From Chloracidobacterium sp. N (lineage in GTDB: Bacteria > Acidobacteriota > Blastocatellia > Chloracidobacteriales > Chloracidobacteriaceae): 64,000 nucleotides of DNA. The position numbers were made by a program, and so were the translations under genes. The stretch covers positions 2,447,819-2,511,818 of the forward strand of contig NZ_CP072642.1 of the NCBI RefSeq assembly GCF_018304765.1, in the 5' to 3' direction. Each line of letters opens with the position of its first letter. The first letter of the stretch is position 1. Under the pieces are notes generated by a model. That model was not told the origin of the DNA. It made no database searches and saw only the letters and a list, made by a program, of their open reading frames with translations. Positions 1 to 64,000 of this stretch are shown here, one piece after another.

Positions 1-131
1 AACCCACGGATCACGGACGCCCCAATGCCCCCCCGTCGCGTAGCGACGATTGAATTTAGCCGTGGGTTTCAACCCACGGATCGCGAGGACCCCATATCGG
101 TTCCCGTCGCGTCAGCGACGGTTGAAATTAG
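1..131. repeat. Dispersed palindromic repeat, two tandem units (first cut by window edge)
   Basis: Two related units of roughly 60-70 bases follow one another. Each begins with AACCCACGGATC and contains the hairpin CGTCGC/GCGACG (34-39 with 43-48, and 105-110 with 115-120), followed by a TTGAAATTA-like segment. Where the units meet, CCGTGGGTT (60-68) and AACCCACGG (71-79) form a second perfect hairpin. The elements lie just downstream of, and partly inside, the 3' end of the minus-strand carotenoid gene. The form resembles short dispersed intergenic repeats of GC-rich environmental genomes. There are no spacers of CRISPR kind and no transposase. Confidence 0.75.
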
Positions 132-1682
132 GATGCGGGCGGGACGCCCGCGCTCCCAGGCTTGCGGGCGGGACGCCCGCATTCCAATGTCGCGCCAGGC
201 ATTGATGCCGGAAAGCGCACAGGCCGGTGTTCCCTGCCCTGGAAACACCGTGTCGCCCACCAGCCAGAAGTCGGGCAGGCCCACATCACGCGAACCAATC
301 CCGAACAGGTTGCTGTTCCACAGGGTCGTCCGCAAACCGCCCACCATGCCCTGCGCGCGGCCCGTATAGCGCGCAAACGTGCGCGGCGTCCCCGGCAACG
401 CACACTCGATGCCTTCCCGAAGATTCGGAAACACCCGCTCCGCTGCCGTCAGCAGCCGCTCCACCACGGCCGCCCGCCGCGCTGCATAGTCTTCCGGCGA
501 CAACTCCCACCACGGGGATACTTCCGTGTGGGTGGAAAGATTCAGTGTCCGGCGACCTGGCGGGGCGCTGGCGCGATCATCCACTTCGCTCAAACTGAGA
601 AAGGCGCTGTTGCCGTCGTCAAAGGGCGCGCCGTATTCCAAAAGCACCTGGTGGTTGAGCGGCGTATCGTTGGGAATGACCTCCGCCCGGACGCCCAGAT
701 AGAGCGTAAATGCCCCCCAGCCCACGCCAGCCTTGTTCAGAGGACGCTTCAGCCGGCGCGACACATCCGCCGCCACCAGCGAGGACACGTTCCAGATGGG
801 CAGGTTGGCCACCACCCGCGGCGCATGCACGGTCAGCCCCCGGTCAGTCTCCACCGTGTAGCCGCCACCCGCAGCCGGAGTGATGCGTGTCACCCGCTGG
901 CGCAGCCGAAGTACGCCGCCCAGCTCACGGAACGCTGCCACATGCGCCTTGATAAAGCTCTTCATGCCGCCGCGCGCGCGCCGGATGCCGTGGCGGTAAA
1001 TGTCCAGCCCGGCCGCGCCGTTCAGAAAAGGCGCCCGCGCCGCTGTTTCCTGCACCGTGATGAGCAGCAGCCCGTCAAGAAAAGCCCGCAGCGGGGCATG
1101 GTCAGCCAGCCGGTAGCGCCGCAGCACGTCTTCCACGGTCGAAAACAGGTAGGGCGCTGCGCGGAGAAAATCCGGCGAAACCAGACGCAGGTTGGCGACG
1201 ACATCACGCCAGTGGCGCAGCGGCAGCACCGGCCGTTTGGCCGTCGCCGTCCAGAGCGTGTCGGCCGTCCGGTCCACAAGCTGCCAGAAGGCGCGCAGCC
1301 GCTCCGCCTCTTCGGGCGTCCGGGCAAAGCGCACCACGCGCTCATGCGCCCAAATTTCAGGATTGTGCGCGATGTGAACACAGCGGTCGGGCAGGTGCAC
1401 ATCCACCTGTTCGATGAGGGTGCTTTCGGGCAGCGGCCGTCCAAGCCGGTTGAACACCTGCGTGTGGAGGCCAACCGGGTCAAGGCCCATCAGCACCGTT
1501 GCGCCCACATCGAAGTTGTAGCCCTTGTGGAAAAAGTACCCGGCGCAGCCGCCGGCCTTGTCGTGGGCTTCAAGCAGCAGTGTCCGGTAGCCGTCGTGCT
1601 GGAGCAACAGGGCAGCCGTCAAACCAGCCACGCCAGCACCAATGACCACCACATCGAAGGTTGTTTCGGCTAAGGGACGCAT
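69..1682 (-). CDS. CrtD/CrtISO-type carotenoid desaturase or isomerase, FAD-dependent
   Basis: A CrtI-superfamily flavoprotein acting on carotenoids at the membrane. The N-terminal dinucleotide fold shows VVVIGAGVAGL (about residues 12-22), followed by the acidic end of the ADP-binding beta strand (LLLEAHDKAGG). The C-terminal FAD-binding signature is GDTVFPGQGTPACALSG near residue 490. The AGY..FDVGATVLMG segment resembles carotene isomerase and C-3',4'-desaturase (CrtD) better than classical CrtI. The natural end is probably just after SGINAWRDI; the last 37 or so residues are translated from the palindromic repeats. ATG at 1682 is chosen; an adjacent GTG at 1685 is equally possible. It follows miaA on the same strand by a few bases. 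Whether it desaturates or isomerises cannot be decided from sequence alone. Confidence 0.8.
   Translation of the reverse strand: MRPLAETTFDVVVIGAGVAGLTAALLLQHDGYRTLLLEAHDKAGGCAGYFFHKGYNFDVGATVLMGLDPVGLHTQVFNRLGRPLPESTLIEQVDVHLPDRCVHIAHNPEIWAHERVVRFARTPEEAERLRAFWQLVDRTADTLWTATAKRPVLPLRHWRDVVANLRLVSPDFLRAAPYLFSTVEDVLRRYRLADHAPLRAFLDGLLLITVQETAARAPFLNGAAGLDIYRHGIRRARGGMKSFIKAHVAAFRELGGVLRLRQRVTRITPAAGGGYTVETDRGLTVHAPRVVANLPIWNVSSLVAADVSRRLKRPLNKAGVGWGAFTLYLGVRAEVIPNDTPLNHQVLLEYGAPFDDGNSAFLSLSEVDDRASAPPGRRTLNLSTHTEVSPWWELSPEDYAARRAAVVERLLTAAERVFPNLREGIECALPGTPRTFARYTGRAQGMVGGLRTTLWNSNLFGIGSRDVGLPDFWLVGDTVFPGQGTPACALSGINAWRDIGMRASRPQAWERGRPARILISTVADATGTDMGSSRSVG
135..180. repeat. Two copies of a GCGGGCG/CGCCCGC hairpin repeat
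   Basis: GCGGGCG-GGA-CGCCCGC occurs at 135-151 and again at 164-180, separated by GCTCCCAGGCTT. Each unit is a perfect 7-bp inverted repeat with a three-base loop. The repeat lies within the reading frame of the minus-strand carotenoid gene and encodes its aberrant C-terminal tail (Glu-Arg-Gly-Arg-Pro-Ala-Arg). Confidence 0.75.
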
Positions 1683-1691
1683 CACCAGGCA

Positions 1692-2687
1692 TCATAGGGA
1701 GGGCGATGCACTCGTGGGAAGCTCACCTGCCAGTTGAGTCCCCGGACGCACTGGCGCCGGCGCACGTAACAGCTCCAGCGCCTGCCGCTGCACTTCCGGG
1801 TCGCTGCCAAAGCCGGCCAGCCAGTGGGCCTCCGGCTCGCGTCGCCACCAGGAAAGCTGGCGTTTGGCGTAGTGGCGGGTGTCGGTTTTCATCTGCTCGA
1901 CGGCCGAGACGTACGTACGCTCACCCCGCAGGTACTCGATGAACCGCCGGTAGCCATGCGCCTGGAAAGCTTCGGCGGCGGGCGGGACGCCGGCCGCCAG
2001 CAGCCGGCGGATTTCATCGAGCAGACCGGCAGCCACCATGGCTTCGACGCGGGCATTGATGCGGGCATAGAGTTCGGCGCGCGGCGGCGACAGCACCAGC
2101 AGCCGCATGCGCGCCACAAAGGGCGGCGGCGACGCAAGCTGCCGTTGCCGTTGGGACAGGGGCGTGCGCGTGCACAGGAAAAACTCCAGCGCCCGCATGG
2201 TGCGCGACCAGTCGTTGGGTTGCAGGCGCGCCGCCGTCGCCGGGTCAAGCCGCCGGAGCATGCGGTGCAGCCATGGCGCGCCACGACGGGCGCGGATGGC
2301 ATGCAGACGGGCGCGCAGCCGCAGGTCGGTCGGGTCGTCTTCGGCAAAGAGGCGGCCGCGCAGGGCGTCGAAGTAGAGGCCTGTGCCGCCGACGAACACG
2401 GCCGTGCGTCCACGGGCTTCGATGTCGGCCAGACAGGCCGTGGCTTCGCGGGCGTAACGGCCGGCGGTGTAGTGCTCGGCCGGGTCGGCAACGTCAATCA
2501 GGTGGTGCGGCACGGCCGCGCGCAGCGCCGGCGGCACCTTGGCCGTGGCCACGTCCAGGCCGCGATAGACCTGAATGGAATCGAGGTTGATGATTTCTCC
2601 GTCCAGCGCCCGGGCCACAGCCAGCCCCAGGTCACTTTTCCCGGAGCAGGTTGGCCCGACGATGACCGGAATGGGGCGCGGGGTCAT
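1692..2687 (-). CDS. miaA: tRNA dimethylallyltransferase
   Basis: Transfers a dimethylallyl group to N6 of A37 in tRNAs that read UNN codons. The P-loop GPTCSGKS lies at residues 11-18, followed by the family motif DSIQVYRGLDVATAK (about 36-50) and GGTGLYFDALRG, which contributes to substrate binding. At 331 residues it is of normal length. Its ATG overlaps the stop of the upstream Tudor-like gene (ATGA), so the two are probably translationally coupled, and the carotenoid gene follows closely downstream. Confidence 0.95.
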   Translation of the reverse strand: MTPRPIPVIVGPTCSGKSDLGLAVARALDGEIINLDSIQVYRGLDVATAKVPPALRAAVPHHLIDVADPAEHYTAGRYAREATACLADIEARGRTAVFVGGTGLYFDALRGRLFAEDDPTDLRLRARLHAIRARRGAPWLHRMLRRLDPATAARLQPNDWSRTMRALEFFLCTRTPLSQRQRQLASPPPFVARMRLLVLSPPRAELYARINARVEAMVAAGLLDEIRRLLAAGVPPAAEAFQAHGYRRFIEYLRGERTYVSAVEQMKTDTRHYAKRQLSWWRREPEAHWLAGFGSDPEVQRQALELLRAPAPVRPGTQLAGELPTSASPSL

Positions 2688-2983
2688 CCGTGGCGGCGGC
2701 GTATGTCACCGCGCCGCACTTCGGCAATCTCATCATCGGTGCTGCGCCGGCGTGGGCCGCGCCGTTCATCCACTTCACTGATACCGGAAGCACGCCGGAC
2801 CAGGTGAATGGCGCGGTCACGGGTTTTTTTGGTTTCGCGCCGGCCATCCTCCCACTGGATTTCGATGGCGCCGTCGGGGCCGGGCGTGATGATGCGGACA
2901 ACCTCACCGTACTGCATGCCATGCCCGGCGGCAAAGGAGACTTCATCGCCGATTCGGTACTCAAAATTCTGATGCTGCGCCAT
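2684..2983 (-). CDS. Small Tudor/SH3-like hypothetical protein
   Basis: A 99-residue protein beginning MAQHQNFEYRIGDEV. The region YRIGDEVSFAAGHGMQYGEVV followed by an IEIQWEDGR strand looks like a small beta-barrel (Tudor/SH3-like) fold, as in proteins that sense or bind nucleic acid or adapt protein surfaces. The C-terminus is basic and Arg-rich. ATG at 2983 is preceded by GAGGA about ten bases upstream; a longer reading would extend into the region upstream without support. It overlaps miaA by four bases. No specific function can be assigned. Confidence 0.65.
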   Translation of the reverse strand: MAQHQNFEYRIGDEVSFAAGHGMQYGEVVRIITPGPDGAIEIQWEDGRRETKKTRDRAIHLVRRASGISEVDERRGPRRRSTDDEIAEVRRGDIRRRHG

Positions 2984-3093
2984 GGCGCGTAATCCTCGCT
3001 TGAAACGGACATCGCGCCGCCCCGGGGTTTCCGTCACAGACGGCCGTCCGGGACGGAAGCCGCGCGGCGGCAGGTGTGGATTGTAGCGCAATC

Positions 3094-3122
3094 TTGTCGG
3101 CGTGGCGCAGCCGGGCTATAGT
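3094..3122 (+). promoter_or_regulatory. Sigma70-type promoter of tRNA-Ser
   Basis: TTGTCG (3094-3099), a 17-base spacer and TATAGT (3117-3122) lie about 30 bases ahead of the tRNA-Ser 5' end, the expected arrangement for a housekeeping promoter. Confidence 0.6.
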
Positions 3123-3152
3123 CCGGGTCGCATTGGTCGCGGGTTATTCTGC

Positions 3153-3238
<86 letters not shown>

Positions 3239-3271
3239 TCTCCATCCCAATCTGCATCATTCGCCGCACGG

Positions 3272-3502
3272 ATGCCGTCGCCCCAGAATTCGGACAACGA
3301 CGAAGCGGTTCAGCGCGCCCGGATGCTGACGGCGGCCGGGCTGGCACTGGGGCTGCCGATGACCATGCTGGGTTCGTTTCTGGTGGGCTACTGGCTGGAC
3401 CGCCAGTTTCAGACGGCACCGCTGTGGTTCTTTCTGCTTGGGATCGCCGGGCTGGTCAGCAGCGCCCGGCTGCTCTACCGCCTGTGGGAGCAGCTCCGGT
3501 AA
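3272..3502 (+). CDS. AtpZ/AtpI-like small membrane protein
   Basis: A 76-residue protein with two hydrophobic segments, LTAAGLALGLPMTMLGSFLV and FFLLGIAGLVSSARLLY, separated by GYWLDRQFQTAP. This is the pattern of the AtpZ/AtpI family, which is associated with assembly or Mg2+ supply of F-type ATP synthase. ATG at 3272 is the first in-frame start downstream of tRNA-Ser; an upstream in-frame start would lie inside the tRNA. There is no ATP synthase operon in this window, so the assignment rests on sequence pattern alone. Confidence 0.7.
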   Translation: MPSPQNSDNDEAVQRARMLTAAGLALGLPMTMLGSFLVGYWLDRQFQTAPLWFFLLGIAGLVSSARLLYRLWEQLR

Positions 3503-3511
3503 GTCGCCCGC

Positions 3512-4864
3512 TCAGCGTCCTGCCGGCCAGAGCCACCACAGCAGCGCCAGCAGCACCAGCAGCGCCAGCGTGGCCAGCGCCACGTCCAGCCAGCGGTCCT
3601 GACGGGCAGCGCGCGCGCGGGCTTCAGCGTAGGGAATGCGCGTAAACGACACCATTGTGTAGAGCGGCAGAAACCGGTCGCCCAGCAGGTTCGAGAGGGC
3701 ATATTCGAGACGCCGCCGCATCAGAAACCACGGCGAGGCCACCTTGGCGCGCATTTCCAGGTAGTTTTCGTAGGCGAGTTCGGCCAGGGCATCGGTGTTG
3801 ATCTTGCGCTGCTGCTGGTAGTCCAGAAAGGCTGCGCTGGTGTCGCCGTTGTGCCGGCGGAGGCATTCATCCAGCACAAAGCAGTCTTCAAACGAGGCGT
3901 TCATGCCCTGCCCGTAAAACGGCACGACGGCATGGGCCGCATCGCCGACGAGCACGACGCGCCCGGCGTACTGCCAGGGAAAGCAGCGGATGGTCACCAT
4001 CGAGCCGGTCGGGTTGTGCTGGAAGTCTTCCACCAGCGTCGGCATCAGGGGCGTGACATCGGGGAAGTGGCGATCGAAAAAGCGCCGGATGGCATCTTCA
4101 TCGGTCAGGCTGGCAAAGCTTTCCGCGCCTTCGTATGCCAGAAACAGCGTGCAGGTAAACGAGCCATCCAGATTGGGCAGCGCAATGAGCATGAAGTCCT
4201 GGCGGGGCCAGATGTGCAGGTAGTTTTTCTCCAGCGCATGCTGGCCGCCAGGCAGGGCCGGGATGGTCAGTTCCTTGTAGCCGTGCGGGAGAAACGTCTG
4301 GGCATAGTCATAGCGGTCGGTGCGCTGAAGCGCCTGGCGGACGGCCGAAAAGGCCCCATCGGCGCCAACCACCGTCCGGGCGCTCACCTGACGGACGGCG
4401 CGCGTCCGGGTATCTTCAATCTCCAGCGTCATGGAAGAAAGGTTCAGCCCCGTGCAGCGCGACTGGAAGTGGATTTCCAGGTTGGGCCAGTGGGCAGCGG
4501 CATCGAGCAGGGCGCAGTTCAACTGGTGACGCGAAATGGAGAAGATGGTTTCTTCCGGCGTGCGTCCGTAGGGCTGGAACGTCAGCTCACCCTGCGGGCT
4601 ATGGATCATGCGCCCACGCATAGGGATGGTCAGCGGATGGATGACCGGAGCGAGGCCAAGGGCTTCGAGGGCATGCAGCCCGCGCCGCGACAGCGCCAGA
4701 TTGATGGAACGGCCGCGCGGTACGGGATGCGTCCGCATATCCGGCAGGCGTTCGTAGAGGGTGACGCGATTGCCCTGACGGGCAAGATACAGCGCCACCA
4801 GCGTTCCGGCCAGTCCGGCACCGCACACCGTGAAGCTGGGCGCAACCATCAGTTCGTCAGACAT
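3512..4864 (-). CDS. kmo: Kynurenine 3-monooxygenase
   Basis: A flavoprotein hydroxylase converting L-kynurenine to 3-hydroxykynurenine in tryptophan catabolism or quinolinate/NAD synthesis. The FAD fold starts with VCGAGLAGTLVALYLARQG near residue 13, a GADGAFSAVR segment follows, and the second FAD motif is GDAAHAVVPFYGQGMN (about 305-320). ENYLEMRAKVASPWF and the family-typical C-terminal region are present. The last 25 residues are strongly hydrophobic (ALATLALLVLLALLWWL), a membrane anchor like that of eukaryotic KMO. It converges with the AtpZ-like gene with only nine bases between them. Other kynurenine-pathway genes are not nearby. Confidence 0.92.
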   Translation of the reverse strand: MSDELMVAPSFTVCGAGLAGTLVALYLARQGNRVTLYERLPDMRTHPVPRGRSINLALSRRGLHALEALGLAPVIHPLTIPMRGRMIHSPQGELTFQPYGRTPEETIFSISRHQLNCALLDAAAHWPNLEIHFQSRCTGLNLSSMTLEIEDTRTRAVRQVSARTVVGADGAFSAVRQALQRTDRYDYAQTFLPHGYKELTIPALPGGQHALEKNYLHIWPRQDFMLIALPNLDGSFTCTLFLAYEGAESFASLTDEDAIRRFFDRHFPDVTPLMPTLVEDFQHNPTGSMVTIRCFPWQYAGRVVLVGDAAHAVVPFYGQGMNASFEDCFVLDECLRRHNGDTSAAFLDYQQQRKINTDALAELAYENYLEMRAKVASPWFLMRRRLEYALSNLLGDRFLPLYTMVSFTRIPYAEARARAARQDRWLDVALATLALLVLLALLWWLWPAGR

Positions 4865-4986
4865 CGGGTAAAAACAGGCTCACAAAGGGGTTTGACATTC
4901 GGGGTTGGGTTTCCAACAATCAAGCCTGGCCGCACCACAGCTTTCAAGCACAAGTGACGCACGCCCAGGCAACCAGGCAGACCACA

Positions 4987-7035
4987 ATGAAACAGTGTCC
5001 GGCATGTGGGCAAGAATATGAAGACAATGTGACCTTTTGCCCGGTGGACGGCAAGGGTCTCATTCCGCTGCTCATTGACGGCAAGTACCGCATCGAGAAA
5101 AAAATCGGTGAAGGCGGCATGGGGCAGGTCTATCGCGCCATCCACGTCGAGATTGGGACGCCGTTTGCCGTCAAGGTGCTGCACGCCCAGTTCGGCGAGG
5201 ATGAAAAAGCCGTCGAGCGTTTCCGGCGCGAGGCGCAGGCCGCTGCCCAGATTCGCCATCCCAATGCGGTCAGCGTTACGGACTTCGGTGTGACGAAAGA
5301 CTCCAACCTGGTGTACTTCGTCATGGAATACCTCGAAGGCGAGTCCCTGGGGGAACGGCTGCGGGAAACGCATGCGCTGCCGCTGGAAGACATCTACTTC
5401 ATCTATTCCTGTGTGTGCTCCGCGCTGCACGCGGCGCATCTCAAAGGCATCGTTCACCGGGATGTCAAGCCGGACAACATCTTTCTGCTGCTTGATGAGG
5501 AGCGGAATATCAAGGATGTCAAGGTGCTCGACTTTGGCATTGCCAAGCTCAAGCGCCAGGACAAAAACACCCTGACGGCTTCCGGGACGGTCATCGGGAC
5601 GCCCGATTACATGTCGCCGGAACAGTGCCAGGGCATCGAGCTGGATGCGCGCTCGGACATCTACAGTCTGGGGGTCATCCTCTATGAACTGTTCACTGGA
5701 CGGGTTCCCTTCCAGAGCGAAAGCGCCATGACCACGCTCATGGCGCATGTCTCCCAGCCGCCACCGCCGCCAGTCACCATCAACCCTGCCGTACCACCCA
5801 GCATCAACCGTCTCATTCTGCGCACTCTGGCGAAGCAGCCCCATGAGCGGCCGGAGACCGCCCTGCACCTGCTCAGCGAACTCGAACAGGCATTGCAGGA
5901 AGCCGGGGCGAAGTTGGGCACGGCTTCACTGACGAATCTGCTCAAAGTCCAGCGCCACGCCAGCCGCAGCACTCTGGGCGATGGCAAAGGGTCCACGACC
6001 GACCTGGGTGAGAGAGCACCGACCACCAACCGTACGCTGGCGCTGTCGGGGTCGAATATCGCTGCCGAGCGGGCGACGGTGGAAAGCCAGCGGACGACGG
6101 GATCGAGCCGCAAGAGCACCTCCGAGCCGGGAGGTGAAACGCGGACGTATGTCACGGTGGATGGCAAGCCGGCTGCGGCCTCCAAGCCATGGCTTCCCCT
6201 TGCCGCTGCGGTGGGACTGGTGGTGGTCGGGCTGGTCGCCGGTGGCGGGTGGTATCTTTCCCAGCGCGCAGCCACGACCGGGCAGGGGGCCACAGGCGCT
6301 GCCAGCCCCAAACCGCCACCGGCGCCACCGGCGCCACTGGGAATGGTCTATATCCCCGGCGGGACGTTCACCATGGGCAACAACGCCAGCGCCGACGACT
6401 TTGAAAAGCCGGAGCACGAACGTCAGATCGCCCCGTTCTTCATGGACCGCACGGAAGTCACCAACGAGCAGTACGCCCGGTTTGTCCAGGAAACCGGACA
6501 CCCGCCGCCACCCAACTGGAAAGGCGAGAAAACCTTTCCGCCAGGGACGGCCAAACTGCCCGTTGCTGAAGTGAGTTGGGAAGACGCCCAGGCCTTTGCC
6601 AAGTGGGCCGGCAAGCGTTTGCCCACGGAAGCCGAATGGGAGTATGCCGCACGGGGCACTGACCGCCGGCTCTACCCGTGGGGGATGGAGTTTGACCCGG
6701 CAAAGCTCAACGCCGGCCGGGATGTCAGCCAGCTCAAGGACCAGCGCCGCCAGGTGGGAAGTTTTCCGGGCGAAAGCCCCTTCGGACTGCTGGATATGGC
6801 CGGCAACGTGGCGGAGTGGACGGACAGCGGCTATGACCTCTATCCCGGCAGTCAGGCGGTCATCAAACCGCAGTTCCAGCCGCTCAAGATCATTCGCGGC
6901 GGCTGCTTTGCCGATGATGCCCGCAAAACCATGGTGACACGCCGCCTGATGAATGAGCGCACATTCCGCGATCTTTCAACCGGCTTCCGCTGTGCCAAGG
7001 ACGCTCCGCCGGTCAAGGCACCCGCCACGCCGTAG
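4987..7035 (+). CDS. Zinc-ribbon Ser/Thr protein kinase fused to a formylglycine-generating-enzyme-like domain
   Basis: A 682-residue membrane kinase. It opens with a ribbon-like CPACGQEY...FCPVDG (residues 4-22), then a Hanks-type kinase domain: glycine loop IGEGGMGQVY, catalytic HRDVKPDN, DFGIAK and the SPEQC activation-segment end. A Ser/Thr-rich linker leads to one transmembrane helix (about 405-428, AAAVGLVVVGLVAGGGWYLS). The outside part is an FGE/SUMF1-like domain (GMVYIPGGTFTMGNN ... PTEAEWEYAARG ... GNVAEW ... GFRCAKD). The FGE fold is probably a sensor or ligand-binding module here rather than an enzyme; this is inference. ATG at 4987 is preferred over an upstream GTG at 4954 because the conserved ribbon starts there. 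Confidence 0.9.
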   Translation: MKQCPACGQEYEDNVTFCPVDGKGLIPLLIDGKYRIEKKIGEGGMGQVYRAIHVEIGTPFAVKVLHAQFGEDEKAVERFRREAQAAAQIRHPNAVSVTDFGVTKDSNLVYFVMEYLEGESLGERLRETHALPLEDIYFIYSCVCSALHAAHLKGIVHRDVKPDNIFLLLDEERNIKDVKVLDFGIAKLKRQDKNTLTASGTVIGTPDYMSPEQCQGIELDARSDIYSLGVILYELFTGRVPFQSESAMTTLMAHVSQPPPPPVTINPAVPPSINRLILRTLAKQPHERPETALHLLSELEQALQEAGAKLGTASLTNLLKVQRHASRSTLGDGKGSTTDLGERAPTTNRTLALSGSNIAAERATVESQRTTGSSRKSTSEPGGETRTYVTVDGKPAAASKPWLPLAAAVGLVVVGLVAGGGWYLSQRAATTGQGATGAASPKPPPAPPAPLGMVYIPGGTFTMGNNASADDFEKPEHERQIAPFFMDRTEVTNEQYARFVQETGHPPPPNWKGEKTFPPGTAKLPVAEVSWEDAQAFAKWAGKRLPTEAEWEYAARGTDRRLYPWGMEFDPAKLNAGRDVSQLKDQRRQVGSFPGESPFGLLDMAGNVAEWTDSGYDLYPGSQAVIKPQFQPLKIIRGGCFADDARKTMVTRRLMNERTFRDLSTGFRCAKDAPPVKAPATP

Positions 7036-7079
7036 CGCGGTGGACAGGTTTCACTTCCCTCGCACCATCCACATCGGTC

Positions 7080-7868
7080 ATGCCGCGCCTGAAACTGACG
7101 GTCGAGTATGACGGCACGGAGTACGCCGGCTGGCAGGCGCAGGCGAATGCCCGCAGCATTCAGGCCGTGCTGGCGGCCGCTTTTACGCCCCTGCTGGGCC
7201 AGCCGGCGCAGCTCCACGCGGCCGGGCGGACGGATGCCGGAGTGCACGCCCTGGGGCAGGTTGTCCACACGGATGTCCATCAGGTGCGCGCGCCCGACAC
7301 CTGGCGCGCGGCGCTCAACGCCCACCTGCCGCCGGACATCCGGGTGCGGCAGGTTGCGGTGGTCGGCGCTGATTTTCACGCCCGGAAATCGGCCCGGGGC
7401 AAGCTCTACCATTACGCCTTCTGGTGCGGACGGGTGGAAAGCACGCGGTGGCGGCGCTACAGCCTGCATGTTCCCCAGCCGCTTGACTGGGAAGCGATGC
7501 GGGAAGCGGCGCAGCACTTCGTCGGACGCCACGACTTTGCGCCCTTCAGCGTCGCTGACCGGACGGTACAGACCACGGTGCGCACCATCCGCCGGGTGAC
7601 GTGGCATGGGGACTTCGCCCCGGAAGTCCCGGACGGGGATGGCTCCGGCAACGCTTCCTTCAGCCCGCCGGAGCTGCTGGCCGTGGCGTTTTACGGAGAC
7701 GGATTTCTGCGGTATCAGGTCCGGCGCATGGTAGGCACGCTGCTGGCCGTAGGCCAGGGCAGGCTGCCGGCGGCGGCGGTGGCCGGGATACTTTGTGGAG
7801 CAAAGGAGTTTGCCGCAGCCGCCACCGCGCCAGCCCAAGGCTTGACGCTCATGCAGGTTGATTACTAG
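7080..7868 (+). CDS. truA: tRNA pseudouridine(38-40) synthase
   Basis: Isomerises uridines 38-40 in the anticodon arm. The catalytic Asp52 lies in AGRTDAGVHALGQ, the N-terminal motif YDGTEYAGWQ is typical, and the C-terminal FLRYQVRRMVGTLLAVGQG is the conserved RNA-binding segment. At 262 residues it is of normal size. It follows the kinase gene by about 45 bases and precedes uppS. Confidence 0.96.
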   Translation: MPRLKLTVEYDGTEYAGWQAQANARSIQAVLAAAFTPLLGQPAQLHAAGRTDAGVHALGQVVHTDVHQVRAPDTWRAALNAHLPPDIRVRQVAVVGADFHARKSARGKLYHYAFWCGRVESTRWRRYSLHVPQPLDWEAMREAAQHFVGRHDFAPFSVADRTVQTTVRTIRRVTWHGDFAPEVPDGDGSGNASFSPPELLAVAFYGDGFLRYQVRRMVGTLLAVGQGRLPAAAVAGILCGAKEFAAAATAPAQGLTLMQVDY

Positions 7869-7950
7869 TATTCGCAGCGCTTTTTTGCATACCCGCACCG
7901 GCGTTCAGACGCCGTACTTTACCGGTCGGTTTCATCCAGCGAAGTTCTGA

Positions 7951-8745
7951 ATGCACGAATTGGAAACCCTCATTGAACCCGGCTCGCCGGACGCTTTTCT
8001 GCTGCGCCAACTCGACCCCAACCGCCTGCCCAAACACGTGGCCATCATCATGGATGGCAACGGACGCTGGGCGAACCGGCAGGGCAAGGCCCGCATTGCC
8101 GGCCACCCGGCCGGCGTCGAAGCCGTGCGGGCGACGGTGGAAAACTGCGCCCGGCTGGGCATTCCTACCCTGACGCTCTACGCCTTTTCTTCGGAGAACT
8201 GGCGGCGGCCGCGGGTTGAAGTCACGATGCTGATGCGCCTGCTGCAACAGTGCCTTCGGCGCGAAGTGCCGCTGCTGAACCGCAACGGCGTGCGCCTGCG
8301 GTTCATCGGACGGCTGGAAGCGTTGTCGGCGGAGATTCGGAAAGCCCTTGACTATGCCGTGACCGCCACGGCGCACAACCAGCGGATGACGCTGAACGTT
8401 GCCTTCAACTATGGCGGGCGGGCCGAGATTGTGGATGCCCTGCGCAGCGTGGTGCGCGAGTTTATGGGGCTGGGGCGGCCGCTCGACACGCTGACCGAAG
8501 CCGACGTGGCCCGCCATCTCTACACGGACAGCGACCCCGACCTGCTCATTCGTACCAGCGGGGAAATGCGCCTGAGCAACTTTCTGCTGTGGCAGATGGC
8601 CTACACGGAAATCTTCGTGACCGATACCCTGTGGCCGGATTTCAACCGCACCCACCTGCTCGAAGCCCTCGTAGCCTATCAGCGCCGGCAGCGCCGGTTT
8701 GGCGGCGTTGAAACGGTTGGCGTTCCCGTGTCGGCGCTGGCATAG
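7951..8745 (+). CDS. uppS: Undecaprenyl (isoprenyl) diphosphate synthase
   Basis: A cis-prenyltransferase making the C55 lipid carrier for cell-wall and O-antigen sugars from FPP and IPP. The catalytic motif IMDGNGRWA has Asp35. SSENWRRP and the IPP-binding RTSGEMRLSNFLLWQ are intact. At 264 residues it is slightly long because of an N-terminal extension before LPKHVAIIMDG. The TPR membrane protein begins eight bases after its stop. Confidence 0.96.
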   Translation: MHELETLIEPGSPDAFLLRQLDPNRLPKHVAIIMDGNGRWANRQGKARIAGHPAGVEAVRATVENCARLGIPTLTLYAFSSENWRRPRVEVTMLMRLLQQCLRREVPLLNRNGVRLRFIGRLEALSAEIRKALDYAVTATAHNQRMTLNVAFNYGGRAEIVDALRSVVREFMGLGRPLDTLTEADVARHLYTDSDPDLLIRTSGEMRLSNFLLWQMAYTEIFVTDTLWPDFNRTHLLEALVAYQRRQRRFGGVETVGVPVSALA

Positions 8746-8752
8746 TGCAGGT

Positions 8753-10021
8753 GTGACCGACCTGAACGCCCAGCCTTACCACCGTATCCAGACCGAACAG
8801 GGTCGCTACTACTTTGCCGCCGGCCTGGCGTTGATGCTGTCGAGTGTGGCGTTTCGCCTTGGCGCGCCGGCCGCCGGAGTGACGCTGCTGGCCGCCTTTC
8901 CGCTGCTGCTCGTGCTGGCCCGCTATGAAGTGCTTGTCTTTGACGGAACGCACCTGCGGCGGCGTGGGCCCTACGCCTGGTGGCAGGCCCGGATGCTGGG
9001 CGGGACGACTTCCCTGCCCCTTGCCCAGCTTGAGTTGAGCATCACCGAGGTCGTCCATCTGCCGCTGACGCTGGCGCGGTACCGGTTTCGGACGATTCTC
9101 GTCGGCAACGGATTTGAAGCCGTGTTGTTCTCGAACACGGCTGGGTACGCGCCGTTCGTGACGGCCGTGTTTTCGGCTGTGGATGAGTCCAAGCTCGACT
9201 TTCATTCCCGTGCCTGGCTGCAATACGGCGCGCCGCCCCCGCTGACCGCAATAGCCGACGCCTTGGATGACCAGCATCTGGCGCAGTTTCCGGCGGTGCT
9301 GCTCCGCCGTACGGCCAACCACTTCACCCTGACCGGCCGCCTGCGGCTGGCGCAACGCTACTTCCGGCAGGCTTATGGGCGCGACCGTGGCAACCCGCAT
9401 CTGCTGTGTGAAATGGGCTACTTTTTCCGCCGCTTTGCGCTGGCCGAGCATCCGCGCTGGCAACTCCGCGCAGCGGCCTGCCTGCGGCTGGCCGCCCGGT
9501 TGGCGCGGCATGAGCCGCATCTGCTGGAGCGCATCGGCGAGGCCTACTGCGAACTGTTTGACTTTGCGCGCGCCGAGCGGTGTTTTCGGAAGGCGTTGGA
9601 GCTGAACCGGCAGCTTTTTCGGGCCTATGCGGGTCTGGCCGAGCTGGCCTTTCGGGACGGACAACTGGCGCGGGTGGCGCACTTTTACTATGCGGCAGCG
9701 CACAGCACCAGCGACCCGGCCCTGCGGCGCCGGGCGCAGAGTGAGGCGCGTTATTACGAGCGGTTGAGTCAGGACGATGACTACCTCGAAGCGGAAGTGC
9801 GCCGCATCACATGGCTGCACCACATCCGCCAGATGCGCACCATGGCCGGCGGCATTTTTTTCGTGGCCTGGCTGGTCGTCGGCTTGACAGGCGCACGCTT
9901 CCCGGATGTGCAGGACATCGGGCTGGCGCTGATGGGGTCATCCGGGCTGGCGTGGCTTGGGCTTTCCTGCAGCCTGCACTGGCAACGGCGGCGGTCGGCG
10001 CTCCCGGAAACCGTCACTTGA
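8753..10021 (+). CDS. TPR-containing membrane protein of unknown function
   Basis: 422 residues from GTG 8753, just after the uppS stop. Two hydrophobic segments near the N-terminus (AAGLALMLSSVAF, GVTLLAAFPLLLVLARYEVL) precede a cytoplasmic-looking PH-like stretch (LVFDGTHLRRRGPYAWWQ). Then come several helical TPR-like repeats (LAQRYFRQAYGRDRGNPHLL, DFARAERCFRKALELNRQL). Two further transmembrane helices end the protein (AGGIFFVAWLVVGLTG, GLALMGSSGLAWLGLSC). Its place behind uppS suggests an envelope role, but no family is recognised. Confidence 0.75.
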   Translation: MTDLNAQPYHRIQTEQGRYYFAAGLALMLSSVAFRLGAPAAGVTLLAAFPLLLVLARYEVLVFDGTHLRRRGPYAWWQARMLGGTTSLPLAQLELSITEVVHLPLTLARYRFRTILVGNGFEAVLFSNTAGYAPFVTAVFSAVDESKLDFHSRAWLQYGAPPPLTAIADALDDQHLAQFPAVLLRRTANHFTLTGRLRLAQRYFRQAYGRDRGNPHLLCEMGYFFRRFALAEHPRWQLRAAACLRLAARLARHEPHLLERIGEAYCELFDFARAERCFRKALELNRQLFRAYAGLAELAFRDGQLARVAHFYYAAAHSTSDPALRRRAQSEARYYERLSQDDDYLEAEVRRITWLHHIRQMRTMAGGIFFVAWLVVGLTGARFPDVQDIGLALMGSSGLAWLGLSCSLHWQRRRSALPETVT

Positions 10022-10037
10022 GCGACAGCGGCGCCCC

Positions 10038-10802
10038 TCACCCAGTGGGCAGTGCAGCCCGCGCGTAGCAGGCGGTTAAAGTCTTTGCATCACAGGTCAC
10101 ACCGGCGGCAAGCCGGGCCGCCAACCGGGGTGCCGCGACGGGCGCCAGCCAGGGCGGTGGCGCGATCCGTGGCAGGTCGCCCACGAAAGCAGACACATTG
10201 CTATCGTCGAGCAGCGCCAGGGCGTCGCCGGTCAGAAGCCGTGGGCAGTCTTTCGGAACGTGGCGGAAAAGCTGCTCCAGGACGGTATGGACCTCTCCGG
10301 TCAGGGCAGCGGTGAGAGTCCGGGGTTCGGCGTCAGGCCCGGCGGAAAAAGCCTGCCCGTGGACTTCGCGCCGGTGGGAGACATTGAGCACCACGACCGT
10401 CGTTGGCTGCTGAAGCGGCAGGACGGCATCGGCGAGAACTTCCAGCGTAGTGGCCGTGGCAATGGGGCAGTTGAGCGGCTGCGCCAGTCCCTTGACGGCT
10501 GCCAGTCCGACGCGAATGCCGGTGAAGCTTCCCGGACCGATGAGCGCGCCGAGGGCGGCCAAATCCTTCGGGCGCAGGCCCGTACGTTCAAGCAGGTAGG
10601 CAATGTCGGCAACCACCCGGTGGGCGCTGGGGTGCAGGCTGCGGACGCCCCATTGCGCCTGGAGTTCATGTCCGCGCAGAAGGGCCAGACTCAGGCGCGG
10701 CGAAGCCGTGTCCACGACGAGCCACCAGCTTGTGGGCGTCAGCGCCACACCAGCCGCGGTCTCCACAGGTGGGGCATCCGGGGGCGGGGCATCCGGCGTC
10801 AT
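10038..10802 (-). CDS. tsaB: tRNA threonylcarbamoyladenosine biosynthesis protein TsaB
   Basis: Scaffold partner of TsaD in t6A37 synthesis. The ASKHA-type fold is shown by VVDTASPRLSLALL near the N-terminus, HRVVADIAYLLERTG, and the signature GPGSFTGIRVGLAAVKGLA. It carries an extra Pro-rich N-terminal segment of about 25 residues. Its ATG overlaps the stop codon of the upstream gcvPB gene (ATGA), an unusual operon partner. Confidence 0.93.
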   Translation of the reverse strand: MTPDAPPPDAPPVETAAGVALTPTSWWLVVDTASPRLSLALLRGHELQAQWGVRSLHPSAHRVVADIAYLLERTGLRPKDLAALGALIGPGSFTGIRVGLAAVKGLAQPLNCPIATATTLEVLADAVLPLQQPTTVVVLNVSHRREVHGQAFSAGPDAEPRTLTAALTGEVHTVLEQLFRHVPKDCPRLLTGDALALLDDSNVSAFVGDLPRIAPPPWLAPVAAPRLAARLAAGVTCDAKTLTACYARAALPTG

Positions 10803-12328
10803 GCACCGGCCGCTTTGACGACCGGCGACGGCCGCCAGCGCAGAACGGGCTGCCGCGCCGCAGCAGTTTCATCGAGCCGGCGCAGCCGCGCCAGATGGGG
10901 CGCGGTTTTGACGACTTCCGGGTTTTCCCTGCATTCCTGGGCAATGGCGCGCATGGAGGCGATGAACAAATCGAGTTCAGCGCGGCTTTCGCTTTCGGTC
11001 GGCTCGACCATAATCGCGCCCGGCGCAACGAGGGGGAACGACATCGTCGGCGGATGAAAGCCGTAGTCAATGAGCCGCTTGGCGATGTCGCCGTTGCGTA
11101 CGCCGTGGGCCTGCTGCCGCCGGTCATTGAAGACGACCTCGTGGAGGACGGGGCCCTCGAACGGCACTTCGTAGTCGTCCTGAAGGTGGTGCTTGATGTA
11201 GTTGGCATTGAGGACGGCCGTTTCCGTGGCGGCCCGCAGCCCTTCCGCTCCCAGGGCGCGGATGTAGGCCAGCGCGCGCACCATCATGCCGAAGTTGCCA
11301 TAGTACGCCTTGACGCGCCCAATCGAGTGGGGGCGGTCGTTGTCAAACACCACGGTCTGGTCATCCACCCGGCGCAGGGTCGGACAGGGCAGGTATGGCT
11401 CCAGCTCACGGTTGACGGCGACGGGGCCGCATCCGGGGCCGCCGCCGCCGTGTGGCGTGGAAAAGGTCTTGTGCAGGTTCAGGTGCATGACATCCACGCC
11501 CATGTCGCCGGGGCGCGCAATGCCAACCAGGGCGTTCATGTTCGCGCCGTCCATATAGACAAAGCCGCCACGGGCGTGGATGAGTTCGCAGGCTTTGGCA
11601 ATGTCTTCTTCAAACAGCCCCAGGGTGTTCGGGTTGGTGATCATCAGCCCGGCGACTTCATCGGTCATCGCTTTGTCGAGCGCCGCCAAATCAAGCAGGC
11701 CGTTCTTCCTGGAGATAAGTGTGATGACCTTGTAGCCACACATCACGGCACTGGCCGGGTTGGTGCCGTGGGCGGCGTCGGGAATGAGGACGTACCGGCG
11801 GGCGTCGCCGCGCGCGGTCAGCGCTGCGCGAATCATCATCATGCCGGTGAGTTCGCCGTGCGCGCCGGCCGTGGGTTGCAGGGAAACCGCAGCCAGACCC
11901 GTGATTTCACAGAGGGCTTCTTCGAGCTGCTTCATCAGCAGAAGATTGCCGCGAACCGTCGCTTCCGGGGCGAGGGGATGCGACCGGGCAAAGCCGGGCA
12001 GTCGCGCCGCCCACTCGTTGATTTTCGGGTTGTACTTCATCGTACACGAGCCGAGCGGAAACATGCCGGTATCCGTGCCGTAGTTCCAGGTCGAAAGCCG
12101 CGTGTAGTGCCGGACGACTTCAGGCTCGGTCAGTTCAGGCAGCTCGGAGAGGTCATCCTGCCGCAGCAGGTGGGACGGAACCAGTGCAGAGGGCGCTACT
12201 TCGGGAACGTCGCTCGGCGGCAGGTGGTAGGCGCGGCTGCCGGGACGGGAGTTTTCAAAGATGAGGTTTTCGTTCTGGCTGATGTGCGGACGGGCTTTCT
12301 GGATGCGGGGTGTTGTGGGAAGCGCCAT
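10799..12328 (-). CDS. gcvPB: Glycine dehydrogenase (decarboxylating) subunit 2
   Basis: The C-terminal half of a split P-protein of the glycine cleavage system. It is a PLP enzyme whose Schiff-base lysine lies in HLNLHKTFSTPHGGGG. GSCTMKYNPKINE near the N-terminus, QPTAGAHGELTGMMMIRA and PDAAHGTNPASA are family hallmarks. ATG at 12328 gives 509 residues; a longer in-frame extension to 12391 is not supported by a ribosome binding site. The partner gcvPA, gcvT and gcvH are not adjacent. The downstream tsaB is coupled by a four-base overlap. Confidence 0.95.
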   Translation of the reverse strand: MALPTTPRIQKARPHISQNENLIFENSRPGSRAYHLPPSDVPEVAPSALVPSHLLRQDDLSELPELTEPEVVRHYTRLSTWNYGTDTGMFPLGSCTMKYNPKINEWAARLPGFARSHPLAPEATVRGNLLLMKQLEEALCEITGLAAVSLQPTAGAHGELTGMMMIRAALTARGDARRYVLIPDAAHGTNPASAVMCGYKVITLISRKNGLLDLAALDKAMTDEVAGLMITNPNTLGLFEEDIAKACELIHARGGFVYMDGANMNALVGIARPGDMGVDVMHLNLHKTFSTPHGGGGPGCGPVAVNRELEPYLPCPTLRRVDDQTVVFDNDRPHSIGRVKAYYGNFGMMVRALAYIRALGAEGLRAATETAVLNANYIKHHLQDDYEVPFEGPVLHEVVFNDRRQQAHGVRNGDIAKRLIDYGFHPPTMSFPLVAPGAIMVEPTESESRAELDLFIASMRAIAQECRENPEVVKTAPHLARLRRLDETAAARQPVLRWRPSPVVKAAGA

Positions 12329-12479
12329 TGGAAGCAGAATGTTCGGGCGAACCTTTGAACTTTGAAATCGTCTGCGCGGCGGGGGCGGCACAGAGTGAGT
12401 ATCCTAACCGAAAGCTTCCGGGCTTTTCCACCACGGACAGTCGCCGGGTTGGCGTCCGGTTGGGGCGAAGACCGGCGTT

Positions 12480-14252
12480 TCAGGGTGTGGGGACGCGGGG
12501 AAACAGGCGGAAAAACCCTTCGACATCCCACCGGTACTCGCCCGACCGCGCCGGCATCGGCGGCTCTTCCGGCCGTGGCACTGCCTGTTGGGCCAAACGG
12601 GCAAAGGTCTTGGCATCAAAACGGTACAGCAGGAGACCGGAGGTCATGACGCCTTGGGCGCCAGACAGTTCACGTCCCCAACTGGCATCCAGAGGGCGTA
12701 AAAACAGGAGCACAACGTTGTACTCTGACGTGGGGTAGCGGGAGACATCGGCGGCAATTGCCGCGAGGGACGGGGCGTAATAGACCCGTTTGCCCGCCAG
12801 TGCCAGCAGGTGGGGCGGATCGGTCGGGATTTCAAAATCCGGCGAAAACACAATGTCAGAAGGTGTGACGGCCTGCCGGACGGCATTGCCCAGCGGTTCG
12901 ATGATGGGTGCCGGTTCTGGAAAGAGCGCCCGGAAACCCAGGTGAACCGGAAGGATGTATGCCAGTGCCGCCGTCAGCAGTACAGCCGCCACACCCATCC
13001 GCCGGCGCGCACAGGCTGACCACCGGGGCGCAAGGACGGTCAGGAGCGTGACCGGCAGCAGGACAAACGGCACGACGGCGATGACCAGCGAGAATTTGAG
13101 GGCGCTGAAGTCGTGAATGGCCGAGTGGTTGCGCAGGGCATAGACCTGCAGAAAGCATGGCACAGTGAGAAGCGCCATGGTCCAGACGGACAATGCCACA
13201 CCGGGCAGCGGCGCCTGGTTGCGGGCAGCCTGCCGCCACCACCAGCCGCCCAGCAGCAGACAGCCGGCCAGCGCCACAAAGGACAGCGCGGGGCCGGCAG
13301 TGCCAAACTGCGCCGGGATGTATTCCCCCCAGAAGATGGCGTTGAAACGCGCCGTAAAATCGGCGTTGACATCCGTTGCGCCAATGCGTTCGAGAAAACG
13401 CTCCTTCAGGCGCGGCAGCATGCCCAGGAAGGCGAGCTGGACGAAAAACAGGCTCAGGGCCAGCAACCCGCCAGCGCCAAACTGGAGACTGCGCCACCAC
13501 CAGGCTTTGACACTCGACCACGGCGGAGGGATGTCGCCGGTGGCCAGCCGTTTCACATAGGCAACGCCCACGAGGCACACGAACAGCCAGTCACAGGCGA
13601 GGCCCCAGGCCATCGTCAACGCCTGCCACCAGTTGCTGCTGGCACGGGCAGAAGGGTAGGCGTCACGGATGGCTTCCAGCAGGATGAACAGGACGTAAGG
13701 CAGCAGTACGGCCTGGTCGGCGAAATAAACGTTCTGGTGCCAGTAGAGCGCGCCGGGCAGCAGCAACTCCAGTGTCGGCGGCACGGTGGCCAGCAGGGTG
13801 GACGTGCCCCGGTCAAGGCCCAACCGGCGCAGCACAAGCAGGCTCAGGCCGCCGAGCGCCACGGCAATGAGGCCGTGGTTGATGAGATTCCAACTCATGA
13901 GGCTGCTGACCGTTGGCGCGCCCTCGCTGACCAGACTGTAGGCGTAGGCGGTCAGGACGAAACCCGGTGGGTATGACACATAGGGGTTGCGGCTCAGCAG
14001 GGTCGGAAACTCAACGGACCGGGGCTCATTGAGCAGGGCAAACCGCAGCGCCCAGGGCCCCTCGGCATGCCAGGCGCGGGCAAACCGCAGTGTGTTGGCC
14101 GTAAGCCACTGATGGTGCTCGAAGCTCAGCTTTCCAAACCAGGGGCGACGCGCCTGTACCGTATAGGCAAACAGGCCCACGGTGAAACCAAGCAGCACGA
14201 GGCAGGCGGCCAGCGATTTCGGGTGCAGGGTCAACCAGGACTTACGCAGCAT
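12480..14252 (-). CDS. Multispanning membrane protein, possible GT-C glycosyltransferase
   Basis: 590 residues with about ten hydrophobic helices. The pattern is one helix at the N-terminus (LAACLVLLGFTVGLFAYTV), then a long periplasmic-type loop with NPYVSYPPGFVLTAY, many further helices, and a soluble C-terminal domain of about 130 residues (PSDIVFSPDFEIPTDPP onward). This is the outline of GT-C enzymes that use lipid-linked sugars, but no diagnostic acidic pair is certain. ATG at 14252 starts just before the first helix. It may belong with the envelope-sugar genes, but no family can be named. Confidence 0.6.
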   Translation of the reverse strand: MLRKSWLTLHPKSLAACLVLLGFTVGLFAYTVQARRPWFGKLSFEHHQWLTANTLRFARAWHAEGPWALRFALLNEPRSVEFPTLLSRNPYVSYPPGFVLTAYAYSLVSEGAPTVSSLMSWNLINHGLIAVALGGLSLLVLRRLGLDRGTSTLLATVPPTLELLLPGALYWHQNVYFADQAVLLPYVLFILLEAIRDAYPSARASSNWWQALTMAWGLACDWLFVCLVGVAYVKRLATGDIPPPWSSVKAWWWRSLQFGAGGLLALSLFFVQLAFLGMLPRLKERFLERIGATDVNADFTARFNAIFWGEYIPAQFGTAGPALSFVALAGCLLLGGWWWRQAARNQAPLPGVALSVWTMALLTVPCFLQVYALRNHSAIHDFSALKFSLVIAVVPFVLLPVTLLTVLAPRWSACARRRMGVAAVLLTAALAYILPVHLGFRALFPEPAPIIEPLGNAVRQAVTPSDIVFSPDFEIPTDPPHLLALAGKRVYYAPSLAAIAADVSRYPTSEYNVVLLFLRPLDASWGRELSGAQGVMTSGLLLYRFDAKTFARLAQQAVPRPEEPPMPARSGEYRWDVEGFFRLFPRVPTP

Positions 14253-14353
14253 GGCGGCATGGTGACACTGCCCCCTCAGCCCGACAAGGCGGTGGCCGGC
14301 AAGGTGGGGGGGAGGTGGCCCCACCGCCCACCACCGGCCGCAACCCGCCGCCG

Positions 14354-16540
14354 TCAGATGAACAACGGCGCCATCACCAGTGTGATCGTGGCCAGCAGCT
14401 TGATGAGCACGTGCAGGGAGGGTCCTGCCGTGTCCTTGAATGGATCGCCCACGGTATCGCCCACCACCGCCGCCTTGTGGGCATCGCTCCGTTTGCCGCC
14501 GTGCGCGCCGGTTTCGATGTACTTCTTGGCGTTATCCCACGCGCCGCCGCCGTTGTTCAGGAACAACGCCATCAGGATGCCCACAATCGTCCCGATAAGC
14601 AGCAACCCGCCGACGACTTCTGCGCCGGTGGCGCTGTTCGCGGTCATCCCCTGGGACAAATACACCTGGCGAAACACAATCCCGACGATGATCGGCGTCA
14701 GGACGACCAATGCGCCCGGCAGCACCATCTGCTTGAGCGCGCCGCGCGTCACGATGTCCACGCAGTGACCGTAATCCGGCTTGCTCGTCCCTTTCATAAT
14801 GCCCGGATTGCTCCTGAACTGCCGCCGCACTTCCGTGATGACATCCTGCGCTACGGCTCCAACGGCCTTGATCGCCAGCGAAGCAAACAGCATCACCAGC
14901 ATGGCCCCCACCATCCCGCCGATGAAGACTTCCGGCTTGGCAAGGTCAATCCGCTCCAGCGTCGGGCCGTAGGTAAACGGCCAGTAGCTGCGGACTTCAT
15001 CCATGTAGGCCGAAAACAGCAGGAAGGCCGCCAGGGCCGCCGAACCCACGGCGTACCCCTTCGTCAGCGCCTTCGTGGTGTTGCCGACGGCATCCAGGCG
15101 GTCTGTCTTTTCACGCACTTCATCCGGCTGTTCCGACATTTCAACAATCCCGCCGGCGTTGTCGGTGATGGGCCCAAAGGTATCCATGGCCAGGATGTAA
15201 CCGGCCGTACCCAGCATACCCATCGTGGCAGCGGCCGTCCCGAACAGCCCGGCCTTGGCAAAGCCCGAATTCATGCCCAGGTAGTAGGAAGTCAGCACGG
15301 CAATCGCAATCACCACGACCGGAATCGCCGTGGACTCCAACCCGACGGCAATCCCCATGATGACGTTCGTCGCCGGACCGGTCTGCGAGGCATCGGCAAT
15401 GGACCTCACCGGACGGTAGCGATACTCCGTGTAATACTGCGTGATGAACACAAAGGCCAGCGAAGTCAGGATGCCCACGACGCCACATGCAAAGAAACTC
15501 AGGTAGGCATTGGGCGCGGCGGTGCTGGCCAGCAACCACTTCGACGCCACGAAAAACCCGGCCGTCGCCAGCAGGCAGGTGACGTAAAAGCCCCGGTTGA
15601 GCGCCTTCATCGGGTCGGATTTTTCATCCGTACGCACGACCATCACCCCGACGATGGAAGCCAGCAATCCAAACGCCCCCACCACCAGCGGGTAGAGCAA
15701 CACGCCAAGCTGCTGCGACTTCTCGAAGGCCGTTGCGTTGGCGGCAAACAGGGACGACGCCAGAATGAGTGCGCCGATGTTTTCCGCCGCCATGGATTCA
15801 AACAAATCCGCGCCACGGCCGGCGCAGTCGCCCACGTTGTCGCCCACCAGATCGGCGATGACCGCCGGATTACGCGGGTCATCTTCGGGAATCCCGGCTT
15901 CGACCTTGCCCACCAGGTCCGCGCCCACATCCGCGGCCTTGGTGTAGATACCCCCGCCCAACTGCGCAAAGAGCGCCACAAAGGATGCCCCAAAGCCGTA
16001 ACCGGCAATCAGCAGCGGGATTTTGCTCATTTCCGTAATCTTGAGCAGGCTGACAATGGCAAAGAGACCGGCAACACCCAGCAGCGACAGCGCCACGACG
16101 AGCAGGCCGGCGACGGCGCCCCCGCGCAGGGCCGCCTGCAAAGCGCCGTTGAGCGAGGTCAGGGCCGCCGAGGCCGTACGGATGTTCGTCCGAATGGAAA
16201 TCCACATGCCGATGTAGCCCGACGCCACCGAACAGGCAGCCCCCAACAGGAAGGAAATCACCGTCACGAGCGCCAGCGTGCGCGGGTCCTTCACCGGGTC
16301 GTTGATACCTGGTGTTCGGACAAAGGCGTACAGGATGAAAATCAGCGCCGCCAGCGCCACGGCCAGATAGGCAATCGTCGTGTTTTGACGCCGCAAGAAG
16401 GCTTCCGCCCCTTCCTTGATGGCATCGGAAATCTTCCGCATCGCCTCCGTGCCGGTTTCGAGCGCCAGCACGTTCCTGGCCAGAAACGCGGCAAACCCCA
16501 GCGCGACGATGATGAGTCCAAAAATGACGGCATACTCCAT
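14354..16540 (-). CDS. hppA: K+-independent membrane-bound H+-translocating pyrophosphatase
   Basis: Couples PPi hydrolysis to proton export across the inner membrane. About 16 helices are visible in 728 residues. The catalytic segment DVGADLVGKVEAGIPEDDPR and DLVGDNVGDCAGRGADLFES are intact, as is VGDTVGDPFKDTAGPSLH near the end. In GNTTKALTKGYAVGS the residue after GNTT is Lys, which marks K+-independent enzymes (K+-dependent ones have Ala). ATG at 16540 (MEYAVIFGLIIVALG) is preferred over upstream starts because the first helix begins there. A good promoter lies about 95 bases upstream. Confidence 0.96.
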   Translation of the reverse strand: MEYAVIFGLIIVALGFAAFLARNVLALETGTEAMRKISDAIKEGAEAFLRRQNTTIAYLAVALAALIFILYAFVRTPGINDPVKDPRTLALVTVISFLLGAACSVASGYIGMWISIRTNIRTASAALTSLNGALQAALRGGAVAGLLVVALSLLGVAGLFAIVSLLKITEMSKIPLLIAGYGFGASFVALFAQLGGGIYTKAADVGADLVGKVEAGIPEDDPRNPAVIADLVGDNVGDCAGRGADLFESMAAENIGALILASSLFAANATAFEKSQQLGVLLYPLVVGAFGLLASIVGVMVVRTDEKSDPMKALNRGFYVTCLLATAGFFVASKWLLASTAAPNAYLSFFACGVVGILTSLAFVFITQYYTEYRYRPVRSIADASQTGPATNVIMGIAVGLESTAIPVVVIAIAVLTSYYLGMNSGFAKAGLFGTAAATMGMLGTAGYILAMDTFGPITDNAGGIVEMSEQPDEVREKTDRLDAVGNTTKALTKGYAVGSAALAAFLLFSAYMDEVRSYWPFTYGPTLERIDLAKPEVFIGGMVGAMLVMLFASLAIKAVGAVAQDVITEVRRQFRSNPGIMKGTSKPDYGHCVDIVTRGALKQMVLPGALVVLTPIIVGIVFRQVYLSQGMTANSATGAEVVGGLLLIGTIVGILMALFLNNGGGAWDNAKKYIETGAHGGKRSDAHKAAVVGDTVGDPFKDTAGPSLHVLIKLLATITLVMAPLFI

Positions 16541-16633
16541 AGATTGACCAAACCCCCAGAGCACGGCGCGCCGACCACCGGGCGCCGTACCAGTTTCGTT
16601 CACGAATCGAGAAGCAACGAACAAAACGTCAAC

Positions 16634-16661
16634 TTTATAACGTTTTACAGACACACTTCAA
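16634..16661 (-). promoter_or_regulatory. Probable promoter of hppA
   Basis: On the minus strand TTGAAG (16656-16661), a 16-base spacer and TATAAA (16634-16639) lie about 95 bases upstream of the hppA start. The surrounding stretch is AT-rich against a GC-rich background. Confidence 0.5.
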
Positions 16662-16709
16662 CCGGATGCGGGACAAAGGGAAACGCCGGCAGACGGATTG
16701 GGAAGGCGC

Positions 16710-17570
16710 TTACTTCACGGCCGGGTGGCTTGCCGGCCGGGGGCTGAGCCACATGGCCGCCACGAGGGTGAGCAGGTAGGGCAGGGCGAGGAAGAACTGG
16801 TAGGGAATGGTGTCCAGTCCCAGGGCCTGCAGGCGGAACTGGAAGGCGCTGGACGCGCCGAAAGCGAGTGCAGCCAGGCTGACGCCGACCGGATGGCGTC
16901 GCCCGACAATCACCATGGCCAGGGCAATGAACCCCCGGCCGGCGGTCATGCCTTCGACGAACGTGTTGGAAAGCCCCAGCGCCAGGTAGCCCCCGGCCAG
17001 ACCGCAGGTGAGTCCACTGAACAGCAGCGCGCTCCAGCGCAGCCGCGCCACACTCAACCCCACGCTGGCCGCAGCGGCGGGATGTTCACCGGCGGCGCGC
17101 AGGCCGAGGCCATGGGAGGTGCGGAACAGCCAGTACCAGGTGGCAACGATCAGAACAAGCGCCAGAATGGGCACGCTCCACAGCGGCAGGGTTGGCACCA
17201 CGAAGGCAGCGTTGGAGTCGCCGACGAGTTCCCGCCGCGCCACGGCCGTTGCGCCGAGGGCAAAGATGTTGAGGGCGGTGCCGACGAGCAGGGCATCACA
17301 GCCCAGGTTGACGGACAGCAGGGCAAAGGCGGCCGTCATGGCCAGCCCTCCCAGGACGGACGCCCCTAATCCAAGCCACGGGCCAAACCGGGTGTCAGCC
17401 GTCGTGGCGCACACGGCAACGCCGGTAAACGCTGCCACCAGCATGACGCCTTCGATGCCGATGTTGACGACACCCGCCCGTTCGGAGACGGCCTCGCCAA
17501 GCGCCGCCAGCAGCAGCGGTGTCGCCAGGGTCAGCGTTGTCAGCATCAGGCCGGTGAGGATGTCAGTCAT
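16710..17570 (-). CDS. ABC transporter permease, nucleoside/simple-sugar type (NupQ/YufQ-like)
   Basis: A 286-residue inner-membrane permease with eight or so helices. EAVSERAGVVNIGIEGVML near the N-terminus is the hallmark of the branched-chain/RbsC-like permeases paired with BmpA-type lipoproteins. GLRAAGEHPAAAASVGLSV is the coupling-helix loop that contacts the ATPase. Such proteins normally work with a second permease, an ATPase and a lipoprotein encoded next door; none is present here, and the gene upstream is the DUF4276 gene. The transporter either is split over the chromosome or has been disrupted. Confidence 0.85.
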   Translation of the reverse strand: MTDILTGLMLTTLTLATPLLLAALGEAVSERAGVVNIGIEGVMLVAAFTGVAVCATTADTRFGPWLGLGASVLGGLAMTAAFALLSVNLGCDALLVGTALNIFALGATAVARRELVGDSNAAFVVPTLPLWSVPILALVLIVATWYWLFRTSHGLGLRAAGEHPAAAASVGLSVARLRWSALLFSGLTCGLAGGYLALGLSNTFVEGMTAGRGFIALAMVIVGRRHPVGVSLAALAFGASSAFQFRLQALGLDTIPYQFFLALPYLLTLVAAMWLSPRPASHPAVK

Positions 17571-17636
17571 GGCTTCTCAAAACATGGACTCCCAACCCGG
17601 CGCAGGACGCACCGACGCTTGCCAACCCGCAGCCGG

Positions 17637-18305
17637 TCATGGCTTACCCAGTGATTCCAACCGTTTCAGCCAGGTATCGAAATGCGGGCAGACAGCCCGA
17701 ATGGCCGCGATGCCAATCCGGTGCAACAGCGTCGGGCCGTCTGAAGTTTCCCTGTAGTCAGCTATCAGAGCAGACAAGCGCGCCTTGGGATGCGTGGTCT
17801 GACCGTCGTTGATGAGTTCCGTCCCGCCAGCCCGCGACCGGATGGCATGCAGCCTGTTCGCCAGCTTGGCCTGCCCGAAATAGTCGGCAACGGTTTCAGG
17901 GTCGCTGAAGAGCCAGGCTTCAAATTCGTGCAGCGCCAGAAACGGAATAAACCTTTGATGGTTGATCGCTTGTGCAAAGCTGGCTTCCAACCGGGCAACT
18001 TTTTGCTGCGCCGAACCAGCCCCCTGTGCTGCCTGCTGTCCCGGAAAGCCCTTCGGCAGCCCGTAGTAATCAAGCATGGTCGTCACCCAGGCATCAGAAT
18101 CTCTGAGCAAGCGCCGAAGGTCTCCCAGAATCTGTTGCCAACCCACCGCGCCGCCGCGAAATCCGCTTCCGGCAGGTAAACGTTTTGTCCACAAAACGAC
18201 GGGATGGGCAACATGTACGCCGTATGACGCCAAGTGTGGCGTCAGTACCCGTTTGACAAAAATTTCTTCGCTTTGCCCTTCAACCAGCATCAGCAGCCGG
18301 GTCAT
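17637..18305 (-). CDS. DUF4276 family protein (Toprim-like), partner of AAA ATPase
   Basis: 222 residues opening MTRLLMLVEGQSEEIFVKRV; the VEGxSE motif with its conserved glutamate is that of DUF4276 and resembles the first motif of Toprim nucleases. HEFEAWLFSDPE lies in the middle. The start overlaps the stop of the upstream AAA ATPase (ATGA), so the pair is translationally coupled. ATPase plus Toprim-like partner is the layout of OLD-type and AbiL/RloAB-like anti-phage systems; defence is inferred, not shown. Nuclease activity has not been established from the sequence, because the second acidic motif cannot be placed with confidence. Confidence 0.8.
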   Translation of the reverse strand: MTRLLMLVEGQSEEIFVKRVLTPHLASYGVHVAHPVVLWTKRLPAGSGFRGGAVGWQQILGDLRRLLRDSDAWVTTMLDYYGLPKGFPGQQAAQGAGSAQQKVARLEASFAQAINHQRFIPFLALHEFEAWLFSDPETVADYFGQAKLANRLHAIRSRAGGTELINDGQTTHPKARLSALIADYRETSDGPTLLHRIGIAAIRAVCPHFDTWLKRLESLGKP

Positions 18306-19372
18306 GGACGCCCCCCCAGGACGTTCTTCTCCCACAACTCACCCAGGCTGTACGCTTCCAGCCAATCCCTGAGCCTGTCTTTGTTGAGTCGGTTGAAAGT
18401 CGTTTTCAGCCCGTCATGCTCGGCGACGATGACCTGCTCCGGCGCAAAGTGGTTGAGCAGGGTCACAGACTGCGTCGCCAGCAACACCTGTGACCGCCTG
18501 GAAGCCGCTTCCAGCATCTCGGCCAGCATCCGAATGGCAAAGGGATGCAGACCGAGTTCCGGCTCGTCGAGCAAAATCAGCGCCGGCGGTGAAGGCTGGA
18601 GCAGCAATGTCGCCAGACAGATGAAACGGAGCGTACCGTCCGAGAGGGAATAGGCGTCGAAGTACGCCGCCGAGCCTTTTTGACGCCACTCCAGCTTGAT
18701 CTTCTTCTCGTTGAGCCGCGAGGGTGCCAGTGCAAAGCCTTCAAAAAACGGCGCGACGAGACGGATATACTCCTCGATCTGCCGGAAATGACGCGGATGC
18801 TTTTCCTGCAACCAGTACAGGTATGCCGGCAGGTTGGCCGCATCAGGACGCAAAAACCGGTTGTCTTCCAGGTCGGCCATCTGTTTTGCCGGTGAGCTGT
18901 CCGAGGTATCGTGAAAGTGATAGACGACGAGATTCCGTACCTTGGGGAAAACGAACCTGGGAATCTGGTTCTTGTAGGCGCCAGCCGCTTCTTCAAGCTG
19001 GCTTTCCTTGTGACCAACAGCGATTGGCTCACCATACGTCCAGTAGCCACTGTATTCGACGCGCTCGGACTCAAAGATGAGCGTGTCCTGGACCGCCTTG
19101 AGTTTGAAGCCGTAGGCATTTTTATCGAAGGTAAAGTCCAGCGACAGCGCCGGTGTGGTTTTTCGGCCGTGGTGCAGGAAACGATCCGGCTCACCGGCGA
19201 CATACAGTTGCAGGTTGCGTGAGAGCACCCGCTCCAGCAACCGGAAGACGCCAATCAGGTTGGATTTTCCTGAACCATTCGCGCCAATGATGATGTCGAG
19301 GTCGGTGAAGGTCAGCTCGGCATCGGCAATAGACTTGAAACCGGCAATCCTGAGTTGGCGCAAGGTACGCAT
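18302..19372 (-). CDS. AAA_21-type ATPase, RloA/OLD-like
   Basis: A 356-residue ABC/SMC-like ATPase. Walker A GANGSGKSN is at residues 30-38, following RIAGFKSIADAELTFTDLD. The signature YSLSDGTLRFICLA, Walker B LILLDEPELGLHP and switch-like LLATQSVTLLNHF follow. The insert between A and signature has no coiled coil of SMC length. This is the family seen in overcoming-lysogenisation and abortive-infection ATPases. The downstream DUF4276 gene is coupled by a four-base overlap. The upstream neighbour is the [2Fe-2S] protein gene, which ends at a terminator, so this pair is probably its own transcription unit. Confidence 0.88.
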   Translation of the reverse strand: MRTLRQLRIAGFKSIADAELTFTDLDIIIGANGSGKSNLIGVFRLLERVLSRNLQLYVAGEPDRFLHHGRKTTPALSLDFTFDKNAYGFKLKAVQDTLIFESERVEYSGYWTYGEPIAVGHKESQLEEAAGAYKNQIPRFVFPKVRNLVVYHFHDTSDSSPAKQMADLEDNRFLRPDAANLPAYLYWLQEKHPRHFRQIEEYIRLVAPFFEGFALAPSRLNEKKIKLEWRQKGSAAYFDAYSLSDGTLRFICLATLLLQPSPPALILLDEPELGLHPFAIRMLAEMLEAASRRSQVLLATQSVTLLNHFAPEQVIVAEHDGLKTTFNRLNKDRLRDWLEAYSLGELWEKNVLGGRP

Positions 19373-19403
19373 CGCAAGCCCCCAGCCATTCCATCATGGA
19401 AAG

Positions 19404-19438
19404 AAAAAAAGTGGCATCGAAAGGTTTTCCGATGCCAC
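19404..19438 (-). terminator. Rho-independent terminator of the ferredoxin-like gene
   Basis: Read on the minus strand: GTGGCATCG, a ten-base loop, CGATGCCAC, then seven T. It lies about 125 bases after the stop of the [2Fe-2S] protein and ahead of the AAA ATPase, separating the two units. Confidence 0.8.
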
Positions 19439-19562
19439 AAAGCCAGACTGGTAAAGCTCACCCACGAGCTATTCTAGTGCGGCACGTTACCGACATGTTG
19501 CCGACAGGTAAAAGTTTCCCAATCGCCCCGAACACGCCCCCTGAACGCGCTCCCTGAACATG

Positions 19563-20399
19563 CTACGGCTGCCGGTCACCGGGCTTGGGCGGCTCCGTAC
19601 CTGAACGGGTTTCACTACCCGGACGGGTCTCGCTGCGGGAACGAGTTTCGCCAGCCGAACGGGTCTCACTGCCGGGACGCGGCCGCGGCTTGACTTCCAT
19701 TGCCACCGGCCTGGCTTCGGAGGTTTTGGTTTCCGGCCCGGACTCGCCCTCTGCTGCCTTGGGCGTCGGCCTGGGCGACGTGGCCGCCGTGGGCGCGGGA
19801 GAAGCCGCCGGCGCGGTCGCGGAGGCTGGCGATGCCGCGAAACCGCTCATGCTCCGCGCCATGCCGGTCGCTACGGCTTCAAAGGCCAGAATGCCGCTCG
19901 TCAGGCTGGCATTGACAAACTGCGCCGTCAGCGTTGGCAGTTCGGCCACACCCTTTTCCTGTACGGTCTCCAGTCCGTTGAGCACGGCGGCGTAGCCGTG
20001 GCGGGCATGGTTGAGGAAGTCTTCCGAAGCGGCAGCCACCATGCGAAACCACAGTTGCAGCCCCTCGCTGAAGGTCAGCTTTTCAAACTGGGTGGCAATA
20101 TCAAGCCGCTTTGCCGCCGGCAATGTCACCGTGAGGTCTTTCTGAACCTGAGCGCAACAGGCCAACCGCCGTCCGGCCGCCAGGTCGCCAGGGTCGAACC
20201 AGCGCCGCTCCTTGGCGTCCGGTTCGGACAGGGCCGCCGCCATGGACGCATCCACACGGATTTCACAGGTCTGACAAATGCCGTGGCCGCCACAGAAATG
20301 AAGCAACGGCTGGCCGGACTGCTGGGCGGCACTCAGTAAAGTCGTGCCGGGCGCGACTTCAACTTTCTGCCCGGACGGCTGAAACGTTACGGTCGGCAT
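19563..20399 (-). CDS. [2Fe-2S] ferredoxin-domain protein with amphipathic middle and repeat tail
   Basis: 278 residues. Residues 1-95 form a plant/adrenodoxin-type [2Fe-2S] domain: cysteines in FCGGHGICQTC and in RLACCAQ supply the four ligands. Residues 95-195 are helical and amphipathic (FEKLTFSEGLQLWFRMVAAA, LTAQFVNASLTSGILAFEAV). The rest is Ala/Pro/Thr-rich and ends in a degenerate S-E-T-R repeat. The domain order recalls the chlorosome envelope iron-sulfur proteins CsmI/CsmJ/CsmX of green sulfur bacteria; this is a hypothesis, since no sequence identity to their C-terminal halves could be checked. It is divergent from valS and has its own terminator. GAGAAAG precedes the start. Confidence 0.75.
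   Translation of the reverse strand: MPTVTFQPSGQKVEVAPGTTLLSAAQQSGQPLLHFCGGHGICQTCEIRVDASMAAALSEPDAKERRWFDPGDLAAGRRLACCAQVQKDLTVTLPAAKRLDIATQFEKLTFSEGLQLWFRMVAAASEDFLNHARHGYAAVLNGLETVQEKGVAELPTLTAQFVNASLTSGILAFEAVATGMARSMSGFAASPASATAPAASPAPTAATSPRPTPKAAEGESGPETKTSEARPVAMEVKPRPRPGSETRSAGETRSRSETRPGSETRSGTEPPKPGDRQP
19593..19673 (-). repeat. Degenerate coding repeat, S-E-T-R units
   Basis: The tail of the [2Fe-2S] protein reads GSETRSAGETRSRSETRPG then SETRSGTE: five or so copies of a hexapeptide centred on (S/G)-E-T-R. The DNA shows matching runs of GGTCTCGCTG/CGGGTCTCACTG type, so the repeat arose at DNA level. It would form a flexible charged tail. Confidence 0.7.
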
Positions 20400-20619
20400 A
20401 AGGTCTTTCTCGCCAAAAGTTCAGGAATATACCGGGGACAGACAGGGAGCGGCAGAGCCTTCTCCACCCCGGAAGCCTACCCCAGACACCAGACGGTTTG
20501 GAAGCCGTGAAATCAGTGAAACTTCCTGCTAGAACATTGCGCGCTGCGCCATCGGCGGCAGGTTTCACCCGACACAGCCCCCGGGGCGGCCCTTCACACC
20601 CCATTCGCAACACGATGCC

Positions 20620-23304
20620 ATGCCACACGACCTACCCAAAGCCTACGAACCCAAACACATCGAACAGAAGTGGTATCCGTTCTGGGAGCAGGGCGGATAC
20701 TTCCAGCCCCAGGGAACGGGCCAGCCGTTCTGTATTGTCATCCCGCCGCCCAATGTTACCGGCTCGCTTCACATGGGGCACGCCCTTCAGCACGCCCTGA
20801 TGGACGTGCTGATCCGCTGGCGACGGATGCAGGGCCGGTGCACGCTCTGGCTGCCGGGCACCGACCACGCCGGCATCGCCACACAGATGGTTGTGGAAAA
20901 ACAGCTTGCCGCCGAAGGTATCAAGCGGACCGACCTGACCCGCGCCGGGTTTGAAGCCCGCGTCTGGGACTGGAAAGCCGAGTCCGGCGGCACCATCCAG
21001 CGCCAGATGCGCCTGGAGGGCGTCAGTGTGGACTGGTCGCGGGAGCGGTTCACCCTCGATGAGGGTCTCAGTCAGGCCGTGCGCGAAGTCTTCGTGCGGC
21101 TGTATGAGGAAGGCCGCATCTACCGTGGTGCCTACATGGTCAACTGGTCGCCAAAGCTTCAAACGGCCGTTTCCGATCTCGAAGTCGAAATGAAGGAGGT
21201 TCGGGGCAAGCTCTATCACTTGGCCTACCCGGTCATCGGACGGGAGGAAACAATCATCGTCGCCACGACCCGCCCGGAAACGATGCTGGGCGATACGGCC
21301 GTTGCGGTCCACCCGGCCGATGACCGCTACCGGCATCTCATCGGGCAGCGCGTCCGGCTGCCCATCGTGGGGCGCGACATTCCAATCATTGCCGATGAAG
21401 CCGTGGAAATCGGCTTTGGCACCGGAGCCGTCAAAGTCACCCCGGCCCATGACCCCAACGACTTCGAGCTGAGCAAGCGCCACGGGCTGGAATTCATCGT
21501 CGTCATCGGGAAAGACGGCACAATGACTGAAGCCGCCGGAGCCGGCTTCGCCGGTCTTGACCGCTTCAAGGCGCGCGAAAAGGTCATCCAGCAGCTTGCC
21601 GAACTCGGCGCGCTGGTCAAGGTCGAGGACTACACGCACAACGTCGGACACTGCCAGCGTTCCGGCGTTCCCATCGAGCCGCTCGTCTCCGAACAGTGGT
21701 TTCTCGATGTCAAGCCGCTGGCCGAAAAGGCCATTGTCGCCGTGCGCGAAGGACGCACGCGGTTTATCCCCAGTTCGTGGGAGAAGGTGTACTTCGACTG
21801 GATGGAAAACATCCGCCCGTGGTGCATCTCGCGCCAACTGTGGTGGGGGCATCGCATTCCGGCGTGGTATGCGCCGGACGGCCGCCTAGCCGTGGCGCGT
21901 TCGGAAGCGGAAGCGCGTCATCAGCTTGGTTTGCCCGATGACGCACCTATGACGCAGGACGAGGACGTTCTGGACACGTGGTTTTCTTCAGCCCTGTGGG
22001 CTTTTTCGACCTTCGGCTGGACGGGCGATCCGGCGCGCGACGCCGCCAACCCCGACCTGCAACGCTTCACCCCAACCGATGTGCTCGTCACCGGCTTTGA
22101 CATCATCTTTTTCTGGGTGGCGCGCATGATGATGATGAGCCTGCACTTCACCGGCGATGTGCCCTTTCGCTGCGTCTTCGTCACCGGGTTGGTCCGCGAT
22201 GCCCAGGGACAGAAAATGTCCAAGACCAAGGGCAATGTCGTGGACCCGCTCGAAGTCTTTGAGAAATACGGCACCGATGCCGTACGGTTTTCGCTCGTCT
22301 CGGCCGTGACCGGTGCCAACGACATCAAGCTCCAGGAAAGCAAGATGGAGGCGGCGCGCAACTTCGCCAACAAAATCTGGAACGCCGCCCGCTTCACGCT
22401 CGGCAACCTGCCCGACCCGGCCGCGCCCCTGCCCCGCCCGGAAGACAAGCCCGGACTGGCCGACCGCTGGATGCAGTCGCGTCTGACGCGCGTCACGGCT
22501 GAAGTCACCGAGGCGCTGGAAAACTTCCGCTTCCATGACGCCACTCTGACGCTTTACAAGTTCTTCTGGAACGACTTTTGCGACTGGTACATCGAACTGG
22601 TCAAACCCGTCGTCTCGGCGGCTGAGGACACACCGGAGCGAACGGCTGCCCGCGCCCGTCTGGCCGCAACGCTGGAACATGCCCTGCGGCTGCTGCATCC
22701 GTTCATGCCCTTCATCACCGAGGAACTCTGGCAGCAGGTGAGCCGCTATGTCTGGGCGGACGGCGAGCGGCCGTCCAGCCTGTGCATGGCTCCCTATCCA
22801 AAGGCCGCCGTTGCCGACCTTGACCTGGAAGCCGAACGGCAGATGGAAGCCGTCATCAACCTGATCAGCCGCGTCCGAAACATCCGTGCCGAAATGAACC
22901 TGCCACCGAGCGCCCAAGTCGAGGTGCACTTTGCCGCTGATGCTTCCCTGAGCCAACTGCTGCTTGCGCAAAAGCCAGCTATCCTGCGGCTGGCCCGCGC
23001 CACGGCCGTCGTCGCCCACGACGAACTGCCCGATCTGGGCTTCTGTGCGCGCAGCGTCACGCCGGAAGGCGTCCGGCTCGCACTGCCGCTGGCCGGACTC
23101 GTGGATGCCCAGACCGAACGCGCGCGCCTCGAAAAGGAAATCGCCAAACACGAAAAGGCGCTGCATCAGCTTCTGGAAGTGGTCAACCGGCCCGGCTTTG
23201 CTGAACGCGCCGCCCCGGAAGTCGTGGCGGAAAAGCAGGAACAACGGCTGGCGCTCGAAAACCAGCTTGCGGCCCTGCGGGAAACCCTCGCCACCTTTGG
23301 CTGA
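20620..23304 (+). CDS. valS: Valyl-tRNA synthetase
   Basis: A class I synthetase charging tRNA-Val. HMGH (residues 51-54) is the HIGH motif, [12 protein letters not shown] the KMSKS loop. The editing domain is present ([18 protein letters not shown]), and the C-terminal coiled coil ([20 protein letters not shown]) is typical of ValRS. 894 residues, full length. It is divergent from the [2Fe-2S] gene, with a 220-base intergenic region that must hold both promoters; I see no clear consensus there. Confidence 0.97.
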
Positions 23305-23457
23305 AAAGACCGTCAGGAAACCTGCGGTGCAGCCGTTCCAGCCGGCGGCTGCGCCCGTCAGCAAGCAGACATTGCAGCCGCCGGGCAAGGTGATACTGTA
23401 ACGCGCTTCAATGACCAGCCCCCACAGGCAATTTCCCAGAGAAGGCTTTTTCAGGAT

Positions 23458-24885
23458 ATGACGGCACCAGCACTGGCAACGGCAACGGGCGGACGCCCGC
23501 GCGTGATCATCTGTGGCGGCGGTCTCGCCGGACTTGCCGCCGCCAAAACCCTCGTGGACAACGGCTTTGAGATTGAACTTCTGGAGCAGCGCCCCATTCT
23601 CGGCGGCAAGGTTTCAGCGTGGAAGGATGCCGACGGCGACTGGATTGAAACCGGTCTGCACGTCTTTTTCGGGGCGTACGTCGAAATCTACGAACTGATG
23701 AAGGAACTCGGCATCTACAACCGCATCCTGTGGAAAGAACACAAACTGACCTACACGCTCGCCGGCGGTGAACGGTTCAGCTTCCGCACGACAAAACTTC
23801 CCTCGCCGCTGCATCTGCTGCCGGCCGTGTTCGAGAACCACTACTTTTCGCTGCCCGAAAAGCTGACACTGGGCAAGTCGCTGTTCCCGATGGTGTTTGG
23901 CAATGAGCAGTACATGGCCGAGCAGGACCGTTACACCTACCAGGAATGGCATCGGCGCTGGGGCATCAACGAGCGCATGCTCAAGAAGATGTTTCTGCCC
24001 ATGACGCTGTCGCTGAAGTTCATGCCGCCCGAAGAAATTTCGGCCAAAGTCGTGCTGGACGTGGCCGGGACGTTCCTGCGCGAGCCGCACGCTTCCCGCA
24101 TGGGTTTTCTGAAGGGTTCGCCCCAGGAACATCTCACGCAGCCGCTGGCCGATTACATCACGAACAAGGGTGGCCGGATTCGTACCAACTGCAACGTCAA
24201 AACGCTGCTCCTCAATGAGAAGCGCCAGATTGCCGGCGTTGAACTCATCACCGGCGAGCGCATCGTGGGCGACTACTACCTGACGGCCCTGCCGATTCAC
24301 AAACTCCAGCGGGTCATTCCGTCCGAACTCAAGGAAGACCCCTTCTTCGGCAACCTGGACCAGTTTGAGGGCGTCCCCGTCGTCACGGTGCAGATGTGGT
24401 TTGACCGCCAGATTTCCTTCATTGACAACATTCTTTTCTGCCCCGACGGCATCATCCCGGTCTATGCCGACTTCGGGAACACGACCCCGGATTACTTCCT
24501 TGACCAGAAGGCCGAAATGGCGCAGCGCCGCTCACGCATGGAGTTTGTCGTGGCGCCGGCGCGCGACATCATCGGACAGAGCGATGAAGAAATCGTTGGG
24601 CGCGTCTGGGAAAACGTCAAATCCTGCTTTCCCAACACGGCCCCGAAGGCCAACGTCACCAAAGCCACCGTCGTGCGTGTCCCCCAGTCGGTCTTTGCCA
24701 CGAAACCCGGCATTGACCGCCTGCGCCCGACCCAAAAAACACCGGTGCCCAACTTCTTTCTGGCCGGCGGCTATACACAGCAACGCTTTTACGACAGTAT
24801 GGAAGGCGCGGTATCCAGCGGCCGGCGCGCGGCGGCAGCCATTCTCGAAGCCCACCGGAGCCAGGGGGCGCTGGCGCGCGGCTGA
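23458..24885 (+). CDS. crtP: Phytoene desaturase, plant/cyanobacterial (CrtP/PDS) type
   Basis: A 475-residue FAD flavoprotein introducing double bases into the carotenoid backbone: phytoene to zeta-carotene. VIICGGGLAGLAAAKTLVD starts the FAD fold near residue 15. AWKDADGDWIETGLHVFFGAY is the sub-family signature of PDS and separates it from zeta-carotene desaturase. The C-terminus has the expected FLAGGYTQQRFYDSMEGAV. This fits the poly-cis pathway of cyanobacteria, plants and green sulfur bacteria rather than the one-step CrtI route. It heads a three-gene unit with the amidohydrolase and carboxylase (gaps of 15 and 22 bases). Confidence 0.9.
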   Translation: MTAPALATATGGRPRVIICGGGLAGLAAAKTLVDNGFEIELLEQRPILGGKVSAWKDADGDWIETGLHVFFGAYVEIYELMKELGIYNRILWKEHKLTYTLAGGERFSFRTTKLPSPLHLLPAVFENHYFSLPEKLTLGKSLFPMVFGNEQYMAEQDRYTYQEWHRRWGINERMLKKMFLPMTLSLKFMPPEEISAKVVLDVAGTFLREPHASRMGFLKGSPQEHLTQPLADYITNKGGRIRTNCNVKTLLLNEKRQIAGVELITGERIVGDYYLTALPIHKLQRVIPSELKEDPFFGNLDQFEGVPVVTVQMWFDRQISFIDNILFCPDGIIPVYADFGNTTPDYFLDQKAEMAQRRSRMEFVVAPARDIIGQSDEEIVGRVWENVKSCFPNTAPKANVTKATVVRVPQSVFATKPGIDRLRPTQKTPVPNFFLAGGYTQQRFYDSMEGAVSSGRRAAAAILEAHRSQGALARG

Positions 24886-24900
24886 ATCCGAGACACAAGG

Positions 24901-26337
24901 ATGGCGGCTTCTGCCTTGCACTCCCGGTTGAAAGCGTTTCCCTCCCTTACCTTCATCCTGGTCTGGCTGCTGGCGTCGGCCCTGCTGCTGACGCCCGGCC
25001 AGATGCGCGCGACCACCACCGTTGACCTGCTCGTGCGCGGCGGCACCGTGGTGACGATGGACGCCCAGCGGCGCGTCATCCCCGATGGTTTCCTCGCCGT
25101 GCATGGCGATCGCATCGTGGCCGTTGGCACGGCCGCCGAAGCCGGCCAGTATCGGGCGAAGACGGTCATCGAAGCCGGCGGCAAGGCCGTCCTGCCGGGC
25201 CTCATCAACGCCCACACGCACGTCCCGATGACACTGTTTCGCGGACTGGCCGACGATCTGGCGCTTCAGGAATGGCTGACGAAGTTCATCTTCCCGGCCG
25301 AAGCCAAAAACGTCACCCGCGAAATGGTCCGGGCCGGGACGCGCCTCGCCTGCCTGGAAATGATCCGCAGCGGCACGACCTGCTTTGTGGACATGTACTA
25401 CTTCGAGGACGACATCGCCGATGTCACCGAAGCCGCCGGACTGCGCGCCATTGTGGGACAGACCATCATTGACTTTCCCGTGCCGGACGCCCTGACGCCG
25501 CAGATTGGACTGGCGCAGGCCGAGCGGTTTATCCAGAAGTACAAAACTGGCCATCCGCTCATCACGCCGGCCGTAGCACCCCACGCGCCCTACACCTGCG
25601 CGCCGGAAACGCTCATCGCCTGCCGCAAGCTGGCTGACAAGCATGGCGTTCCACTGGTCATTCACCTTGCCGAAGCCGATACCGAAACCCAGACCATTCT
25701 GGAGCGATACGGCAGGCGTCCGATTCCGCACGTCGAACGGGTTGGCGTGCTGGGCGCACGCACGATTGCCGCGCACGTCATCCAGACCCAGCCGGATGAA
25801 TACGCCATTCTGAAAAAGTACAACGTGGGCGTTGCCCACTGCCCGCAGAGCAACATGAAGCTGGCGGCCGGTGTGGCTGCCGTCCCGGAGATGCGCGCCG
25901 CCGGACTCGCCGTTGGGCTGGGAACGGACGGTGCAGCTTCCAACAACGACCTTGACCTGTTTGAGGAAATGGACACGGCAGCCAAGCTCCACAAGGTTGT
26001 GCGCCGCGACCCGACGACGATGCCGGCGGAAGCCGTACTGGAAATGGCCACGATTGAAGGCGCCCGGGCCATTCACATGGCCGACCGGATTGGCTCGCTC
26101 GAAGCCGGCAAGCTGGCGGATTTCATCATCGTGGATGTGTCCAACCCGCGCCAGCTTCCCAACTACCAGCTTGCTTCGACGCTCGTCTATGCTACCAAAA
26201 GCAGCGACGTGGAAACCGTCGTCGTCAACGGCAAACTGCTGATGCGTGACCGGCGCATCCTGACACTTGACGAAGCGGCCATCCGCCGGGAAACAGCCAC
26301 CTTCCGTACGCGGATTCTCGAAAGTTTGCAGAAGTGA
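24901..26337 (+). CDS. Exported amidohydrolase, MtaD/SAH deaminase-like
   Basis: 478 residues. After a hydrophobic N-terminus (LTFILVWLLASALLLTPG, about 16-33) that looks like a signal peptide or anchor, a metal-dependent amidohydrolase follows. Metal ligands are visible in NAHTHVPMTLFRG (His105, His107), VIHLAEAD, and GLGTDGAASNNDLDL. The closest known pattern is 5'-methylthioadenosine/S-adenosylhomocysteine deaminase. Export is unusual for that activity, so the substrate may differ. The gene starts 15 bases after crtP. Confidence 0.85.
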   Translation: MAASALHSRLKAFPSLTFILVWLLASALLLTPGQMRATTTVDLLVRGGTVVTMDAQRRVIPDGFLAVHGDRIVAVGTAAEAGQYRAKTVIEAGGKAVLPGLINAHTHVPMTLFRGLADDLALQEWLTKFIFPAEAKNVTREMVRAGTRLACLEMIRSGTTCFVDMYYFEDDIADVTEAAGLRAIVGQTIIDFPVPDALTPQIGLAQAERFIQKYKTGHPLITPAVAPHAPYTCAPETLIACRKLADKHGVPLVIHLAEADTETQTILERYGRRPIPHVERVGVLGARTIAAHVIQTQPDEYAILKKYNVGVAHCPQSNMKLAAGVAAVPEMRAAGLAVGLGTDGAASNNDLDLFEEMDTAAKLHKVVRRDPTTMPAEAVLEMATIEGARAIHMADRIGSLEAGKLADFIIVDVSNPRQLPNYQLASTLVYATKSSDVETVVVNGKLLMRDRRILTLDEAAIRRETATFRTRILESLQK

Positions 26338-26359
26338 TCTTACGCCTGATGAACCCCTT

Positions 26360-27964
26360 ATGCTGATTGAGTCGAAAATCAAAACCGACAGCGAAGAATT
26401 CCAGACCAACTACACCGCCATGCTGGCGCAGTGCGAACAACTGCAGGAGCGTCTGGAACTTGTCCGGCAGGGCGGCGGCCCGGCGGCTCAGGAACGCTTC
26501 CGCAGTCGTGGCAAGCTGTTGCCCCGCGAACGCATCGAGCAGTTGATTGACCCGCGCAGTGACTTCCTCGAACTGTCGCCGCTGGCGGCCTGGGAGATGT
26601 ACGACAACGAAGCGCCATGCGCCTCGTTCATTGCCGGCATCGGGCGCGTCCACGGTGTGGAGTGCCTCATCACGGCCAACGATGCCACGGTCAAGGGCGG
26701 CGCGTTTTATCCGATGACGGTCAAGAAAAGCCTGCGCGCACAGCAAATTGCGCTTGAAAACCGTCTGCCCTGCATCTCGCTTGTGGAATCGGCCGGGGCC
26801 AACCTGTTTTACCAGGCGGAAATGTTCGTCGAGGGCGGCCGCGGCTTCGGCAATCAGGCGCGGCTGTCGGCGCGGGGCATTCCCCAGGTGGCCCTTGTGT
26901 TTGGCAGCAGCACGGCCGGCGGCGCGTATGTGCCGGGCATGTCCGATTACGTCGTCATGGTCCGGCGGCAGGCCAAGGTGTTTCTCGGCGGGCCGCCGCT
27001 GGTCAAAGCGGCCACGGGCGAGGACATTGACGACGAAACCCTGGGCGGCGCGGACATGCACGGGCGCGTGTCGGGCGTCAGTGACTACACGGCGGAAGAC
27101 GATGCTGACGCCATTCGGATTGGACGCGAGATCGTCGCCAGCCTCAACTGGCGCAAACCGCCGGTGCCCAACTACCAGACGCCGGAGCTGCCGGCCTATG
27201 ACCCGGACGAACTCCTGGGCATCATTCCGGCCAACCCGCGCAAAAGCTTCGACATGCGTGAGGTCATCGCCCGGATTGTGGACGGCTCGCGGTTTCTCGA
27301 ATTCAAGCGCGACTACGGCCCGACGCTCCTGACCGGCCACGCCCACATCGAGGGCTTTCTCGTCGGCATCATCGCCAACAACGGCATTCTGTTTTCGGAA
27401 TGCGCCCTCAAAGCGGCCCACTTCATTCAGCTCTGCAATCAGGCGCGCATCCCGATCATTTATCTGCACAACACGCCCGGTTTCATGATTGGCCGCAAGG
27501 TCGAGCACGAAGGCATCGTCAAGCACGGCTCGAAGATGATCCAGGCGGTGTCCAATGCCACCGTGCCGCAGTTTTCAGTCATCGTGGGCGGCTCCTACGG
27601 GGCCGGCAACTATGCCATGTGCGGCCGCGCCTACGACCCACGGCTGCTCTTTTCCTGGGTCAACAGCCGGATTGCCGTCATGGGCGGCGAACAGGCCGCC
27701 GGCGTCCTGGTGCAGGTACGGCTGGCGGCTATGAAAGCCCGTGGGCAGACGCCCAACCCGGAACAGTTGGAAGCCATGCGGCGCGAAGTCGTCCAACAGT
27801 TCGAGGCGCAATCGTCAGCTTACTACGCCACGGCGCGACTCTGGGACGACGGCATCATTGACCCGCGCGACACCCGGCGCGTCCTGGCCATTGGCATTTC
27901 GATGTCCTACAACTCCGGCTTTGCCGAGGAACCGGCGCCCCGCTATGGCGTCTTCCGCATGTAG
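26360..27964 (+). CDS. Acyl-CoA carboxylase beta (carboxyltransferase) subunit, methylcrotonyl-CoA type
   Basis: 534 residues with the two crotonase-like halves of biotin-dependent carboxyltransferases. GSSTAGGAYVPGMSDYVVMV and FLGGPPLVKAATGE resemble the methylcrotonyl-CoA or geranyl-CoA carboxylase beta subunits. The second half has YLHNTPGFMIGRKVE and GGSYGAGNYAMCGRAYDP. ATG at 26360 is used; upstream in-frame codons overlap the amidohydrolase gene. The alpha (biotin) subunit is not in the window, so the substrate is uncertain. Confidence 0.9.
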   Translation: MLIESKIKTDSEEFQTNYTAMLAQCEQLQERLELVRQGGGPAAQERFRSRGKLLPRERIEQLIDPRSDFLELSPLAAWEMYDNEAPCASFIAGIGRVHGVECLITANDATVKGGAFYPMTVKKSLRAQQIALENRLPCISLVESAGANLFYQAEMFVEGGRGFGNQARLSARGIPQVALVFGSSTAGGAYVPGMSDYVVMVRRQAKVFLGGPPLVKAATGEDIDDETLGGADMHGRVSGVSDYTAEDDADAIRIGREIVASLNWRKPPVPNYQTPELPAYDPDELLGIIPANPRKSFDMREVIARIVDGSRFLEFKRDYGPTLLTGHAHIEGFLVGIIANNGILFSECALKAAHFIQLCNQARIPIIYLHNTPGFMIGRKVEHEGIVKHGSKMIQAVSNATVPQFSVIVGGSYGAGNYAMCGRAYDPRLLFSWVNSRIAVMGGEQAAGVLVQVRLAAMKARGQTPNPEQLEAMRREVVQQFEAQSSAYYATARLWDDGIIDPRDTRRVLAIGISMSYNSGFAEEPAPRYGVFRM

Positions 27965-27975
27965 CTGCCGCACAT

Positions 27976-28033
27976 GGGCAGGTATGCGCATGTGCACATG
28001 GGCAGGTTCCCATACCTGCCCCTACACATGCGC
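27976..28033. repeat. Nested inverted repeat, intergenic palindromic element
   Basis: GGGCAGGTATG (27976-27986) is complementary to CATACCTGCCC (28011-28021), and GCGCATGTG (27986-27994) to CACATGCGC (28025-28033). A second ACATGGGCAGG copy lies inside the loop. The element fills the gap between the convergent carboxylase and dusB genes and contributes the last codons of dusB. It could act as a bidirectional terminator. The form is that of a dispersed palindromic repeat. Confidence 0.7.
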
Positions 28034-29089
28034 ACAGGCGGGCACCTCATCCAGGGCTTCTTCCGGCTCCGGCAGCCACTCGCCGGAGGCTTCCCGTTCA
28101 CCCATGCGGGTAAAGTAGTCGGTAATGCGTTCGGTGAGTTCCGTCCGGGTCTGGGCGTGAAACACCTGGGTACGGAAGATGGCCCCGCCCGGCAGGCCCT
28201 TCGTAAACTGCGCACAGAGCTGCTTGACCTTGCCCATGGCGGCCGTTTCCGTCGGGCACTCCGCCAGCATCAGGTCAAAGTATTCGAGCAGGACATCCCG
28301 TTTGTCGTAGAGCGTCGGGCGGTAGGGCGTTTCGCCGCGCATGGCTTCGGCGGTTTGCCGGAAAATCCACGGGTTGGCCATGGCGCCGCGGCCAATCATG
28401 ACGCCATCCACGCCGGTTTCACGGAAACGGCGAATGGCATCCGCCGGCTGGCGGACATCCCCGCAGCCGATGACCGGAATGGAAACCGCCTGTTTGACCT
28501 GGGCGATGATGTCCCAGTTGGCGAACCCGCTGTAGCCCTGCATGCGCGTCCGCCCGTGAATGGCAATGGCCTCAACGCCGCAATCTTCCGCCAGCTTGCC
28601 GACTTCCACGGCCACAATCGAGTTGTCGTCCCAGCCGGTACGAATCTTGATCGTGAGCGGAATGGTGATGCGCCGGCGCATTTCCCGCAAAATGACGGCC
28701 AGATGCGGCAGATCACGGAGCAGCGACGAACCGGCCCCGCGTCCGACGACCTTTTTGGCCGGACAGCCGCAGTTGACATCCACAATGTCGGCGCCGGCTT
28801 CCTGGGCGACTTCGGCGGCATCGGCCATGCGCTTCGGATCAACCCCAAAGAACTGAATCGAGATGGGACGTTCCGCGTCGGTGAACTTCATCATCTTGTG
28901 GGTTTTGAGGTTGCCGCGCGTCAGGCCCTCGACGCTGATGAACTCCGTCACGATCAGACCCACGCCCCCCAGCCGCTTGATGAGTCCCCGAAAGGCGGAA
29001 TCCGTCACCCCGGCCATAGGGGCCAGCACCAGCGGCGGTTGAATGACGACGTTCCGAATGGAAAAAGCGGTCGGCAGTGCAAAGGTCAT
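28022..29089 (-). CDS. dusB: tRNA-dihydrouridine synthase B
   Basis: FMN enzyme that reduces uridine in the tRNA D-loop. LAPMAGVTDSAFR is the family start motif; VDVNCGCPAKKVVGRGAGS contains the catalytic cysteine, and IHGRTRMQGYSG and GCGDVRQPADA line the FMN site. At 355 residues it is normal, except that the last codons come from the palindromic element. Its ATG overlaps the stop of the upstream sugar kinase by four bases. Confidence 0.95.
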   Translation of the reverse strand: MTFALPTAFSIRNVVIQPPLVLAPMAGVTDSAFRGLIKRLGGVGLIVTEFISVEGLTRGNLKTHKMMKFTDAERPISIQFFGVDPKRMADAAEVAQEAGADIVDVNCGCPAKKVVGRGAGSSLLRDLPHLAVILREMRRRITIPLTIKIRTGWDDNSIVAVEVGKLAEDCGVEAIAIHGRTRMQGYSGFANWDIIAQVKQAVSIPVIGCGDVRQPADAIRRFRETGVDGVMIGRGAMANPWIFRQTAEAMRGETPYRPTLYDKRDVLLEYFDLMLAECPTETAAMGKVKQLCAQFTKGLPGGAIFRTQVFHAQTRTELTERITDYFTRMGEREASGEWLPEPEEALDEVPACAHV

Positions 29090-30093
29090 GGCAGGTCTTC
29101 GTTCGAGAGAGCCGTTTCGATTTCCGCCGCCGAGACGGTCGCCGTGCCACGCTTCATGACGACGATACCGGCGGCAATGTTGGCCAGATGCATGGCCGTT
29201 TCCCAGTCAGCCCCGGCGGCCAGCGCAGCGGTAAAGGCCACGAGGACCGTATCGCCTGCGCCGGTCACATCCACCGGCGTCCGGCTGCCGTGAACCGGGA
29301 TGGACAGCGGGGCCGCTCCACACCGGGCCAAGGTCATGCCGTCCGCACCGCGTGTCAGCAGCAGGGCATCGAGTGCAAGCTGCGCCCGCAACCGTTCTGC
29401 ATGGTAACTGGCGGCGTCAAGGTCATGGAAGGTCGCCCCGGCCAGCCGTTCGGCTTCTTCCTGGTTGGGCGTTGCGGCGGTCAGACTGTGAAAGTCTGCC
29501 AGCCGGTGCCGTGAATCCGCCACGACCGGCAGGCGGGTGGCCTTGTGCCAGGCCCGGAGCAGCGCAATCACTTCGGGCGGTGTGCTGCCGTAGCCATAGT
29601 CGGACAGCACTACGCCGGTCGCCGTGGGCAGGGCGGCGCGTACCCGGGCCGTCAGGGTTTCGACGACGCCCGGCGGCAGAGGAGATGTTTCCTCGCGGTC
29701 CAGCCGAATCACCTGCTGGCGCGCGGCATTGGGCAAGCCGGCCAGGACGCGGCTCTTGGTCGGCGTCGGACGCCCCGGCAGCACCACCGCCGGTGTGGTG
29801 CCGATGCCACGCCGGCGCAGGTCAGTCAGGACGCGCCGCCCGGAACGGTCACGGCCGATGACGCCAATCCAGGTCGTCGGGATGCCCAGGGCAGCCGCAT
29901 TGGCCGCGGCATTGGCGGCGCCGCCGGGGATGATTTCCGTGAACTCGTGCCGCAGGATGAGCACCGGCGCTTCCCGCGACACGCGGGCAATCGTGCCGTG
30001 GATAAACTCATCCGCGATGGCATCGCCAATGACAAGCAGGTGCTGCGCCGGAAAGCGCGACAGGATGAAACGTAAGGACGCAGACAGCGGCAT
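29086..30093 (-). CDS. PfkB-family sugar kinase, RfaE1/HldE kinase-like
   Basis: 335 residues. GGAANAAANAAALG is the substrate lid region and DVTGAGDTVLVAFTAAL the PfkB signature with catalytic Asp. VVLSDYGYG and the TPNQEEAERL segment match D-glycero-D-manno-heptose-7-phosphate kinase (HldE N-domain, RfaE1). That would feed ADP-heptose to LPS core, consistent with lpxK in this window. The gene lacks the adenylyltransferase domain, which may be elsewhere. It is coupled to dusB. Confidence 0.85.
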   Translation of the reverse strand: MPLSASLRFILSRFPAQHLLVIGDAIADEFIHGTIARVSREAPVLILRHEFTEIIPGGAANAAANAAALGIPTTWIGVIGRDRSGRRVLTDLRRRGIGTTPAVVLPGRPTPTKSRVLAGLPNAARQQVIRLDREETSPLPPGVVETLTARVRAALPTATGVVLSDYGYGSTPPEVIALLRAWHKATRLPVVADSRHRLADFHSLTAATPNQEEAERLAGATFHDLDAASYHAERLRAQLALDALLLTRGADGMTLARCGAAPLSIPVHGSRTPVDVTGAGDTVLVAFTAALAAGADWETAMHLANIAAGIVVMKRGTATVSAAEIETALSNEDLP

Positions 30094-30162
30094 GTGGAGA
30101 GAACCTTTTTGCGGACAGGCGCGCGCTCACCGGCCGTTGCGTGGCGCGGCACGGGGTAATCG

Positions 30163-31242
30163 TTAGCCGACCAGCAGGGCATCCGCAATACGCCGGGCAG
30201 CATGGCCGTCCCACAGCTCCGGGCGACGTGGTTCCAGCGGAAAGGAACCGGACAGGCAGGCTTCGGCTGCGGCCAGAATCGCAGCCGGTTCGGTGCCCAC
30301 GACCTGATTGGTGCCTTCCCGGACTGTAATCGGGCGCTCGGTCGTCGTGCGCAGGGTCAGACAGGGAATGCCCAGCACCGTGGTTTCTTCCTGCAGGCCG
30401 CCGGAGTCGGTCAGCACCAGCCGCGCCTGCCGCCACAACTGGAGAAAATCCAGATAGCCCAGCGGAGGCAGGCAGCGCAGCCGCGTAAGGTCCGGCAGGT
30501 CAAGGGTTTCCATCCGCGTCCGGGTACGCGGATGGACCGGAAAGACCACGGGCAGTCGCCGTGCAAGCTGGATGAGTGTCTGCACGAGACGGCGCAGCGT
30601 GGCCGGATCGTCCACGTTGGAGGGACGGTGCAGGGTGACGACGGCATACTGCCCCGGCGTCAGTCCCAGTGTGTCGAGAATGGGAGATTGGGCTGCGCGG
30701 GGCAGGGCCGCCAGCAGGCTGTCCACCATGATGTTGCCGACGCGACGGATGCGCGCCGGATCAATCCCCTCGCGCAGCAGGTTGGCGTCGGCGTCGGCGC
30801 TGGGTGTCAGGAGCAGGTCGGCGACGGCATCCACCAGCCGGCGGTTGGTTTCTTCCGGCATCGTGCGGTCGAAACTGCGTAGTCCGGCTTCAACGTGGGC
30901 GACCCGAAGGCCGCACTGCACGGCCGTCAATGTCGCCGCCAGCGTGGCGTTTACGTCTCCGACGACCACCACCCAGTCCGGCCGCCGGGCCAGCCAAAGC
31001 GGCTCCAGTGCCAGCATCGTACGGGCGGTCTGGTCCGTAGCCGTTCCTGACCCGATGCCCAGCGTATGGTCCGGGGCCGGTATTTCCAGATCACGAAAAA
31101 AGGCATCGGTCAGGGCCGGGTCGTAGTGCTGTCCGGTATGGATGATGCAGTGCGTGACCTGTGGGCGCTGCGCCAGTTCGCGGGCAAGCGGAGCCAGCTT
31201 GACAAAGTTGGGACGCGCGCCGACGACGCTACAGATATTCAT
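30163..31242 (-). CDS. wecB: UDP-N-acetylglucosamine 2-epimerase (non-hydrolysing)
   Basis: Interconverts UDP-GlcNAc and UDP-ManNAc for cell-surface glycans. VVGARPNFVKLAPLARELA and HTGQHYD mark the N-domain, HVEAGLRSFDRTMPEETNRR holds the active-site residues, and TDSGGLQEETTVLGIPCLTL the C-domain. ATG 31242 (MNICSVVGARPNF) gives 359 residues; an upstream extension is not supported. It is followed by the PfkB kinase on the same strand, about 70 bases away. Confidence 0.94.
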   Translation of the reverse strand: MNICSVVGARPNFVKLAPLARELAQRPQVTHCIIHTGQHYDPALTDAFFRDLEIPAPDHTLGIGSGTATDQTARTMLALEPLWLARRPDWVVVVGDVNATLAATLTAVQCGLRVAHVEAGLRSFDRTMPEETNRRLVDAVADLLLTPSADADANLLREGIDPARIRRVGNIMVDSLLAALPRAAQSPILDTLGLTPGQYAVVTLHRPSNVDDPATLRRLVQTLIQLARRLPVVFPVHPRTRTRMETLDLPDLTRLRCLPPLGYLDFLQLWRQARLVLTDSGGLQEETTVLGIPCLTLRTTTERPITVREGTNQVVGTEPAAILAAAEACLSGSFPLEPRRPELWDGHAARRIADALLVG

Positions 31243-31413
31243 GCCGGCGGCCCCGTCCTGCCGTGATTGTGTCTGCCGAAGCACATTCAATTCCAGAAAA
31301 GGCGCGCAGGATGAAGCTCCCTTCAGAAAAGCCGGGAAACCTGTGTACCCAAGACGAACGTTTTACCTGGCGTGATGTCATATTGAGCAAGAGACCAACG
31401 GAGGTTCCCGACC

Positions 31414-31734
31414 ATGAATGAACCGATGTATGCCATGCAACGTGCCAACGGTGAATGGCTGATGACCGAAATCGAGGGGCAGCGTTGCCTGCCGGTGTTT
31501 CAGAATGCTATGGCGGCCCGCCGCGTTCACCAGCGGGTCGGCACCCTGATGGTGTATCGTCCGCAGCCACTCGATAGCGAGGTCATTACCAAACTCCAGC
31601 GCCAGACACCGGACCTGCGATTCTGGCTGGTGGATGATTTTGCTCCCAATCCCGACCTTACTCCGGGCCGCTGGCTCTCCCCGGATGAGATCATCACGGC
31701 GGGCGATGCCGGCGACTACGCCATGACGGCATGA
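31414..31734 (+). CDS. Conserved-looking small hypothetical protein
   Basis: 106 residues with a good ribosome binding site (GGAGG, nine bases before ATG). MNEPMYAMQRANGEWLMTEI is followed by GQRCLPVFQNAMAARRVH, which suggests a small mixed alpha/beta fold. There are no cysteine clusters or membrane segments. Its stop overlaps the start of the radical SAM gene (ATGA), so the two are probably functionally linked. No family is recognised. Confidence 0.7.
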   Translation: MNEPMYAMQRANGEWLMTEIEGQRCLPVFQNAMAARRVHQRVGTLMVYRPQPLDSEVITKLQRQTPDLRFWLVDDFAPNPDLTPGRWLSPDEIITAGDAGDYAMTA

Positions 31735-32534
31735 CGCAGGACCATACCCACGACATTGATCCCCAGACCCAACTGCACACGACGTATGTCTATGGCCCGG
31801 TGCCCTCGCGGCGGCTGGGCGTCAGTCTGGGGGTCAATCCTCTGCCCGTCGAAACGAAAGTCTGCAACTTCGATTGTCCCTACTGCGAATGCGGCTGGAC
31901 GGTTTCCGACCGTCCGGCCGGAAACATGCCGCGCCTTGAGACGCTGGCCGCCGAACTCGAAGCCAGACTCAGGCAGTGTCAGGCGCAGGGCATCCGGCTT
32001 GACGCCATCACCTTTGCCGGCAACGGCGAACCCACGCTTCATCCACGCTTCCGGGATTTAGTGGAAGAGACCTGCCAGTTGCGTGACCGCTATGCACCGC
32101 AGGCTAAGGTCGCCGTTCTTACCAATGCCACCCGGCTGCGCCGACCGGAAGTGCGCGCTGGCTTGCAGCGGGCGGATATTCGCCAGTTCAAGCTCGATGC
32201 CGGCACGGAAGCCATGTTCCGGCGTGTGGATCGCCCCTACGGACAACTCACCCTGGCGCGCATCGTGGAAGACATCTGTGCCTTTGACGGCCCTAAGATG
32301 CTTCAGAGCATGTTCTTCCGTGGTGTCTCAGCGGGTGCGCCGATTGACAACACCACGCCGGAAGAAGTCGCCGCCTGGCTGGGTCACGTAGCGCGGATTC
32401 AGCCCACAGAAGTGCATCTCTACAGCCTTGACCGTACACCGGCTGAAGCGACGCTGGAAAAGGTCTCCCGGGCCGAACTCGAAGCCATTGCCGGGCGGGT
32501 CCGCGCGCTGGGCATCCCGGCTGAAACCTTCTGA
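31731..32534 (+). CDS. Radical SAM protein, COG0731-like
   Basis: 267 residues. The cluster motif is CNFDCPYC (C-x3-C-x2-C) in KVCNFDCPYCECGW, followed by TFAGNGEPTLHPRFRDLV. YGPVPSRRLGVSLGVNPLP at the N-terminus is typical of the COG0731 group, which contains proteins related to wyosine-type tRNA modification and others of unknown substrate. It has no C-terminal extra Fe-S domain. Translation is coupled to the 106-residue protein before it. Confidence 0.88.
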   Translation: MTQDHTHDIDPQTQLHTTYVYGPVPSRRLGVSLGVNPLPVETKVCNFDCPYCECGWTVSDRPAGNMPRLETLAAELEARLRQCQAQGIRLDAITFAGNGEPTLHPRFRDLVEETCQLRDRYAPQAKVAVLTNATRLRRPEVRAGLQRADIRQFKLDAGTEAMFRRVDRPYGQLTLARIVEDICAFDGPKMLQSMFFRGVSAGAPIDNTTPEEVAAWLGHVARIQPTEVHLYSLDRTPAEATLEKVSRAELEAIAGRVRALGIPAETF

Positions 32535-32587
32535 ACCTGTCTCCGAAGAGAATAAAGCGGCTCGCCGCGCCGGCTGACTGGGCAGTG

Positions 32588-32630
32588 ACCGCGTAAAGAA
32601 AAGACCGTCACGACGCGGTAAGGATTTTTT
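32588..32630 (+). terminator. Possible terminator after the radical SAM gene
   Basis: ACCGCGT (32588-32594) and ACGCGGT (32613-32619) can pair across an 18-base loop, and six T follow at 32625-32630. The loop is long and the T-run is a few bases from the stem, so this is a weak candidate. Confidence 0.4.
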
Positions 32631-32708
32631 GGTGCAAAAACCTCTGCCCGGCGTTAGAGTCCTTTGTCGCCCCACAGTTTCAATCCTGTTTCAAGGACGG
32701 TATGGCTT

Positions 32709-33458
32709 ATGGACGTTGCCTACATCACCAATGCCGAGCGTCTGGCAGCTCTCCAGCGGTATGACATCCTTGACACGCCGCCAGACGGGACATTTGACCG
32801 CGTCGCCCGGATTGCCGCCCGTATCTTTCACGTTCCGATTGCCCTTGTCTCCCTGGTTGACCAGGACCGCATCTGGTTCAAAGCACGGGAAGGTCTCAGC
32901 GGCGTTACTGAAATTCCCTGCGCCCCCGGGTTGTGCGCCTCCGTGGTTTGCCAGGATCAGACCTACCTGGTTACAGATGCCCTGCAAGACCCCCGGACAC
33001 GGGAAAATCCCCTCGTGGTGGGCGAGTTTGGGCTGCGCTTCTATGCCGCCGCGCCGCTCATTACTCACGATAGATACCGGCTGGGGACCGTCTGTGTCAT
33101 TGACCGGGAGCCACGTCCGGCGCTCAAGCCGGAAGAGCTGGCCATTCTCGAAGACCTCGCTGGCATTGTGATTGACCAGATGGAAATCCGGCTGGCAGCA
33201 CGGCAGACACTTGAATCTCTTGTTCTGGCCGAGGGCGGTTCAGACAATCTGGCCAACCCGGAAGCCCTCATCACGATTTGCGCCTGGTCCAAGAAGGTGC
33301 GGATTGACGGCGAGTGGGTCAGCTTCGAGGAATTCCTCGAACGGCGCTTCGGGATGCGGGTCACCCACGGCATCTCGCGCGAAGCCATGCGGCGGGCGCT
33401 GCTCGAATGGAAAAGCAGAAGTGCATCCACAGCGCCACAGGCCGCAGCCGCCGATTAA
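32709..33458 (+). CDS. GAF-domain signalling protein
   Basis: 249 residues. The N-terminal portion is a GAF domain with ERLAALQRYDILDTPPDGTF, FDRVARIAARIFHVPIALVS and the AAPLITHDRYRLGTVCVID core, of the type found fused to cyclases and kinases. The last 80 residues (ICAWSKKVRIDGEWVSFEEF, then ERRFGMRVTHGISREA) hold no catalytic domain I recognise but resemble a short helical effector tail. ATG 32709 is preceded by AAGGACGG. It ends at a strong terminator. Ligand and partner are unknown. Confidence 0.8.
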   Translation: MDVAYITNAERLAALQRYDILDTPPDGTFDRVARIAARIFHVPIALVSLVDQDRIWFKAREGLSGVTEIPCAPGLCASVVCQDQTYLVTDALQDPRTRENPLVVGEFGLRFYAAAPLITHDRYRLGTVCVIDREPRPALKPEELAILEDLAGIVIDQMEIRLAARQTLESLVLAEGGSDNLANPEALITICAWSKKVRIDGEWVSFEEFLERRFGMRVTHGISREAMRRALLEWKSRSASTAPQAAAAD

Positions 33459-33498
33459 CCTTCGGGTGCGCCCTGCATCCGGGACTCAAAAAAACGCC

Positions 33499-33535
33499 GA
33501 GGCAGCCCGTCATTGCAGGCTGCCTCAATGTTTTT
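33499..33535. terminator. Bidirectional rho-independent terminator
   Basis: GAGGCAGCC (33499-33507) and GGCTGCCTC (33518-33526) form a nine-bp stem with a ten-base loop. TTTTT follows on the plus strand (33531-33535) and a run of A precedes it, giving TTTTTTT on the minus strand. It can end the GAF gene from the left and the tRNA-Leu/tRNA-Arg unit from the right. Confidence 0.85.
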
Positions 33536-33545
33536 CACCGGAGTG

Positions 33546-33622
33546 TGGTGCACCCGACAGGATTCGAACCTATGACCTTCTGATTCGTAGTCAGACGCTC
33601 TATCCAACTGAGCTACGGGTGC
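33546..33622 (-). tRNA. tRNA-Arg (anticodon ACG)
   Basis: Minus strand. Acceptor GCACCCG pairs with CGGGTGC. The anticodon arm TCTGA-CTACGAA-TCAGA gives ACG, whose A34 is expected to become inosine. T-loop GGTTCGAATCC is canonical and CCA is encoded. It follows tRNA-Leu, five bases away, in the same transcript. Confidence 0.95.
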
Positions 33623-33627
33623 CAAAG

Positions 33628-33714
33628 TGGTGCGGATGAAAGGACTTGAACCTTCAAGGGCCGAAGCCCACATGGTCCTGAGCCATGCGCGTCTGCCAAT
33701 TCCGCCACATCCGC
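33628..33714 (-). tRNA. tRNA-Leu (anticodon CAG)
   Basis: Minus strand. Acceptor GCGGATG pairs with CATCCGC. The anticodon arm CATGG-CTCAGGA-CCATG gives CAG. A long variable arm (TGGGCTTCGGCCC) marks it as class II. CCA is encoded. Confidence 0.95.
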
Positions 33715-33752
33715 ATTGTCAAACTCACTGCTTTCCGGGAAAGCAGCACGAA

Positions 33753-33781
33753 GTTGTACCTTGCCTTACCAAAGCTGTCAA
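33753..33781 (-). promoter_or_regulatory. Promoter of the tRNA-Leu/tRNA-Arg unit
   Basis: On the minus strand TTGACA (33776-33781), 17 bases and TACAAC (33753-33758): a near-consensus sigma70 promoter about 38 bases ahead of tRNA-Leu. In the leader between them CTGCTTTC/GAAAGCAG (33728-33746) can form an eight-bp hairpin, possibly a processing signal. Confidence 0.75.
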
Positions 33782-33810
33782 GTTGCCGGTGCAAGCCCCA
33801 AAAGCAAAAC

Positions 33811-34473
33811 TCAAAATTCGAGGCGTGGCAGGCGTCCCGTGGTTGAACGGGCGGCTTCCTGCCGGCCGCGTTCGACTTCAAGCATGAACGTTTGCAGCTT
33901 GATGCGGTCCTTACGGCCCGGCGCGGATTCAACCCCTTCGCGCACATTGACGGCGTAGGGTTTGACGGTCCGAATCGCCGTGGCGACATTTTCGCTCGTC
34001 AGTCCGCCGGAGAGAATCACCCGGACATACTGCTTGGCGGCGGCAGCAAAGCGCCAGTCGAACAGGCGTCCCCCCTGCCCATCCGGCGAGTCACCCTCCA
34101 GGAGGATCGCCGAAACCGGATAGGTTTTCACCCGCATCACATCGAAATCATCGCCGACGCGCAGCTTTTTGACGAGGCGCCAGGCGCTGAACTGGCGGCA
34201 GTAATCGGCGCTCTCGTTGCCGTCAAGCTGCACGACTGAAACCTTGGCCGCCTCCACCATGGAGTGCAGGGCCTCGAAGTTGAACTCGTTGTGAAAAATG
34301 CCGACCACCGGCACGAACGGGGGCAGACGGTCGGCAATCTCGCGGACGGCCGCCGGGGCAATGTGGTATTCGCTGCGTGGATTGAGGTCGAAACCAAGGG
34401 CATCAGCGCCGGCATCGAGTGCCAGCACAGCATCCTGGTAGGTCATGATGCCACTGATTTGCGTCTTGACCAT
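33811..34473 (-). CDS. TrpF-like protein (phosphoribosylanthranilate isomerase homologue)
   Basis: 220 residues with the TIM-barrel outline of PRA isomerase: GADALGFDLNPRSEYHI, VVGIFHN, VVQLDGNESADYC, and the phosphate loop VILSGGLTSENVATAI. Key positions differ: the catalytic Cys of KICGIT is Ser (QISGIM), the LLD catalytic Asp appears as Glu (LLEGDSPDGQGG), the GGTG is not kept, and VDVSSGVE reads VNVREGVE. It may be a changed-specificity paralogue rather than the tryptophan enzyme. ATG at 34473 has an excellent AGGAGGTG seven bases before. No other trp genes are near. Confidence 0.7.
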   Translation of the reverse strand: MVKTQISGIMTYQDAVLALDAGADALGFDLNPRSEYHIAPAAVREIADRLPPFVPVVGIFHNEFNFEALHSMVEAAKVSVVQLDGNESADYCRQFSAWRLVKKLRVGDDFDVMRVKTYPVSAILLEGDSPDGQGGRLFDWRFAAAAKQYVRVILSGGLTSENVATAIRTVKPYAVNVREGVESAPGRKDRIKLQTFMLEVERGRQEAARSTTGRLPRLEF

Positions 34474-34654
34474 GGTCACACCTCCTTGGTTGTGCAGCCC
34501 GGCGGTTTCGTCCCACGACCCGACGCTTGGCTGGTGTCTTTCTGAACTGACTTCCCACAAGCGCCTGGCCCAGTCCCGGATCCTTCTTCCATTATCCGCC
34601 AGGCGGGGATGTCCGACAAGCACGACGTATGCCACACGGCCGGGGCAATCGCCG

Positions 34655-34687
34655 GTTGTAGGGGCGACCAGCGGTCGCCCCTACAAC
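34655..34687. repeat. Perfect inverted repeat element in the trpF-murA intergenic region
   Basis: GTTGTAGGGGCGACC (34655-34669), AGC, then GGTCGCCCCTACAAC (34673-34687): a 15-bp perfect inverted repeat with a three-base loop. The GTAGGGGCGACC core resembles a dispersed element seen in several bacterial phyla. The remainder of the 304 bases between the divergent trpF-like and murA starts holds no gene I can support. Both promoters must lie here, but I see no strong consensus. Confidence 0.75.
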
Positions 34688-34777
34688 GTTGCGCTGGCGG
34701 GCTGATTTACGCCACCATCGGCGGCGGAGTTCCGCGCCCACTGCCTGGGAATCTTGTGAACCGGGGGCCACACTCAC

Positions 34778-36106
34778 ATGCCAACTCGCTACGACATCGT
34801 CGGGGGACGCCCGTTGCAGGGCACGCTACGGGTTTCAGGCGCCAAAAATGCTGCCCTGAAAATGATCGTGGCGGCGCTCATCGCCGACGGCACGACGACA
34901 CTGCACAACGTGCCGCGCATTACGGATGTCGAAATCACCCTCAAACTGTGCGAAGAACTCGGCGCGCGCTACCGGTGGCGGGACGAAACGACGGTTGAGA
35001 TTGACGCCCGCAACATCAACAACGCCGTCATTCCCCTCAAATACAGCGGCTCGACCCGTACGCCGATTCTGTTTGTGTCGCCGTTGCTGCACCGGCTCGG
35101 CAAAGCTGAACTGACCACCATCGGGGGCTGCTCGATTGGGCCGCGCCCGATCAACTACCACATCGCCGGCCTGCGGCAGTTGGGAGTTCAGGTTGAAGAA
35201 GCCTCCCGGACGGCCTACCGGTTTCAGGCCGACCGGCTCCACGGCAACATCATCACCCTCGAATACCCCAGCGTCGGGGCAACGGAGAACCTGCTGATGG
35301 CGGCCGTCGGCGCGCGTGGGCGGACGGTCATTCGGAACGCCGCCATCGAACCGGAAATTCTCAATCTGGCCGGGATGCTTCAGGCCATGGGCGCGGTGGT
35401 CTATCAGGATGTCAACCGGACGTGGATTGTCGAAGGCACGACCCGTTTTCGGGCCGTCGAATACGAAGTCATGGATGACCGCATCGAAGCGGCCTCCTTT
35501 GCCGCCTGCGCCGTGGCGACGGGCGGTGAAGTGCTGGTCAAAGGGGCCATCCAGCGCGACATGGTGACGTTCTTGGACTGGCTGCGCAAAGTCGGCGGCG
35601 AGTTTGACATTTACCCGGATGGCATCCGGTTTTACCGCCAGGACCGGTTGCGTCCAGTCAATCTGGAAACCGACGTGCATCCCGGCTTTATGACGGACTG
35701 GCAGCCGCCGTTCGTCGTCCTGCTGACCCAGGCGGAAGGTATTTCGGTCGTTCACGAGACGGTCTATGAAAGCCGTTTTGGCTACGTCGAGGCCCTGGTT
35801 TCGATGGGCGCGCACATCCAACTGACGAACGACTGTCTGGGCAGCCGGGAATGCCGCTTCACCAACAAGAACTACCTGCACAGTGCGCTGATTTCGGGGC
35901 CGACGCTACTGCGAGGCGGGACACTGCACATCCCGGACCTGCGGGCGGGCTTTGCCTACGTCATGGCGGCGCTCATTGCCAGCGGAGAGAGCCGGATTTA
36001 TGGAACCGAGTTCGTGCAGCGGGGTTATGCCAACCTGATCGGCAAACTCCGCGAGATTGGAGCCGACATCAGCGAAACACCGGTGGAAACGGCTGAATCA
36101 CCGTGA
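34778..36106 (+). CDS. murA: UDP-N-acetylglucosamine 1-carboxyvinyltransferase
   Basis: First committed step of peptidoglycan synthesis. The KNAAL motif ([10 protein letters not shown]) near residue 22 binds substrate, the catalytic Cys lies in [15 protein letters not shown], and GFMTDWQ carries the Asp base. 442 residues against about 420 for typical MurA, with a small extension. The fosfomycin-target Cys is present. The SurA-like gene follows with overlapping or near-overlapping start. Confidence 0.93.
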
Positions 36107-36108
36107 GC

Positions 36109-36939
36109 ATGGGCAGACACAGACAGGGGCGTACCGGCATTTGGTGGCGACGCTGGTGGCAGGCCGGGCGGCTGGGTGGCCGGGCCGGATGGCTCTGGCT
36201 GGTGTCCCTCTGGTTTGTAGCCCTCTGGTTTGCGGCTGGCGGGGCAGTGGGTTATGCCCAGTCGCCGGGCAGTAATGGCCGGGAGTTCCTTGCTGACCGC
36301 ATGGTAGCCACGGTCAACGGGGACATCATCACCCAGAGCGATCTGGTGTGGTTTCTGGCCTTTGATCCCGATGTCAACCTGGTCTCGATTTCGGAAGCTG
36401 ACCTGCAACGGGTTCTGACGGCGAAGATTGACCTGCTGTTGCTGGCGCAGGAAGCCGCCCGCTTTCCGCTGGCCAACCTGACCGCCGAAGAAGTGGCGGC
36501 GGCCAAACAGCGCCTTATCAAACGTTTTCCCTCCGAAGCCGCCTTCCGGGAGCGGTTGGAATCCGTGGGGCTGGATGCGGAAACCTTCGAGCGGCTCATC
36601 CGCGAGCGGTTGCAGGTGGAAAAATACATCAGCTTCCGGTTTCAGACTTTCGTGCTGGTGACGGATGACGACGTGCTGGAGTATTACGCAACGCGGGTGC
36701 GCCCAGCGCTGGCGGCTTCCGGCACTGTGACCCCGGAAACACCCAACGACGAACAGCGGGCGCTGATTACGGAGATTCTGTCACGGGAACGGGCCGAGCG
36801 GGAGCAACGGCAGTGGCTGGAAGCGGCCCGGCGGCGGGCCGATCTGGTGCCCATCGCGCCCTACGCGCGGGCTGTCATTGGCGGGCAGGAGTCCAGGGGC
36901 GCAGCGACGCCGGAAGCTGGGCCGCCCCCCGCTCCGTAA
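36109..36939 (+). CDS. SurA-N-like periplasmic chaperone without PPIase domain
   Basis: 276 residues. A basic N-terminus and a hydrophobic stretch (LWLVSLWFVALWFAAGGAVG) form a signal peptide. Then comes a SurA N-terminal type domain: MVATVNGDIITQSDLVWFLA, helices up to residue 190. The tail is Arg-rich and ends in Ala/Pro. There is no parvulin PPIase domain, so it resembles the chaperone-only members. ATG 36109 is used; a GTG at 36103 overlaps the murA stop. A damaged copy of an internal 76-base segment lies at 37856-37931. Confidence 0.75.
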   Translation: MGRHRQGRTGIWWRRWWQAGRLGGRAGWLWLVSLWFVALWFAAGGAVGYAQSPGSNGREFLADRMVATVNGDIITQSDLVWFLAFDPDVNLVSISEADLQRVLTAKIDLLLLAQEAARFPLANLTAEEVAAAKQRLIKRFPSEAAFRERLESVGLDAETFERLIRERLQVEKYISFRFQTFVLVTDDDVLEYYATRVRPALAASGTVTPETPNDEQRALITEILSRERAEREQRQWLEAARRRADLVPIAPYARAVIGGQESRGAATPEAGPPPAP

Positions 36940-36962
36940 CCGGCAGGCGCACATGTCACGTC

Positions 36963-37030
36963 CGTATTGGTTCGATTGTGTCCTCGGGTGGCGCTCAATC
37001 CGGGCGACCGGACTGGGCAACGGCGCGCAG
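36963..37030 (-). pseudogene. Remnant copy of the ECF sigma-factor 3' end
   Basis: On the minus strand this segment reads L-R-A-V-A-Q-S-G-R-P-D-stop, against L-R-A-I-A-Q-P-G-T-Q-P-S-R-P-D-stop at the end of the sigma gene. The 22 bases at 36987-37008 are identical to 37957-37978, and similarity continues beyond the stop codon. So the 3' end of the sigma gene and its flank were duplicated. Confidence 0.65.
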
Positions 37031-37067
37031 ATGTAAGCGCCTGCCAGACGCAACTCTCTGTCAAAAT

Positions 37068-37424
37068 CTACTCGCTGACACGGCGAACACGAAATATCCC
37101 TGGCATGATGACCGCAAAGGAACGTGGAAGTTCACTCAGGTGCTCCCTGACAGCCAAAGCCACCAACTCCGCTTTGCGAACGGGTGTCACGCCTGCCAGA
37201 CGAATCAGTATCACTCCATGCATGTGGAGGCGCTGACGAAATACCAGCTCGCCGAAATCCTTGTCTGTAGTCAGCAACAATGCCGTCTCCTGATTCGCCA
37301 GGTTCAAGACAGCATCATCAGGTATCCCTGGCTTCAATTCAGCAATGTATAAAACCTGATGCCCCTCCTGGCGCAGACGTTCCACAATGGGGCGGTCAAC
37401 ACTTTCGTCAGCCAAAAACTTCAT
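37068..37424 (-). CDS. DUF5615 PIN-like toxin
   Basis: 118 residues with the PIN-like Mut7-C fold: MKFLADESVDRPIVERLRQ has the first acidic residues, and TDKDFGELVF the second set (D-x-D). These are the usual ribonuclease ligands of the family. It lies nine bases after the DUF433 gene on the same strand, the standard antitoxin-toxin order. Toxin action on RNA is inferred from the family. Confidence 0.85.
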   Translation of the reverse strand: MKFLADESVDRPIVERLRQEGHQVLYIAELKPGIPDDAVLNLANQETALLLTTDKDFGELVFRQRLHMHGVILIRLAGVTPVRKAELVALAVREHLSELPRSFAVIMPGIFRVRRVSE

Positions 37425-37433
37425 GAAAGTGTC

Positions 37434-37658
37434 TCAAGCCAGGGGGTAAACAACATCGGCACGCAGGGCGTCTCTGGCAAATGCCAATGCGGACAGGATG
37501 GCTTCGCGGGTCAGGTGGGGATGTGCCTCAAGAACCTGCTCTATTGTTTCGCCCGCTGCGAGTTTCTCCAGGATGAGTTCAACGGTAATGCGTGTCCCAG
37601 CAATGACAGGTTTCCCCATCATCACCTTTGGGTTTGATACGATCCACTGCTTTTGCAT
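37434..37658 (-). CDS. DUF433 antitoxin
   Basis: 74 residues from ATG 37658, which is preceded by GGAGATGAGAAG. The family motif NPKVMMGKPVIAGTRITVEL is complete, followed by ILEKLAAGETIEQVLEAHP. DUF433 proteins have a DNA-binding helix-turn-helix-like fold and neutralise the neighbouring PIN-like toxin. The pair probably regulates its own transcription. Confidence 0.88.
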   Translation of the reverse strand: MQKQWIVSNPKVMMGKPVIAGTRITVELILEKLAAGETIEQVLEAHPHLTREAILSALAFARDALRADVVYPLA

Positions 37659-37855
37659 CTTCTCATCTCCACGATTGTTGCGTCGCACCCGACGACTCGC
37701 ACTTCAGCCGCGCCGCAAAGCACAGCGGGGCGGCGTCGGATGAAAGCGCATGCCGGGAGGCGTCTGTTTCTGATTCTACTGTGGCGAATCACGCATAACG
37801 ATTAGAGAACACCGATTTTGGTGGACCAAACCGCCATCAGACATTCAGACATACT

Positions 37856-37931
37856 GAAGCTGACCTGCAACGGGTTCTGGCAGCGAAAATTGACCTGCTG
37901 TTGCTGGCGCAGGAAGCCGCCCGTTTTCCGC
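37856..37931 (+). pseudogene. Duplicated internal fragment of the SurA-like gene
   Basis: 76 bases match 36394-36469 of the SurA-like gene with four mismatches (72/76 by eye), encoding ADLQRVLAAKIDLLLLAQEA. Neither end of the gene is present. It is joined directly to the sigma-gene 3' flank, as if a duplicated block had lost its middle. The 168 bases between it and the end of the DUF433 reading frame hold no gene. Confidence 0.75.
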
Positions 37932-37964
37932 CGTACCTGGTTTCGTTGTGGCTTTTGGTGGCGC

Positions 37965-38534
37965 TCAATCCGGGCGACTGGGCTGGGTGCCAGGCTGGGC
38001 GATGGCGCGCAGTTTGTCCAGCGCCCGGGTGTAGCGCATTTTGGCTGCGGACAGTCCCAAGTCAAGGCTCGCGGCAATTTCGGAAAACTCCAGCCCCACG
38101 CTCAGGCGCAGCAGGACGATGAGCCGGTCTTCTGGCGTGAGGCAGGCCAGCAGGCGTTCGGCGTCAAGGCGGGCTTCGGTCTGCTGGAGCTGGCGTTGTT
38201 TGTCATCGGGCAGGTGGGCGGTTTCTTCACTCTCCAGGGTTTCCAGCCGGTGGGTTTTCTGGCGGCGCTGATAATCCAGGCAATGGTTGGCCGTGACGCG
38301 CCACAGCCAGGTCTGGAAAGCCGCTTCGCCACGAAAGCGTGGCAGTTCAAAAAACACCTTGAGCATGACTTCCTGGGTGAGGTCTTCAGCTTCTTCGGTC
38401 TGGCGGGTGAAGCGCCGGCACAGGGCCTGGATATTGGGTCCGTGCCGGCGCATCAGTGTCTCGAAGGCACCGGTGCGATAGGGTAGTTCCTGCTGTGCGC
38501 GGGAAACGAGGGTGGCATCATCCTCACCGGTCAT
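37965..38534 (-). CDS. ECF RNA polymerase sigma factor
   Basis: 189 residues with sigma region 2 (YRTGAFETLMRRHGPNIQAL, EEAEDLTQEVMLKVFFELPR, FRGEAAFQTWLWRVTANHCLD) and region 4 (LTPEDRLIVLLRLSVGLEFS, IAASLDLGLSAAKMRYTRA). ATG 38534 is used. It is the third gene of a minus-strand group with the 86-residue protein and mscS. The cognate anti-sigma is not certain; the 86-residue protein has some of its features. The 3' end is duplicated at 36963-37030. Confidence 0.9.
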   Translation of the reverse strand: MTGEDDATLVSRAQQELPYRTGAFETLMRRHGPNIQALCRRFTRQTEEAEDLTQEVMLKVFFELPRFRGEAAFQTWLWRVTANHCLDYQRRQKTHRLETLESEETAHLPDDKQRQLQQTEARLDAERLLACLTPEDRLIVLLRLSVGLEFSEIAASLDLGLSAAKMRYTRALDKLRAIAQPGTQPSRPD

Positions 38535-38584
38535 GATCAACCCCCCAGAGGTTGCCTTCAAACTTCCCGGTCAACGGCTTTCCG

Positions 38585-39418
38585 TCAACGCCGGGCGATA
38601 GCGACTTCATCGGCTATCAGGCGGGAGTTGGCGACGGTCAACAGCCGTCCGTCGTCGAGCTTGACGCTGGTCTTGATGGTGCCGACTTCGTGAACGGTCG
38701 CCTTGATGCCCTGCCACTCGATGCGGTCGCCTTCCTGCAGAAGGTCGCGCATATACACACCGGACACAATTTCACCGGCCAGAGTGCGCGTGCCCAGCCC
38801 AAGGGACAGCGCCAGCGCCGCGCCGATGGCAATGAGGGCAATGCCGATGACTTCCTGGAGCAGCACCGTACGGATGTCGAGCTGCTCGACAGAGAGCAGC
38901 ACCACCAGCGCCGTCAGGACGCCCATGGTGATGCGGGACAGGGTTTGGGCGTACTCGATGCCAGCACCGTCAGCCACCCGGCGGACGAGTTCAGCCAGCC
39001 AGCCGGCCACCATCAGCCCCACGACGAGTACGATCACGGCCGCCAGAAACTTGGGCAGAAACAGCATGACGGAAGTAATCGCGACCCCGGCAGCGGTCAG
39101 GCCCAGGGCATCGGCAGCCGAGATGGTGAAGGCCAGCATCACAAAGGCAAAGACAAAGGTGCCCAGGACGGAGGAAAGCGGGCGGGTCATGCCCCACTGC
39201 TGGGCAAAGGACGTCAGGCCGGATTTTTCGGACAGGCGATCCACGCCGAGGCGTTCGAGCAGCCGCCGGGCCACGGAGCCGGCCACCTTGCCGAACAGGT
39301 AGCCGAAGGCCAGCAGAAGCAGGGCACCAAGGATATTGGGAATGAGGCTGGCAAAGCGTTGGTAGAGGGCAATGAGCGGGGCGCTCATCCAGGCCAGGGT
39401 TTGGTTCAGGGTTTCCAT
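38585..39418 (-). CDS. Small-conductance mechanosensitive channel, MscS family
   Basis: 277 residues. Helices LIPNILGALLLLAFGYLFG, VLGTFVFAFVMLAFTISAA, FLAAVIVLVVGLMVAGWLA and the pore-lining LIAIGAALALSLGLGTRTLA lead to a beta domain (GVYMRDLLQEGDRIEWQGIK). ATG 39418 is preceded by GGAGG. Its location with an ECF sigma factor suggests an osmotic or envelope-stress unit. Confidence 0.87.
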   Translation of the reverse strand: METLNQTLAWMSAPLIALYQRFASLIPNILGALLLLAFGYLFGKVAGSVARRLLERLGVDRLSEKSGLTSFAQQWGMTRPLSSVLGTFVFAFVMLAFTISAADALGLTAAGVAITSVMLFLPKFLAAVIVLVVGLMVAGWLAELVRRVADGAGIEYAQTLSRITMGVLTALVVLLSVEQLDIRTVLLQEVIGIALIAIGAALALSLGLGTRTLAGEIVSGVYMRDLLQEGDRIEWQGIKATVHEVGTIKTSVKLDDGRLLTVANSRLIADEVAIARR

Positions 39419-39666
39419 GGAGTCCTCCTTTGGGTCTCGGTCGGGTAGGGTTGCAGGGTCTGTTGGTGGACCCAGATGAAGAGCGGGGCGAGAAAACGCG
39501 CCAGAGCCAGCCACAGGCGGCCGAGCATCCAGCTCAGGATGTCGCGGGCGGCCACGCGGCGGCGTGCTTTACGGATAACTGGCGTAAGGTATGGCGGCGC
39601 GGGCGGCCCAACTCGGCGCAGCGCGGCCGCCAGTTCAGCTTCAAAGGGGTCTGGGTTGGAGGGCAT
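39406..39666 (-). CDS. Small membrane protein with anti-sigma-like N-terminus
   Basis: 86 residues. MPSNPDPFEAELAAALRRVG-PPAPPYL resembles the N-termini of proteins encoded with ECF sigma factors. A basic patch (RKARRRVAARD) precedes one hydrophobic helix (MLGRLWLALARFLAPLFIWV). The gene overlaps the first codons of mscS by 13 bases. Full anti-sigma activity is doubtful because the domain is short and there is no zinc motif. It may be truncated. Confidence 0.55.
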   Translation of the reverse strand: MPSNPDPFEAELAAALRRVGPPAPPYLTPVIRKARRRVAARDILSWMLGRLWLALARFLAPLFIWVHQQTLQPYPTETQRRTPWKP

Positions 39667-39874
39667 AGACCGCAGCCGTCCTTTCTTCAGGGTGGTGAGG
39701 CTGTCTGCCTGGAACAGCCATCACCCGGTATGACGGCACGGCGGGGCGAAAAGTCACAACCGGCAGACACAACCTGCCGATGCCCTTTTCCGAATGAAGA
39801 ACGGGGAATCGGGGAACTTCCGGCGTCAACGGCTTACTTTGCGGCAGAAGATGGTTTCAGGCCGCAGACCAGCC

Positions 39875-39920
39875 TGCCTGCTGCCGGGCCGAGTACCTGC
39901 TGCCAGGCCCGGCTCAGGCA
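39875..39920. repeat. Long hairpin in a 326-base gene-free stretch
   Basis: TGCCTG-CTG-CCGGGCC (39875-39890) pairs with GGCCCGG-CT-CAGGCA (39906-39920): thirteen paired bases in two blocks. No T-run follows on either strand, so it is not a standard terminator. The rest of 39667-39992 between the small membrane protein and Mrr holds no supported gene; a promoter for the sigma unit is expected here but none is clear. Confidence 0.5.
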
Positions 39921-39992
39921 GACCTGGCTCAAGTCAGCCTTGATGCACTGTAAAAAGTTTCGGAAAGCGTATGCGGGAAAGCCATTTGCGGC

Positions 39993-40901
39993 TTATCCGT
40001 TGTTGAAATAGTCGGAATCAACCCGCTTGAGCTGGTAGGTTGTCACAGGAGTAACGCCTACATCGTAGTCAATCATGAGTTCTGCCAGGCGTTTCCCGTC
40101 AATAAGCACAATCCTGGCTTCAATGGTTGATACGTATCTTACAGCTTCCTGGGAGAACGAAGAAGTCGTGATAAAAACACCTTTTTTGGCCCGTTTTCCG
40201 GCAAGTGCGCCAACAAATCTCTGTATCTCCGGCCTTCCTACACACTGATCCCACTTCTTTGCCTGGATATAAATGGTGTCGAGTCCCAATCTGTCCTGAT
40301 CAATAATGCCATCTATCCCTTCATCCCCGACCTGGCCGACCGCCCTCGCCGCCTCGCGGCGCGATCCTCCATATCCCATTCTGACCAAAAGCTCAACAAC
40401 CAGTCTTTCAAAAAAGGCGGGGGTGCTTTGCTTGACAATGTCGAGCAACTCCTGCGCCAGACTGTCCCTCAGCTCTGCGTAAGCTTCTTCCAGTACCTCC
40501 TCTGGAGTTTTTTCCTCCTTGCAGATTCCCTTTTTACTTTGCGTCTCTTTTTGTACTTCGCATCTTCTGAACTCAGTGAACTCAGGGAATTGGGCGAGAA
40601 ATTCGTTTTTGATTTCCGAAGGATTTTCATTCAAAACTTCTCTTCCCCTTCTGGTAATCACATAATGTGAGCGGCGTACTTTATCAATGAGCCTTGCCTT
40701 TACCAGGTAGGTCTTTGCCCATCCTGCACGGGAATAAAAGACAGGCTGCTTGCCACTTGGCAGAAGCTCTCTTAGCTCCTCTTCGGTCAGGGAAAATTCT
40801 CTGGCCAAAGTGTTCACCACATCCTGAACCGAATGTTCTTTTCCATCAGCGAAGCACCGCAGAAGCGGCAGCATTAACGTCTGGTAGTCAGGTATAGGCA
40901 T
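39993..40901 (-). CDS. mrr: Mrr-type restriction endonuclease
   Basis: 302 residues. An N-terminal winged-helix Mrr_N domain (PDYQTLMLPLLRCFADGKEH, then VQDVVNTLAREFSLTEEELR) precedes a PD-(D/E)xK nuclease: GYGGSRREAARAVGQVGDEG followed by IDGIIDQDRLGLDTIYIQAK, with catalytic Asp and QAK lysine. Type IV enzymes of this kind cut methylated DNA. The gene is visibly AT-richer than its neighbours and uses more AAA/TTT codons, which suggests acquisition. There is no methylase nearby. Confidence 0.9.
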   Translation of the reverse strand: MPIPDYQTLMLPLLRCFADGKEHSVQDVVNTLAREFSLTEEELRELLPSGKQPVFYSRAGWAKTYLVKARLIDKVRRSHYVITRRGREVLNENPSEIKNEFLAQFPEFTEFRRCEVQKETQSKKGICKEEKTPEEVLEEAYAELRDSLAQELLDIVKQSTPAFFERLVVELLVRMGYGGSRREAARAVGQVGDEGIDGIIDQDRLGLDTIYIQAKKWDQCVGRPEIQRFVGALAGKRAKKGVFITTSSFSQEAVRYVSTIEARIVLIDGKRLAELMIDYDVGVTPVTTYQLKRVDSDYFNNG

Positions 40902-40934
40902 CAGACTTCTCCCGGCGACAGGCCGTACGAGGTT

Positions 40935-43607
40935 TCACTTCGCTTCCAGCCAGTTTGTCCCGATGCGCGCCTCGACCACCAACGGCACGCGCAGCGTCGC
41001 CACGCCCTCCATCACCGACCTGACCAACGCCGCCACCCCCGGCGCGTCATCCGCCGGCGCCTCCAGCAACAACTCGTCATGCACCTGCAACACCAGCCGC
41101 GCCCGCGGAAAAGCCGCCGGCAGCCGCCGCGCGACCTCAATCATCGCCAGCTTCATCAAATCCGCCGCCGTCCCCTGAATCGGCGCATTGATCGCCTCCC
41201 GCTCCGCCCGTGACCGCACCGTGAAATTCCGACTGTTCAGGTCCGGCATCCGCCGCAAACGCCCATACAGCGTCCGTACCACACCCGTCCGCCGCGCGTT
41301 CTCCGGCGTCTCCTCCATGTAGCGCCGGATGCCGGGATATGCCGCAAAATATGCATCTATTGCCTTTTTGGCCTCCTTGCGCCCGATGCCCACATTGCGC
41401 GCCAGACCATACGCCCCAACCCCGTAGGCAATCCCAAAATTCGTCGCCTTCGCCAGCCGCCGCGTCGCCTGAAGTTCCTCCGGCGTCTGCGCCCCAAACA
41501 CATCCCGCGCCGTCCGCTCGTGGATGTCCTCCCCGGCCTGAAAGGCGGCCGTCATCCGGGCATCCTCCGTGATGTGCGCCAGCAAACGCAGCTCAATCTG
41601 CGAATAGTCCGCCGAAATCAGCCGACAGCCTTCCTCCGCCACAAACGCCCGGCGCGTACGCCGTCCTATTTCCGTCCGAATCGGAATGTTCTGCAGGTTC
41701 GGACGTACTGATGACAACCGCCCCGTCGCCGTCACCGTCTGGGTGAAGGTCGTGTGCAAACGTCCCGTGGCCGGATGCACCAGACGCGGCAGGACTGTCA
41801 CATACGTGTTCAGCAGCTTCTCATGCTCCCGATATTCGAGAATCAACCGGGGCAGGTCATACCTCTCCGCCAGTTCCTCCAGCACATCGGCGCTGGTCGA
41901 AATCCGGCCCGTGGCTGTCTTTTTTGAAGTCTCGTAGTTGAGCTTCTCAAAAATGTCGGCCACCTGCTGCGGTGAGTTGATGTTGAACGGCTCCCCGGCC
42001 AGTTCATAAATTTCGGTCGTCAACCGCTCCAGTTCCCGGCGCAGCTCGGCTTCAAGCTCAACCAACGGGGCGGGATCGATCCTGACACCGGCACATTCGA
42101 CATCGTAGAGCACCGGCGTCAGCGGCAGTTCCATCGTCTCGTACACTGTCAGCAGCCCCTCGCTTTCCAACTTCGGGCGCAACACCGCCTGCAACCGGCT
42201 GACCACATCCGCCGGGTCAAGAGCCTGCACGGCCCCCGCCTCCAGCCCCAGATACGTTTCAGCCAACCCGGTCAGCGTCAACCGCTCGGCCTTGATGCCA
42301 GGATCAAGCAGATACCCCGCCAGATGTACGTCGTCACGCAGACTCTCAAACCGGAAGTCATGCCCGGAAGCCAGCGCCCCCGTCGCCGGTACGCCGCTGT
42401 GCGGCGGACAGTTGATGAGATACAGCGCACGCTTGGCGTCATGGCAGGCCTTGTTGACCAGCCCATTGGCCAGGATTTCCAGCAGGCCGTCCCGCGCCCC
42501 GGCATCCAGCGCGGCGCGTTCAAAGCGCAGGGCATGCCCCGGGCCAAACGACAGGCTGCCGCACGTCATCACGCCGGCGTCGTCCTCAAAGTGAAACGCA
42601 AAGCTGTCCCGCGCATAGACGCTGTCAAAGGCGCGGCGCAGGGCCTCGGCCGTGGTCAACCCGTGGTAGCTGGTCGTCACGGCAGCGGTCGGCGTCGCGG
42701 CCGGAACCTGCTCCGCTGCCGCCAGCAGTTTGGCAAATTCGGTCGTCAGCGCCTTGAACTCCAGCGCCGAAAAAAGCTCATGGCAGGCGGCGGCGTCCGG
42801 CGGCTGACTGCGAAACGCCTCCAGGTCCAGCGTCACAGGGGCTTCCTGGCAAATCGTCACCAGCCGTTTCGCCAGCGCAATGGTCGCCTGGTGATCGCGC
42901 AGGGCTTCCCGGTACGTCTTGCGCGACACCTCCGCATGACGCGCCAGAGCTTCATCCAGTGAGCCAAACTGGCGGATGATCTGTACCGCCCCTTTTTCAC
43001 CAATGCCGGGCGCGCCGGGGATGTTGTCGGAGCTGTCCCCCCAGAGCGCCAGCACATCCACCACCTGCTCCGGCGGAACACCAATCCAGGCCTCGACGCC
43101 GGCCCGGTCGCAAAAAACGAACTCACCCGACTTGTTATCCACCCGCAGAATGCTGACGCCGTCGCGGACAAGCTGCGTCATGTCCTTGTCATTGCTGACA
43201 ATGACCGCTTCCAGCCCCTGTTCCACGGCCAGCCGTGCCAGCGTCCCGATCAGATCATCGGCCTCGTAGCCATCCACCTTGACACGCGGAATCCGCAGCG
43301 CATCACAGACCTTTTCGATGACCGGAATCTGCTCCTGCAAATCCGCCGGCATCTCGGCCCGGTTGGCCTTGTAATCCTCAAACCACGCCTTGCGAAACGA
43401 AGGCGCGGCCGAATCCATCGCCACCACAAGGTACTCCGGCGCGTAGGTCTTTTGCAGCTTGCGCACAATCGAGGTAAAGCCAAAAACGGCGTTGGTCGGC
43501 TGGCCGGACTTCGTCGCCAGACCCCGTACGGCATAGTAGGCGCGATAAATGTGCGCCATGGCATCAACCAGAAACAGGCGGTGACGGGCGTTCGGTGAAG
43601 TCGGCAT
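40935..43607 (-). CDS. polA: DNA polymerase I
   Basis: 890 residues with 5'-3' exonuclease (residues 1-290: FLVDAMAHIYRAYYAVRG, DGYEADDLIG, GDSSDNIPGAPGIGEKGA), a 3'-5' exonuclease fold and polymerase (SADYSQIELRLLAHI, RRLAKATNFGIAYG, LVLQVHDELLLEAP). In the proofreading domain the D-x-E of motif I appears as FAFHFEDD (His for Asp), and the motif III Asp appears to be Pro (ALDPADVV). Proofreading is therefore probably lost, as in Taq. ATG 43607 is chosen over a TTG at 43613. Confidence 0.95.
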   Translation of the reverse strand: MPTSPNARHRLFLVDAMAHIYRAYYAVRGLATKSGQPTNAVFGFTSIVRKLQKTYAPEYLVVAMDSAAPSFRKAWFEDYKANRAEMPADLQEQIPVIEKVCDALRIPRVKVDGYEADDLIGTLARLAVEQGLEAVIVSNDKDMTQLVRDGVSILRVDNKSGEFVFCDRAGVEAWIGVPPEQVVDVLALWGDSSDNIPGAPGIGEKGAVQIIRQFGSLDEALARHAEVSRKTYREALRDHQATIALAKRLVTICQEAPVTLDLEAFRSQPPDAAACHELFSALEFKALTTEFAKLLAAAEQVPAATPTAAVTTSYHGLTTAEALRRAFDSVYARDSFAFHFEDDAGVMTCGSLSFGPGHALRFERAALDAGARDGLLEILANGLVNKACHDAKRALYLINCPPHSGVPATGALASGHDFRFESLRDDVHLAGYLLDPGIKAERLTLTGLAETYLGLEAGAVQALDPADVVSRLQAVLRPKLESEGLLTVYETMELPLTPVLYDVECAGVRIDPAPLVELEAELRRELERLTTEIYELAGEPFNINSPQQVADIFEKLNYETSKKTATGRISTSADVLEELAERYDLPRLILEYREHEKLLNTYVTVLPRLVHPATGRLHTTFTQTVTATGRLSSVRPNLQNIPIRTEIGRRTRRAFVAEEGCRLISADYSQIELRLLAHITEDARMTAAFQAGEDIHERTARDVFGAQTPEELQATRRLAKATNFGIAYGVGAYGLARNVGIGRKEAKKAIDAYFAAYPGIRRYMEETPENARRTGVVRTLYGRLRRMPDLNSRNFTVRSRAEREAINAPIQGTAADLMKLAMIEVARRLPAAFPRARLVLQVHDELLLEAPADDAPGVAALVRSVMEGVATLRVPLVVEARIGTNWLEAK

Positions 43608-43646
43608 ACACAAGTGGCGTGCCCGCGTGCGGGCCAGACAACGGCG

Positions 43647-44852
43647 CTAGGCTGGGCGCCGGCGGAGATACGCTCCCAAGGCCGCCAGCCCGCGCCCGAT
43701 GGCTTCCAGTGACAGCGAATAGCTCAAACGCAGGTGCCCTTCGCCGGCGCAGCCAAAGGCCGTCCCCGGCACGGTTGCCACCCGCGCTTCATCCAGCAGC
43801 CGCATGGCAATTTCGGCGCTCGTGCCCCCCAGCGCCGACACGTCGGGAAACACGTAAAACGCTCCGTCGGGCACGGGCGTCACCGGCAGTCCGAGTTCGT
43901 CCAACCCGGCCATGAGCCGGTCGCGCCGCTGCCGGTAAGCCGCCCGGCATTCCTCAAAAAAGCTCTCCGGGATGTCGCGCAGGGCCGCCAGGGCCGCCCA
44001 CTGCGTCGGCGTGCTGACCCCGTTGGTCGAGTAGAGCACCGAAGTCTTGATGCCAGTAATGAATGGCTCCGGCGCGACGGCATAACCCAGCCGCCAGCCC
44101 GTCATCCCGTAGGACTTCGACAGGGTATAGACCGAAATCGTCCGTGCATACATCCCCGGCAGGCTGGCGATGGAGATGTGTTCGCCGTCATAGACCAGGT
44201 CCTCGTAGGCTTCGTCCGATACCACCACGAGATCGTGCCGCTGGGCAAACGTCGCTATTGCCTCCAGGTCGGCGCGGGTCAACACCTGCCCGGTGGGATT
44301 GTTGGGCGAGTTGACCAGAATCGCGCGGGTGCGTGGCGTCAACCGCGCCCCCAGCACCGTCCCGACGCCTTCGGCCAGCATCCGGGCCGTTTCGACACAC
44401 ACGGCCCGCCCGCCGGTCATGTGGATGAGATCGCGTGTGGGCGTCCAGTAGGGCGACGGCAGCAGAACTTCATCGCCCGGATCGAGCAGGGCATTGAACG
44501 CGCCATACAACCCCTGCATTCCGCCCACACCGACGACCACGTGCGCCGGCTCGGCCGGAATGCCATTTTTTGTCCGTACCTTGTCCACAATGGCTTCGAT
44601 GAGCGGCGGAATGCCACTTGACGGCGCATAGCGCGTCTTGTTCTCGGCCAGGGCACGGCGCATGGCTTCCTTGATGGGTTCCGGGGTCTCAAAGAATGGC
44701 TCGCCGCCCTCGAACTGATGGATGGTTTCACCGGCCGCCTTGAGTTCCAGGACGCGATTCCGAATGCGCACGATTTCGGAAAACCCGACGTCGGCAAACC
44801 GGGCGGACAAGCGCAGGTTGGAGCTGGTTGGCAAAGGGGTGGGTGCGGACAT
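43647..44852 (-). CDS. Class I/II PLP aminotransferase (aspartate-aminotransferase-like)
   Basis: 401 residues. The PLP lysine lies in YTLSKSYGMTGWRLGY; NSPNNPTGQVLTRADLEAI and VVVSDEAYEDLVYDGEHI are the cofactor-binding motifs. The pattern is of fold-type I subgroup I-gamma (bacterial aspartate/prephenate aminotransferases). ATG 44852 has AGGAAGAAG upstream. It converges with polA's 3' side; same strand, with 40 bases between. Substrate not settled. Confidence 0.9.
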   Translation of the reverse strand: MSAPTPLPTSSNLRLSARFADVGFSEIVRIRNRVLELKAAGETIHQFEGGEPFFETPEPIKEAMRRALAENKTRYAPSSGIPPLIEAIVDKVRTKNGIPAEPAHVVVGVGGMQGLYGAFNALLDPGDEVLLPSPYWTPTRDLIHMTGGRAVCVETARMLAEGVGTVLGARLTPRTRAILVNSPNNPTGQVLTRADLEAIATFAQRHDLVVVSDEAYEDLVYDGEHISIASLPGMYARTISVYTLSKSYGMTGWRLGYAVAPEPFITGIKTSVLYSTNGVSTPTQWAALAALRDIPESFFEECRAAYRQRRDRLMAGLDELGLPVTPVPDGAFYVFPDVSALGGTSAEIAMRLLDEARVATVPGTAFGCAGEGHLRLSYSLSLEAIGRGLAALGAYLRRRPA

Positions 44853-45051
44853 CACTTCTTCCTCGACTTGGCCTGGGGTGAGCAGTACGTATGTTCCATC
44901 ACACTGGATGAACATCCAACCTTACGCCATACCGGGCAGCGCCTGCCAGTCAAAAGGTTCCGGCCGGGGGCCGCAGGGCTGTCCACACCGCCTTGTGAAA
45001 CATCTGTCCTTCAAGCACTTCTACGTTTTGGGCTAAAGTTTTGCTTTCGCT

Positions 45052-45080
45052 TTGACAACCCCCTGTGGCTCTGCTACGGT
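45052..45080 (+). promoter_or_regulatory. Probable promoter of the RDD gene
   Basis: Consensus TTGACA (45052-45057), a 17-base spacer and TACGGT (45075-45080; weak -10), about 110 bases before the RDD start. It lies in the 336-base region between the divergent aminotransferase and RDD genes. In the same region the palindrome TGGATG-AA-CATCCA (44905-44918) sits in front of the aminotransferase and could be an operator. Nothing else is seen in that region. Confidence 0.5.
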
Positions 45081-45188
45081 CACGGCTTCAGAGTCAAGGC
45101 ATCGTTCGACCAGGGATTCACCGGCTGCCCGCACCGATGGGTCTTCGCAACGGTGCCGGGGCGCGTTTTCCACAAATGCGAAAGCGTC

Positions 45189-46376
45189 ATGATTTGCTCT
45201 GTTTGCGGGTACATCCAGGCCGACACGGAACGGGTGTGCCGGCGCTGTGGTCACATCGTTTCAGTTCGTAAACCTGCTTCTCTGGCACGTATGGAAAGCA
45301 ACCTGCCACCGACGAGTACCGAAGTGCCGGGCGCTGGCGGGCCCTTCCCGCGCGAAGTGCAGCCGGCCGGCACGGTTCCGGCCTGGCGCGCCGAGTTGAG
45401 CGCCCGGGTGCGGCAGGTCAAGGCGCGGCGGATGATGGAATCCGAACTCGAAGCCGCCCGCCGTGACCAGCGTGGCAGCGCCAGGCAGCCAACAGAACCG
45501 GACGCGCCCCCTGCATCCGACCAGGCTTCGGAAGTCACCACGGCAGCGCCACGGCCGGACGAAGAGACACCAGCGGACAACCTACCGCTGGATGACCTGG
45601 AAACCATTGAGAATCCTCTCGTGCGGGGCGCACTGCGGCGCGTCCGCCGGGCAGCCGAATCACCGCGCCCCCCTGTCAGCTTTCCGCCCCGGCGGGCAAG
45701 CAGCCTGACGCCCGAAGTTCTGACGGTCACAGCCACGGCCGTGACCACAGCCGCGCCGGTGGCTGAAGCGCCTTACCTGGACATCAGCGAAATCGCCAGC
45801 GAACTCGATGCCGCACTGGGCGATTTCGACCTGCTCACCGAACCTCCGGCCACCGAAACGAAACCTCCGGCCCCACCCGCTGCGGCCCCGGAGCCGACGC
45901 CACTGCCGACGACGGCGGCCGCTCCGAAACGACACCTGCGGCGCATCCGTCCGCTCGTGCGCGAACGGGTTCTGGCCGGCGTCGTAGATAGCGCTGTCGT
46001 GGCGCTCTCGTGCCTGCCGCTGCTGTTCGTGGTCGTCCTGACCGGAACGCCCCTGATTCATCCGGGCGTGGCCGTGATTGTCGCCTGCGCGGCGGCGCTT
46101 CTGGCGGGCATGTACCTGTTCGGCACCGTGACGGTCGCCGGGCAGACTTTCGGCATGATGTACATGGGCCTGCGCGTGGTGAGTATCTACGAAGACCACG
46201 ACCTCAACCCCGTTCAGGCGTTGCTCCGTACCCTTGGCTGCGGGCTCTCCCTGCTGCCGCTCGGCGCGGGTTTTCTGTGGGTTCTCATTGACCGTGACCA
46301 GCGCGGTTGGCATGAATACCTCTCGGCGACACAAGTCGTGCGCGAGTGGTACGTCGAGACACTTCCTGAAGCGTGA
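45189..46376 (+). CDS. RDD-family membrane protein with N-terminal zinc ribbon
   Basis: 395 residues. MICSVCGYIQADTERVCRRC is a two-CxxC ribbon. Residues 40-235 are low-complexity, Pro/Ala-rich. The last 150 form an RDD domain: RERVLAGVVDSAVVALSCLP, helices VAVIVACAAALLAGMYLFG and the QTFGMMYMGLRVVS loop. RDD proteins are often ion-exchange or assembly factors, but the function is not known. ATG 45189 is chosen because it starts the ribbon; further upstream the frame shows no conserved sequence. Confidence 0.85.
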   Translation: MICSVCGYIQADTERVCRRCGHIVSVRKPASLARMESNLPPTSTEVPGAGGPFPREVQPAGTVPAWRAELSARVRQVKARRMMESELEAARRDQRGSARQPTEPDAPPASDQASEVTTAAPRPDEETPADNLPLDDLETIENPLVRGALRRVRRAAESPRPPVSFPPRRASSLTPEVLTVTATAVTTAAPVAEAPYLDISEIASELDAALGDFDLLTEPPATETKPPAPPAAAPEPTPLPTTAAAPKRHLRRIRPLVRERVLAGVVDSAVVALSCLPLLFVVVLTGTPLIHPGVAVIVACAAALLAGMYLFGTVTVAGQTFGMMYMGLRVVSIYEDHDLNPVQALLRTLGCGLSLLPLGAGFLWVLIDRDQRGWHEYLSATQVVREWYVETLPEA

Positions 46377-46395
46377 CGCGCGGGAGTGAAAACGG

Positions 46396-46480
46396 GCCGG
46401 GGTGGCGGAATGGTAGACGCAACGGACTTAAAATCCGTTGCTCCGCAAGGGGCGTGCGGGTTCGAGTCCCGCCCTCGGCA
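46396..46480 (+). tRNA. tRNA-Leu (anticodon TAA)
   Basis: Acceptor GCCGGGG pairs with CCTCGGC. Anticodon arm ACGGA-CTTAAAA-TCCGT gives TAA. The variable arm (TGCTCCGCAAGGGGCGT) is class II. Unlike the other tRNAs here CCA is not encoded. The 13-base string TTCCAGCAAAGGT is repeated in tandem just after it (46482-46508). Confidence 0.95.
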
Positions 46481-46521
46481 CTTCCAGCAAAGGTTCCAGC
46501 AAAGGTTCGGTGCGCAGTTTC

Positions 46522-47652
46522 ATGCCCTGGCCGCTGGCGGCCATTTCCGCTGAAACCCTGTCTCCTGCTGCGCGGGCGGCGCTGTACGTCCCGGCCAAAG
46601 TCTATGAACTGGGCGTGCGGCTGCGCATGGCGCTCTACGAGACGGCCTATCTCAAACCCCGGCAGCTCAGCAAACCGGTCATTGCCGTCGGCAACCTCAC
46701 GGTTGGCGGAACGGGCAAAACACCGCTGGTCGAATACATTGCCCGTTATCTCACCGACGAAAGCCATGAAACCGTCATCCTGACACGCGGCTACGGGCGT
46801 ACGGCGACGGCCCGGGCGCGGGTGGTGCTCAACGATGGACAGCCTCTGCCGGACTGGTCGCTGGCCGGCGATGAGCCGCTGATGCTGGCGCGCCGGTTGC
46901 CCGATGTCAAAATCATCGTTGGCGCTGACCGCTACGCCAATGGCCGCTTTGCCGAAACGACCTACGGTTGTGATGTGTTTGTTCTCGACGACGGTTTTCA
47001 GCACCTTCAGCTTGCGCGCGACCTCAACATCCTCGTCCTGGACGCCACTGACCCCTTCGGCAACGGGGACCTGCTCCCGTTCGGCCGCCTGCGTGAGCCG
47101 CTCTATGCCCTTCGACGAGCCGATGCCATCGTGGTCACACGGACAGACCGCACCTTTGACCAGGAACACCTGTTGAGCGTGCTGGCGGCATGTGAAGTCA
47201 CGGCTCCGGTGTTTTTTGCCTACCACGACATTGTGGGCGTCCACGAACTGGGAACGCGCCGGGCGCAGGCGCAGCGCAGCCTCATCGGGACGCCGCTGGG
47301 CATGTTTTCGGCGCTGGGCAATCCGACCATCTTTGAAGACGACCTGGCCAACCTGGGGGCCAATCTCGTTTTCAAAAAGCAATTTCCCGACCATCACCGC
47401 TACACGGCCGCCGACATCGCCGCCCTTGTCGCCGATGCCAAAGCTGCTGGCGCACAGCGGCTGGTGACGACCGAAAAGGATGCCGTCAAGGTCGAAGGCT
47501 TCGACTTTGGTGGTCTGCCGGTCTCGGTCGTCGAAATCAAGACCATGTTCGACGAAGAAGTGGGCTTGAAAAGTTTGCTGCTGCGAACGATTGTGAAAAA
47601 GAAGGGCAGGTTGGGTCGCCACGCAGGCAGTGCAGGCGGGAACAGTCGGTGA
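46522..47652 (+). CDS. lpxK: Tetraacyldisaccharide 4'-kinase, 3' end altered by a cassette
   Basis: Phosphorylates the 4' position of lipid A precursor at the inner membrane. P-loop VGGTGKTPLVEYIARYL near residue 65, RGYGR and DDGFQHLQLARDLNILVLDA are conserved. The current C-terminus (after KKKGR: LGRHAGSAGGNSR) is encoded by cassette DNA; without it the gene would read KKKGR-FYRK-stop. Catalytic regions are unaffected, so the enzyme should still work. ATG 46522 is used; GTG 46510 is an alternative. 376 residues now, 367 predicted before insertion. Confidence 0.93.
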   Translation: MPWPLAAISAETLSPAARAALYVPAKVYELGVRLRMALYETAYLKPRQLSKPVIAVGNLTVGGTGKTPLVEYIARYLTDESHETVILTRGYGRTATARARVVLNDGQPLPDWSLAGDEPLMLARRLPDVKIIVGADRYANGRFAETTYGCDVFVLDDGFQHLQLARDLNILVLDATDPFGNGDLLPFGRLREPLYALRRADAIVVTRTDRTFDQEHLLSVLAACEVTAPVFFAYHDIVGVHELGTRRAQAQRSLIGTPLGMFSALGNPTIFEDDLANLGANLVFKKQFPDHHRYTAADIAALVADAKAAGAQRLVTTEKDAVKVEGFDFGGLPVSVVEIKTMFDEEVGLKSLLLRTIVKKKGRLGRHAGSAGGNSR

Positions 47653-47691
47653 TACTGTGTTTATATCTTGGCGTTTTCAGGAGTCAGGGCC

Positions 47692-47919
47692 GTGACAAAA
47701 GCATTCAAAATCATCGTGGAAAAGCACTCCGACGGCTATGTTGCCTACCCCCTTGGTCTAAAAGGTGTGGTGGTTGGTCAGGGAGATACCTATGAAGAAG
47801 CACTTGCCGATGTGAAATCGGCGATCAGCTTCCATATTCAGACATTCGGGCCGGATGTTATTGAAGGTGAAGAAGCCATCCTGGAAGCGTTTATTGCAGA
47901 GACAAGCGTAGGGGTCTGA
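47692..47919 (+). CDS. hicB: HicB-family antitoxin
   Basis: 75 residues from GTG 47692, preceded by AGGAGTCAGG. The fold is that of partial RNase H-like HicB: GYVAYPLGLKGVVVGQGDTY, EEALADVKSAI. There is no C-terminal DNA-binding domain visible. It precedes hicA with a one-base overlap (TGATG). Here antitoxin comes first, as in many HicBA pairs. Confidence 0.88.
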   Translation: MTKAFKIIVEKHSDGYVAYPLGLKGVVVGQGDTYEEALADVKSAISFHIQTFGPDVIEGEEAILEAFIAETSVGV

Positions 47920-48158
47920 TGCCCAGGTTCCCAGTTGATGCGCCTGTTGAGCGAGTCATCAAGGCGCTGGAAATCCTGGGCTTTCGCCTACTCCGAGAAG
48001 GCAACCACATCGCGATGGCGCGCGAAAACCCGGACGGGACGCGAACGCCTTTGACAATCCCTAATCATCGTAAGATCAAGGGGTCAACGTTGCGGACAAT
48101 TCTCACTCAATCCAGCATACCCAGAGAAGACTTCTTGAGAGCCTACGATGCTACATAA
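47919..48158 (+). CDS. hicA: HicA-family mRNA interferase toxin
   Basis: 79 residues with a double-stranded RNA-binding-like fold. The catalytic His lies in REGNHIAMARENPDG, followed by TIPNHRKIKGSTLRTIL, the family end. Its ATG shares the A of the hicB stop codon. It ends ten bases before the attC-like site. Confidence 0.9.
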   Translation: MPRFPVDAPVERVIKALEILGFRLLREGNHIAMARENPDGTRTPLTIPNHRKIKGSTLRTILTQSSIPREDFLRAYDAT

Positions 48159-48167
48159 TAGGGGGCG

Positions 48168-48263
48168 GCCCAACCTGCGCTGCAACCAACCGCCCTTCGC
48201 GCTGGCCTCCGCTGTGCTTCGGCTTTCTGCGCTTCGGGCGGCGGCTGAGCGCGAACGTTCTAC
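48168..48263 (+). other. attC-like integron recombination site
   Basis: R'' GCCCAAC (48168-48174), then GCGCTGCAACC, an imperfect stem whose arms CGCCC-TTC-GCGC (from 48191) and GCGC-TTC-GGGCG (to 48240) pair around two TTC bulges, then GGCTGAGCGC and GAACGTT (GTT at 48257-48259). GCGCTGCAACC against GGCTGAGCGC gives the paired boxes with unpaired bases typical of attC. After the G of GTT the sequence (TTCTACC) does not match GTTRRRY, as expected if it is chromosomal DNA. Confidence 0.65.
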
Positions 48264-48340
48264 CGCAAGTAGTTCCGTATCTTCTGCCAGTCGCCGTCCG
48301 CGCCCTTCGCTGGCGCGTTGCACACTGGCGGCGACCACGG

Positions 48341-49189
48341 ATGCACGTCACTATGTTTGTTATTCGCGCCACTTTACGGCGTATCTTCGAGGTGCCGGCC
48401 TCTATCGGGGAACTGTGTGAATTCTTCGCCGACCCACGCAGTTTCGCCCGCCACATGCCGATCATCGAGCACATCACCCCAGTGGCCGACAGTGATGATG
48501 TCACCCGCTGGCGCTTCTGCGTCCGGGTGCCCATCGTGGCGCCCATCACGTGGGAGTTCGTTATGTACCGGCGCATCCGGGCGGAAACCGGCGAGATTGC
48601 CTACTCGGCCGCCGAAGATTCACCCGACTTCTTCCAGTGCGACGTTCACGTGCGCCCCAACCCCAATGGCGCTACGGATGCCGATGTGCGCCTGCACATG
48701 CGCGTCTGGCGGCCGCGCGCGCGGGACATCCATCCGCTAGCCGGCATCGTTGGCGAACAGTGGATTTCACGGGTCGTCACCGACCGGATGGACAAAATGG
48801 CCACGGCCTTTGTCACCAGCGGACTGCGTGAAATCCAGGCCCGCGCTGCGGCCGCCCACACCACATCCCTATCGGCAACACCCCTGCCCGATGCCGGTGC
48901 AACGTCTGAAGATCAGCCCTTGTCGCCACTAGTGGCGGCGACATTTGCCACAGCGCCGCACGCAACGCATGTCAACGGGTACGGTGAAGTCCCTCCCCCA
49001 CTTGACCCGGAGCCGGTTCCAGCGTCCGCTGACCAACCTCAGCCGATGACGCCCAGCGTGCTGGAAACAACGTCGGCGTCCGACGATGCAACCTCTGAAG
49101 CAGAAGCCGTTGGCGTCACGGAAGGCTTGTCATCGAAGCGTACGGAGAGCAGTTTGGAGACGCCCGGCTCCGGCATGGTCACGCCATAA
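48341..49189 (+). CDS. SRPBCC-family protein with low-complexity C-terminus
   Basis: 282 residues. The first 165 resemble polyketide cyclase/SRPBCC folds: FEVPASIGELCEFFADPRSF, WRFCVRVPIVAPITWEF, RMDKMATAFVTSGLREIQ. The rest is Ala/Thr/Pro-rich without structure. The last 151 bases are antisense to the 3' end of smc; the longer tail may be non-essential. ATG 48341 is used; ATG 48353 is an alternative. Ligand unknown. Confidence 0.7.
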   Translation: MHVTMFVIRATLRRIFEVPASIGELCEFFADPRSFARHMPIIEHITPVADSDDVTRWRFCVRVPIVAPITWEFVMYRRIRAETGEIAYSAAEDSPDFFQCDVHVRPNPNGATDADVRLHMRVWRPRARDIHPLAGIVGEQWISRVVTDRMDKMATAFVTSGLREIQARAAAAHTTSLSATPLPDAGATSEDQPLSPLVAATFATAPHATHVNGYGEVPPPLDPEPVPASADQPQPMTPSVLETTSASDDATSEAEAVGVTEGLSSKRTESSLETPGSGMVTP

Positions 49190-52100
49190 ATCGAGTCGGC
49201 GGCTTCCATGGTGCGCTTGTTGTGCGTGGCCACGAGAAACTGCGTGTGCCGACTCATCGCCCGTACCTTTTCGGTGAAGCGGTCAATGTTGGCTTCGTCA
49301 AGCGGTGCATCCACTTCATCCAGCACACAGAACGGACTCGGCCGGTAGCGGAAAATGGCCAGTATCAGCGCCATGGCCGCCATGGCCTTTTCGCCCCCGG
49401 AAAGTAGCAGCACCGACTGCAACCGCTTGCCCGGCGGCTGGGCGACAACCTCGATACCGGACTCCAGCGGGTCATCCGGCTCGATGAGCAGCATTTCGCC
49501 CCGGCCGCCTCCGAACAGTTCCTGGAAAATTTCCCCGAAATAGGCATTGATGCGGTCAAAAGCCTCGCGGAAGCGATGCTTCGTGCGCTGGCGGATTTCC
49601 CTGAGCGTCTCTTCCGTTGCCGCTATCGAATCCAGAACATCCGCCCGCTGCGCCGTCAGAAATTCGTGGCGGCTTTCGGCTTCAGCCAGTTCTTCCAGCG
49701 CCAGCATGTTGATGGAGCCAAGGGCCGCAATGGACTCCTTGAGTGTCGCTATCCGTTCTGACAGTTCCCGTTCCAGTGGCTCCGGGTCCGATGTCGGGAC
49801 CTCGGCCGGTGGCAGTGCCTCCAGCGTACAGCCCAACTCGGTCTGGCAGTGGCGGTCGAGATACTCCAGTTCAGCCGCGATTTTGGCGGCACTGACTTCA
49901 ACCGTCGCCAGCCGTTCCCGAAGGTCACGTTCCACGGCCTGGGCCGCCTGCTGTTCACCGTCGAGACGTTCCAGTTCCCGGCGGCTGTCGGACAAACGGG
50001 CTTCGGCAGACGCTACCTGCTTCAGGACTGCGACAACGGCCGCTTCCGCTGCCACTTCCTGGCTCAGGCACGCGGCAAGCTGCTGCTGACAGTCACTGAG
50101 GCGCGTCTGAAGTGTGGCGCGCTCAACAGCCAGGTGCGCCAGGCGTTGTTCCAGTTCGCGCCATTCCCGTTCGAGCCGCCGCAGTTCCCCTTCGGCGGCG
50201 CGGTGACGTTCCAGCCGGCCGGCCGCCTGGGTACGCAACTCGGCCAACGCCTGCGCGGCCGTCTCAACCGCCGGACGAAGCTGCGCCAGGCGTTGCTGCC
50301 CGGCCAGCACAGCCTGTTCGGCGGTTTCCCGCTGGGCAATGGCTGCGGCGAGTTCGGTTTCCAGGGCGGTGCGCCGGGGCGCAAGCTGTCCGGCTTCAGC
50401 GTCGAGCTGGCGCTGCTCGGCGGCCACGACAGCGACGTGCTGGTTGGCCCGCTCCACGTCCCGGCGGCGCTGGGCAACCTCCACGGCCTGGGCGGCCCGG
50501 TGGGCTTCAAGCTGGCGCAGTTCGGCATCCAGGGCGTCGCACTGCTGCCGCGCCGCCGCCTGCCGGGTCGCCAGTTGCGCCTGTTCCTGCTCCAGTGTTG
50601 CCAGGGTTTCGGCGGCGGCCCGTGCCTCGGCATGCAGGGCGCGCAGTTCACGTTTGACACGCAGAATGCTCTTGGCCGTTCCCCGTCCGGCCGTCAGCCG
50701 CAGCGCACCCAGAACCTGCTCGCCGGCCGGAGTGATGAACAGCCGCGCCGGGTCATCGGCGGATGCTTCCAGAGCCGCCTCCAGCGACGGTACCAGCCGG
50801 GCTTCGGCCAGATGTGGGAAAGACTGCCGTACGGCGGCCGCAAGGTGCTCCGGTACACCCAGCACATCCCAGAAATGCGTCGGCGGCGATTCCGGTCTGG
50901 TGGCGGCCGCGCCGGCCCCATCGGCGCCGCCATGAATGCCCGTCACGAGCAGGGTGGCGCGTCCGGCCTGGGCAGCGGTCAACCAGTCGGCGGCCGCCCG
51001 CGCTGCGGCTACCGTTGGCACGATGACTGCCTGCAAAACTTCGCCCAGCACATCTTCCACGAGGCTTTCGTAGCCATCCCGCACCACGAGAACGTCAGCC
51101 AGCGTGCCAAGCGGCTGGAAACCGGGAATCTCCGCGGCCCGCTCAAAGAGCAGCCGCACCGTGGATGTGTAGTGGGCATGCTGCCGGTCGAGTTCCTCCA
51201 GTGCCTGCCGGCGGTCTTCGGCGCGCTGGTGCGCCCGCCGGACTTCAGCCAGCCGGTCGGTCAGTGCCCGGTGGGCGGTCTGCACTTCAGCAAGTGTTGT
51301 CTGCGCCGCCGTCAATTCGGTCTGAACGGCGGCCAGCCGTTGCTCGTGATCGTGCAAAGCGGCCTCCGCCGCGGCGCATTCGGCCAGTGCCTGGGACTGC
51401 CGTTCGGCCGCGCGGCGCTGTTCCTGTTCCAGCGATTGCCGCTGCCGCGCCAGCCGGGTGGCTGCCTCGGTAAGCTGTTCAACCTGGTGCCGGAGTCGTT
51501 CGGCGCGGGTCAGGGCCGTCAAATGCTGCTGGCGGGCTTGTTCATAGTCCGTTTCGGCAGTGTGTACCTCGGCGACGGCCGCCTGATGCTTCCGGTTGGC
51601 CTGGGACAGTTCGGCCTCGATGGCCGCCAGTTCCGCAGCCAGTTGCGCCGTCTGTGTCTGCGCCTGTGCCAAAGCGCCCTGCAACCAGCGTTGGCGTTCA
51701 GCCGTCTGCTCGCTGGCGGTGGCCAACTCGGCCGCCCGCTCATCGAGACGCAGCACCTCGGCTTCCAGACTGGCCTTGGCGTGTCGCAGCCGTTCGCGTT
51801 CGCGTTCGGCGGCCGACGCTGCCGAACGCGCGGCGGCAAGGTCATCTTCGGCCTGCCGGGTTGCCTCACGTGCCGTGGCCAGAGACGCAGCCAGGCGGGA
51901 CAGTTCAGACCGGCACTGCGCATGCTCAGCCGCCAGTGCGGCCTGGGTTTCCGCCAGAGATGCCCGGCTGGACTGCAAGCGCGCGTAAGCCAGCGCCAGA
52001 TATTGCCGCTGGGCCGCCCGGAGTTCTTCCCGCAGGGCGACAAACCGGCGTGATTTCTGCGCCTGACGCTTGAGATTGGCGATGGAGCGCTCAATTTCGC

Positions 52101-52821
52101 CGATGAGATCGGTGAGCCGGGCCAGGTTCTGGCGGGTGGCTTCGAGCTTGAGTTCGGTCTGGTGGCGTTTGGCTTTGAAACGTCCGATGCCGGCGGCTTC
52201 TTCGATGAGTGCCCGGCGTTCCTGGGGCTTTGCGGAAAGCACCTGTCCGATGCGTCCCTGCTCGATGATGGCATAGTGCGCCCGGCTCAGGCCCGTGCCG
52301 CTGAAAAAATCTTGGATGTCACGCAGCCGGCAGAGGCGGCCGTTCATCAGGTAGTCGCTGTCGCCGCTCCGGTACAGCCGGCGTCCGATGGTGATTTTCT
52401 CCCCGGCGAGCAGGCGTGGCAGCCGGGGACGCCGCCGGGCCGCAGCCGCCGGGGGATCGGTTGCCGTGGCGTCTTCCTGCACTGACTCGTTGGCGGCCAG
52501 CAGGGCGCCGGTCGGATCGTCGGCTTCCGCCAGCGGACGCCCCTCGGCAAGGTCCTCCACGGCGGTGAAGGTCAGCGTGACTTCCGCCAGGCCCAGCGGC
52601 TTCCGCTGCCGGGTTCCGTTGAAGATGACATCCTCCATTTTGCCGCCGCGCAGATTTTTGGCCGACTGTTCCCCCAGCACCCAGGTGATGGCATCCACGA
52701 TGTTGCTTTTGCCGCAGCCGTTCGGGCCCACAATGGCCGTGACGCCGGGATGGAACAGGACTTCGGTGGCGTCGCAGAAGCTTTTGAAACCACGGAGTTC
52801 GAGTTTATCGAGACGAAGCAT
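49039..52821 (-). CDS. smc: Chromosome segregation protein SMC
   Basis: 1260 residues. The N-lobe has GPNGCGKSNIVDAITWVLGE (Walker A, residues 32-40), followed by two very long coiled coils around a hinge near residue 540-700 (IPGFQPLGTLADVLVV, LITHGIHG-like). The C-lobe has LSGGEKAMAAMALILAI and Walker B PFCVLDEVDAPLDEANIDRF. An additional insert of Ala/Pro between LAEADD and LARR near residue 110-145 is unusual. The last 28 residues after SKLLSVRF are extra and overlap the SRPBCC gene antisense. ATG 52821 begins the conserved MLRLDKLELRGFKSF. Confidence 0.96.
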   Translation of the reverse strand: MLRLDKLELRGFKSFCDATEVLFHPGVTAIVGPNGCGKSNIVDAITWVLGEQSAKNLRGGKMEDVIFNGTRQRKPLGLAEVTLTFTAVEDLAEGRPLAEADDPTGALLAANESVQEDATATDPPAAAARRRPRLPRLLAGEKITIGRRLYRSGDSDYLMNGRLCRLRDIQDFFSGTGLSRAHYAIIEQGRIGQVLSAKPQERRALIEEAAGIGRFKAKRHQTELKLEATRQNLARLTDLIGEIERSIANLKRQAQKSRRFVALREELRAAQRQYLALAYARLQSSRASLAETQAALAAEHAQCRSELSRLAASLATAREATRQAEDDLAAARSAASAAERERERLRHAKASLEAEVLRLDERAAELATASEQTAERQRWLQGALAQAQTQTAQLAAELAAIEAELSQANRKHQAAVAEVHTAETDYEQARQQHLTALTRAERLRHQVEQLTEAATRLARQRQSLEQEQRRAAERQSQALAECAAAEAALHDHEQRLAAVQTELTAAQTTLAEVQTAHRALTDRLAEVRRAHQRAEDRRQALEELDRQHAHYTSTVRLLFERAAEIPGFQPLGTLADVLVVRDGYESLVEDVLGEVLQAVIVPTVAAARAAADWLTAAQAGRATLLVTGIHGGADGAGAAATRPESPPTHFWDVLGVPEHLAAAVRQSFPHLAEARLVPSLEAALEASADDPARLFITPAGEQVLGALRLTAGRGTAKSILRVKRELRALHAEARAAAETLATLEQEQAQLATRQAAARQQCDALDAELRQLEAHRAAQAVEVAQRRRDVERANQHVAVVAAEQRQLDAEAGQLAPRRTALETELAAAIAQRETAEQAVLAGQQRLAQLRPAVETAAQALAELRTQAAGRLERHRAAEGELRRLEREWRELEQRLAHLAVERATLQTRLSDCQQQLAACLSQEVAAEAAVVAVLKQVASAEARLSDSRRELERLDGEQQAAQAVERDLRERLATVEVSAAKIAAELEYLDRHCQTELGCTLEALPPAEVPTSDPEPLERELSERIATLKESIAALGSINMLALEELAEAESRHEFLTAQRADVLDSIAATEETLREIRQRTKHRFREAFDRINAYFGEIFQELFGGGRGEMLLIEPDDPLESGIEVVAQPPGKRLQSVLLLSGGEKAMAAMALILAIFRYRPSPFCVLDEVDAPLDEANIDRFTEKVRAMSRHTQFLVATHNKRTMEAADSIYGVTMPEPGVSKLLSVRFDDKPSVTPTASASEVASSDADVVSSTLGVIG

Positions 52822-52979
52822 GGCGGGTTCAGACCGGGCGCCGGTGGAGGCCGTTCGCGCCGCAAAGCGCAAGATGTGCGCTTTCAAGCGATGCCAGACA
52901 CTAAAGGTTGCGGCCACGGGCTGTCAATTGTTGACCTGCCGGGCGTTTCCGCCAGCGCGGACGACACCCGTGAACCGGC

Positions 52980-53008
52980 TTGGCGTAAGGCACACCTTGG
53001 GTTACAAT
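52980..53008 (+). promoter_or_regulatory. Promoter of tRNA-Glu
   Basis: TTGGCG (52980-52985), a 17-base spacer and TACAAT (53003-53008), twelve bases before the tRNA 5' end: a typical stable-RNA promoter. Confidence 0.7.
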
Positions 53009-53020
53009 CGCCGGTTACGG

Positions 53021-53097
53021 GCCGCTATGGTGTAACCGGTTAACACGCCGCCCTCTCACGGCGGAGAGTACGGGTTCGAGCCCCGTTAGCGGTACCA
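53021..53097 (+). tRNA. tRNA-Glu (anticodon CTC)
   Basis: Acceptor GCCGCTA pairs with TAGCGGT. The anticodon arm CCGCC-CTCTCAC-GGCGG gives CTC. D-arm TGGTGTAACCGGTTAACA and T-loop GGTTCGAGCCC are canonical. CCA is encoded. Confidence 0.95.
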
Positions 53098-53144
53098 CCC
53101 CGACCGCCTTTTCATCCCATCCTGTCAGGTTGGCTTTCCCGCAC

Positions 53145-54101
53145 ATGGCCTTGCTCGTCGTCGAAGGGCTGCGGACGCACTTCCCTACCCGCGCGGGTGT
53201 CGTCCCGGCCGTGGATGACGTGTCGTTGACCATTGAACGGGGCGAAACGCTGGCGCTCGTGGGCGAGTCGGGTTCGGGAAAGTCCGTGACGGCACTTTCG
53301 ATCATGGGTCTGGTGTCGCCGCCCGGACGCATCGTTGCCGGCCGTATCAGCTTTGCCGGACGTGAGTTGCGTACGCCGGCCGAAGCTGCCGCGCTGCGCG
53401 GTTCGCACATGGCGATGATTTTTCAGGACCCGATGACCTCGCTCAACCCGGTCTTTACCGTCGGGGAACAGATCGCGGAAGCCCTCCGCCGCCACAAGGG
53501 GCTTTCGTCCCGTCAGGCCTGGCAGCAGGCCGTGGAAGCGCTGGCGTCAGTGGCCATTCCCGATCCGGCACGGCGCGCCCGCCAGTATCCCCACGAAGTG
53601 TCCGGCGGCATGCGCCAGCGCGTCATGATTGCCATGGCGCTCAGTTGCAACCCACAGTTGCTCATCGCCGATGAACCAACCACGGCGCTCGATGTGACGA
53701 TTCAGGCGCAGATTCTGGAACTCATCGCCGTCCAGCAGCGGGAGCGCAACCTGGGCGTGCTGCTCATCACGCACGACCTGGGCGTGGTGGCGCAGGTGGC
53801 CCACCGGGCCGCCGTGATGTACGCCGGGCGCATTGTCGAGACCGCACCGGTCGAAATCCTGTTTTCACGTCCGCAACACCCGTACACGCAGGGACTTCTG
53901 GCAAGTGTGCCGCGTCTGGGGCGGCAGGAAGCGCGCCTGCCAACCATTGAAGGCGTCGTGCCCAAACTGACGGCCCTGCCGCCCGGCTGCGCCTTTGCCC
54001 CGCGCTGCCCGGAAGCCCGGCCGGAGTGTCGGCAGGGCGAGCTGGCCCTGAAAGTCCTCGACGCACAACAGGGCCACGCCGTCCGCTGCGTCCGACGCTA
54101 A
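53145..54101 (+). CDS. Oligopeptide/dipeptide ABC transporter ATPase (OppD/DppD-like)
   Basis: 318 residues. Walker [20 protein letters not shown]-loop [11 protein letters not shown], signature [15 protein letters not shown], Walker [17 protein letters not shown] and His of ITHDLG are intact. The C-terminal HPY/cysteine-rich extension [16 protein letters not shown] is characteristic of peptide importers. No permease or binding protein is adjacent. ATG 53145 is used. Confidence 0.92.
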
Positions 54102-54112
54102 AGCCTTTGCCA

Positions 54113-54622
54113 TCAGGTTGCCGCCAGCAGCCGGAGTTGCTTTGGCGTGAGAAACCACCGCAGCGTCGCCTTGCCGCCGCCCAGCCCGAAGCGCCCGTCC
54201 ACGCGGCACAGAGCGCCTTTTTTGAAGTCCAGGCGGTCGGCATCGAGGCTTCCCCAGACCAGAAAGGCCACCAGCCGGCTCAGGTCAGGCTCATGCCCGA
54301 CCAGCAGGACGCTGCTGCCGCGCTCCAGACGCAGCAGCGCCCGGATGACCCGCTCCGGCGCAGCGCCCAGAGCGAGTTCCGGGACTTCCCGCAGGCAGTG
54401 TGGCTTTTTGAGGACTTCCGCCACGATGTCCGCTGTCTGGCGCGCGCGTGCCAGCGGACTTGTCCAGATGGCGTCGAAATCAAGTTCCAACCGGCGCATG
54501 GCCTGGGCGGCCGCCCGCGTGTTGGCACGGCCTTCCGCCGTCAGTGTCCGTTCGGCATCCGTGCGCGAGCCATCGGCCCCCACGTCGTGGGCAATGGCGT
54601 GGCGCATCAGGTACAGTTCCAT
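54113..54622 (-). CDS. sixA: Phosphohistidine phosphatase SixA-like
   Basis: 169 residues of the histidine phosphatase superfamily. LYLMRHAIAHDVG holds the catalytic RH motif; TSPLARARQTADIVAE and LLVGHEPDLSRLVAFLV complete the site. The compact form with no lid domain is that of SixA. It is convergent with the ABC ATPase (11 bases apart) and divergent from the prephenate-dehydratase-like gene. Confidence 0.9.
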   Translation of the reverse strand: MELYLMRHAIAHDVGADGSRTDAERTLTAEGRANTRAAAQAMRRLELDFDAIWTSPLARARQTADIVAEVLKKPHCLREVPELALGAAPERVIRALLRLERGSSVLLVGHEPDLSRLVAFLVWGSLDADRLDFKKGALCRVDGRFGLGGGKATLRWFLTPKQLRLLAAT

Positions 54623-54678
54623 CGGAAATCACCTCGCTTGCGTGAGAAAGCAGCATTGGCCGGCAGGAGCGCCAGGCA

Positions 54679-55260
54679 ATGACGATTGAAACCAACCTAC
54701 CACCTCCGGCTTCCGCGCCGCGTGTGGCGTTTCAGGGCGAACCGGGTGCGTACAGTGAAATGGCCGCGGCCCGGTTCGGGCTTCCACAGCCCTACCCGAC
54801 CTTTGCCCGGGTGTGTGCCGCCCTGCTCGCACGGGAGGTCGAGTTGGGCATCCTGCCGACGGAAAACGTCATTGCCGGCCCCGTTCCTGAAGTGCAACAG
54901 CTTCTCGCCACCCAGCCGCTGGTCGTGGTCACGACGCTGTGGCTCCCCATCGAACACTGCCTGCTGGGGCTGCCGGACGCCACGCTGGCCACGGCAACCC
55001 ACGTCCTGTCACACTGGCAGGCGCTGCGGCAGTGCCGCCGCTTTCTGGCCCGGCATCCGCACCTGCGCGCCACAACGGTCTATGACACCGCCGGCGCAGC
55101 GCGGCTGGTGCGGCAACAGGCGCGGCCCAACCTGCTGGCGATTGCCTCGCGCCAGGCCGCCCGGCACTACGGGTTACAGGTTGTGGCCGCGCAGATTGCC
55201 GACCGCCCGGACAACGCCACCCACTTCGTTCTGTGCCGCGCTGCGGCAGGCACTCCATAA
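54679..55260 (+). CDS. Prephenate-dehydratase-like protein without ACT domain
   Basis: 193 residues matching only the catalytic lobes of PDT: AFQGEPGAYSEMAAARFGLP, the IEHCLLGLP segment, SHWQALRQCRRFLARHP, and TAGAARLVRQQ. The conserved ENxxxG appears as PTENVIAGPV. The T-R-F motif of PDT is T-H-F (DNATHFVLC). No ACT domain for phenylalanine feedback is present. Either a feedback-free enzyme or a changed-function paralogue is possible. Confidence 0.65.
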   Translation: MTIETNLPPPASAPRVAFQGEPGAYSEMAAARFGLPQPYPTFARVCAALLAREVELGILPTENVIAGPVPEVQQLLATQPLVVVTTLWLPIEHCLLGLPDATLATATHVLSHWQALRQCRRFLARHPHLRATTVYDTAGAARLVRQQARPNLLAIASRQAARHYGLQVVAAQIADRPDNATHFVLCRAAAGTP

Positions 55261-55293
55261 CAGCCGGGCAGGCCGTCTCCGACGGCGGCGCAC

Positions 55294-58200
55294 TCAGATT
55301 GCCTCTCCGTTCCGGGACGGGGATGGAAGCGCCACACGGAATCCGAACACCGTGATGTCATCCCGTTGGGCTTCAGCCCCCATGTGGGCCGCCAGCTCGG
55401 CTTCGAGCCGGACACACTGCTCGGCCGGCAGCAGCCCGGACACGCTGACCAGCACTTCCAGCAGGCGGCGCGTCCCATACTTCTTTCCCCGGTCATTCGG
55501 CTGGTCGGCAAAGCCGTCCGTGGTGAGATACAGCATCATCCCGGGCGTCAGCGTCACCTGCTGCGGGGTGAAGCGCCGGGGGCTTCGCTCGCGGCCGCCG
55601 CCCCCCACCGTTGCCCGATCACCTTTGAGTTCCGTCAGTACGCCGTCGGCCACGAGGTAGAGCGGTCGGCGCGCCCCGGCAAAGACCAGCCGCCCCGTTT
55701 CCCGATGCAGGGTGCAGACGGCGGCATCCATCCCGTCCATCAGCGTCTGGCGTTCGCCCTGCCTGAGCACGCGCTGAATTCCGTGATGAAGCTGGTGCAG
55801 AATCTCGGCTGGCTGCCGTACGCCCTGGTCAGCCACGATTTTCTCAAGCAGGTCGTTCCCAATCGTGGACATAAACGCCCCCGGCACACCGTGACCGGTA
55901 CAGTCGGCCACGACCAGCACCACCTCCCCATCCTGCTCGTGCAGCCAGTAGAAATCACCTGATACGATGTCCTTCGGCTTCCACAGGACGAAATGCCCGC
56001 CCAGCGCCGCTGTCAGCGTCTCCGTCGAAGGCAGCATCGCCTGCTGAATGGTCTGGGCATAGCTCAGGCTTTCCAGCATCTCGCGCCGCTGGGCGGCGAG
56101 TTCCTCGTTCTTGCGCGTCACTTCATGCGTTCGTTCGGCAACCTTCTCCTCCAGCCACCGGGTACGCGCCACCAACTGCCGCAGCCGCCAGCGCACGCCG
56201 CCGTACAGCGCCAGCCCGCCCAGCGTGACAAACCCGATGTAGGCCGGCCAGGTCTGCCACCACGGCGGCCGTATCTCCAGCGTCAGCAATGGCTTTCCAG
56301 TCCCCCACACGCCGTCGTGATTGGCCGCCATCACCCAGAACCGATACTGCCCCGGCGGGAGATTCGTGTAACTCACCTCCCGGCGCTCTCCCATGTCGCG
56401 CCACTCACGGTCGAAGCCTTCCAGCCGACACCGGTAGCGATTGTCTTCCGGGACGTGAAAATCCAGCCCGGCGTAACCAAGGTCAAGGGCATTCCGGTCA
56501 TGCGGCAGCCTGAGCGCCATACCTTCCCACGCCGGCTGCGCCACGCCGCTGACCCGCACCTCCGTCAACACCACCGGCGGCGGGACCGGGTTGTTCACCA
56601 GATTGGACGGATGAAACACGTTGAGACCATTCGTGCCACCAAAAAACAGTTCCCCACGGGCATTGCGGAAGGCCGAAAAGCGGTTGAACTCCGGCCCCTG
56701 AAGCCCATCCGCCACGGTGTAGGACCGGAAGCGCATCCTGACCGGGTCGAAGTGTACGATGCCGGCATCGCTGCTGAGCCAGAACGTCCCGTCCGCGTCG
56801 GGAAACATTGCGTAGCAGTTGTTGTGCGGCAGCCCGTCCCTCTCCGTGATGTGGGTGAAGGTTTCCCGCGCGGCATCGAAGCGGCACAGCCCGGCCCCTT
56901 TCGTCACCATCCACAGCGTTCCCTCCCGGTCCTCGGCAAAGTGCGTGACATAAGGCGTGCCATATTCCGGTCGTGTGTCCACGCGATACTCCCGGTACGA
57001 CTGGTGCACCGGGTCGTAGCGCAGGGCGCGATAGGCCAGGCCAATCCACATCTGTCCATCCCGTGGCGAGACATGGATGGTCTGAACTTCAATCCGTCGT
57101 ACGGACGAGGCCTGCTGCACATCAGGCGTGTGGTCCCGGCATTGCCGTCGGTCGGGTGAGATTTCGTACAGGCCTCCTACGCCGCCGACCCAGAGCGCGC
57201 CCCGGGCGTCTTCATATATGACATATACCCACACCTTGCCCGGCAGCGCCGGCAGGCTCTGGAAGCTTCCCCGCACCCGGTCCAGCCGCTGGAGGCCGAC
57301 CTTTGTTCCCACCCACAGGTCGCCCCGCCGGTCTTCATACACGGCCCGGACCTCATCTGAACGCAATCTCCGGGGATCGGCAGGGCGGGCGCGGTATCGC
57401 GTCACACGGCTGGTCTGCCGGTCAAGGCAGTTAAGGCCGCCGTGCTGGGTCGCCACCCAGACGTTCCCCTGCCGGTCTTCAAAGATGCCCCGGATGTAGT
57501 CATTCGACAGGGAGTTTTCGTCAAAAGGGTGATGCCGATAGAGTTCAAACCGGTTGCGGGTGGGGGAAAACCGGAACAGCCCGGCAACCATATCGCCAAA
57601 CCACAGCACGCCGGCACGGTCGCGCAACACGCAGGCCAACTCGGACGTGACCAAGGCGCCCGGGCGTTTCGGATTGGGCGCAAATGTCTGACAGGTACGG
57701 CGGCGGAGATCGAGTTGCTGAAGCAGGCCGCCGGACCTGCCCAACCAGACGGTCTGGTCCTCCCACAGCAACACATACGCCCCGGATTGTCCCACAGCCC
57801 CTTCCGTCGGCAGGGCATCCAGTGTCCTGCCCATCGTATCCAGTTGCATTACGCAACGCTCCCGGACCGGGTCAAACAGTGCCAGGGCGGAATCCCCCAC
57901 GGCCAGGCGTAACCAACCCTCCGGTGTCACTCCATGGATTCGGCATCGTCCGCCGCCAGCGTTTGAAACCAGCGCCGGAAACACCACCCTTGCCGCCCCG
58001 GTTGCCGGATCGAACCGCAGCAATCCCCTGTTGCCGGTAATCCAGAACTGCCCCGCCTGATCCTCGCAGACCTGATACACATCGCCGCTGTCGGGTATGT
58101 TCAAATCGCAGCGGCGGAAGTCTTCCCGCTGGCGGTCCAGTCGCCACAAGCCACCTTCGGCGCACACCCACAGGATGCCCTGCCGGTCTTCATAAAAACT

Positions 58201-58605
58201 TTGGAGCTGTTCATACCGCGACTGGCTCTCGTAGCCAACAAAGGTGTCGGTGTGGTGGTCGTAACGGCAAAAACCGAACTTACTCAAGGCAACCCAGAGC
58301 GTGCCGTCACGGGTTTCATATAGCTGATGAACAAAGTTGCCCGGCAGGGAGCCGGGTTGGTCGGGCTGGTGGCGATACACCCTGAAGGTCCGCCCGTCGT
58401 AACGATTCAGCCCGTCTTCCGTGCCAATCCAGAGAAAACCACGCTGGTCCTGCCAGAGGCAGTGAACCGCATCACTGGACAGCCCTTGTTCACGGGTGAA
58501 CCGCTCGAAGATGGCGGTCGCCGGACGTGGGTCGCCCAGGGCAGACAGAAGCGCCATCTGCCAGCCCATCAGCAGTACCAGACCACGTACCAACCACCAC
58601 CGCAT
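55294..58605 (-). CDS. Two-component propeller sensor with Y_Y_Y and SpoIIE phosphatase domains
   Basis: 1103 residues. After a signal segment (LVRGLVLLMGWQMALLSALG) there are about fourteen propeller repeats with the W-IGTEDGL / LWVG motif. A Y_Y_Y Ig-like domain follows (YRCRLEGFDREWRDMGERRE). One transmembrane helix is at TWPAYIGFVTLGGLALYGGV. A coiled coil (WLEEKVAERTHEVTRKNEEL) leads to a PP2C-type SpoIIE domain: GDFYWLHEQDGEVVLVVADC, GHGVPGAFMSTIGNDLL. It would report outside glycan or ligand binding by dephosphorylating an anti-sigma antagonist; that role is inferred from the family. ATG 58605 is chosen. Confidence 0.9.
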   Translation of the reverse strand: MRWWLVRGLVLLMGWQMALLSALGDPRPATAIFERFTREQGLSSDAVHCLWQDQRGFLWIGTEDGLNRYDGRTFRVYRHQPDQPGSLPGNFVHQLYETRDGTLWVALSKFGFCRYDHHTDTFVGYESQSRYEQLQSFYEDRQGILWVCAEGGLWRLDRQREDFRRCDLNIPDSGDVYQVCEDQAGQFWITGNRGLLRFDPATGAARVVFPALVSNAGGGRCRIHGVTPEGWLRLAVGDSALALFDPVRERCVMQLDTMGRTLDALPTEGAVGQSGAYVLLWEDQTVWLGRSGGLLQQLDLRRRTCQTFAPNPKRPGALVTSELACVLRDRAGVLWFGDMVAGLFRFSPTRNRFELYRHHPFDENSLSNDYIRGIFEDRQGNVWVATQHGGLNCLDRQTSRVTRYRARPADPRRLRSDEVRAVYEDRRGDLWVGTKVGLQRLDRVRGSFQSLPALPGKVWVYVIYEDARGALWVGGVGGLYEISPDRRQCRDHTPDVQQASSVRRIEVQTIHVSPRDGQMWIGLAYRALRYDPVHQSYREYRVDTRPEYGTPYVTHFAEDREGTLWMVTKGAGLCRFDAARETFTHITERDGLPHNNCYAMFPDADGTFWLSSDAGIVHFDPVRMRFRSYTVADGLQGPEFNRFSAFRNARGELFFGGTNGLNVFHPSNLVNNPVPPPVVLTEVRVSGVAQPAWEGMALRLPHDRNALDLGYAGLDFHVPEDNRYRCRLEGFDREWRDMGERREVSYTNLPPGQYRFWVMAANHDGVWGTGKPLLTLEIRPPWWQTWPAYIGFVTLGGLALYGGVRWRLRQLVARTRWLEEKVAERTHEVTRKNEELAAQRREMLESLSYAQTIQQAMLPSTETLTAALGGHFVLWKPKDIVSGDFYWLHEQDGEVVLVVADCTGHGVPGAFMSTIGNDLLEKIVADQGVRQPAEILHQLHHGIQRVLRQGERQTLMDGMDAAVCTLHRETGRLVFAGARRPLYLVADGVLTELKGDRATVGGGGRERSPRRFTPQQVTLTPGMMLYLTTDGFADQPNDRGKKYGTRRLLEVLVSVSGLLPAEQCVRLEAELAAHMGAEAQRDDITVFGFRVALPSPSRNGEAI

Positions 58606-58779
58606 GGGAAACCTGTACGCTGCGCAATCCATCCCCGCTTCCGGGTGGTGCGCATCACAGAAATGGCCTGCCAAGAGTGCCAGCTTACACACGCCGGGGG
58701 CACGAGTGTAACCACCGCCACACAACCGGGCAGCACTTTTTCACAGCCCTGGGCTGATGTCTATCCAGCCGTGCCCGGG

Positions 58780-59754
58780 TCAGCCGGGCATCTCGCTGAG
58801 GGCGGCAGCAAAGAGCGGAATGAGCAGCTCGTGATGCCCCGTCAGGGCAATGCCGCGGCCGCGGCTGCCGGCCACCGGACGGCGTACGACGTTGGTCAGC
58901 GGGCGATAGTGCTGGATGAAATCAAAGTTGACCGTTGTGAAGTCGGTCAACGGGTAGCCCAGATTGCGCACCGTCGTCACGGCCTTGAGAAAGACCTCCG
59001 GCAGGATGACGGCCGAACCGAAGTTCAGGTACACGCCGCCGTCGTGCAGTTCCCGCACGAGGCTGCACAGCAGGCGAAAGTCGTGGTGGGTGGCCGCGCC
59101 GATGTGCGCCCCGACGGCCGTAGGGTGAATGTGGGTGATGTCCGTGCCGATGGCGACGTGCACCGTGACCGGGATGCGCCGCCGGTACGCCTGAACAAGC
59201 ACCGATTGGTCAGCATAGGGCGGCTGCGCCGCTTCCAGCCAGCGGCCAAGCGCCTCGCCCAACCCGATGCCATCCGCCGCCGCCGCCGTGCATGCCGCGT
59301 TGACGCCCTGCCCGGTTTCTTCCGCACCGCCAAAAGCGCCGCGCCCCAGGGTGGCATCCACGTCTTCCGAAGTCGCCCCGACGAGCGCAATTTCAAAGTC
59401 GTGAATGGCGCTTGACCCGTTGCCGGCAAGGGCCGTAATGAACCCCCGCGCCATGAGGTCAATCAGGATGGGGCCCAGCCCACACTTGATGACGTGGCCG
59501 CCGAAACCGGCAATCACCGCGCGCCCCCGGCTCCGGGCAGACCGCACGGCCGTAACGGCGGCGCGCAGTTCATTGACGGCAAGCAGGTTGGGCAGGGAAG
59601 CGAAAAAGGTCTGGAGACTCGCCCCCGGCGGACAGGGACGGGACAGATCACGCGCCGAAACCTTGCTCGGACGTTCCGCCAGCGGATAGGTGTTCAGCCC
59701 CGTGAACTCCAGCGGCGGCGTGGCATAGCAACTTTTCGGCGGCAGATCATCCAC
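58780..59754 (-). CDS. Conserved-looking protein of unknown family
   Basis: 324 residues. GFGGHVIKCGLGPILIDLMA and the NGSSAIHDFEIALVG segment look like a nucleotide- or sugar-binding alpha/beta domain, with HVAIGTDITHIHP, ATHHDFRLLCSLVRELHDGG and NFGSAVILPEVFLKAV following. Histidines and acidic residues in these could be metal or catalytic ligands. I cannot name the family. GTG 59754 is used since GAGGTG precedes it; an upstream TTG at 59769 overlaps the kinase stop. It forms a unit with DUF427 and the histidine kinase. Confidence 0.7.
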   Translation of the reverse strand: MDDLPPKSCYATPPLEFTGLNTYPLAERPSKVSARDLSRPCPPGASLQTFFASLPNLLAVNELRAAVTAVRSARSRGRAVIAGFGGHVIKCGLGPILIDLMARGFITALAGNGSSAIHDFEIALVGATSEDVDATLGRGAFGGAEETGQGVNAACTAAAADGIGLGEALGRWLEAAQPPYADQSVLVQAYRRRIPVTVHVAIGTDITHIHPTAVGAHIGAATHHDFRLLCSLVRELHDGGVYLNFGSAVILPEVFLKAVTTVRNLGYPLTDFTTVNFDFIQHYRPLTNVVRRPVAGSRGRGIALTGHHELLIPLFAAALSEMPG

Positions 59755-59765
59755 GACAACGCACC

Positions 59766-62237
59766 TCAACTCCCGGCAGGGGCCGCCTGCAACAGCTCAC
59801 CGCGTGGCAGGAAAATGCGGAAGGTTGTCCCTTTGCCGACTTCGCTTTCGACGGTGATGAACCCTTTGTTCTGGGCAATGATGCCTTCGACCACGGACAA
59901 GCCCAGCCCCGTGCCCTTACCGACGGGTTTGGTCGTGAAAAACGGCTCGAAGATGCGCTGGCGCACCTCCTCGCTCATCCCCGTGCCGGTATCGGACACG
60001 GCCAGCATGACGTAGGGGTGCATCTGCATGGTTTCGTCGCGGACGGCCTTCCGCCGAAACATTGCCCGGCTGCGCGTTTCCGGCCGGGACTCATGCCAGA
60101 CATTGAGTGTCATCAGCGTGAGCGTACCGCCCTTGGGCATGGCATCCCGCGCATTGACGGCCAGGTTTGTCAGCACCTGCTCCAGTTGTTGCCGGTCAGC
60201 CACCACGATGCCCAAATCCGGCGACAGGTCGGTGACGAGGGTGATGTGCGGCTCCAGCAGCGGGCGCAGCATACGGACGGCATCGAGTACCAGTTCATTG
60301 AGGTTCAGCGGCGCAAGCTGCTGCGGCTGTTTGCGCCCGAAGGCCAGCAACTGGCCGGTCAGGACGGAAGCCCGCGAAACGGCCGTCAGAATGTCCCTGG
60401 CGTAGCGGTGGAGCAGATCGGGCGAGGAACGCTCGACCGAAGTCGGCGCAAGGCGGCGTTCGAGCAAACCGGCGTACCCGGCAACGACCGTCAACAGGTT
60501 GTTGAACTCGTGGGCAATCCCGGCGGCCAACTGCCCCACGGCTTCCATTTTCTGGGCATGCCGCACCTGTTCTTCCAGCAGGCGCTGCTGGGTGATGTCC
60601 TCGATCATGCCCAGCAGGTACTGTGGCTGCTCCTCACCGTTGCGCAGGGCCACGACCGTCAGCCGTCCCCATACCACCTGACCATGTTTGGTAAGGTAGC
60701 GTCTTTCTGCCTGAAAACTAGACAGCTTGGCGTCTTCGACCAGCCGGCGGGCCAGGCGCATGGACTCTTCAGTGTCTTCAGGCGGAATGAAATCCGTATG
60801 CGGCCGTCCGACGATCTCTTCCGGCGCGTAGCCCAGCCACTCACACAGGGCGCGATTGGCGCGCAAAATCTGTCCGGTCAGCGACACGAGGACAATGCCC
60901 AGCGGGGCGGCATCGAAAATCCGGCGGAAACGTTCCTCACTTTCGCGCAGGGCGCGTTCGGACAGCCGCCGCTCGGTCAGATCCCGCCCAATCCCCTGAA
61001 AGGCCACCGGCGTGCCGTTTTCCAGCACGAGCCAGGTGATCATCTCCAGGGTAATCCGGCGGCCGTCACGGGCCAGCAGGGTTGCCTCATAGCGAACCGT
61101 TGTTTCCGTGCCATCGAGCAGGGGTTTGATGGCCGCCAGTGCAACCGGGCGGCTTTCCGGCAGGAGGAGGTCCACCACATTGATGGAACGCGCCTCGTCC
61201 CGCCGATACCCGAACAGCTTTTCCGCTGCCGGATTGATGTCCAGAACGTGACCCTGCAGGTCATGGCAGTAAATGACATCCTGGGCGCTGTCAAACAGGG
61301 TGCGATAGCGCGCCTCGCTTTCGCGCAGGGCTTTTTCCATCTGCCGGCGCTTGGTCACGTCCCGCGCCGTGCCGTGGATGCCTACCGGTACGCTGTTCTC
61401 ATAAAACAGCCGGGAGCTGATTTCGAGCGTCACGCGCTGTCCATTTTTGGCAATGACATCGAGTTCGTACTGTGTCGTTTCCGTCTTCCCGGCGAGTTTG
61501 TCGGCAATGGCTTGCAGCGCCCGCGCCCGGTGCTCCGGCGTAACGATGTGGGTCAGCGTCAGGTGCCTGGTATCCGCCGGGGTGTAGCCCAAAACCCGCT
61601 CGACCTTGCGGTTGATGGAGAGAAAACGGCCCTCGAAGTCGTGGACATAGACGATGTCGTTGGCATTCTCGAACAGGTCACGGTAGCGCGCTTCGCTTTC
61701 ACGCAACGCCTGCTCGATGCGCTTGCGGTTGGTGATGTCGCGCAAGATACCCTGGATGGCCACGGGACGGCCGTCCCGAAACAAAAGCCGGGAGTTGACT
61801 TCAAGCGTCACCCGCCGCCCATCCTTGGCGGTGAAATCCGCCTCGTAGTGCGACTCCACCACCCCATCTTCGGTTTTGTCGCGCAGCGCCCGGCGTACCC
61901 GTTCGCGGTGCTCAGGAACGACGAGGTGTGAAAACTCCCGCACCGACATCGCCTGAATTTCCTCGGCGCTGTAGCCCAGAATGCGCTCGCCGGCCGGACT
62001 CCAGGCCAGACGGCGGCCATCGAGTCCCAGTACGAGGATGATGTCGGAAGCGCCGTCAAAGATTTCCCGGTAACGCAGTTCGCTTTCGCGCAGGGCCTGA
62101 ATCGTCCGTCCGGCTTCCTGCAGGGCCGCTTCAAGCTGGGCGATGCGCTGCTGCGCCGCCGCCAAAGCCATGTCTCCGGCTGGCAGCGGCTCACACTGAC
62201 CTTCAAAACCGGTTGCCGTCCCAGCTTCGTCCATCAT
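59766..62237 (-). CDS. PAS-rich sensor histidine kinase
   Basis: 823 residues, no transmembrane segment seen. A short coiled coil (LAAAQQRIAQLEAALQEAG) is followed by four PAS-PAC modules; the first three share the ALRESE-RYR start and GRRVTLE strand and look like recent duplications. The HisKA domain has GIAHEFNNLLTVVAGYAGLL with the phospho-accepting His; the ATPase domain has NLAVNARDAMPKGG, DTGTGM and GKGTGLGLSVVEG. No receiver domain or adjacent regulator is present. It precedes the gene of unknown family by a few bases. Confidence 0.92.
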   Translation of the reverse strand: MMDEAGTATGFEGQCEPLPAGDMALAAAQQRIAQLEAALQEAGRTIQALRESELRYREIFDGASDIILVLGLDGRRLAWSPAGERILGYSAEEIQAMSVREFSHLVVPEHRERVRRALRDKTEDGVVESHYEADFTAKDGRRVTLEVNSRLLFRDGRPVAIQGILRDITNRKRIEQALRESEARYRDLFENANDIVYVHDFEGRFLSINRKVERVLGYTPADTRHLTLTHIVTPEHRARALQAIADKLAGKTETTQYELDVIAKNGQRVTLEISSRLFYENSVPVGIHGTARDVTKRRQMEKALRESEARYRTLFDSAQDVIYCHDLQGHVLDINPAAEKLFGYRRDEARSINVVDLLLPESRPVALAAIKPLLDGTETTVRYEATLLARDGRRITLEMITWLVLENGTPVAFQGIGRDLTERRLSERALRESEERFRRIFDAAPLGIVLVSLTGQILRANRALCEWLGYAPEEIVGRPHTDFIPPEDTEESMRLARRLVEDAKLSSFQAERRYLTKHGQVVWGRLTVVALRNGEEQPQYLLGMIEDITQQRLLEEQVRHAQKMEAVGQLAAGIAHEFNNLLTVVAGYAGLLERRLAPTSVERSSPDLLHRYARDILTAVSRASVLTGQLLAFGRKQPQQLAPLNLNELVLDAVRMLRPLLEPHITLVTDLSPDLGIVVADRQQLEQVLTNLAVNARDAMPKGGTLTLMTLNVWHESRPETRSRAMFRRKAVRDETMQMHPYVMLAVSDTGTGMSEEVRQRIFEPFFTTKPVGKGTGLGLSVVEGIIAQNKGFITVESEVGKGTTFRIFLPRGELLQAAPAGS

Positions 62238-62241
62238 CGGC

Positions 62242-62559
62242 TTACGCGCGCTCTTCCACCGTGGTCAGACGGTCGCCAGCGTAGAAGCCATAGCGCCCCG
62301 CAATCTGCTCGTAGCCCGGTTTTGGGCTTGGATACACCCAGGCCACCTGCGGCGTCGCATGTGCGCCGTCGTCAAAGTTCACCCAGTTGCACGTGCCTTT
62401 GTAACCGCACGTGTAGGTGTTGGCCGTCACCTTGAGCACGTCCTGATTGACGGCCGCCGGCGCAAAATACCAGTTGCCTTCAAAGGCAAGCACCTGGTTG
62501 GGATCATCCGTTGTGGCAAGCACAGTTCCCGTCGCGCGTTCCTTGATTGTCACCCGCAT
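62242..62559 (-). CDS. DUF427 domain protein
   Basis: 105 residues from ATG 62559 (MRVTIKERATG). WYFAPAAVNQDVLKVTANTY and CGYKGTCNWVNFDD are the family motif (usually CPYKG). The last part (WVYPSPKPGYEQIAGRYGFY) is typical. The biochemical role of DUF427 is not established. It ends four bases before the histidine-kinase start, hence likely the same transcript. Confidence 0.88.
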   Translation of the reverse strand: MRVTIKERATGTVLATTDDPNQVLAFEGNWYFAPAAVNQDVLKVTANTYTCGYKGTCNWVNFDDGAHATPQVAWVYPSPKPGYEQIAGRYGFYAGDRLTTVEERA

Positions 62560-62816
62560 ATTTTGACACCACTGACTGAACCTACGGTTTCGGGAACGGC
62601 CGTCTGCCGGCCGCAAAACATCGTGATAGTAACACTTGAAGGCGTTCTGGCGCTGGTTGCGTTCCGCATCATAGCGCGATTTGCCGCTCATGCCAGCACG
62701 GGCAGTCCGAACATCTGGCAGCAGCGGCTACCCTCGTGGCAACGTTTGGCGTACAGTTACGCCCACTCACGGACCGTCCACAACGGTCACTGGCAGTCTG
62801 GAGGTTGCGCTGCACG

Positions 62817-63305
62817 ATGACGGACCCGGCTTCAACGTCACCCCCCGCACCGGTCGTTTTTCGCCAGACCTTTCTTTTTGTCGGGCTGTGGTATGGGTTG
62901 GCTGTGGTGCTCACGCTGATTCTGGTTGTTCTGGGTGGCATTGTGGAAGCCCTCATCTGGACGCGCCTGGCTCCGGCTGTTCCCTTTCTCACGATTGGCC
63001 TCTGCCTGGTGCCCTTTGGCGTGGCGCTGTGGAAACATGCCCACCAGTGGGCTGAAACCTACACGCTGACACCGGACAAAATCGAAATCAGCACCGGGAT
63101 TTTCTCCAAAACGGTACGCAACATCCCCCTCTCCAAAGTGCAGGACGTGACCGTGGAGCAGACGCTGCTGCAACGCCTGTTCGGGTTGGGCCATGTGATT
63201 GTGGACAGCGCCTCCGCGACAGGAAACATCACCCTGCGGCATATTCATCAACCGCGCCTGGTGGCGGATCAGATTCTCCAGCGTGCCGGAGTCCCACACC
63301 CATGA
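62817..63305 (+). CDS. bPH2 (bacterial PH) domain membrane protein
   Basis: 162 residues with two helices (FLFVGLWYGLAVVLTLILVV, AVPFLTIGLCLVPFGVALW) and a PH-like domain: YTLTPDKIEISTGIFSKTVR, PLSKVQDVTVEQTLLQRLFG, GHVIVDSAS. Function is unknown; members often sit in the inner membrane. ATG 62817 follows GGAGG. Its stop overlaps the next gene's start (ATGA). Confidence 0.85.
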   Translation: MTDPASTSPPAPVVFRQTFLFVGLWYGLAVVLTLILVVLGGIVEALIWTRLAPAVPFLTIGLCLVPFGVALWKHAHQWAETYTLTPDKIEISTGIFSKTVRNIPLSKVQDVTVEQTLLQRLFGLGHVIVDSASATGNITLRHIHQPRLVADQILQRAGVPHP

Positions 63306-64000
63306 CGCAGGTATGGTGCTCGCGGCAGAGAGACGGTCTGCGGTGGTGCGTGGTGTGGGGCTGGCTGCTCCTCAGCAGCGTCACGGCACTTTCCGGGCCG
63401 GCGGCTCCAGGGCAGCGCGTCATGCGCGACGAAACCGCCGGACGGCCGTTTCCCACCCGCGAGTTGGGCATCCGCCAGAGCTTTTCGCCAGACGCGCCGT
63501 GGCCGGCCGACATTGCAGCCGCTGATGAGCGTGCTCTGGCACGGGAATTTGGCGTGACCTGGCTGCACCGCGGCCGGCGGGAGGGCATCACCTTTGTGCT
63601 GTACCGGTGTCCGAACCAGGGACGCGCCATGGGACTGGCCAGGCTGATTGGCGGCGAGGCCCTGGGCGACACGGTGCTGACCGTCGCCGCCGGTGACGAC
63701 ACAGAAAAACGCGCTGCCGTCCGGTCTTTTCTGCGGGACAAACTCACGGCCTGGCAGGCGACGCTTCCGCCGGAAGAAACCGACCCACGTCCGGTCGTGC
63801 TGCGCAAGCTCCCCACGCAGGCCCTCCAGCCCGACACGGAGCACTATGTGGTCGGGACACTGGGACTGGCACGTGCCAATTGGTTGCCGGCCCCGGCTCT
63901 GCTGACGCCGCCGGGCAGCGCCTTTGCCTGGGCCGACTACACGCCCGCCGCGCCCTTTGATCATTTTCTGGTGGCGGAATATCCCACGCCACAGGACGCC
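63302..64000 (+). CDS. Exported hypothetical protein, cut by window end
   Basis: At least 233 codons open to the window edge, with no stop. MTQVWCSRQRDGLRWC is followed by VVWGWLLLSSVTALSGPAAP, a signal peptide. The mature part has WLHRGRREGITFVLYRCPNQ and a VVGTLGLARANWLPAPALL segment; I recognise no catalytic motif. It is coupled to the bPH2 gene by ATGA. Because the frame has no stop in the window, it is easy to overlook. Confidence 0.65.
   Translation, partial: MTQVWCSRQRDGLRWCVVWGWLLLSSVTALSGPAAPGQRVMRDETAGRPFPTRELGIRQSFSPDAPWPADIAAADERALAREFGVTWLHRGRREGITFVLYRCPNQGRAMGLARLIGGEALGDTVLTVAAGDDTEKRAAVRSFLRDKLTAWQATLPPEETDPRPVVLRKLPTQALQPDTEHYVVGTLGLARANWLPAPALLTPPGSAFAWADYTPAAPFDHFLVAEYPTPQDA

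Follow-up and report, generated by a model that had tools for sequence, protein, structure and literature searches.

Relation of the locus to described ATPase–Toprim systems

The combination of an ABC ATPase with a Toprim domain is the make-up of the defence systems OLD, Gabija, Eco8, AbiL, MADS, and PARIS (PMC12409363). In PARIS, a hexamer of AriA sequesters AriB, and a phage trigger frees AriB to cut tRNA (PMC12409363); PARIS-like modules, which respond to Ocr, are proposed backup effectors in BREX (PMC12839542). HEC stands for Hma-embedded candidate (PMC12988326, PMC10855318), and antiviral activity is reported for some HECs other than HEC-01 (PMC12988326).

Here we describe a gene pair in a 64,000-nt stretch of the Chloracidobacterium sp. 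N genome (NZ_CP072642.1, positions 2,447,819 to 2,511,818), which we call the window. The pair lies on the minus strand and comprises an ABC-type ATPase with an SMC/Rad50/OLD-like head (18302..19372, 356 aa), identified by Pfam, PADLOC, its motifs, and an AF2 model, and a DUF4276 protein (17637..18305, 222 aa), identified by Pfam, PADLOC, and an AF2 model. Both open reading frames and their overlap are as the original prediction gave them: the ATPase stop and the DUF4276 start share an ATGA that can be read directly from the sequence (18302..18305), an arrangement that points to translational coupling. The DUF4276 start is the ATG at 18305, the one conserved among relatives; a 232-aa frame from the GTG at 18335 is an upstream extension with no counterpart in them and was rejected.

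In Pfam, the ATPase matched AAA_21 (1.8e-36) and its partner DUF4276 (3.1e-48). Using the HEC profiles of PADLOC-DB 2.0.0, we found that the ATPase matches HEC-01A (PDLC04175; 1.1e-139, 463 bits) over residues 2-356 of 356 and the DUF4276 protein HEC-01B (PDLC04188; 6.7e-76, 253 bits) over residues 1-220 of 222. These matches fall on adjoining genes with a 4-base overlap, so that the locus is HEC-01 under its two-gene definition, with the same two full-length genes in the same order. Relatives of the pair are embedded in methylase/helicase operons, as the HEC name implies, but the window pair stands alone between housekeeping genes; embedding in Hma or restriction-modification (R-M) genes gave HEC-01 its name and is not required by the two-gene definition. 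HEC-01 itself has the status of a candidate class, represented by many divergent sub-profiles. Since both matches run end to end, the pairing already has its entry among candidate defence systems, and we regard the locus as an ordinary yet well-supported member of that class and a solid candidate. The original prediction that no defence function has been characterised for this exact pairing agrees with the literature we searched, where we found no phage-challenge data for the pair or for any HEC-01 system, but the pairing itself is not new to the catalogue. A search on DUF4276 returned no paper, and one on HEC-01 just a list mention, in Desulfovibrio piger, the HEC-defining preprint lying outside the search.

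The pair was then set against the better-known systems. OLD and GajA of Gabija share with it an ABC ATPase head and a Toprim with E-x3-E and D motifs, and OLD gives the best Toprim fold match; they differ in that the window domains are on two genes and DxD has a Tyr for its second Asp. Gabija was rejected, as there is no GajA fusion and no GajB UvrD-like helicase, the neighbours being a permease and a ferredoxin-like gene. PARIS also has a separate ABC ATPase and Toprim nuclease, and AriB ranks high among the fold matches (Z 7.4), but the window effector belongs to a family other than DUF4435, the window ATPase is about 100 residues shorter than AriA, and the sequence match between the two ATPases is limited to the general AAA_21 part. 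The DUF4276 protein has no PF14491 match at E<=1 and the genome no PF14491, which rejects PARIS. In RloAB and AbiL, too, a small nuclease-like gene comes after the ATPase gene; the DUF4276 protein does not match RloB (PF13707), and its genome has no RloB. The proposed OLD/AbiL/RloAB-like arrangement is supported for the ATPase/Toprim make-up, by profiles and fold, but not as membership of RloAB or AbiL. The pair shares with MADS an ABC ATPase (MAD3) and a partner with weak similarity (MAD4), but no other mad genes adjoin the window pair, and MADS was rejected on NCBIfam scores of 106 bits against a cut-off of 420 for MAD3 and 11.7 against 160 for MAD4. The mad3 profile PDLC04135 also matches a chromosomal SMC protein (49042-52917; 8e-67) and an oligopeptide transporter ATPase (53130-54098; 3e-24) of the window, so mad3 hits alone cannot be read as MADS; we set aside as not diagnostic the matches of the ATPase to mad3 and AriA in PADLOC.

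Predicted structures and active sites

The ATPase has intact Walker A (GANGSGKS, residues 30-37), signature (LSDGT, 243-247), and Walker B (LLDEPE, 267-272) motifs, as in an OLD-type ABC ATPase. Invariant across 36 relatives are G30, N32, G33, G35, K36, S37, S244, D245, G246, D269, E270, P271, and E272, together with Q301 of the TQS that occupies the H-loop position. Its AlphaFold model (pLDDT 91.9; each protein was modelled alone) resembles SMC/Rad50 heads as well as PtuA, the ATPase of Septu and retron defence systems (Z 18-21), and in a profile search the best solved relatives were an OLD nuclease, retron ATPases, and GajA. At 356 aa, the protein has no long coiled coil.

The model of the DUF4276 protein (pLDDT 91.4) is closest to the OLD Toprims 6njw (Z 8.7, rmsd 4.3, 174 aligned) and 6nk8 (Z 8.6), with further matches to PARIS AriB (8ux9_A; Z 7.4, rmsd 4.8, 176 aligned), Eco8 OLD (Z 7.4), and GajA (Z 6.6), where Z 7-9 is just modestly over the unrelated background. 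Foldseek alone also ranked OLD first, weakly (E 0.002). A divergent DUF4276 relative matched the Toprim profiles of GajA (2.3e-5) and Old (7.6e-4), and a profile–profile comparison with OLD Toprims covered motif 1 alone (32 columns; E 0.002 for one comparison, probability 14%). By sequence, the DUF4276 profile found nothing in the PDB, so the assignment depends on fold, motif spacing, and weak profile hits; on these, DUF4276 is a Toprim-fold protein.

Residues invariant among 46 relatives include E9, G10, E13, D79, Y81, H126, and E129, from which we propose a candidate metal site of E9, E13, D79 (Y81), and E129 with H126. The ligands in BpOLD are E400, E404, D455, and E508 (PMC7049728). In our mapping by order and spacing, the E-x3-E spacing is shared (E9/E13 and E400/E404), while D79-x-Y81 corresponds to D455-x-D457 and E127-x-E129 to T506-x-E508. 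Where DxD has its second Asp, 46/46 close relatives have a Tyr; in some distant members the position is still acidic, as in the VDLDRD of a second HEC-01 protein of this genome (locus L002, below). Thus, the Toprim glutamate is present and half of the DxD is kept: of the active-site residues asked for in the original prediction, the glutamate and the first aspartate are invariant and the second aspartate is replaced.

Conservation and transfer of the gene pair

In all 54 relatives that could be scored, the two genes are adjacent with order and direction unchanged. The 4-base overlap occurs in 24/54 and a 1-base overlap in 13/54 (37/54 together), and 52/54 have the genes no more than 8 bases apart; the coupling of the ATPase to DUF4276 is far beyond chance. 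We also surveyed PF14103 across Acidobacteriota (297 genomes, with 14 control genomes) and found it in 35/297 genomes of the phylum and 0/14 controls. The ATPase is directly upstream of DUF4276 in 26 of the 29 acidobacterial loci examined, the three exceptions being one locus 144 bases from a contig start and two truncated loci. The two-gene order is kept in Pseudomonadota, Acidobacteriota, Planctomycetota, Verrucomicrobiota, Chloroflexota, Actinomycetota, Bacillota, and archaea, and both gene trees contain the same well-supported groups, so the ATPase and DUF4276 move as a unit. To most close relatives, the window ATPase is about 80% identical and the Toprim protein 55-68%. No close DUF4276 was found in phage records.

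In the gene trees, the pair of this genus forms one group nested among Pseudomonadota sequences, and Pseudomonadota also provide its nearest relatives beyond the genus. By this nesting, the pair was gained horizontally, probably once, and the members that lack it lost it or never gained it. Three of the seven genus genomes carry it, always between the same permease and ferredoxin-like genes, the Toprim protein of the window being 97% identical to one of the other two copies and 61-62% to the other. In the window, these borders, both outside the module, are a BPD_transp_2 permease on the left (16710..17570, minus strand; Pfam 9.4e-34) and a 2Fe-2S ferredoxin-domain protein on the right (19563..20399, minus strand; Pfam Fer2 5.4e-12). 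The site is empty in the other four genomes, where the permease start and the ferredoxin-gene end are 190-240 bp apart, as computed from BLAST ends and ORFs. The pair is therefore dispensable, which is compatible with a defence gene and a neutral passenger alike.

Relatives within restriction-modification operons

No R-M gene adjoins the pair in the window, where the neighbours are housekeeping genes and form no defence island. Elsewhere the pair recurs in modification and restriction operons. It lies between a large DNA methylase and an SNF2/BrxH/HmaA-like helicase at seven loci (L014, L015, L016, L021, L022, L024, L025), and between or beside the mod/res genes of Type III-like systems at five (L028, L029, L030, L064, L065); at L026 it adjoins a methylase and a ResIII protein, and at L043 HmaB. 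Plasmids show the same association in varying order: SNF2, pair, methylase in Aeromonas media; methylase, pair, helicase in Aeromonas veronii; and helicase, methylase, pair, Mrr in Ideonella. On an 11-kb mobilizable plasmid of Acinetobacter, VapBC adjoins the pair. The labels given by the annotators of the plasmid records are AAA ATPase and DUF4276. Around the stand-alone copies, a scan of 96 neighbours gave scattered defence hits only. The original prediction would have been refuted by a pair conserved only with metabolic neighbours; the relatives sit instead in R-M, Hma-like, and Type III operons. Without a defence role, it is difficult to account for embedding in several distinct R-M chassis.

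A small gene of about 165 aa recurs directly 5' of the ATPase in the methylase–helicase operons (L014, 6427-6921), with relatives in L015, L016, L019, L022, L024, and L052. The L014 gene has no Pfam or PADLOC match. It may be a third part of the embedded form, one that the window lacks.

Proposed function and alternative explanations

The view of the locus as a candidate anti-phage module of an ATPase and a Toprim-like protein is supported by the profiles, the fold comparison, the conservation of the active site, and the neighbourhoods. We therefore favour, with a probability of about 0.7, that the pair is a stand-alone copy of the mobile two-gene HEC-01 anti-phage module, with the ATPase as sensor and the Toprim nuclease as effector. 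The ABC ATPase would be a sensor or scaffold that keeps the Toprim protein inactive, and an infection cue would cause it to release or activate its partner. The released or activated Toprim protein may then cut nucleic acid with metal ions, the target being host tRNA, host DNA, or phage DNA; this cleavage would stop phage growth, probably by abortive infection. We propose this scheme by analogy with AriA–AriB of PARIS, and we infer the ATPase–Toprim complex, its sensing of a trigger, the nuclease activity and its substrate, the abortive outcome, and the anti-phage effect. The housekeeping neighbours, the Tyr in DxD, the modest Z of 7-9, and the weak Foldseek matches to OLD (E 0.002) count against this reading.

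As the pair is so often found inside R-M operons, it is an attractive hypothesis that inhibition of R-M triggers it in a PARIS-like way. The pair might then be a guard of R-M, whose ATPase detects phage anti-restriction factors, or R-M enzymes that have stalled, and sets free a suicidal Toprim nuclease, the window copy being a detached version that serves some other R-M system of the genome. The recurrent embedding in unrelated modification-restriction operons, the precedent of the Ocr-responsive PARIS-like modules as proposed BREX backup effectors (PMC12839542), and the further methylase/helicase loci and Mrr gene of this genome fit such a guard, but many copies, that of the window included, have no adjoining R-M gene, and we hold it to be rather unlikely. 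Less likely again is a bolder form, in which HEC-01 would be a portable guard: a conserved ATPase would detect failure or inhibition of several unrelated R-M enzymes and unleash a Toprim nuclease that diversifies fast, has an unusual E..E..DxY..E site, and possibly acts on a new RNA target, and the genus would keep a free-standing guard. The pair could also be a selfish module in the style of a toxin–antitoxin system, with a toxic Toprim nuclease, a neutralising ATPase, and phage protection as a secondary effect. Its two small overlapping genes, its carriage on plasmids, including the 11-kb mobilizable one with VapBC alongside, and its presence or absence at a fixed site in the genus would suit this reading. 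Typical antitoxins, however, are fast-evolving, whereas here the ATPase is better conserved than the Toprim protein (about 80% versus 55-68%), and a position inside R-M operons suits defence better; we consider such a module improbable.

The ATPase fold, whose highest Z values are to SMC and Rad50 heads, and the housekeeping neighbours in the window could indicate a DNA repair or housekeeping pair unrelated to phage, with a RecF/Rad50-like head and a Toprim as in RecF–RecR. The patchy distribution (35/297 genomes of the phylum, 0/14 controls), the horizontal transfer, the embedding in R-M operons, and the dispensability within the genus make this very improbable. Finally, the original prediction placed the pair where the partner genes of a nucleoside ABC permease would be expected, and the pair is indeed on the same strand as the permease and directly upstream of it. 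The ATPase is of the OLD/SMC kind and not a transporter ATPase, and relatives elsewhere have no adjoining permease. The four congeners in which about 0.2 kb and no partner gene separate the permease from the ferredoxin-like gene refute both the expected slot and the reading of the pair as a partner set of the permease, to which we give practically no weight.

DUF4276, still named a domain of unknown function, gains a concrete and testable role as a Toprim effector from its fold, its conserved acidic residues, its near-obligate ATPase, and its embedding in R-M operons. The links of the pair to R-M systems go beyond the original prediction and its novelty falls short of it, and the general picture of ABC-ATPase/Toprim defence, already well populated, is unchanged. 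The empty sites in congeners and the compact two-gene size make the pair easy to test.

The region upstream of the pair

The strong terminator said to precede the pair was confirmed. This intrinsic terminator (19403..19438, minus strand) has a 12-bp stem (19438-19411), a 4-nt loop, and a tract of seven T, and it ends 30 nt before the ATPase ATG. It is kept at the same position in 7/7 genus genomes, whether the pair is present or absent, and belongs to the preceding ferredoxin-like gene or a small transcript, not to the pair; it has no Rfam match. The 30-nt gap to the ATPase leaves scant space for a promoter, suggesting that the pair is probably expressed by read-through or from a promoter missed by our consensus scan.

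Immediately 5' of the terminator is a 25-nt stretch, GGGTGAGCTTTACCAGTCTGGCTTT (window 19439-19466, minus strand), which is invariant in 7/7 genus genomes despite variable flanks. Most of the seven have a TAGAAT-like box just upstream of it, and the region of the stretch and terminator folds better than shuffled sequences (z -3.2). The stretch has no Rfam match; the region is a candidate small RNA or a candidate leader/attenuator of the permease operon.

Other defence-related loci in the window and genome

The sole other clear defence gene in the window, 21 kb from the pair, encodes an Mrr-type (Type IV) restriction enzyme with Mrr_N and Mrr_cat domains (39996-40901, minus strand), amid housekeeping genes. 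At another locus of the genome (L112, 6009-13258; G000:C1:1394009-1401258), an SNF2-type helicase (1210 aa) adjoins a DUF1156/N6_N4-like methylase (1206 aa); this Hma/BREX-like pair could be a functional R-M partner.

The genome also carries, on its other replicon, a second and very different HEC-01 pair (L002, G000:C2:939456 region). Its ATPase (L002 1885-3036, minus strand) matches HEC-01A at 2e-158 and its Toprim-like protein (L002 1273-1881, minus strand) HEC-01B at 6e-63; the latter has a classical DxD in its motifs VEGKTDK ... VLVDLDRDG ... HAVEAW. Two congeners (G001, G005) have DUF4276 matches at C2, which suggest that they carry this second pair too.
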